Position numbers and translations under genes: made by a program
In this document: piece by piece, positions 1 to 20,452 of the stretch
Layout of the letters: the number at the start of each line of letters is the position of its first letter
Numbering within the stretch: position 1 is the stretch's first letter
Notes under the pieces: model-generated
Told to the model about the DNA's origin: nothing
The model's database searches: none
What the model saw: the letters and a program-made list of their open reading frames with translations, nothing else
IMG/VR virus record: IMGVR_UViG_3300008110_008300
Span: 3,145-23,596 of that record
Direction: 5' to 3' (one strand)
Origin: a virus
DNA length: 20,452 nucleotides

Positions 1-1
1 G

Positions 2-145
2 GCTACAATTCATCACACATGTAACAACTGTGATTCTGAATTTACAATTAAATATGATGTAGAAAAATGTGAAGATGATCCTCATTTCTGTCCGTTTTGC
101 TCAGAGTACATACTGGAAAGCGATACAGAAGATGAGGATGATTAA
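2..145 (+). CDS. Zinc-ribbon small protein, 3' part only
   Basis: This frame is open from the left edge to a TAA stop and encodes 47 residues; the start lies outside the window. It carries two CxxC pairs (HHTCNNC near the start and FCPFC about 22 residues later), the pattern of a small zinc ribbon, then a very acidic tail (ESDTEDEDD). Small proteins of this kind are common in phage genomes and their function is usually unknown. It converges with the reverse-strand gene that follows, and the two stop codons overlap. Zinc binding is inferred from cysteine spacing only. Confidence 0.7.
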   Translation, partial: ATIHHTCNNCDSEFTIKYDVEKCEDDPHFCPFCSEYILESDTEDEDD

Positions 146-582
146 GATTTCTGTTTACAGTTTTCAAAATGCCAACGTTGCATGACCATACCTTTTCCGG
201 TCTTTTTGCAATGTGGACAAACCACCACATTTTTAGTGTGGTGGTCATTATTTTTATGCCAATCTGAATGAGCAGGTATTTTTTTACCTGTCTTGTTTAT
301 TCTCAGTTTGTTCTTTATTTCCTCAGACATAGGTTTTTCATAATTAGGATTATTTGAACCTAATTTTGATTGCCTATAGTTTTCTCTCATCTCATCCGTT
401 ATTACTTTTTTTCTTGCAGCTATACCACAAAGTCTTCTTGTTTCGGGCGAGTTGGGAATACCTTTGTTCCATGACGGAACTTTTTCACATTTCATATCAT
501 CTTGTGTTAATGGATTTTGTTTTATCCACTTTCTCATCTCAATGAATATATCATCTAGTGGGTCTGGCGTATAAATAATCAT
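142..582 (-). CDS. NUMOD3-containing homing-endonuclease-like protein
   Basis: This 146-residue reverse-strand protein has two copies of the NUMOD3 pattern: SWNKGIPNSPETRR near residue 38 and a GSNNPNYEKPMSEE unit near residue 75. It ends in a zinc-finger-like tail (CPHCKKTGKG...WHFENC). NUMOD3 modules bind DNA in phage GIY-YIG and HNH homing nucleases. No GIY-YIG or HNH catalytic block is visible, so this is either a stand-alone DNA-binding protein or a nuclease that lost its catalytic half. The start is supported by AAAGGA upstream. Its strand is opposite to nearly all neighbours, as is usual for a transferred homing gene. Confidence 0.75.
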   Translation of the reverse strand: MIIYTPDPLDDIFIEMRKWIKQNPLTQDDMKCEKVPSWNKGIPNSPETRRLCGIAARKKVITDEMRENYRQSKLGSNNPNYEKPMSEEIKNKLRINKTGKKIPAHSDWHKNNDHHTKNVVVCPHCKKTGKGMVMQRWHFENCKQKS

Positions 583-660
583 GCTGACATTCCTTTACAA
601 TGTTAGAGTGGGTGCGACTGTGGTGGTTGGCGACCCACAACTATTTATAAGGATGATTGT

Positions 661-1076
661 GTGTGGTTGTATAACGATATAGAATTTACAGAGAATGATA
701 TTGAAAAATATTTTGGTTTTGTATATCTTATTGAAAATAAAATTAGTGGCCGCAAGTATGTGGGTAAGAAATTATTCACACGAGCCGGCACAAAACAAAT
801 CAAAGGCAAAAAGAAAAAGGTTCGCCTATCCTCGGGATGGGAGAACTATTGGTCTTCGTCTGTTGGTCTTCGTCTGAAGAATTAAAGGCTGATGTTAAGA
901 AACTAGGAGAGGAGAACTTTGCTCGTAAGATATTGTACCTATGCAAAACTAGGTCTGAATGTTCATATAGAGAAACTAAGGAGATTTTTATCAGAGATGC
1001 ACTACTAACCACAGAATATTACAATTCATGGGTATCTTGTAAAATACACAAGGCACATGTGTTGAATAAACTATGA
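661..1076 (+). pseudogene. GIY-YIG endonuclease gene, frameshifted
   Basis: The first frame starts at a GTG with AAGGA upstream. It encodes a GIY-YIG N-terminus (FGFVYLIEN...GRKYVGKK) and runs off frame to a stop at 885. The rest of the protein (SEELKADVKKLGEENFARKI...YYNSWVSCKI) continues in another frame to 1076. The break coincides with a perfect 14-bp tandem duplication (849-876). Removing one copy gives an uninterrupted 133-residue protein reading ENYWSSSEELKADVKK. The gene is therefore probably inactivated in this genome, unless an assembly error or recoding is involved. Confidence 0.8.
849..876 (+). repeat. 14-bp tandem duplication inside the GIY-YIG gene
   Basis: TTGGTCTTCGTCTG occurs at 849-862 and again, without a gap, at 863-876. 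Fourteen is not a multiple of three, so the duplication shifts the reading frame of the nuclease gene. Confidence 0.95.
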
Positions 1077-1120
1077 AATACTGTAAAGAACCCGATTCGC
1101 TACCTAAGAGAAGGAAGTCT

Positions 1121-1867
1121 ATGGCTCGCAAGACAACTGCCAATACAATCATTGAAACTGAAAGAGTTTCAAGACCAAGCAATCACCTCAAACTGAGGCT
1201 TGATGACCTTAAAACATTTGACCCATTGACAGAGAATCAAAGACTATTCTTTGATGCATACAAACGAGGAGATTATTTCGTAGCACTACATGGTGTTGCA
1301 GGTACAGGTAAAACATTCTGTGCATTGTATAAGGCCATTGAAGAAGTAATGGATAAGTCCAATCCATTTGGTAAGATTATTGTTGTACGCTCTGCTGTAC
1401 AAAGCCGTGAGATTGGTCACCTGCCGGGTGATGTGAATGAGAAGATGGAAATCTATCAACAACCGTATCGCCAAATCTGTGAGACACTATTTGGTCGTAA
1501 GGATGCATGGGATAGACTAGAGGAACAAGGCCACATTGAATTCATATCTACATCATTCATTCGTGGTATGTCCTTTGATGATGCCATCATTATTGTAGAT
1601 GAAATGCAGAATATGACCTTTGAAGAAATCGATACAGTAATGACCCGTGTTGGTTATCGTTCAAAGATTATTTGGTGTGGTGACTACAGGCAGACCGACC
1701 TGAACAAGAAGAAGAATGATGTATCAGGTATTCTTAAATTCTTTGATGTTGCACACCATATGAATGCCTTCACTCGCATTGAGTTTACACCTGATGATAT
1801 TGTACGCTCATCATTGGTGAAAGACTACATTCTTGCCAAACTACAGTATGAGGATGCAATGGATTAA
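1121..1867 (+). CDS. phoH: PhoH-like P-loop ATPase
   Basis: The 248-residue product has a Walker A motif GVAGTGKT (residues 58-65), the PhoH-typical RSAVQSREIGHLPG stretch (90-103) and a Walker B IIIVDEMQN (156-164, acidic pair 160-161). PhoH proteins are cytoplasmic ATPases related to superfamily 1 helicases and very common in marine and T4-like phages; their phage role is unsettled. I chose the ATG at 1121 because AAGGAAG lies just upstream. An in-frame ATG at 1073 overlaps the previous stop as ATGA and would add 16 residues, but has no clear ribosome site. The family call is firm. Confidence 0.95.
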   Translation: MARKTTANTIIETERVSRPSNHLKLRLDDLKTFDPLTENQRLFFDAYKRGDYFVALHGVAGTGKTFCALYKAIEEVMDKSNPFGKIIVVRSAVQSREIGHLPGDVNEKMEIYQQPYRQICETLFGRKDAWDRLEEQGHIEFISTSFIRGMSFDDAIIIVDEMQNMTFEEIDTVMTRVGYRSKIIWCGDYRQTDLNKKKNDVSGILKFFDVAHHMNAFTRIEFTPDDIVRSSLVKDYILAKLQYEDAMD

Positions 1868-1898
1868 GGCAATAGAGTCCGAACTCTAGTGAAAATTG

Positions 1899-1927
1899 TT
1901 GCAGCTGCACATATATACTAGTATAAT
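1899..1927 (+). promoter_or_regulatory. Possible sigma70-type promoter
   Basis: TTGCAG (1899-1904) and a perfect TATAAT (1922-1927) are separated by 17 bp in the gap after phoH. A small hairpin (TAGAGT at 1873 with ACTCTA at 1883) lies just before it. The -35 match is weak. Confidence 0.45.
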
Positions 1928-1946
1928 CACTAATATCGTAAACACT

Positions 1947-2105
1947 ATGTTCGGACTCATTTCTTACCTATTATCCTTCTTTGAAGGCAACAGTTACCAA
2001 TCACGCTTGGACAGATACCTTTCTAGCCGTAATGTATCTGATGCCTCACAATTAGAACACTATGTTAGAGAGTTTGAACGTAACCAACATAAGGCATATC
2101 TGTGA
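1947..2105 (+). CDS. Small DUF3563-like protein
   Basis: The 52-residue product begins with a hydrophobic stretch (MFGLISYLLSFF) and continues SRLDRYLSSRNVSDASQLEHYVREFER, which resembles the short DUF3563 family (a YL..s.d..dLE.r.r pattern). No function is established for that family. There is no clear Shine-Dalgarno sequence. The gene lies 20 nt after a possible promoter and its stop overlaps the GTG start of the next small gene. Confidence 0.6.
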   Translation: MFGLISYLLSFFEGNSYQSRLDRYLSSRNVSDASQLEHYVREFERNQHKAYL

Positions 2106-2200
2106 AAAACATTCTAAACACAATCTATAAAGCATTTGCAACCCTCGGTAGTTTCACTAAGGAATACCGAGACTTCAAATACGGTGCAACCCGCCGTTAA
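2102..2200 (+). CDS. Very small basic protein, 32 aa
   Basis: A GTG start overlaps the TGA of the previous gene (GTGA), and AAGG lies about 6 nt upstream. The product (KNILNTIYKAFATLGSFT then a basic YRDFKYGATRR tail) is small and positively charged. I do not recognise it. The start/stop overlap is the coupling seen throughout this region, which supports real translation. Confidence 0.5.
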   Translation: MKNILNTIYKAFATLGSFTKEYRDFKYGATRR

Positions 2201-2227
2201 TTCAACTATCGTCTAAGGAGATAAACC

Positions 2228-2476
2228 ATGGCCAATTCTATTTTCACACCATTATATTTTGCAAACTACTTCGTTGACCAAGTACAAGATGCAAAAAACA
2301 AGGTCGTTGATACATTCGTGTATGATGACAAAATCAAAACTTCTATCAAAGATTTCGTTGAAGCACAACGTGATTTCACTAAGCAAGTAAACCGCACAAC
2401 CAATGAAGTGGTTGAGTTGTCTACAGTTGCAATGAAAGAGGTTGCTGAGAAGGCAGCCAAAGCCATCAAGCTTTAA
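2228..2476 (+). CDS. Small phasin-like helical protein
   Basis: The 82-residue product is preceded by a near-perfect ribosome site (CTAAGGAG). It is largely alpha-helical and charged, with a pattern (EAQRDFTKQVNRTTNEVVELSTVAMKEVAEKAAKAIK) like the amphipathic helices of phasins, the proteins that coat polyhydroxyalkanoate granules. The phasin resemblance is compositional and could be coincidental. There are no catalytic motifs. Confidence 0.65.
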   Translation: MANSIFTPLYFANYFVDQVQDAKNKVVDTFVYDDKIKTSIKDFVEAQRDFTKQVNRTTNEVVELSTVAMKEVAEKAAKAIKL

Positions 2477-2485
2477 TTGTGCATA

Positions 2486-2514
2486 CATATGTCCTGAGGA
2501 GACCGGGACATATG
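2486..2514 (+). promoter_or_regulatory. Translation-control hairpin, SD in loop and ATG in stem
   Basis: CATATGTCC (2486-2494) is perfectly complementary to GGACATATG (2506-2514). The 11-nt loop holds the ribosome site AGGAGA (2497-2502), and the last three bases of the 3' strand are the ATG of the next gene. The fold would expose the Shine-Dalgarno sequence while hiding the start codon. Confidence 0.6.
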
Positions 2515-2766
2515 AGAAGACTAATTGCACATAGACCATCCAAGAAATTCATGGACACAGCATACACGGCACAATCGTGGGCACCAACTGAACGTAATGG
2601 TTGGATTATTAAATTTTCAATCTTTAATGATGACCATATAATGTTGGTGTTTACCTCAAGGTATACAGGGCAAACGGTCATTAGAGAATTTAGTAGTGAA
2701 AATGATGCGGTAGACTTTATAAACCTTGTCATTGAACTAGACCCTCACGACTGGAACGAGATTTAA
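2512..2766 (+). CDS. Hypothetical phage protein, 84 aa
   Basis: The product contains a compact alpha/beta-looking segment (GWIIKFSIFNDDHIMLVFTSRYTG...AVDFINLVIELDPHDW) and no motif I recognise. The ATG at 2512 is favoured by AGGAGA 9 nt upstream. An in-frame GTG at 2479 would add 11 residues but would place the whole hairpin inside the coding region. A strong terminator follows the stop, so this is the last gene of its transcript. Confidence 0.7.
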   Translation: MRRLIAHRPSKKFMDTAYTAQSWAPTERNGWIIKFSIFNDDHIMLVFTSRYTGQTVIREFSSENDAVDFINLVIELDPHDWNEI

Positions 2767-2769
2767 ACC

Positions 2770-2796
2770 AACCCGCCACTAGGCGGGTTTCTTTTT
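2770..2796 (+). terminator. Rho-independent terminator
   Basis: AACCCGCC (2770-2777) pairs with GGCGGGTT (2782-2789) across a 4-nt loop, followed by TCTTTTT. This is the clearest intrinsic terminator in the first 14 kb and closes the phoH-side transcript. Confidence 0.93.
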
Positions 2797-2798
2797 GG

Positions 2799-2825
2799 TT
2801 GCCTACATATTATTGCCACTATACT
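2799..2825 (+). promoter_or_regulatory. Weak promoter candidate after the terminator
   Basis: TTGCCT (2799-2804) and TATACT (2820-2825) are 15 bp apart. A promoter is expected here because transcription must restart after the terminator, and TATACT is the -10 used by the strong promoters elsewhere in the window. Spacing and the -35 match are poor. Confidence 0.3.
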
Positions 2826-2842
2826 ACGATAAAGAGTGTATA

Positions 2843-3049
2843 ATGCAACCAATGATAAAATTTAAATTTAAAGCAGATGAATTGCTAGCTACACCTAGGC
2901 CGCCATTCATACCATATGAGATTAAACAATATGAACCATTTGATAGAGAAATCGGAGATAAACTATCATCTACCGAACAACCCCCAAGCACAAGCCTGCC
3001 TGAACAAATTATGCCTACTGGTAATACAGGAATGCATACAGGCAATTAA
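2843..3049 (+). CDS. Hypothetical proline-rich phage protein, 68 aa
   Basis: The ATG at 2843 has AAAGAG 5 nt upstream. The N-terminal half (IKFKFKADELLATPRPPFIPYEIKQYEPFDREIGDKL) looks like real coding sequence; the C-terminal third is Ser/Thr/Pro-rich. It overlaps the next gene in a different frame by more than 100 nt, so its tail may have been shaped by the other frame. No family is recognised. Confidence 0.5.
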   Translation: MQPMIKFKFKADELLATPRPPFIPYEIKQYEPFDREIGDKLSSTEQPPSTSLPEQIMPTGNTGMHTGN

Positions 3050-3152
3050 AGATGCCGATGAAACCCACGCATATACTACATTTGATAAGGATATGATTGG
3101 TGGTACAAAACAGCGGTGTGTTACCAGTATTAAAGAGAGGTTTAGTTTATGA
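2931..3152 (+). CDS. Small phage protein of the 'MN..I...' type
   Basis: The 73-residue product has the layout of a common small phage family: a MNHLIEK start, a central LNKLCLLVIQECIQAI helix, a TTFDKDMIGGTKQR segment and a final I(K)ERF end. Function is unknown. The start at 2931 gives the family-typical N-terminus, with an alternative ATG at 2916. No good ribosome site is seen, suggesting coupling to the overlapping upstream gene. Its TGA overlaps the next ATG. Confidence 0.65.
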   Translation: MNHLIEKSEINYHLPNNPQAQACLNKLCLLVIQECIQAIKDADETHAYTTFDKDMIGGTKQRCVTSIKERFSL

Positions 3153-3436
3153 GTAGGCAAGATGATAAAGATAAACGCACCAGTAGGTTACATGCTGATG
3201 ATACTGCAATTAGAAAACAAGTTAAGATTGCTAAAGCACATGGCATAGAGATAAAAGAACCACACAAACTAGTCAAGCATCATGCATTGGACTGTGGTGT
3301 GCCTAATTGTCCGTTGTGCTCAAGTCCACGTAAGACATACAAAGAGCCAACGATACAAGAGAAGTCCTTTGACCAAACAAAGGCATGGGTTGATGTACCA
3401 GTACCCAAACCACAGGCAGTGGTGCGGCAGATATGA
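3149..3436 (+). CDS. Conserved phage protein with CxxC, 95 aa
   Basis: The core KQVKIAKAHGIEIKEPHKL then HHALDCGVPNCPLCSSPRK matches a small protein widespread in large phages. The two cysteine pairs in CGVPNCPLC could bind zinc. The N-terminus is highly charged and the C-terminus is unlike the core. The ATG overlaps the previous stop (ATGA) and follows GAGAGG. No function is known to me. Confidence 0.75.
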   Translation: MSRQDDKDKRTSRLHADDTAIRKQVKIAKAHGIEIKEPHKLVKHHALDCGVPNCPLCSSPRKTYKEPTIQEKSFDQTKAWVDVPVPKPQAVVRQI

Positions 3437-3552
3437 TTAAACTTCGCTTTGGTCTATTGACACCGAACGAGGCTCTTGATACAATGGCTAGACTATCAGA
3501 CCAAATTGGCATGGATTTGTATGATGAAATTGACTATATTAAGAAACGATAA
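3433..3552 (+). CDS. Small hypothetical protein, 39 aa
   Basis: An ATG overlaps the previous TGA and opens a 39-residue frame (MIKLRFGLLTPNEALDTMARLSDQ then a charged end) that stops 2 nt before the exonuclease gene. It has the same coupling as its neighbours and no recognisable domain. Confidence 0.6.
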   Translation: MIKLRFGLLTPNEALDTMARLSDQIGMDLYDEIDYIKKR

Positions 3553-3554
3553 CA

Positions 3555-4154
3555 ATGTTTATATTTGATGTGGAGACACTAGGTAAAGAGTCCAACTCGG
3601 TCATACTGAGCATGGCGGCAATCTATTTTGATACGACCAAGACACCATCACACACCGAACTACGTGAGTCGGCATTCTTTGTAAAGTTTGATGTTGAAGA
3701 CCAAATCAAGCGATTGAACCGCAAGGTCGGTAAGAGTACAATGGAATGGTGGTCGAAGCAATGTGAGAATGTCCGTACTGTATCATTCAAACCAAATAAG
3801 GCAATTGATGTTAAGTTTGAAGATGGCTATGAAGACATGAGGGCATGGGCAAAGTCTAAGAACGACACCAACTGTTGGATATGGGCACGTGGCAACCTAG
3901 ACCAATTGATACTTGATTCATTTGAAGAACAACTAGAGATAGAACCTATCTGGCCATTCGCACGGTGGCGTGATGTCCGTACTGCCATTGACTTTCTGTA
4001 TGGTACTACAAAGGGTTATTGTAAGGTGGTGACACCGCCTTGGGTTGAGACATTTGATAAAGATTTGCATATCACTAAGCACAACCCTATTGATGATTGT
4101 GTATTGGATGCTATGATGTTAATGTATGGAGTTGGTAATGAAACACTTGTATAA
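3555..4154 (+). CDS. DexA-like 3'-5' exonuclease (DEDD superfamily)
   Basis: The 199-residue product starts with FIFDVETLG, the first DEDD exonuclease motif (D5, E7). An acidic GNLDQLILDSFEE segment near residue 115 is the likely second motif, and HNPIDDCVLDAMM (H176, D180/D181) is the third. The arrangement matches Rv2179c-like and T4 DexA-type exonucleases, which degrade DNA or RNA from the 3' end. It is in the size range of a single-domain family member. The start has only a weak purine-rich leader. The family is secure, the substrate is not. Confidence 0.85.
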   Translation: MFIFDVETLGKESNSVILSMAAIYFDTTKTPSHTELRESAFFVKFDVEDQIKRLNRKVGKSTMEWWSKQCENVRTVSFKPNKAIDVKFEDGYEDMRAWAKSKNDTNCWIWARGNLDQLILDSFEEQLEIEPIWPFARWRDVRTAIDFLYGTTKGYCKVVTPPWVETFDKDLHITKHNPIDDCVLDAMMLMYGVGNETLV

Positions 4155-4392
4155 ATCAACCAAGGTGATATTTGATGCTCACCAAAAACAATATGAGGTC
4201 TACTATAAGAATTGGTTTGTTTGGCATTACGATTCTTGTTACAAATATGATGACCGGGATAGTAAAGGTTATTTACCATCACCTGTGCATTATTGTGATA
4301 AGTTGCAAGCAGAGAAGCGGGCAATTGAAAGAGCTCAATCAATGTTAAACACGGTTGAGGTCTGGAAACAAAGTCAAGTTTTTTATTATTAG
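4138..4392 (+). CDS. Hypothetical phage protein, 84 aa
   Basis: The product is rich in Tyr and Trp (VIFDAHQKQYEVYYKNWFVWHYDSCYKYDD). It ends in a helical segment (KRAIERAQSMLNTVEVW). The ATG at 4138, with GGAG 6 nt upstream, is preferred over 4126. It overlaps the 3' end of the exonuclease gene by 17 nt, suggesting translational coupling. No function is recognised. Confidence 0.7.
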   Translation: MKHLYKSTKVIFDAHQKQYEVYYKNWFVWHYDSCYKYDDRDSKGYLPSPVHYCDKLQAEKRAIERAQSMLNTVEVWKQSQVFYY

Positions 4393-4401
4393 GATTAAGC
4401 A

Positions 4402-4866
4402 ATGAGTAACCTAGAGAAACATGCCAAGTTAGAATTCAAGGCTGCAGGTTGGTTAGATGATGATGGTAATTACATTGATGAAATGCAAGAGGCTGTATGC
4501 CGCCATGTACTGGCCTTGTTAGATGTATTCTCAGCCGAAGGCCATTCAGGCTCATCAGCACCATATACAGTTGACCTATTTAAGAAACTGGCTATGTTTG
4601 AACCAGTTGTACCATTGACAGGTGAAGACTGGGAATGGCATGAGGCAAGTGAAGGTGTATTTCAGAACATTAGGTGTTCGCATGTATTTAAACAGGAAGA
4701 TAGATTTGATGGACAGGCATATGATATTGACGGCAAAATCTTTTGGGAATGGTACACCGATGAAAATGGTGAAGCAAGCAAATCGTACTTTACCGGCAGA
4801 GACAGTTGCGTTCCTATTACTTTCCCGTATACACCTGTTAGGACCTATGAGGAATATAAAGAATGA
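4402..4866 (+). CDS. Conserved phage protein, 154 aa
   Basis: The middle contains a signature of a frequent phage family: LLDVFSAEGHSGSSAPYTV, then LFKKLAMFEPVVPLTGEDWEW, then QNIRCSHVFK and QAYDIDGKIFW, ending RDSCVPITFPYTP. Function is unknown. The ATG follows AGGA, and the TGA overlaps the next start (ATGA). Length and motif order look complete. Confidence 0.85.
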   Translation: MSNLEKHAKLEFKAAGWLDDDGNYIDEMQEAVCRHVLALLDVFSAEGHSGSSAPYTVDLFKKLAMFEPVVPLTGEDWEWHEASEGVFQNIRCSHVFKQEDRFDGQAYDIDGKIFWEWYTDENGEASKSYFTGRDSCVPITFPYTPVRTYEEYKE

Positions 4867-5150
4867 GCGAAGAACTGGTTGCAAAACGTGAAAAGTATTG
4901 GTGGGAACATTATCCGTTGCACCAACTATGGTGTAATGATGCCTGTCCATTGGTGCCAAGGTTTGAGTACCGCAAGGGTGATGAATGGAATGCCAATAAT
5001 TGGTCATTGCATTGGTTAATCTTTCATATTTGGACACTAGAACATTTTAGTTTTGGTGTTGATGCCAATTTACAATCAGATAGTATTTCTCTTGGCCAAC
5101 TATTGCGCCGTAGACCGGCATTAAAGAATGAACGTGGCGAGTATAATTAA
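4863..5150 (+). CDS. Hypothetical phage protein, 95 aa, Trp-rich
   Basis: The start overlaps the previous stop. The product has many aromatic residues (YWWEHYPLHQLW; NNWSLHWLIFHIWTLEHFSFGVD) and a basic C-terminus. I recognise no domain. Position between conserved phage genes and the ATGA coupling support expression. Confidence 0.7.
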   Translation: MSEELVAKREKYWWEHYPLHQLWCNDACPLVPRFEYRKGDEWNANNWSLHWLIFHIWTLEHFSFGVDANLQSDSISLGQLLRRRPALKNERGEYN

Positions 5151-5158
5151 GGAATATA

Positions 5159-5509
5159 ATGATACACCATTATGAAAATTATAATATTATTGGTGATGTA
5201 TACCGAGATACTGAGGTTTATTCGGTCATAGATAACCTACAGTTGGATAAGCTTGTATTGTCTCAGGTGGTACTACACAAATTTCAAAAGACTAGAGGCC
5301 ATGTACATGAGGGTGTGGAAGAGGTCTATTTCTTCCAGTTTGGTACAGGCCAGATGGTAGTTGATACCGAGACTGTGACCGTGGGTGCTGGTTCTATTGT
5401 ATTGGTGCCAGATGGCCAGTTTCATAAGGTTATTAATACAGGCCTCTCCGACCTCATATTCCATACAGTTTACAACAAAACAGAGAATAGAACAGTATAT
5501 GCAAAATAA
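5159..5509 (+). CDS. Cupin-domain protein
   Basis: The 116-residue product is a single small cupin beta-barrel. Motif 1 reads GHVHEGVEEVYFFQFGTG with metal ligands H48, H50 and E54. Motif 2 reads PDGQFHKVINTG with H89. Cupins of this size include sugar-phosphate isomerases and dioxygenases, but the fold alone does not set the reaction. A good ribosome site (AAGGAA) precedes the ATG. It sits in a run of unrelated small phage genes, so context does not narrow the role. Confidence 0.85.
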   Translation: MIHHYENYNIIGDVYRDTEVYSVIDNLQLDKLVLSQVVLHKFQKTRGHVHEGVEEVYFFQFGTGQMVVDTETVTVGAGSIVLVPDGQFHKVINTGLSDLIFHTVYNKTENRTVYAK

Positions 5510-5681
5510 CCATTGGGGTGAACCGGATGATATTGAGCCAATGCCAGATTGGATGTTGGCCGAGACACACCGCAATCCAAACTATAGACCAGCCAGAGGC
5601 AAGACCCTAACCGAATCTATCATGGAGGCGATGAAGAAACCTCCAGTACCGATTATTATACAAGAGCCACCAAATGAATGA
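5499..5681 (+). CDS. Hypothetical proline-rich protein, 60 aa
   Basis: The ATG overlaps the end of the cupin gene by 11 nt and the frame ends inside the next gene. The product is acidic at its start (NNHWGEPDDIEPMPDWML) and proline-rich at its end (KKPPVPIIIQEPP). No ribosome site is obvious, so translation probably depends on the upstream gene. No family is recognised. Confidence 0.6.
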   Translation: MQNNHWGEPDDIEPMPDWMLAETHRNPNYRPARGKTLTESIMEAMKKPPVPIIIQEPPNE

Positions 5682-5889
5682 TGATAAACTAGTTGAGATG
5701 ATTAGAGAGGTTGACAACACCTTTGCCGTATTGATAGAGAAATACCAATTACCGCCATTGTCTTTCAGCTCTATCATACTTGCACGAATCTTACTGATTA
5801 ACGAGAGCTGTGGTACTGGCCAAGACTTCCGCCAGTTGTTATCCGAAGTGGCAGTAAAACCGCCAAAGAGCCAAGAGGTCGTACATTGA
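5674..5889 (+). CDS. Hypothetical phage protein, 71 aa
   Basis: The product is helical with a hydrophobic centre (LPPLSFSSIILARILLINE) followed by QDFRQLLSEVAV. It overlaps both neighbours (8 nt upstream; the TGA is shared with a TTG start downstream). I cannot assign a function. Confidence 0.65.
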   Translation: MNDDKLVEMIREVDNTFAVLIEKYQLPPLSFSSIILARILLINESCGTGQDFRQLLSEVAVKPPKSQEVVH

Positions 5890-6152
5890 CCGATAAGTTT
5901 ATAGTATCCGGTACGTACCAAGAGTTCCTACAGTATACCGAGAGGAAGCAAGGTGATGGTGTATTCTACCGCTACGTGGAGAATGTTTATACTATTATGG
6001 GTCTAAACGAGATAGAAGGTTATTACATTGGTACATGGAGAGATAAACCAGGCATTAGTGATATCATGCAACACATTGCCATTATTAAGGCTGCGACAAG
6101 GGTAAACTATACCCATAAAATGCTGAGATCCACCAATAAATTGATACCATGA
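5886..6152 (+). CDS. Hypothetical phage protein, 88 aa, TTG start
   Basis: Translation appears to start at TTG overlapping the previous TGA, with AGAGG about 8 nt upstream. The product (KFIVSGTYQEFLQYTERK ... RYVENVYTIMGL ... GYYIGTWRDKPG) has an alpha/beta pattern similar to small conserved phage proteins of unknown role. The TGA overlaps the next ATG. Confidence 0.7.
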   Translation: MTDKFIVSGTYQEFLQYTERKQGDGVFYRYVENVYTIMGLNEIEGYYIGTWRDKPGISDIMQHIAIIKAATRVNYTHKMLRSTNKLIP

Positions 6153-6295
6153 TAGAATTCAAAGACCTACAGTCGGATGATCCAATTATTCAAGGAGAAC
6201 TTGATATGCTAAAAGAATTAAACCCTATATTCCTACGTATAGAAGACCTGCCAGATGACTATGAAATGCCTAAGGAGTATAACCATGGACATTGA
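6149..6295 (+). CDS. Small acidic protein, 48 aa
   Basis: The ATG overlaps the previous stop (ATGA). The product is acidic (QSDDPIIQGELDMLKELN; EDLPDDYEMPKEYN) with no recognised domain. The last codons overlap the start of the following membrane peptide and contain its ribosome site (AAGGAG). Confidence 0.6.
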   Translation: MIEFKDLQSDDPIIQGELDMLKELNPIFLRIEDLPDDYEMPKEYNHGH

Positions 6296-6371
6296 CATAA
6301 TCATTTTCATTGCAACCATAGCCATTACTGTTGCTGTAGTATTATGGGATATGAATAAGGATAAAAAATGA
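6285..6371 (+). CDS. Single-pass membrane peptide, 28 aa
   Basis: A strong ribosome site (CTAAGGAG) precedes the ATG. The peptide is MDIDIIIFIATIAITVAVVL followed by WDMNKDKK: one transmembrane helix with a positively charged cytoplasmic end. The gene overlaps the preceding one by 11 nt, and its stop overlaps the next ATG. The role is unknown; peptides like this are frequent in phage early regions. Confidence 0.65.
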   Translation: MDIDIIIFIATIAITVAVVLWDMNKDKK

Positions 6372-6586
6372 GTGGCGCAGGCATAACAGGCTTCATTGAA
6401 ATCTTTGAAGGTCGGCTGAACAAGATGAAGTTACACCTCAAAGAAGAACTAACCAAGGCCAAGAGTGATAGAGACCGTAAGTCCATACGCCGAAGTATTG
6501 CTGATGCACGTAAACTAAACAAGACGCTAAAAGAGATGCGTAATGCCGATACCAAACTATGTCCACATTGTGGAGAGAAATTATGA
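6368..6586 (+). CDS. Coiled-coil protein with CxxC tail, 72 aa
   Basis: The product has a long basic helix (residues about 10-60; LNKMKLHLKEELTKAKSDRD...) and ends in LCPHCGEKL, half of a zinc ribbon that could dimerise around a metal. It overlaps both neighbours by ATGA. Its position directly before an HNH/HTH gene is notable, but no functional link is shown. Confidence 0.7.
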   Translation: MSGAGITGFIEIFEGRLNKMKLHLKEELTKAKSDRDRKSIRRSIADARKLNKTLKEMRNADTKLCPHCGEKL

Positions 6587-7089
6587 AATTAGATTTTTGT
6601 GCCGTTTGTGGTGTAACAACCGACCTACACCAACACCATATAGAGCCAGTCATTATGTCCGGCGTTAAGAGAAAAAAACTAAAAGGTTATGATCCTAATA
6701 AGAAATTAAAAGAATGTGAACCAACCGAAGTATTTGCCTGGCTATTCGACCAAGGCATTATATCCGATGATGGAGAGATAACCGTATGTTCCTATCACCA
6801 CCATTTAATACATGGAATAGTTAAATTCCAATTAGCCGAGCATCATAAACTCATTAGAGAAGGACAACAAAAGGCTCGGGCAAGAGGTGTAAAATTTGGT
6901 AGACCAACTAAACAAGATGACCAAACTATATTCAAAGTAAAAGAATTAAGAGATTCTGGTGTAGGCATTAAGAAAATTGCTAAAGACCTTAGTCTTGGCG
7001 TAGGTACAATCTATAGTATAATGGAAAAAACCAATGAACCGACCTTTGCGGATATGTACAAGGACAGGTATGATAACAAAACCATATGA
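6583..7089 (+). CDS. HNH endonuclease fused to a resolvase-type HTH
   Basis: The 168-residue product begins with CAVCG (C6, C9), then HQHHIEPV (H18, H19) and VCSYHHHLIHG (C69, H72, H77), the layout of a zinc-stabilised HNH nuclease. Residues 98-108 (ARARGVKFGRP) match the linker before the DNA-binding domain of serine recombinases, followed by a helix-turn-helix (KELRDSGVGIKKIAKDLSLGVGTIYSIM). It is therefore a likely site-specific nuclease, possibly a homing enzyme. GGAGAG precedes the ATG, which overlaps the previous stop. It ends the long overlapping gene chain. Confidence 0.8.
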   Translation: MKLDFCAVCGVTTDLHQHHIEPVIMSGVKRKKLKGYDPNKKLKECEPTEVFAWLFDQGIISDDGEITVCSYHHHLIHGIVKFQLAEHHKLIREGQQKARARGVKFGRPTKQDDQTIFKVKELRDSGVGIKKIAKDLSLGVGTIYSIMEKTNEPTFADMYKDRYDNKTI

Positions 7090-7095
7090 TTTACC

Positions 7096-7125
7096 TGTGG
7101 ATAACTCTGTATAACCTGTGCATAA
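7096..7125 (-). promoter_or_regulatory. Pair of DnaA-box-like sites
   Basis: Read on the reverse strand, TTATGCACA (complement of 7117-7125) and TTATCCACA (complement of 7096-7104) both fit the DnaA box consensus TTATNCACA. A degenerate third copy (TGTATAA, 7109-7115) lies between them. They sit in the 82-bp gap after the HNH gene. Confidence 0.5.
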
Positions 7126-7171
7126 GTGGGTAGTAACCGACCTGTAGTATACCAGCGAGAATCCGTGACCT

Positions 7172-7324
7172 ATGAGTGGCCAATATAAAATAAAAAAATG
7201 TCCGACCTGTAATAAAGAACACCGTAAACGTGGACTATTCTGCGGCCAATCGTGTGCTAATGCTGATAGGCCTGTTACTGATAATATGCGAAGTGCTATG
7301 CGTAAGGTCGCCGGCCATTGCTAA
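7172..7324 (+). CDS. Zinc-finger small protein, possibly the 5' half of a split gene
   Basis: The 50-residue product has CPTCNKEHRKRGLFCGQSC, a four-cysteine finger of a kind common in phage proteins, followed by TDNMRSAMRKVAGHC and a stop. Homologues known to me are longer and continue past this point. The continuation seems to exist in the next frame (7332-7445). The gene may be frameshifted, or two genes may abut. No clear ribosome site precedes the ATG. Confidence 0.65.
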   Translation: MSGQYKIKKCPTCNKEHRKRGLFCGQSCANADRPVTDNMRSAMRKVAGHC

Positions 7325-7331
7325 ACAGAAA

Positions 7332-7445
7332 ATGTTGAATACATCATTGGCCACTATGACCGTTGAAGATTTCGCCGTTGATATACCTGACCTGCCACCT
7401 GACCTCTCAGATTGGTCAGAGTATGATAAAGCGTCCGACTGGTAG
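7332..7445 (+). CDS. Possible C-terminal half of the zinc-finger gene
   Basis: This frame encodes MLNTSLATMTVEDFAVDIPD and an acidic, proline-containing end (LPPDLSDWSEYDKASDW), which looks like genuine coding sequence. There is no ribosome site before the ATG at 7332. The frame is open upstream across the end of the zinc-finger gene; a +1 shift near GCCGGCC (about 7310-7317) would join the two into a single protein of about 90 residues. Confidence 0.5.
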   Translation: MLNTSLATMTVEDFAVDIPDLPPDLSDWSEYDKASDW

Positions 7446-7563
7446 TTGAAAACGAAAGTTCTCATTTTGCCATAGTGGCCAGCCGCCATGTCCACCCCAG
7501 CCGCTTTCGAATGGTACCATTATACCCGAAACCGCTGCTTTTGTCAAGCCCCGGCCGCTACGC

Positions 7564-7581
7564 TGTTGCAGGCATACAACA
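7564..7581 (+). promoter_or_regulatory. 18-bp inverted-repeat site 1 (TGTTGCA-N6-CAACA)
   Basis: TGTTGCA GGCATA CAACA lies 12 nt before the -35 of the promoter at 7594. The repeat extends to GCTGTTG/CAACAGC. It is one of five matching sites, each upstream of a sigma70-type promoter. The 150-bp gap around it (7446-7593) holds no convincing gene. Confidence 0.6.
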
Positions 7582-7593
7582 GCCAAATAACGC

Positions 7594-7621
7594 TTGACAA
7601 ACCCGCTGGTTCTGTTATACT
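7594..7621 (+). promoter_or_regulatory. Strong sigma70-type promoter, cassette 1
   Basis: TTGACA (7594-7599), a 16-bp spacer and TATACT (7616-7621). The 30 bp at 7592-7621 are identical to 8065-8094. It should drive the membrane protein gene at 7653. Confidence 0.88.
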
Positions 7622-7652
7622 AGCGGTGTGCTGTTGTTAAGAAAAGGTCTAA

Positions 7653-7880
7653 ATGTTATTGAACGATAAGTTACAATGGGTGGGTGCTATATTCATTATA
7701 GTTGGCCATTCATTTAATGCCATTGGCCCTAGTGTATATCCATATAATATATTGGCCTTTGCATTAGGTACTATTATGTTTATGATATGGACAATAAGGG
7801 TAGATAATCGGCCTCAGTTAATGGTTAATATTGTGGCGATTATTACGTGTATAATCGGTTTAGTGAATGCGTGGAGATAA
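7653..7880 (+). CDS. Small membrane protein, about three TM helices
   Basis: The 75-residue product is mostly hydrophobic, with helices near residues 7-22 (QWVGAIFIIVGHSFNAIG), 30-48 (NILAFALGTIMFMIWTI) and 57-73 (LMVNIVAIITCIIGLVNA). It is likely an inner-membrane protein. It has its own promoter, and AAAGG lies upstream of the ATG. The motif order (short loop, GPSVYPYN, then VDNRPQ) recurs in small phage and marine bacterial membrane proteins of unknown function. Confidence 0.75.
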   Translation: MLLNDKLQWVGAIFIIVGHSFNAIGPSVYPYNILAFALGTIMFMIWTIRVDNRPQLMVNIVAIITCIIGLVNAWR

Positions 7881-7884
7881 TATA

Positions 7885-8070
7885 ATGGATAATATTAATT
7901 TTGAGTTACAAGACCTGGCCCAGGCTTATTATAATGAGATAATCGAGGCTCAATACCACGATATGGTGCAGGAGATAATGGCTGGTTTCTATGAGATAAT
8001 GGATGAAAGCTGTGAATTTGACCGTTGCCGAGAAGCAACACTTGACCAATCCGGTCAAGTATTAGCTTGA
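7885..8070 (+). CDS. Hypothetical acidic protein, 61 aa
   Basis: The ATG at 7885 follows GGAG in the end of the previous gene. The product is acidic and helical (QDLAQAYYNEIIEAQYHDMVQEIMAGFYEIMDE). Its TGA stop forms part of the TTGACA of the next promoter, and its last 50 nt also contain an inverted-repeat site and a second hairpin. No function is recognised. Confidence 0.65.
   Translation: MDNINFELQDLAQAYYNEIIEAQYHDMVQEIMAGFYEIMDESCEFDRCREATLDQSGQVLA
8023..8040 (+). promoter_or_regulatory. 18-bp inverted-repeat site 2
   Basis: CGTTGCC GAGAAG CAACA contains the perfect inverted repeat GTTGC-N6-GCAAC. It lies inside the coding end of the 7885 gene, 26 nt before the -35 at 8067. It is the least exact of the five main copies. 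Confidence 0.45.
8041..8059 (+). repeat. Perfect 7-bp hairpin
   Basis: CTTGACC (8041-8047) and GGTCAAG (8053-8059) flank a 5-nt loop, 7 nt before the next -35 box. There is no T-run, so it is not a typical terminator. It could be an operator half or part of a processing signal. Confidence 0.5.
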
Positions 8071-8094
8071 CAAACCCGCTGGTTCTGTTATACT
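8067..8094 (+). promoter_or_regulatory. Strong sigma70-type promoter, cassette 2
   Basis: TTGACA (8067-8072), a 16-bp spacer and TATACT (8089-8094). The TGA within TTGACA (8068-8070) is the stop codon of the upstream gene. The leader (CCATAGATTGAGAAAG) is shared with the promoter at 9299. Confidence 0.88.
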
Positions 8095-8120
8095 CTATCC
8101 ATAGATTGAGAAAGCAAGAA

Positions 8121-8270
8121 ATGAAATTCAAGTGCAAAACCTGTAATAAGAAATTCTTCAGCAATGTTGTTTTTGAGCAACACTCCTGCGTGAAAGCTTA
8201 TGACACCAAGTCACTTGAGCAATTGTTGCAAGAATACAACAATGCTAAAAAAAGTGCTAAAAGCGCTTGA
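8121..8270 (+). CDS. C2HC-type zinc-finger protein, 49 aa
   Basis: The product starts FKCKTCNKKFFSNVVFEQHSC, a CxxC-x12-HxC finger like a degenerate C2H2 finger, then has an acidic helix (KSLEQLLQEYNNAKK). A nucleic-acid-binding role is plausible but unproven. It has its own promoter with a GAGAAAG leader. Its TGA is embedded in the -35 box of the next promoter, and its coding end carries inverted-repeat site 3. Confidence 0.7.
   Translation: MKFKCKTCNKKFFSNVVFEQHSCVKAYDTKSLEQLLQEYNNAKKSAKSA
8224..8241 (+). promoter_or_regulatory. 18-bp inverted-repeat site 3
   Basis: TGTTGCA AGAATA CAACA lies in the coding end of the zinc-finger gene, 25 nt before the -35 at 8267. It matches site 1 at 16 of 18 positions, although it is read in a coding frame here and site 1 is intergenic. 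Confidence 0.6.
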
Positions 8271-8294
8271 CATTTGCCTTGGTTTTGATATACT
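8267..8294 (+). promoter_or_regulatory. Strong sigma70-type promoter, cassette 3
   Basis: TTGACA (8267-8272), a 16-bp spacer and TATACT (8289-8294). The TGA stop of the upstream gene (8268-8270) lies in the -35 box. The start of the leader (CCATCCATAG) is shared with cassette 4. Confidence 0.88.
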
Positions 8295-8328
8295 CCATCC
8301 ATAGTTTGAAATTTTAAAGGAATTCGAA

Positions 8329-8634
8329 ATGACTAAAGTTCTTACCCCCCTCGCCGCTGAGTTAGCCTCTGCTCGTCAATCACTCTCTTTTTTCAAGAGC
8401 GAAGTCCAGTATTTGGCCGCAAAGGTTAAACTGGAAAGAATTGATGCCAAGTTGGCAAAGGCTGATGCCCGCCGTGCTCGCCGTGATGCTGCTATTGCAA
8501 AGGCTCAGGCTCGCCTTGACCGTTTGATGGCACCTGTTGGTTCTAAAGCCACTAAGGCTAACCGCAAACCTTCAAAGGCAAAAACCACTAAATTTGCTGC
8601 TGTTGTGACCGAATTGGAAACAGCAACAGCATAA
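8329..8634 (+). CDS. Ala/Lys/Arg-rich coiled-coil protein, 101 aa
   Basis: The product is almost entirely helical: LAAELASARQSLSFFKSEV, then a repetitive ADARRARRDAAIAKAQARLD stretch, then a basic tail (KATKANRKPSKAKTTK). The charge and alanine content resemble small histone-like or nucleoid-binding proteins, but no named family fits clearly. A good ribosome site (AAAGGAA) and a dedicated promoter suggest high expression. GC-rich codon choice for Ala and Arg differs from its AT-richer neighbours. Confidence 0.75.
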   Translation: MTKVLTPLAAELASARQSLSFFKSEVQYLAAKVKLERIDAKLAKADARRARRDAAIAKAQARLDRLMAPVGSKATKANRKPSKAKTTKFAAVVTELETATA

Positions 8635-8644
8635 CCACTTTGAG

Positions 8645-8861
8645 ACCGCATGAGGAACTGTGGTATTACAAAGGCCCATGCCAACATGGGCCCTCAGAGT
8701 GTAAAGCAAAGGGATCGTATCCCCGAGGCTACCAGTTGAGAAATTACTGGTGAATTAACGAATGGGCTGCCAATGTGAAATGGTGGATCCGAGGACAGAC
8801 GGTGCAGGACGCTGACAGGGCTGGCAGGTAGTGAAACCGGTGAGCAGTTCATTCGTTAATT
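8645..8861 (+). ncRNA. Highly structured RNA of unknown class
   Basis: The 240-nt gap between two genes has no convincing ORF but contains consecutive helices: ACCGCA/TGTGGT (8645-8664), GGCCCATG/CATGGGCC (8673-8692), GGGAT/ATCCC (8711-8723) and ACCAGT/ACTGGT (8731-8751). A perfect 12-bp stem, AATTAACGAATG (8753-8764) with CATTCGTTAATT (8850-8861), encloses about 85 nt including CTGCC/GGCAG. No T-run follows the hairpins. It is probably transcribed from the promoter at 8267. I could not match it to tRNA, tmRNA, RNase P or hammerhead patterns. Confidence 0.55.
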
Positions 8862-8874
8862 GATAGGATAGAAT

Positions 8875-9087
8875 ATGACAAGCTATGGTATGTTTACCCC
8901 CGAAGGTAATGCTAAGGTTGCTCAAATAGTTGAGTTTGCCAAAGCGCATGACCTTGATTGGCCATCCGTTCTACCAGTGCTGCGTTACCTTGCATGGTCT
9001 GACCTGAAATTTGGTGAGGCCATGGATACGGTTGTGCGAGAAGCAGTTTATACCGAATTAGAATTAACCACGGAATTTTACGTATGA
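8875..9087 (+). CDS. Hypothetical phage protein, 70 aa
   Basis: The ATG follows AGGA, 13 nt after the structured RNA. The product is helical (NAKVAQIVEFAKAHDLDWPSVLPVLRYLAW then FGEAMDTVVREAVY) with no motif I recognise. Its TGA overlaps the next ATG. Confidence 0.7.
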   Translation: MTSYGMFTPEGNAKVAQIVEFAKAHDLDWPSVLPVLRYLAWSDLKFGEAMDTVVREAVYTELELTTEFYV

Positions 9088-9302
9088 AAATTGAGACAGC
9101 CATTAAAATCCTGAACAAGGAAAGAGAATTTCTAGGCATGGGCTTTTTAAACCTCCTGTTTGATATACAGAAGGAACAGAGTACCTTCCCAGGCATGGTG
9201 TACAGTCCAAAGGTTATAGAGGCCTACAATAGGTTCATGGTGGATGGACAGAAAATGTTTGAGCCTGTTGCAGAAAAACAACACAGCCCAATTAGTGCTT
9301 GA
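9084..9302 (+). CDS. Hypothetical phage protein, 72 aa
   Basis: The start overlaps the previous stop. The product (KIETAIKILNKEREFLGMGF; VYSPKVIEAYNRFMVDGQKMF) is helical and unassigned. Its last codons hold inverted-repeat site 4, and its TGA is part of the -35 box of the next promoter, as in the two preceding cassettes. Confidence 0.7.
   Translation: MKIETAIKILNKEREFLGMGFLNLLFDIQKEQSTFPGMVYSPKVIEAYNRFMVDGQKMFEPVAEKQHSPISA
9266..9283 (+). promoter_or_regulatory. 18-bp inverted-repeat site 4
   Basis: TGTTGCA GAAAAA CAACA, 15 nt before the -35 at 9299 and inside the coding end of the 9084 gene. Confidence 0.6.
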
Positions 9303-9326
9303 CATTTACCATGGTTTTGATATACT
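9299..9326 (+). promoter_or_regulatory. Strong sigma70-type promoter, cassette 4
   Basis: TTGACA (9299-9304), a 16-bp spacer and TATACT (9321-9326). The TGA of the upstream gene (9300-9302) lies in the -35. The sequence is nearly identical to cassette 3 through the -10, and its leader resembles cassette 2. Confidence 0.88.
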
Positions 9327-9353
9327 CCATCCATAGATTGAGAAAGCCAGAAA

Positions 9354-9461
9354 ATGATTGATTTTATTAACGACCACTTTGATTCCACCATCCTTCCCAT
9401 CCTGTTTGTGCTGGGTTCGGTTGTTGTGGCCCTTGACCTTTTCTTTTGGAGAGCAGTATGA
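9354..9461 (+). CDS. Single-pass membrane peptide, 35 aa
   Basis: The first gene after promoter cassette 4. The peptide has an acidic N-terminus (MIDFINDHFDST) and one transmembrane helix (ILPILFVLGSVVVALDLFFW). The end of the gene contains the ribosome site for the next gene, and its TGA overlaps that ATG. The role is unknown. Confidence 0.65.
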   Translation: MIDFINDHFDSTILPILFVLGSVVVALDLFFWRAV

Positions 9462-9694
9462 GCAAAATGTCCGACCTTCAAATCGCCATTCAGGAAGATA
9501 TCCAAGCAGGCCTCCTGTCCTTTGCTGAGATAGCGGAGAAGCATGAGATACCCTTTGATTGGGTGGATAATGTGGCAGCCGAGATGGCCGAACAGTATGA
9601 CGACAGCATGGACGGAGACTTTGATTCAGCCATGGCCAGTGCAGGCTATGGTACGGATGAGGACTATGGTTGCTACGGTGCTGATGACTATTGA
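9458..9694 (+). CDS. HTH-like protein with acidic Gly/Tyr tail, 78 aa
   Basis: TGGAGAG lies upstream of the ATG at 9458. Residues 10-45 (QEDIQAGLLSFAEIAEKHEIPFDWVDNVAAEM) have helix-turn-helix character, as in small phage regulators. The C-terminus is strongly acidic (YDDSMDGDFDSAM ... YGTDEDYGCYGADDY). DNA binding is possible but the acidic charge argues for a partner-binding role. No family is assigned. Confidence 0.65.
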   Translation: MSKMSDLQIAIQEDIQAGLLSFAEIAEKHEIPFDWVDNVAAEMAEQYDDSMDGDFDSAMASAGYGTDEDYGCYGADDY

Positions 9695-9848
9695 GGTGGT
9701 CAAGGAGACGCCAGGAACAGTCCACGGGAGTCCTCTACAAGCAGACTACAATTGTCTAAGGTTGTTACCAGCTCTCACAAACGATGGTCAATCCCTGTCC
9801 ATCCACAAAGATTTCTCTAAATTTTTTTCCGGCCAAATCCCACTCTAG
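9684..9848 (+). CDS. Hypothetical protein, 54 aa
   Basis: An ATG 11 nt inside the preceding gene opens a 54-residue frame (MTIEVVKETPGTVHGSPLQA ... FSKFFSGQIPL) that fills the gap and stops 8 nt before the next gene. There is no strong ribosome site. Composition is protein-like, but I recognise no homologue. Confidence 0.45.
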   Translation: MTIEVVKETPGTVHGSPLQADYNCLRLLPALTNDGQSLSIHKDFSKFFSGQIPL

Positions 9849-9856
9849 GAGTATCG

Positions 9857-10057
9857 ATGCCCACTGCTATTTTCTCTAATACGCCTATTGAGGCCCTCGA
9901 CCAGTTCCGCAAGGACATGGCCGCCAATGGAAAATTCTTCCGTATCCGGTATAGAGGACCTCGAAATACTCCATTGGATTACAGGCGTGGTTATATGTCG
10001 AGGCAATCTACTTGCCTCAAGGCCAACGCTAAAACTTACTCTGTTTACCTATACTAG
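9857..10057 (+). CDS. Conserved phage protein (RYRGPR family), 66 aa
   Basis: The product contains FRIRYRGPRNTPLDYRRGY, then RQSTCLKANAKTYSVYLY, a signature shared by a small protein found in many tailed phages. Basic residues cluster in the centre. Its function is not known to me. A clear ribosome site (TAGGAG) precedes the ATG. Confidence 0.8.
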   Translation: MPTAIFSNTPIEALDQFRKDMAANGKFFRIRYRGPRNTPLDYRRGYMSRQSTCLKANAKTYSVYLY

Positions 10058-10065
10058 GATTCACT

Positions 10066-10293
10066 ATGAAAATTTATGTACTGGAGAAGTATTCACCCGA
10101 AGATGATTATGATGAGGATCGTCTGGTCGACCGCATGTCGGTTTTAAATGTTTTCTCTACAAGGGAGAAAGCAAAGGAATGGATGGATGCCTATATTAGG
10201 GAAGAATGGCAAATTGAAGATGATTTCACAGGGAACTTGGAAGATGAAGTTTATCCTGTTGAATTTACGATTAGCTCATATGAGGTTATATAA
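10066..10293 (+). CDS. Hypothetical phage protein, 75 aa
   Basis: An acidic product with an alpha/beta pattern (KIYVLEKY ... VLNVFSTREKAKEWMDAYIREEW ... VYPVEFTISSYEVI) seen in small phage proteins of unknown role. AGGA precedes the ATG, and the TAA shares one base with the next start. Confidence 0.7.
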   Translation: MKIYVLEKYSPEDDYDEDRLVDRMSVLNVFSTREKAKEWMDAYIREEWQIEDDFTGNLEDEVYPVEFTISSYEVI

Positions 10294-10364
10294 TGGATAA
10301 TTTCAGCAAGTGGATAGTGTTAATAGTTATTTTACTTTTTATCTTCCACGAAATGACAACCTAA
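10293..10364 (+). CDS. Tiny membrane peptide, 23 aa
   Basis: The peptide MDNFSKWIVLIVILLFIFHE plus three residues is a single hydrophobic helix. The start overlaps the previous TAA by one base, and GAGG lies upstream. Short membrane peptides occur at several points in this region, which supports this one. Confidence 0.5.
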   Translation: MDNFSKWIVLIVILLFIFHEMTT

Positions 10365-10388
10365 TTCTTTTATAATGGAAATTAAATA

Positions 10389-10574
10389 ATGGACAAACAA
10401 AAATATCAATATGATATTAAGGAATATTTTGATTACTTGGTCTCTCTAAGGGATTCAGGTGTTACCAATATGATGGGTGCAGGCCCTTATTTGGAACGGG
10501 AATTTGGTTTATCTCGCTATGAGGCCAAAGATATTCTATTGGAATGGTTTGAATCGTTTAGGACGAAAGCATGA
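10389..10574 (+). CDS. Conserved phage protein, 61 aa
   Basis: The sequence YDIKEYFDYLVSLRDSGVTN then MMGAGPYLEREFGLSRYEAKDILLEWFESF is the hallmark of a frequent small phage family of unknown function; the second half has helix-turn-helix-like spacing. Its TGA overlaps the next ATG. The ribosome site is weak (GGAAA). Confidence 0.8.
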   Translation: MDKQKYQYDIKEYFDYLVSLRDSGVTNMMGAGPYLEREFGLSRYEAKDILLEWFESFRTKA

Positions 10575-10750
10575 CAAATTCAGAATTGAGAGCAAAGCTC
10601 TTGCAGGCACAAGACTTACTGTCCGATGTTTATCATTGGGCAAATGAGCCTCACACCAAGTATACTGGTATGAGGATGAATTCGGAGATAGCCAGTCGAA
10701 TGAGCATGGCCGACTCTTGCATTAATGATGCCCTTGAGGAACTTGAATGA
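10571..10750 (+). CDS. Hypothetical phage protein, 59 aa
   Basis: A 59-residue helical product (TNSELRAKLLQAQDLLSDVYHWAN ... ASRMSMADSCINDALEELE) opened by an ATG overlapping the previous TGA and closed by a TGA overlapping the next ATG. Overlap at both ends strongly supports it. No domain is recognised. Confidence 0.65.
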   Translation: MTNSELRAKLLQAQDLLSDVYHWANEPHTKYTGMRMNSEIASRMSMADSCINDALEELE

Positions 10751-10953
10751 GCCTTTTATCTCTTATCGGAAGACCCTTTGTGGTCTTTGATCCTAAGAAT
10801 AAGCAGCATCGATTGTGGTATTTTGAGTTTGTAAAGAAGTCCACATGGGGTCATTGTCCCGTAAGGTTTATGGTGCCTGATGACCAAGGGGATTTGATTA
10901 CGATGATCCAAAGAACCTTAGTTAAATACTATGTGGAAAAGGAATTCAAATGA
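10747..10953 (+). CDS. Conserved phage protein, 68 aa
   Basis: Residues FEFVKKSTWGHCPVRFMVPDD then GDLITMIQRTLVKYYVEKEF form a signature shared by a small protein of many phages; function unknown. It overlaps both neighbours by ATGA. Confidence 0.8.
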   Translation: MSLLSLIGRPFVVFDPKNKQHRLWYFEFVKKSTWGHCPVRFMVPDDQGDLITMIQRTLVKYYVEKEFK

Positions 10954-11087
10954 ACGAAAGAATTAAAGAACTAGCCGCCAAAGCTAATTTTGGCCATATG
11001 GAAAACAACACATCAAGTGGTATTACTCCAGATTTGTCTATTGCTATTGCTGTAGGATTAAAGAAACATTTCGGAGTGAAAGAATGA
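10950..11087 (+). CDS. Small phage protein (MNERI... type), 45 aa
   Basis: The product starts MNERIKELAAKANFG and ends LKKHFGVKE, the two ends of a small phage family whose members begin MN.RI..LA..A and end in a .HFGV motif. The middle is shorter than usual. It overlaps its neighbours by ATGA at both ends. The function is unknown. Compare the gene at 2931, which has a similar layout. Confidence 0.65.
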   Translation: MNERIKELAAKANFGHMENNTSSGITPDLSIAIAVGLKKHFGVKE

Positions 11088-11266
11088 AATCCGATGATGT
11101 AAAACGGGAGATTGCCCGTATGGCCGATAACCTTAAACAAATGAATGATTTGAAATTTACGACAGCCGCAGACTATATGGCTGATAAGGACTATGAGGTT
11201 GGTACTTTGGAAGAATGTGAAAAATTTGCGGAAAATCGCCGGAAACCTTTTGAAAGAAATGAGTGA
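11084..11266 (+). CDS. Hypothetical helical protein, 60 aa
   Basis: A charged helical product (KSDDVKREIARMADNLKQMN; TLEECEKFAENRRKPFERNE) coupled to its upstream neighbour by ATGA. No family is recognised. Confidence 0.65.
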   Translation: MKSDDVKREIARMADNLKQMNDLKFTTAADYMADKDYEVGTLEECEKFAENRRKPFERNE

Positions 11267-11268
11267 AT

Positions 11269-11367
11269 ATGAGAAGCTTTGAAATGATGGTAAAATTATT
11301 AATGACTTATGAAGGTAAGCCATTGAGCCCCCGTAAAATTGGAGTGAATAATGGAAAAAGTAGTTAG
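11269..11367 (+). CDS. Very small protein, 32 aa
   Basis: An ATG 2 nt after the previous stop opens a 32-codon frame (MRSFEMMVKLLMTYEGKPLS ...) that overlaps the next gene by 17 nt and contains its ribosome site. The local ribosome site is weak. The assignment rests on the close packing. Confidence 0.45.
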   Translation: MRSFEMMVKLLMTYEGKPLSPRKIGVNNGKSS

Positions 11368-11662
11368 AAACGGTTTAGTGGCGGTTCTTGTATCGCCAGG
11401 TTTTGGTGCGGGTTGGTCATCATGGAACCCATTGGTTCGTGAATTGATGTTTGACCCTGTGATAGTGGCTATGGTTGAAGACGGCACAAATGCTGAAACA
11501 ATAGCGGCTTATTGCGAAGCTAAATATCCAGATGGTTACTTTGGTGGCGCTGGTGATTTGATAGTTGAATGGGTTCCTGTTGGGATCCAGTTTAGAGTAC
11601 ATGAGTATGATGGTAGCGAAACTTTGGAATTCAAAGACGTTATACCTTGGGTAACAGCATAA
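11351..11662 (+). CDS. Conserved phage protein, 103 aa
   Basis: The N-terminus VVRNGLVAVLVSPGFGAGWSSWN and the C-terminus GDLIVEWVPVGIQFRVHEYDG are characteristic of a phage protein family seen in many jumbo and T4-like genomes; the function is unknown to me. GGAG precedes the ATG. Confidence 0.85.
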   Translation: MEKVVRNGLVAVLVSPGFGAGWSSWNPLVRELMFDPVIVAMVEDGTNAETIAAYCEAKYPDGYFGGAGDLIVEWVPVGIQFRVHEYDGSETLEFKDVIPWVTA

Positions 11663-11670
11663 GGGTTAAT

Positions 11671-11847
11671 ATGAATTTTGAATTCGATACTGAAAAAGCA
11701 ATAAACTTTATAAGAAGTGGTTTTAGAATTGTTCTATGGGTCATGGTAGTTCTTTCCATGTATTTCAATGAATGGTCTCAAGTGATTGCAGCTGCTGTTC
11801 TTTTGGCAGTTCTGGAATTAGAAGAAATCAACCAGAAAATGGAGTAA
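11671..11847 (+). CDS. Small membrane protein, 58 aa
   Basis: After a charged start (NFEFDTEKAINFIRSG) the product has two hydrophobic helices (FRIVLWVMVVLSMYF and VIAAAVLLAVLEL) and an acidic tail. AAGGG precedes the ATG at 11671. A small hairpin follows the stop. Confidence 0.65.
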   Translation: MNFEFDTEKAINFIRSGFRIVLWVMVVLSMYFNEWSQVIAAAVLLAVLELEEINQKME

Positions 11848-11864
11848 TACTAAAGTATTACTTT
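11844..11864 (+). terminator. Weak terminator-like hairpin
   Basis: GTAATAC (11844-11850) pairs with GTATTAC (11855-11861) across TAAA and is followed by only TTT. It overlaps the stop codon of the membrane protein gene. Confidence 0.35.
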
Positions 11865-11884
11865 CCAAACTAGTGGTGGTGCGC

Positions 11885-11902
11885 TGTTGCATAAAAGCAA
11901 CA
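11885..11902 (+). promoter_or_regulatory. 18-bp inverted-repeat site 5
   Basis: TGTTGCA TAAAAG CAACA, here a perfect CTGTTGC/GCAACAG hairpin, ends 6 nt before the -35 box at 11909 in an intergenic region. Confidence 0.6.
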
Positions 11903-11908
11903 GGGCTC

Positions 11909-11936
11909 TTGACTTTTTTACCCATTGTGTTAGAAT
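11909..11936 (+). promoter_or_regulatory. Sigma70-type promoter before the GIY-YIG gene
   Basis: TTGACT (11909-11914), a 16-bp spacer and TAGAAT (11931-11936). The expected start point falls at about 11943, the A of the downstream ATG, so the transcript may have no leader. Confidence 0.7.
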
Positions 11937-11942
11937 GGTACC

Positions 11943-12260
11943 ATGATGAATAGAAAAAAGCGCTCTGACCGCAACCACGTTTTGTATCGTGTAATCTGCC
12001 AAGATACTGGCGATTCTTACATTGGCTTAACTGTAGCACAAGGCCAGGCTTTTGTTCGCTCTGTAAAAGTGCGTTGGCAAAAGCATGTTAGCCGTGCTAT
12101 ACGTGAGGACAAGGATTGGTCAATGTGCCAATTCATCCGTGATAATGCAAATGCTTCATTTACCTATGAAGTTTTGGAAATAGTTCGTGGTCGTAAACCT
12201 GCTCACCAACGTGAGCGTGAATTGATTGCCTATTTGGAACCAACCTTAAATACCTTTTAA
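11943..12260 (+). CDS. GIY-YIG-like nuclease-fold protein
   Basis: The 105-residue product has HVLYRVICQDTGDSYIGLT (the Y...YIG core at residues 12-30), a conserved VRWQKHVSRA segment, and RERELIAYLEPTLNTF with the Glu and Asn expected near the active site. The family is common in phages and may act as a homing or host-DNA nuclease. No ribosome site is present; the promoter -10 ends 6 nt before the ATG, so leaderless translation is likely. A second ATG follows immediately. Confidence 0.75.
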   Translation: MMNRKKRSDRNHVLYRVICQDTGDSYIGLTVAQGQAFVRSVKVRWQKHVSRAIREDKDWSMCQFIRDNANASFTYEVLEIVRGRKPAHQRERELIAYLEPTLNTF

Positions 12261-12275
12261 ATGGAGGAAACCACT

Positions 12276-12503
12276 ATGAACAATTGGGATAGAGACAACC
12301 TTAATTTCATTTTGAATACAACCGATGAGGCATTTTCTGATTGGATGCTTCAGGCGGATTCGGATGATATAGATTATGCTTTAGAGTTAATATCAAAGCA
12401 CCGTGAAGAAATTTATCTAAAAGAGTATTTACTTAAATGTGATAGTGTTGAAATTTTAGATACAGAAGAAGCTAGTACAGTATTACAAAAGTATAGGATT
12501 TAA
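12276..12503 (+). CDS. Conserved phage protein, 75 aa
   Basis: The ATG at 12276 follows an excellent GGAGG, so it is preferred over the ATG at 12261 that would encode the ribosome site itself. The motif NLNFILNTTDEAFSDWMLQA then DDIDYALELISKHREE is typical of a small phage family of unknown function. Confidence 0.75.
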   Translation: MNNWDRDNLNFILNTTDEAFSDWMLQADSDDIDYALELISKHREEIYLKEYLLKCDSVEILDTEEASTVLQKYRI

Positions 12504-12505
12504 AT

Positions 12506-12967
12506 ATGAACCTCTGCATGGAAATGCGGCAAAGTGACCGTAAAATGCTAATAGAGGCATGTATTAAATTATATGCAAAAGAATTAAAAATTGATAAGAA
12601 TGATTTTACCTTAATTGTGTTTTCATCCAAAGACCTTGTTCAAGAGCAAGGCGCTAATGGCATGGCTTCACCAATTTCGGATAAATTATATACTATGGTT
12701 TTGAGTTCTAGGATTGACAGCGAAAAGCTAATTGAAGTTATAGCCCATGAAATGGTGCATATAAAACAATTTGCAAAAGGTCAATTAAAACGGATAGGTC
12801 GTCAAACCTTCTGGATGGGTAAAAGATATGTTCGCAGCAAAGTGAATTATTACGACCATCCTTGGGAACATGACGCATGGTCGAAAGAAAAGTTCTTGTC
12901 GGCTAAAATTTACAAAATATTGAGCAAAGAACATGAAAAATTCGAGCGAAGTCAACGCAAATCGTAA
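12506..12967 (+). CDS. SprT-like zinc metallopeptidase (HExxH)
   Basis: The 153-residue product contains VIAHEMVHIKQFAKGQ with HEMVH at residues 81-85, the zinc-binding motif of SprT/M48-like peptidases. A later HPWEHDAW segment (118-125) supplies the likely third ligand, E121. Similar single-domain proteins are common in large phages; the substrate is unknown. TAGGA precedes the ATG. The 3' end overlaps the next small gene by 35 nt in another frame. Confidence 0.82.
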   Translation: MNLCMEMRQSDRKMLIEACIKLYAKELKIDKNDFTLIVFSSKDLVQEQGANGMASPISDKLYTMVLSSRIDSEKLIEVIAHEMVHIKQFAKGQLKRIGRQTFWMGKRYVRSKVNYYDHPWEHDAWSKEKFLSAKIYKILSKEHEKFERSQRKS

Positions 12968-13088
12968 CTTACTACAGAAGGACTTACGTAGTCCCAAGTA
13001 CCGTGAGCGGATTGTCTTGAGCAAAAAGCTGTATAATCGTAAAAAACAACAAAAAAAGGATTTAGTTAATGCAAGCGATAACATTTGA
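12933..13088 (+). CDS. Small basic phage protein, 51 aa
   Basis: The product has DLRSPKYRERIVLSKKLYNRKKQQ, a strongly basic motif found in a small protein of many tailed phages. It overlaps the peptidase gene by 35 nt and the next gene by 20 nt. The conserved motif outweighs the lack of a clear ribosome site. It may bind nucleic acid, judging from its charge. Confidence 0.7.
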   Translation: MKNSSEVNANRNLLQKDLRSPKYRERIVLSKKLYNRKKQQKKDLVNASDNI

Positions 13089-13437
13089 CGGGTTTTTCTT
13101 TACTCCTGGCGTTGAAGATGGCGAATTAGAGCTGTCTTTTTTCGATTACAATGAAGAAAATCTGAAAAATGCTGAAAAAGTTGAAAATACAGCATATGGT
13201 GACAAGTATCATATTGCTTTTTTCAAGCCGGACGGTGAAGGATTTGTAGAATTTGATGAAACCTTTGAGGCAATCTTTGCCGACCCTGTAGCATACGTAG
13301 AAAATTTGAATGGTACTGAATTATTCGGTTGTGTTCTCAGAAAAACAACACAATCCGACAAATGGTTCAATAATTACCTCACAAAGGCTAAAGAAAATGT
13401 TACAATCCACAACATGCAACTGAAAAAAGGACTTTGA
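13069..13437 (+). CDS. Hypothetical phage protein, 122 aa
   Basis: An acidic product with alternating strands (AITFDGFFFTPGVEDGELEL; YHIAFFKPDGEGFVEFDE) and a charged end (DKWFNNYLTKAKENV). AAGGA precedes the ATG. I recognise no domain. Confidence 0.75.
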   Translation: MQAITFDGFFFTPGVEDGELELSFFDYNEENLKNAEKVENTAYGDKYHIAFFKPDGEGFVEFDETFEAIFADPVAYVENLNGTELFGCVLRKTTQSDKWFNNYLTKAKENVTIHNMQLKKGL

Positions 13438-13438
13438 A

Positions 13439-13951
13439 ATGCCAAATTGGTGTAATAATGCGATTGAAATTAGTGGTGATGATGAGCAAATTGATGCTTT
13501 TGAACAATACCTGAACGATAACAAAGGTAAAGATTGGTTTGATTTCTTTCTACCGGTTCCGCCTGAACATAAAGATGGTGAAAAGTGGTATCAATGGTCT
13601 ATTGACAACTGGGGTTGCAAATGGAACTGTGATGCACAAGATTGGCAACGTGAAGAAAATACCATTAAGTTTTGGTTTGATTCTCCGTGGGCACCACCAA
13701 CTGTATTGTATGAGGTAATGACGGAACTAGGTTTCAATATTGATGCATATTACCTTGAAGAAGGTATTGGCTTCGTTGGTCGCTTTGTTGACGGCTTTGA
13801 TGATTACAATGATTTTGATTTAGCTGATCCAGATTCTTTGGACACGATTAGTGAAGAAATTCTCGAATATTGGAATTTGCGTGAAAGACAAGAAGATTGG
13901 TTAGCTGAACAAGAAGAATGGGATAATGAAGATGATGACGAAAACAAATAA
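13439..13951 (+). CDS. YubB/Api92-like ferredoxin-fold protein
   Basis: The MPNWCNNAIEISGDDEQIDAF start is the signature of the DUF1281/YubB (Api92-like) family found on plasmids and phages. It is followed by WFDFFLPVP, a conserved YQWSIDNWGCKWN block and FWFDSPWAPP. The domain ends near residue 115; an acidic tail (EEWDNEDDDENK) follows. Function is unknown; a role against host restriction has been suggested for some relatives but nothing here proves it. It starts 1 nt after the previous stop. Confidence 0.85.
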   Translation: MPNWCNNAIEISGDDEQIDAFEQYLNDNKGKDWFDFFLPVPPEHKDGEKWYQWSIDNWGCKWNCDAQDWQREENTIKFWFDSPWAPPTVLYEVMTELGFNIDAYYLEEGIGFVGRFVDGFDDYNDFDLADPDSLDTISEEILEYWNLRERQEDWLAEQEEWDNEDDDENK

Positions 13952-14153
13952 TAGTGTTTTCGTGACACTAGTATCAATTGTCGTAATTTTATTAATAATA
14001 ATTTTTGCGCCAATACTGACTATTTGGTCATTAAACACGCTTTTTACAAATTTAGAAATTCCATATACGATGGAAACTTGGGCAGCAACAGTTATTATAA
14101 CTGGTGTGATTCAATCAACAAATTTGGGTATTAAATCCCGTAAGGATAAATGA
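13926..14153 (+). CDS. Small membrane protein, 75 aa
   Basis: The product has one strong helix (VFVTLVSIVVILLIIIFAPI) and a second weaker one (WAATVIITGVIQS), ending in a basic KSRKDK tail. In-frame ATGs at 13926, 13932 and 13935 are all possible starts, none with a good ribosome site. It overlaps the preceding gene by 26 nt. Confidence 0.6.
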   Translation: MKMMTKTNNSVFVTLVSIVVILLIIIFAPILTIWSLNTLFTNLEIPYTMETWAATVIITGVIQSTNLGIKSRKDK

Positions 14154-14154
14154 A

Positions 14155-14436
14155 ATGACTGATAATATTGTATTTAATTCGAAAAAAGAGAAAGACTGGC
14201 TTTTGACTTTGCTTCGTGAGCAAGAAATTACGGTTAAATTCGTCAAAAAAGACGGAAGTGAACGTGAAATGCTTTGCACATTGAGTGAAAGTAAAATTCC
14301 AGCTGAGAAAGCACCAAAAGGTGTTGAAAGAACAGTAAGTGGTGATGTAGTTCCTGTGTTTGATGTTGAAAATCAAGGCTGGCGTAGTTTTCGCTGGGAC
14401 TCTATTACAGGAATTCATTTCAATTTACATAAATAG
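14155..14436 (+). CDS. DUF2693-like SH3-fold protein, 93 aa
   Basis: The pattern LLREQEITVKFVKKDGSEREMLCTL ... IPAEKAPKG ... VPVFDVENQGWRSFRWDSI matches small phage proteins annotated as SH3 beta-barrel or DUF2693. The role is unknown. AAGGA lies upstream, and the gene follows its neighbour by 1 nt. It ends 7 nt before an initiator-like tRNA gene. Confidence 0.75.
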   Translation: MTDNIVFNSKKEKDWLLTLLREQEITVKFVKKDGSEREMLCTLSESKIPAEKAPKGVERTVSGDVVPVFDVENQGWRSFRWDSITGIHFNLHK

Positions 14437-14443
14437 AACGCTA

Positions 14444-14517
14444 CGCAGGAAGGTCAAGTGACCCGGACAGTCTCATAAGCTGTACTGAGGGTGGTGCAAT
14501 ACCATCTCCTGCATCCA
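14444..14517 (+). tRNA. tRNA with CAT anticodon, initiator-like
   Basis: Acceptor CGCAGGA pairs with TCCTGCA except for C1/A72, a mismatch typical of bacterial initiator tRNA. Anticodon arm ACAGT-CTCATAA-GCTGT; T arm GGTGG-TGCAATA-CCATC with an unusual G55. CCA is encoded. The D arm is short (GGTC-AAGT-GACC) and lacks the usual GG. It stands apart from the main cluster and could be a degenerate copy. Confidence 0.6.
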
Positions 14518-14536
14518 TTAATATAATTACAATAAT

Positions 14537-14980
14537 ATGTTACATTTAATAGAATCATTGACCGATAAGTTTTTTGAATTGATTTATCAAGACCCCGTTA
14601 GGCCTAATGTGCCTCATGTTGACCGCCTTGGCGCCAACAAGGATATTTTCGTGTTTCGGGATGAAGATGATAAAGTCAAAGCTATTACATGCGTGAGCTA
14701 TCAAAGTAGCATTCCAACTAAAGAATCGGAATTGTTTGAAACTACAGATAGTCCAAGTATTGCTGTATTTTATACAATTTGGTCTTATGTACCTGGCGCT
14801 GGTCGTGCTTTGATTTTTGATGCGGTTCGCCATATCAAAGAAACACGACCAGAAATTACAAGATTCATAACATTGAGTCCTAAAACAGAAATGGCAAAGC
14901 GCTTTCACACAAAGAATGGCGCCGGTGTTTATCGTGAAAACGATGAAACGGTTAACTACGAGTATGAGGAAATAGCCTAA
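14537..14980 (+). CDS. GNAT-like acetyltransferase-fold protein
   Basis: The 147-residue product has a strand-helix order like GNAT enzymes: FVFRDEDDKVKAITCVSY (strands), AVFYTIWSYVPGAGRALIFDAVRHIKE (a degenerate acetyl-CoA loop, PGAGRAL, before a helix) and AKRFHTKNGAGVYRENDETVNYEY (C-terminal motif). The loop departs from the Q/RxxGxG consensus. No ribosome site is seen; a TATAAT lies 10 nt before the ATG with no -35 partner. Function is uncertain. Confidence 0.5.
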   Translation: MLHLIESLTDKFFELIYQDPVRPNVPHVDRLGANKDIFVFRDEDDKVKAITCVSYQSSIPTKESELFETTDSPSIAVFYTIWSYVPGAGRALIFDAVRHIKETRPEITRFITLSPKTEMAKRFHTKNGAGVYRENDETVNYEYEEIA

Positions 14981-15009
14981 AATAATTTAGGCAAATGTCC
15001 AAAAAACGC

Positions 15010-15038
15010 TTGACAAATACTAAATAATAAAGTATAAT
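15010..15038 (+). promoter_or_regulatory. Strong sigma70-type promoter of the tRNA operon
   Basis: TTGACA (15010-15015), a 17-bp spacer and TATAAT (15033-15038): both boxes are perfect. Transcription should begin at about 15045, at or next to the ATG of the leader ORF. Confidence 0.9.
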
Positions 15039-15044
15039 ACAAAC

Positions 15045-15173
15045 ATGATGCAAAATTTTAAACTCTCATCGATAACGCTAAGTGCTATGTCACCGACATG
15101 GCAGGCCAACTATCGCTGCGAGAATCATGGCTTCATTGGAGCATCAAAGGATCCAGCAGAGGTTTGTGTTTAG
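15045..15173 (+). CDS. Possible leader peptide, 42 aa
   Basis: A frame of 42 codons (MMQNFKLSSITLSAMSPTWQ ... ENHGFIGASKDPAEVCV) lies between the tRNA promoter and its terminator. It begins at the predicted transcription start, so translation would be leaderless. Its final codons GAG GTT TGT GTT TAG are the 5' strand of the antiterminator helix. The RNA is also folded internally (GCTATGTC/GACATGGC; CGATA/TATCG). It may be a regulatory leader ORF or simply a structured RNA. Confidence 0.45.
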   Translation: MMQNFKLSSITLSAMSPTWQANYRCENHGFIGASKDPAEVCV

Positions 15174-15234
15174 ACAAATTAGTAAAATAGTTTTTTAATC
15201 ACAAACCTCAGACCTAAAAAATCTGAGGTTTTTT
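15159..15234 (+). terminator. Attenuator: antiterminator and terminator hairpins
   Basis: GAGGTTTGTG (15159-15168) can pair with CACAAACCTC (15200-15209), 10 bp. AAACCTCAGA (15203-15212) can pair with TCTGAGGTTT (15222-15231), 10 bp, followed by a T-run to 15234. The two helices share 15203-15209 and exclude each other. The second is a standard intrinsic terminator placed before the tRNA genes. Confidence 0.8.
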
Positions 15235-15256
15235 GTTTTGGGCATCGTCCCTTCTA

Positions 15257-15282
15257 GTTCTTTAAAAATTTGTAGAGTTAAT
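15257..15282 (+). promoter_or_regulatory. boxA-like element plus pre-tRNA repeat, copy 1
   Basis: GTTCTTTAAAA (15257-15267) matches the E. coli rRNA boxA core GCTCTTTAACA at 9 of 11 positions. It runs into AAAAATTTGTAGAGTTAAT (15264-15282), which ends 4 nt before tRNA-Gln and recurs before tRNA-Glu and, inverted, before tRNA-Arg. A Nus-dependent antitermination role is inferred. Confidence 0.55.
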
Positions 15283-15286
15283 ATAT

Positions 15287-15360
15287 TCCCGAATGGTGTA
15301 GTGGTAGCACAGCAGACTTTGACTCTGTTAGTATAAGTTCGATTCTTATTTCGGGTGCCA
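15287..15360 (+). tRNA. tRNA-Gln (TTG)
   Basis: Anticodon arm GCAGA-CTTTGAC-TCTGT; T arm ATAAG-TTCGATT-CTTAT; acceptor TCCCGAA with TTCGGGT (a U-U pair at 1-72); CCA encoded. It is the first tRNA after the attenuator. Confidence 0.9.
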
Positions 15361-15476
15361 TATAGAAGTATTTTTAGTATAAGACAAAGCGAAAGAAGAA
15401 ACCTAATCGGTGCACCGATGAAAGTTTCAGAGTTAAATCTCCTTCTATGCCTGCATTTGAAAGTGCTTCTATATGG
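15358..15476 (+). ncRNA. Structured spacer RNA between tRNA-Gln and tRNA-Ser
   Basis: CCATATAGAAG (15358-15368, starting in the CCA of tRNA-Gln) pairs perfectly with CTTCTATATGG (15466-15476, ending in the first bases of tRNA-Ser). Inside are the palindrome ATCGGTGCACCGAT and a GAAAC/GTTTC helix. It may be a processing stem or an independent stable RNA. Confidence 0.5.
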
Positions 15477-15562
15477 AAACGTGGTCGAGTGGTCTATGGC
15501 TCTAGTCTTGAAAACTAGCGATTCGAAAGGGTCCGTGAGTTCGAATCTCACCGTTTCCTCCA
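15475..15562 (+). tRNA. tRNA-Ser (TGA)
   Basis: Class II tRNA with a long variable arm. Acceptor GGAAACG/CGTTTCC; anticodon stem CTAGT/ACTAG around CTTGAAA; CCA encoded. Confidence 0.92.
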
Positions 15563-15578
15563 ATTTTTAGGAGCTCTT

Positions 15579-15755
15579 ATGAATGAAGATTTGGTTTATC
15601 GTTTAAGAAAACGTGCTGAAATTCGCAGACAAATTCCAACAAGAAAGTCTGTGCAAGAAAATGCACCAGATAGAATTGCAGATTTGTTAGAAGAAGCTGC
15701 CAACAGAATAGAAGAATTGGAGAGTGGGCAGGATGGTAATGCAGCAGATTGCTAA
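15579..15755 (+). CDS. Small phage protein overlapping tRNA-Ser (GCT), 58 aa
   Basis: A strong ribosome site (TAGGAG) precedes the ATG. The product begins NEDLVYRLRKRAEIRRQIPT and continues RKSVQENAPDRIADLLEEAANRIEELE, a pattern of a widespread small phage protein of unknown function. Its last 12 codons lie inside the 5' half of the tRNA-Ser gene, and the TAA stop falls in the tRNA anticodon loop. Either the tail was created by the tRNA sequence or the tRNA was inserted there. Confidence 0.75.
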   Translation: MNEDLVYRLRKRAEIRRQIPTRKSVQENAPDRIADLLEEAANRIEELESGQDGNAADC

Positions 15756-15807
15756 TCTGTCATCGGATTAAACCGGTGAGTGGGTTCGATTCCCACACTC
15801 TCCGCCA
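15719..15807 (+). tRNA. tRNA-Ser (GCT)
   Basis: Acceptor GGAGAGT/ACTCTCC; anticodon arm GCAGA-TTGCTAA-TCTGT; long variable arm; CCA encoded. The first 37 nt also code for the end of a small protein. Confidence 0.92.
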
Positions 15808-15809
15808 AT

Positions 15810-15886
15810 GTAGGTGTGTCGCTGAATGGTCAGGCTACGGATTGCAAATCCGTTTTATGCAGGTTCGAGTCCTGTCACCTACTCCA
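15810..15886 (+). tRNA. tRNA-Cys (GCA)
   Basis: Acceptor GTAGGTG/CACCTAC; anticodon arm ACGGA-TTGCAAA-TCCGT; T arm GCAGG-TTCGAGT-CCTGT; CCA encoded. Confidence 0.9.
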
Positions 15887-15899
15887 TTTGAAAACAAAA

Positions 15900-15925
15900 G
15901 TACTGTCGTTTAAAAACAACAGTAC
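15900..15925 (+). repeat. Inverted repeat before the second tRNA promoter
   Basis: GTACTGT (15900-15906) pairs with ACAGTAC (15919-15925). The inner 18 nt at 15904-15921 (TGTCGTT TAAAAA CAACA) resemble a degenerate copy of the 18-bp site of the other promoters and lie 15 nt before the -35, as at site 4. No T-run follows. Confidence 0.45.
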
Positions 15926-15936
15926 AAAATAAGTTG

Positions 15937-15964
15937 TTGACAAATTGTGTGGTTCATGTATAAT
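15937..15964 (+). promoter_or_regulatory. Second sigma70-type promoter in the tRNA cluster
   Basis: TTGACA (15937-15942), a 16-bp spacer and TATAAT (15959-15964). It should restart transcription before tRNA-Glu, beyond the first attenuated segment. Confidence 0.9.
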
Positions 15965-15976
15965 ACACACATGTTA

Positions 15977-15998
15977 TTTAAAAAGTTGTAGAGTTAAT
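15977..15998 (+). repeat. Pre-tRNA repeat, copy 2
   Basis: The 22 nt match 15261-15282 at 21 positions (one T to G change) and end 4 nt before tRNA-Glu, exactly the spacing seen before tRNA-Gln. It lies in the leader transcribed from the promoter at 15937. Confidence 0.8.
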
Positions 15999-16002
15999 TT
16001 TT

Positions 16003-16077
16003 GCTCGGTTCGTCTATCGGTTAGGACGCTGCCCTTTCAAGGCGGAAAGACCAGTTCGATTCTGGTACCGAGTACCA
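16003..16077 (+). tRNA. tRNA-Glu (TTC)
   Basis: Acceptor GCTCGGT/ACCGAGT; anticodon arm CTGCC-CTTTCAA-GGCGG; T arm CCAGT-TCGATTC-TGG type; CCA encoded. Confidence 0.9.
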
Positions 16078-16196
16078 TTTGTTTTGCTGACGTAAGCCAT
16101 GAGGGAAACGTCAACCTTGAGTAACTATGTACATAAACGGTAATGCTGCAGCTAAGTCCGTTGAGCATAGCAAATAGTGCGTCAGCAAAACAAATG
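16076..16196 (+). ncRNA. Structured RNA closed by a 17-bp stem
   Basis: CATTTGTTTTGCTGACG (16076-16092) is perfectly complementary to CGTCAGCAAAACAAATG (16180-16196). The enclosed 87 nt contain CTATG/CATAG and AACGG/CCGTT helices around GCTGCAGC. The 5' strand can alternatively pair with an internal ACGTCA (16108-16113), so two folds compete. It fills the gap between tRNA-Glu and tRNA-Lys. The class is unknown. Confidence 0.6.
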
Positions 16197-16203
16197 GTTG
16201 TTT

Positions 16204-16278
16204 GGAGGCATAACTTAACGGCTAAAGTAACTGGCTTTTAACCAGTAAATCAGAGTTCGATTCTCTGTGCCTCTACCA
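16204..16278 (+). tRNA. tRNA-Lys (TTT)
   Basis: Acceptor GGAGGCA/TGCCTCT; anticodon arm ACTGG-CTTTTAA-CCAGT; T arm CAGAG-TTCGATT-CTCTG; CCA encoded. Confidence 0.92.
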
Positions 16279-16287
16279 GTAGAATTT

Positions 16288-16372
16288 GGAGATGCCGCCG
16301 TAATGGTATGGCAGGAGACTGTAAATCTTCCGACTTAGGTCACAATAGGTTCGATCCCTATCATCTCCACCA
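16288..16372 (+). tRNA. tRNA-Tyr (GTA)
   Basis: Acceptor GGAGATG/CATCTCC; anticodon arm GGAGA-CTGTAAA-TCTTC; long variable arm; CCA encoded. Confidence 0.92.
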
Positions 16373-16564
16373 AGTCCCGTTACTACTTTCGTAAAAGTAG
16401 CGTTTGATTAGCGATAGAGATCCGGTGGCAGAAAACCGTTAGCGGAGTAATCCTGAATCTGATAGGCAGTATCTCTCTGCACACAGACGTTAGAATAAAA
16501 GAGATGGACAGAGTAACTGCTCAATTAAGGGCTTGTGTGGAAACAAGTAGCTTATCCTAATTTA
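16373..16564 (+). ncRNA. Inter-tRNA structured RNA, copy A
   Basis: The 192-nt gap between tRNA-Tyr and tRNA-Asp has no ORF. It contains a CTACTTT/AAAGTAG hairpin (16383-16400), AGAGAT/ATCTCT pairing, a GATA/TATC hairpin (16461-16473) and a CTTGT/ACAAG hairpin. It shares ordered motifs with the gap at 17207-17410 (copy B), including ACTACT-N6-AAAGTAGCGTT. It resembles in position the stable RNAs encoded within the T4 tRNA cluster. Confidence 0.6.
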
Positions 16565-16639
16565 GGTTTCAAAGTGTTCACGGACGCACGCTAGCTTGTC
16601 ACGCTAGAAGAAGGGGATCGTTACCCCTTGAGACCGCCA
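16565..16639 (+). tRNA. tRNA-Asp (GTC), divergent T loop
   Basis: Acceptor GGTTTCA/TGAGACC; D arm GTGT/GCAC; anticodon arm CTAGC-TTGTCAC-GCTAG; T arm AGGGG-ATCGTTA-CCCCT, with A instead of T at position 54; CCA encoded. It is easily missed because of the unusual T loop. Confidence 0.85.
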
Positions 16640-16648
16640 AGTTTTTAT

Positions 16649-16723
16649 TCCTTAATAGCTCAGAGGTAGAGCAAACGGCTGTTAACCGTTAGGTCCGTGG
16701 TTCGACCCCACGTTAAGGAGCCA
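16649..16723 (+). tRNA. tRNA-Asn (GTT)
   Basis: Acceptor TCCTTAA/TTAAGGA; anticodon arm AACGG-CTGTTAA-CCGTT; CCA encoded. Confidence 0.92.
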
Positions 16724-16727
16724 ATAT

Positions 16728-16804
16728 GGGGACGTGATGGAATTGGTATACGTGTTGGTCTTAGAAGCCAAATTTTGTGAGTTCGAGTCTCACCGTCCCC
16801 ACCA
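16728..16804 (+). tRNA. tRNA-Leu (TAG) with short variable loop
   Basis: Acceptor GGGGACG/CGTCCCC; anticodon arm TTGGT-CTTAGAA-GCCAA; T arm GTGAG-TTCGAGT-CTCAC; CCA encoded. Only five bases (ATTTT) separate the anticodon and T stems, whereas bacterial tRNA-Leu normally has a long variable arm. Confidence 0.88.
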
Positions 16805-16808
16805 ATTC

Positions 16809-16882
16809 GCCCTTTTAGTATAATGGTATTACGCCTGTTTTGTAATCAGGTTACGGCAGTTCGATTCTGTCAAGGGGCACCA
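16809..16882 (+). tRNA. tRNA-Thr (TGT)
   Basis: Acceptor GCCCTTT/AAGGGGC; anticodon loop TTTGTAA in a stem with CCTG/CAGG; CCA encoded. Confidence 0.9.
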
Positions 16883-16890
16883 ATTTTATT

Positions 16891-16967
<77 letters not shown>

Positions 16968-16971
16968 ATTC

Positions 16972-17046
16972 GGGGGATTAGTGATAATGGGAGCACATGT
17001 GCTTTGCAAGCATGAAGTAGGAGTTCGATTCTCCTATCCTCCACCA
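16972..17046 (+). tRNA. tRNA-Ala (TGC)
   Basis: Acceptor GGGGGAT/ATCCTCC; anticodon arm TGTGC-TTTGCAA-GCATG; CCA encoded. Confidence 0.92.
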
Positions 17047-17050
17047 TTCA

Positions 17051-17125
17051 GGTTCAGTAGCACAGCGGTAGTGCAATTGCTTCATACGCAATAGGTCGTT
17101 GGCTCGAATCCAACCTGAACCACCA
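17051..17125 (+). tRNA. tRNA with CAT anticodon (Met or Ile2)
   Basis: Acceptor GGTTCAG/CTGAACC is fully paired, so it is not an initiator; anticodon arm ATTGC-TTCATAC-GCAAT; CCA encoded. Elongator Met and lysidine-modified Ile cannot be separated here. Confidence 0.9.
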
Positions 17126-17131
17126 AGTTAC

Positions 17132-17206
17132 GGGCGATTAGTAAAATGAATATTACACAAGGCTACGAACCTTGAAGTGGGAGTTTGATTCTCTCATCGC
17201 CCTCCA
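17132..17206 (+). tRNA. tRNA-Arg (ACG)
   Basis: Acceptor GGGCGAT/ATCGCCC; anticodon arm CAAGG-CTACGAA-CCTTG; T loop TTTGATT; CCA encoded. The A34 would need host TadA to read CGC/CGA. Confidence 0.9.
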
Positions 17207-17410
17207 GAACCAGCCGAGGTAACGCTTGGCTACTGTGACACGCAGGAAGTGAAGTGAGTTCGTTACTCAAGTGTGGTACTACTCTTACCAAAGTAGCGTT
17301 GGCAATACGAGAATTCTTTTTGGTCGGGAAGCGGGTGGAAGGTACGTGTGGGGGTTATGATAGCGTCATATCTCGCTGTACTATAATTACCGCCGCAGAA
17401 AGAAAGCAAT
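17207..17410 (+). ncRNA. Inter-tRNA structured RNA, copy B
   Basis: The 204-nt gap between tRNA-Arg and tRNA-Ile has no convincing gene. It shares with copy A the block ACTACT-N6-AAAGTAGCGTT (17278-17300) and a GATA...TATCTC.CTG.AC block (17359-17381). It can form CGAGA/TCTCG where copy A forms AGAGAT/ATCTCT, a compensated helix. AGCC/GGCT and TGAG/CTCA hairpins are near its start. Confidence 0.6.
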
Positions 17411-17485
17411 GCCGTTGTAGCTCAGAGGAAGAGCATTCGCTTGATAAGCGAAAGGCCGACATTTCGAAATTGTCCAACGGTACCA
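17411..17485 (+). tRNA. tRNA-Ile (GAT)
   Basis: Acceptor GCCGTTG/CAACGGT; anticodon arm TTCGC-TTGATAA-GCGAA; CCA encoded. The T stem is imperfect (GACA/TGTC around TTTCGAAAT). Confidence 0.88.
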
Positions 17486-17490
17486 ATTTT

Positions 17491-17564
17491 ATCTCGCTGG
17501 TGTAATGGCAGCATCACGGTCTCCAAAACCGTTGGTCGGGGTTCGAGTCCCTGGCGGGGTGCCA
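17491..17564 (+). tRNA. tRNA-Trp (CCA)
   Basis: Acceptor ATCTCGC/GCGGGGT; anticodon loop CTCCAAA in an ACGGT/ACCGT stem; T arm CGGGG-TTCGAGT-CCCTG; CCA encoded. Confidence 0.88.
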
Positions 17565-17583
17565 AGTTTTAAAGGTTGTCAAT

Positions 17584-18072
17584 ATGAAAAAATTCGATAT
17601 AGATGAAGTCAAACAGTTCCTTGCAAAACAAGGACCAAACACCAAAGTATATCTTGGTGCTGATTCGGAAAGAATCAGAGTAAATGAAGTTTGGTATGCG
17701 GACTATGCTCTAGCAGTTGTAGTTCATATTGATGGTTGTCATGGCTGTAAGATTTTCGGTTTTGTTGACCGTGAATTGGATTACGACCATAAGAAAAGTA
17801 AACCTGCTATGCGTCTAATGACAGAAGTGTATAAGGTTTCAGAATTGTTCCAATCACTACAGGATGTGTTGGAAGATTTTCATGTAGAAGTTCATTTGGA
17901 CTTAAACAAGTCAGATGAGTTTGGTAGTTCTTGTGTTGTTCAGCAAGCAATTGGTTATATCAAAGGTACATGTAATATGACACCGATGGTTAAACCTGAT
18001 GCGCCTGCGGCTTCATTCTGTGCAGACCGGTTAAAACGGATTCTAGCAGAACAGGAATTGTCAACTATATAA
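17584..18072 (+). CDS. YkuK-like RNase H-fold protein (DUF458)
   Basis: The 162-residue product has KVYLGADSERI (first acidic residue D27), an RLMTEVYKVSE helix (E81), EVHLDLN (D106) and a C-terminal MVKPDAPAASFCADRLKRIL motif, all features of the YkuK/DUF458 family, which adopts an RNase H-like fold. Family function is not established; RNA or RNA-DNA processing is plausible. AAAGG precedes the ATG. It is the only full-length protein gene between tRNA genes (Trp and Gly), so a link with RNA maturation is tempting but unproven. Confidence 0.82.
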   Translation: MKKFDIDEVKQFLAKQGPNTKVYLGADSERIRVNEVWYADYALAVVVHIDGCHGCKIFGFVDRELDYDHKKSKPAMRLMTEVYKVSELFQSLQDVLEDFHVEVHLDLNKSDEFGSSCVVQQAIGYIKGTCNMTPMVKPDAPAASFCADRLKRILAEQELSTI

Positions 18073-18078
18073 AAATAT

Positions 18079-18152
18079 GCGGGATTAGTTTAGTGGTAAA
18101 ACGGCAGTCTTCCAAACTTCAGTTATCGGTTCGATTCCGATATCCCGCTCCA
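18079..18152 (+). tRNA. tRNA-Gly (TCC)
   Basis: Acceptor GCGGGAT/ATCCCGC; anticodon loop CTTCCAA; T arm ATCGG-TTCGATT-CCGAT; CCA encoded. The anticodon stem has one C-T mismatch. Confidence 0.9.
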
Positions 18153-18158
18153 GTTTAT

Positions 18159-18233
18159 GCAGTTGTTAGTTTAGTGGCAAAACCTCGGGTTGTGATTCCG
18201 ATATCAAGGGTTCGATTCCCTTACTTCTGCCCA
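18159..18233 (+). tRNA. tRNA-His (GTG)
   Basis: Anticodon arm TCGGG-TTGTGAT-TCCGA; T arm AAGGG-TTCGATT-CCCTT; the extra G at -1 pairs with C73; CCA encoded. The acceptor stem has two adjacent U-U mismatches. Confidence 0.87.
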
Positions 18234-18236
18234 TTT

Positions 18237-18311
18237 GCATCGTTAGCTCAGCGGTAGAGCAGCGCCCTTACAAGGCGAAGGTCAAAAGTTCAATCCTTTT
18301 ACGATGTACCA
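18237..18311 (+). tRNA. tRNA-Val (TAC)
   Basis: Acceptor GCATCGT/ACGATGT; anticodon loop CTTACAA with GCGCC/GGCGA type stem; CCA encoded. Confidence 0.92.
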
Positions 18312-18313
18312 AT

Positions 18314-18389
18314 ACCAATTTAGCTGATGTGGTCATAGCAGCGGTCTGAAGAACCGATGAAAGTGGTTCGATTCCACTAGTTGGTACCA
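18314..18389 (+). tRNA. tRNA-Phe (GAA)
   Basis: Acceptor ACCAATT/AGTTGGT; anticodon loop CTGAAGA in a CGGT/ACCG stem; T arm AGTGG-TTCGATT-CCACT; CCA encoded. Confidence 0.9.
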
Positions 18390-18393
18390 ATTT

Positions 18394-18476
18394 GCGATTG
18401 TGGTGGAATGGTATACACAGCAGACTTAAAATCTGCCGCCTTGTGCATGAGGGTTCGAATCTCTCCAGTCGCACCA
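18394..18476 (+). tRNA. tRNA-Leu (TAA)
   Basis: Acceptor GCGATTG/CAGTCGC; anticodon arm GCAGA-CTTAAAA-TCTGC; longer variable arm than the TAG isoacceptor; CCA encoded. Confidence 0.92.
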
Positions 18477-18477
18477 A

Positions 18478-18496
18478 ATTAACTCTACAAATTTTT
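18478..18496 (-). repeat. Pre-tRNA repeat, inverted copy 3
   Basis: The 19 nt are the exact reverse complement of 15264-15282 (AAAAATTTGTAGAGTTAAT) and end directly at the first base of tRNA-Arg (TCT). In one transcript it could pair with either of the two forward copies. Confidence 0.8.
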
Positions 18497-18571
18497 CTGG
18501 CCTTAGTATAATGGATAATACAGTTGCCTTCTAAGCAATCAATACAGGTTCGATTCCTGTAGGCCGGACCA
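18497..18571 (+). tRNA. tRNA-Arg (TCT)
   Basis: Acceptor CTGGCCT/AGGCCGG; anticodon arm GTTGC-CTTCTAA-GCAAT; T arm ACAGG-TTCGATT-CCTGT; CCA encoded. Confidence 0.92.
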
Positions 18572-18576
18572 AATAC

Positions 18577-18652
18577 ACGACCGTGGCCAAATGGTTAAGG
18601 CAGCAAACTCATAATTTGTTGATTGCAGGTTCAAGTCCTGCCGGTTGTACCA
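18577..18652 (+). tRNA. tRNA with CAT anticodon (Ile2 or Met)
   Basis: Acceptor ACGACCG/CGGTTGT; anticodon loop CTCATAA in a CAAA/TTTG stem; T arm GCAGG-TTCAAGT-CCTGC; CCA encoded. It is the third CAT tRNA in the window. Loop and T loop resemble E. coli tRNA-Ile2, but Met is not excluded. The reverse-strand HNH gene ends inside it. Confidence 0.88.
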
Positions 18653-19007
18653 ATTTTTCATGGTGTGGATAATGTTCTTCCATATGGCAATTGTGACATA
18701 ACACAACACATTTATTACATTCACTAACTAAAACCTCCCATTTAGTGTTGGCACACTTTCGTATATCAATTTGAAATGATTTGTCTTTCAAGTGATGAAA
18801 ACATAAACCTGAATAATTTTTGTTGTATCCACATTTTGAACATTTACCACCCAGCCTTTCCAACAATTTCTTTTTTATTTCCAATCCTCTTTCACTTTGT
18901 TTAGTGTAATTTTGGTGTTTAAGATTTATATCTTTTTGTTTGCATTTAACAGAACAAAATTTCTGTTGTTTGCCTGTTAGTACGTTGTTACAAATTTTGC
19001 AGTTCAT
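18609..19007 (-). CDS. HNH endonuclease with N-terminal zinc ribbon
   Basis: The 132-residue product starts MNCKICNNVLTGKQQKFCSVKC (zinc ribbon), then GGKCSKCGYNKNYSGLCFHHL and VVLCHNCHMEEHYPHHE, a standard zinc-stabilised HNH core of free-standing homing nucleases. AGGAGA precedes the start on the reverse strand. The last residues (VQPAGLEPAINKL) are read from the antisense strand of the tRNA gene and are probably not conserved. The gene seems to have been inserted directly behind the last tRNA. Confidence 0.82.
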   Translation of the reverse strand: MNCKICNNVLTGKQQKFCSVKCKQKDINLKHQNYTKQSERGLEIKKKLLERLGGKCSKCGYNKNYSGLCFHHLKDKSFQIDIRKCANTKWEVLVSECNKCVVLCHNCHMEEHYPHHEKLVQPAGLEPAINKL

Positions 19008-19090
19008 TTTACATATCTCCTATACAACTATATATAATTATGAGTATTTTCATAATCTAATTGTAATTTTTTAAACACCATATATAATTA

Positions 19091-19816
19091 ATGCTTGTGA
19101 AAAACCTTGTCTTATCAATTCTACTGTTAACAACAAACGCCTTTAGTATGAGCCTTACTGCTCATAGTTGGTTGGTTGCGGATGGTGATGGTAAAATTAT
19201 TCAAAGTGAAAATGAACAAGAACAAAGGTCGATAGCATCTATCACTAAAATTATGACTGCAATGGTCATAATCGATGCAGGCCAAAATCCAAAAGAAAAG
19301 ATAGGAAACTTTACAAGAGAGCAACATATACAATTGGCTCTTGTAAAGTCGAGCAATGAATCGGCTATTCTTTTATGTGATAAGTATCCTGGCGGTAAAA
19401 CGAGTTGTATTAGAGATATGAATTCTAAAGCTGTTGCACTTAATATGCCTAACACCAGGTTTGTTGAGGCATCAGGTTTAAGTCCAATGAATATTAGTAC
19501 GGGAAAAGATTTGATTGAATTGGTGCTTGCTGCAAGTTACTACCCTGAGATTGTGCAAGCAAGTAGTACACCACAAATAAAGATTCAAATTAAAAAGCAA
19601 TGGTTCATTTTCAATAACACAAATCCAATTATTGGTAAACGCCACAGGTTCATAGTAAGTAAAACGGGATTAACAAATGCGGCCGGTGGCTGTATCGTAA
19701 TGTTATTAGAGACAGACGTTGGCCGCAGACTTGTTGTGGTACTCGGTTCTAAGAATACTAGAACACGAATACCAGAAGCTGAGTTTATTGCTTTACAGAA
19801 TAATTGGCAACCATAA
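19091..19816 (+). CDS. Secreted S11-family D-Ala-D-Ala peptidase (PbpG-like)
   Basis: The 241-residue product has a signal peptide (VKNLVLSILLLTTNAFS) and the three penicillin-binding-protein motifs: SITK (50-53), SSN (87-89) and KTG (191-193), with TNAAGGC after KTG as in PbpG-type endopeptidases. S11 enzymes cut peptides in peptidoglycan in the periplasm. In a phage it may assist lysis or remodel the host wall. No ribosome site is present; TATAAT ends 2 nt before the ATG at 19091, so a GTG at 19097 is an alternative start. It is shorter than typical cellular enzymes, which carry extra C-terminal sequence. Confidence 0.88.
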   Translation: MLVKNLVLSILLLTTNAFSMSLTAHSWLVADGDGKIIQSENEQEQRSIASITKIMTAMVIIDAGQNPKEKIGNFTREQHIQLALVKSSNESAILLCDKYPGGKTSCIRDMNSKAVALNMPNTRFVEASGLSPMNISTGKDLIELVLAASYYPEIVQASSTPQIKIQIKKQWFIFNNTNPIIGKRHRFIVSKTGLTNAAGGCIVMLLETDVGRRLVVVLGSKNTRTRIPEAEFIALQNNWQP

Positions 19817-20341
19817 CCAAATACCTTGGCTCATTAACAAAGCAGATAGTGCGCCAACGGCAATACTTGCAACATACAATGCAGGTGCAACAGCTAAGAT
19901 ACTAGCTGACAATAACACAATAGCAATTTGAAATCCAGAACCAGCAAATGTCATCCAAGGACCAGACTTGCGAATTTCATCACGTTCTGCTTCAAGTGCT
20001 TTTGCTTTAGCAAATAGTTCTTTCTTACCTTCACCTGTTGCAGGCTCAGATTCATATCTGTTAATTTTAGCAGTTAACTTATCAGCCTTCTCAAATTGTT
20101 TTCTCTCAATAGCATCATCTCTTGCCATTTCAGCAAGAGTTTGTTTGATAGACTTGGCCTGAAAAAATGCCCAAGTATCATTAGCCTTAATTGTATTGTT
20201 TAATACTTTACTAGAATTGCCACTAGCAATGTAAGTATTAATGGCCAACAAAGCAGCCAAAACAGTAATAAGCCATCCTGCTTTGTCTTTGATTTGAGCT
20301 TCTCGCTCACTTCTACTAAGAGGTTTCTTTTCTTCTGACAT
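19793..20341 (-). CDS. DUF4337-like membrane protein
   Basis: The ATG at 20341 has AAAGGA upstream, giving 182 residues (an in-frame ATG 24 nt earlier is less likely). There is a transmembrane helix near residues 22-40 (WLITVLAALLAINTYIAS), then KANDTWAFFQAKSIKQTL, a charged helical middle (ERKQFEKADKLTAKINRYES) and two or three C-terminal helices (FQIAIVLLSASILAVAPALY onward). This is the DUF4337 layout; function is unknown. Its 3' end overlaps that of the peptidase gene by 24 nt on the other strand. Confidence 0.78.
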   Translation of the reverse strand: MSEEKKPLSRSEREAQIKDKAGWLITVLAALLAINTYIASGNSSKVLNNTIKANDTWAFFQAKSIKQTLAEMARDDAIERKQFEKADKLTAKINRYESEPATGEGKKELFAKAKALEAERDEIRKSGPWMTFAGSGFQIAIVLLSASILAVAPALYVASIAVGALSALLMSQGIWLWLPIIL

Positions 20342-20351
20342 ATTACATCCT

Positions 20352-20452
20352 TTATTTTTTAGCAATCATTGCTTGTATTTTTTCTTGCATCATTTTAGCC
20401 CAAAATGGTTGTGGAAAATTCCAACCTATAAATGCACCTACTGCTATCCAAA
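20352..20452 (-). CDS. Membrane protein, C-terminal part only
   Basis: A reverse-strand frame open from the right edge encodes WIAVGAFIGWNFPQPFWAKM and a basic amphipathic end (QEKIQAMIAKK). It looks like the last transmembrane helix of a small phage membrane protein. It ends 10 nt upstream of the DUF4337-like gene and is probably co-transcribed with it. Confidence 0.65.
   Translation of the reverse strand, partial: WIAVGAFIGWNFPQPFWAKMMQEKIQAMIAKK

Follow-up and report, generated by a model that had tools for sequence, protein, structure and literature searches.

The tRNA array of an uncultured phage is preceded by a short leader ORF that encodes all 20 amino acids in 42 codons, and by three RNA segments that can pair in two mutually exclusive ways. 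This arrangement is likely a ribosome-mediated transcription attenuator in which the leader peptide serves as a universal sensor of charged-tRNA supply. The case that the attenuator is real rests on strong comparative evidence, in the absence of RNA or expression data; its parts and their positions, conservation, amino acid composition, codon bias and covariation are shown below. The sequence studied (the window) comprises 20,452 nt of the 23.6-kb IMG/VR record IMGVR_UViG_3300008110_008300, positions 3,145-23,596, and all features of the element lie on its plus strand.

Transcription of the leader is assigned to a promoter, P1 (15010-15038; TTGACA-17-TATAAT), that matches the consensus at 12 of 12 positions, with 10-12 matches in most relatives' leaders. 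The leader ORF (15045..15173) begins with AUGAUG and encodes the peptide MMQNFKLSSITLSAMSPTWQANYRCENHGFIGASKDPAEVCV. Its start codon lies only 6 nt past the -10 box, so the leader mRNA is probably leaderless. About half of all leaders start 6-7 nt past the -10 box and others roughly 30 nt past it; L095, L124, L126 and L136, with a GTG start after a 30-nt 5' UTR, are not leaderless. Segment 1, GAGGTTTGTG (15159-15168), occupies codons 39-42 and forms the 5' strand of the antiterminator. Its 3' strand, segment 2 (CACAAACCTC, 15200-15209), is a perfect 10-bp complement, and the helix is extended inward by 11 further pairs (15170-15198) that include the stop codon. Folded up to segment 2, the leader has a z-score of -4.3, and none of 200 shuffles was as stable. 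Segment 2 overlaps the 5' arm of an intrinsic terminator (15203..15235), in which AAACCTCAGA (15203-15212) pairs with TCTGAGGTTT (15222-15231) ahead of a T tract at 15229-15234, and which in isolation folds with -12.2 kcal/mol. The segments ahead of the array can thus pair either as 1:2, the antiterminator, or as 2:3, the terminator. The perfect promoter, the 42-codon ORF, the 10-bp antiterminator and the overlapping 10-bp terminator had all been proposed from sequence alone, and all held at the positions given here.

These features meet the criteria for attenuation: a short ORF follows a promoter and ends in or near the antiterminator strand, antiterminator and intrinsic terminator exclude each other, and the codons match the controlled product, with leader and tRNA arrays alike covering all 20 amino acids. 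The regulatory codons in leaders are mostly single rather than tandemly repeated. The original prediction had overlooked that the 42-aa leader contains all 20 amino acids, and it is this composition that narrows its 'translation status' to a definite hypothesis about what is sensed.

Downstream lie 24 tRNA genes, with every one of the 20 amino acids represented (15287..18652). The later tRNA genes are served by a second perfect promoter that lacks an attenuator (15937-15964; TTGACA-16-TATAAT), which leaves just four tRNAs, the leading Gln, Ser, Ser and Cys, with P1 as their sole promoter. The second promoter is followed by a six-codon ORF, ATG TTA TTT AAA AAG TTG TAG, and then by a boxA-like site, GTTATTTAAAAAGTT (15973-15987), the whole spanning 15937-15987. 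A gene for an RNase H-like protein (phrog_11311; 17584-18072) sits among the tRNA genes, and one for a D-alanyl-D-alanine carboxypeptidase (peptidase S11; 19091-19816) directly past them; elsewhere the window encodes a homologue of Tad3, which inhibits type I Thoeris defence (4402-4866; Pfam E 2e-34).

Relatives were collected without reference to what the leader encodes. The gene upstream of the leader (14537..14980), which specifies a 147-aa protein with a weak Pfam MCD match, served as a neutral bait in viral contigs, and the resulting loci were scanned for the three-segment pattern irrespective of any ORF. This produced about a dozen leaders, in each of which the ORF ending at segment 1 contained all 20 amino acids. 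Pattern searches of IMG/VR, equally blind to the ORF, looked for boxA with tRNA-Gln and for a terminator followed by boxA at varied spacings; a hold-out set came from separate pattern searches, also ORF-blind. For tests of composition the ORF was picked by position and length only. Three of the 107 distinct regions of the first set (L107, L185 and L230) have no leader, with terminator and boxA still there, and where the rule defined no ORF in the remaining regions, either the region is truncated or the stop codon falls just outside the rule. It had been proposed that relatives keeping the terminator but not the helix or the ORF would refute the attenuator; the opposite was found, in that relatives keep ORF, helix and terminator together. 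The leaders fall into at least eight groups without detectable peptide similarity, plus L023 and L024.

All eight large records tested encode the T4 major capsid protein gp23, from which we infer that the carriers, a large set of uncultured phages, are T4-like. A DNA comparison of 13 leader types with 50,697 phage records gave no match, and four cultured phages with tRNA arrays (GAP31, AhP_Mru1, Kremar and fGh-Ecl04) have no such leader before them. The sole match in bacterial genomes is a 4.4-kb contig, probably phage, in an alphaproteobacterial MAG.

The composition of the window's leader recurs throughout the collection. Among 81 distinct rule-defined leaders, 61, spanning 32-47 codons, contain 20 of 20 amino acids, 18 contain 19, one contains 18, and one runs off the end of its contig; in the hold-out set (n = 22) the counts for 20, 19 and 18 are 14, 7 and 1. 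Chance would give all 20 in 1.15% of cases under the leaders' pooled composition, or in 0.63% of length-matched windows of real phage proteins. Other short ORFs of the same loci reach 20 in only 17 of 3768 cases, nine of which are leaders that the rule had missed. Shared ancestry was considered as the cause and rejected, given at least eight dissimilar groups and compensation within groups. Seven of eight group representatives have all 20 amino acids, a binomial chance of about 2e-13 at 1.15% each (our own arithmetic), and in the two large groups 80% and 70% of real leaders have all 20, compared with 10% and 9.5% of column-shuffled chimeras, so that a residue lost at one site is regained at another position of that leader. 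Roughly one leader in four is short of one amino acid, and in leaders with 19 residue types no correspondence was seen between the missing amino acid and a gap in the tRNA array.

Codon choice extends this sampling to nearly all tRNA isoacceptor classes. Counting split boxes separately (Ser UCN/AGY, Leu CUN/UUR, Arg CGN/AGR, Ile AUY/AUA) gives 24 decoding classes, of which leaders cover a mean of 23.05, as against 18.25 with background codons; 32% of leaders include all 24, compared with 5% when the same peptides are written in background synonymous codons, and ATA is present in 82% rather than 41%. Codon shares are skewed relative to background for GAG (88% vs 24% of Glu), CGC (50% vs 11% of Arg), GCG (40% vs 9% of Ala) and ATA (42% vs 22% of Ile), and U-ending codons are avoided in four-codon boxes. 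Selective isoacceptor charging theory holds that how sensitively an attenuator responds depends on its codons (PMC1183508); that the chosen codons are the starvation-sensitive ones in the hosts is not established.

The antiterminator itself is maintained by compensatory change, the check that the original prediction had proposed. Across the 18 alignable leaders of family 1, the 1:2 helix is 94.6% paired, with double-sided changes at five antiterminator pairs, some of them outside the terminator arm; none of 500 shuffles paired as well, and slid partners reached 36-68%. All three segments can change in concert, as in L011, which has GAGGTTT/AAACCTC/GAGGTTT where the window has TAGGGGTTT/AAACCCCTA/TAGGGGTTT. 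Across families, segment 1 scores a mean of 25.3 with its own segment 2 and 17.8 with foreign ones. Its own segment 2 is the best partner in only 16 of 80 leaders because a GGGTTTTGTG core is common to segments 2, and pairwise covariation within one alignable family was therefore used instead.

Switching was modelled with the ribosome as a 28-nt mask. In nascent transcripts that end at segment 2, with the A site five or more codons before segment 1, the mean probability of the 1:2 helix is 0.86-0.96; it falls to 0.30 three codons before segment 1 and to 0 inside it. The helix forms in 90% of leaders in nascent RNA, and masking a ribosome at the stop codon yields the terminator in 99%. The predicted switch is complete in the window, where the antiterminator stands at 0.99 when the RNA is free or the ribosome stalled early and the terminator at 0.95 with a ribosome at the stop. 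The proposal that a ribosome at the stop codon yields the terminator and an earlier stall the antiterminator is thus supported, as a model prediction. When the full-length RNA is folded to equilibrium with no ribosome, the terminator is preferred in many leaders, partly through pairing of segment 1 with upstream sequence, and the outcome therefore hangs on kinetics; we rejected such folding as a sole test of switching, since it ignores the order of transcription and is misleading. The simple model is blind to residues whose codons fall within segment 1 or immediately ahead of it, leaving Val (codons 40 and 42) and largely Asp (codon 36) unsensed in the window, and the sensed zone holds 17.9 of 20 amino acids on average.

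Between the terminator and the first tRNA the window carries a boxA-like site, GTTCTTTAAAAATTT (15257..15271), that resembles the rrn antitermination site, matching the E. coli sequence at 13 of 15 positions, and that meets the rrn-type criterion of a boxA sequence ahead of stable RNA genes. The E. coli rrn boxA sequence itself occurs at a median of 7 sites per genome. The same interval holds an inverted repeat, GGGCATCGTCCC (15240..15251), with a conserved ATCG core that recurs in relatives' repeats such as GGAGCATCGACTCC and GGCCATCGTGCC; ATCG is present in 43 of 86 terminator-boxA intervals, compared with 14.5 by shuffling. Some relatives have an extra promoter between terminator and boxA, and where a promoter is present the repeat sits in its spacer. 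It may be an operator or a boxB-like hairpin. Wherever the available sequence reaches far enough, a tRNA array follows about 90-240 nt past the leader, with up to 28 tRNAs for up to 20 amino acids and usually Gln(UUG) first; Gln was required by only the first search pattern.

We propose the following mechanism, in which translation of the leader, termination, read-through, the response to tRNA loss as a signal and any benefit to the phage are inferred. Transcription would start at P1, with a ribosome translating the 42-codon leader behind RNA polymerase. Were this ribosome to reach the stop codon, segment 2 would pair with segment 3, the terminator would form, and no downstream tRNAs would be made from P1. 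Were a charged tRNA scarce, the ribosome would wait at almost any codon, the 1:2 helix would form and block the terminator, and polymerase would proceed into the array, where the boxA-like site would probably render it resistant to Rho; both Nus factor binding and Rho resistance are inferred. Putative triggers are starvation, decay of host tRNAs and tRNA-cutting defences. Since every amino acid and nearly every isoacceptor class is represented in the leader, losing almost any tRNA would switch on the replacement set. The idea that such an element tunes tRNA supply to translation status is supported, within the limits that only four tRNAs of the window rely on P1 alone and that there is no expression evidence.

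The trp, his, ilv and phe attenuators share with the phage leader an ORF, exclusive antiterminator and terminator helices, and a decision made by ribosome position (PMC1183508, PMC13236596). They differ in that their leaders carry repeated codons for only one or a few amino acids, and the genes they control encode biosynthetic enzymes or synthetases, whereas the phage leader samples all 20 and controls tRNA genes. The toiL (topAI) and whiB7 uORFs sense many kinds of ribosome stalling (PMC12121999), but neither is described as controlling tRNA genes, and toiL acts on translation initiation with Rho and no intrinsic terminator, and lacks Ala, Ser and Thr codons. A translational uORF of the toiL type was rejected as a description of the phage element, since such a uORF base-pairs to the ribosome binding site of the following gene, whereas here tRNA genes come next and segment 2 belongs to a terminator; a T-box riboswitch was likewise rejected, as Rfam at the gathering threshold found only tRNAs in the window. 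The rrn boxB-boxA leader also places a boxA-like sequence (GTTCTTTAAMAATT) before stable RNA genes, but the phage site sits past a regulated terminator and before phage tRNA genes. Phage tRNAs rescue infection from tRNA-cutting defences, and the clusters that do so are likewise replacement arrays (PMC10264068, PMC11555353); term searches of these two papers found no leader peptide or attenuation, and expression in SP15 is attributed to a strong promoter. We found neither an attenuated phage tRNA operon nor an all-amino-acid leader in the open-access papers searched, subscription journals and preprints not being covered.

Several alternative readings deserve consideration. One that remains possible reverses the default state: an untranslated leader would fold a protector helix between early codons, for example AAACCC, and segment 1, so that the array would open only when a ribosome translating the leader stalls. 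Segment 1 pairs with upstream leader sequence in 57% of leaders as free full-length RNA, and in the SLISHKPF family it pairs with codons near position 8, a protector-type pairing with early codons like that of the trp leader. AAACCC near codons 6-8 of L036, L124, L126 and relatives can pair with segment 1 and may be such a helix. Against this reading, the window has no protector helix, its free RNA forming 1:2 at 0.99, and 1:2 forms in nine-tenths of leaders in nascent RNA; it may still be that those leaders whose segment 1 pairs with early codons are off when untranslated.

A second alternative, which we consider unlikely, is a general sensor of translation stress, in which any slowing of ribosomes (by antibiotics, host shut-off or ribosome shortage) opens the array and composition matters little. 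Stalling at any early codon would indeed free segment 1, and the toiL and whiB7 uORFs answer several translation stresses (PMC12121999), but this reading predicts neither retention of all 20 amino acids, nor compensation within families, nor the unusual codons. Far less plausible is a functional small protein with a separate attenuator: motifs do recur within families (TWQA.YR, KHLPLNSGW, EYRT.NC.D), but at least eight dissimilar families share composition, length, an end near segment 1 and a place before tRNAs, and codon choice is skewed beyond what the peptide requires. A plain terminator insulating the array, with antiterminator and ORF coincidental, could explain the 3 of 107 regions that have terminator and boxA without a leader, but is virtually ruled out, because the comparative data contradict it already: covariation extends to pairs beyond the terminator arm, the ORF ends near segment 1, and the leader has its all-20 composition.

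The preferred reading, that of a leader peptide sensing charged-tRNA supply, can be taken further. On balance we lean towards a bolder version in which the element is a one-molecule detector for the loss of any tRNA, its leader kept by selection so as to include a codon for essentially every tRNA class; the evidence also tips, by a modest margin, towards the idea that destruction of any host tRNA, for example by an anticodon-nuclease defence, would lead the phage to deploy a complete set of spares. Known leader-peptide attenuators respond to one or few amino acids, and a leader that samples all 20 is the new aspect here: about 40 codons would suffice to monitor translation capacity in general. 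This reading predicts that tRNA loss induces phage tRNA arrays, and it would make the leader a ready-made universal reporter of tRNA starvation. If true, a one-molecule detector of tRNA loss would give the phage a counter-defence that is inducible and has a universal trigger, and it may offer a regulatory answer to the question of why phages carry whole tRNA sets, namely that these could be kept back for a time when some tRNA becomes scarce.
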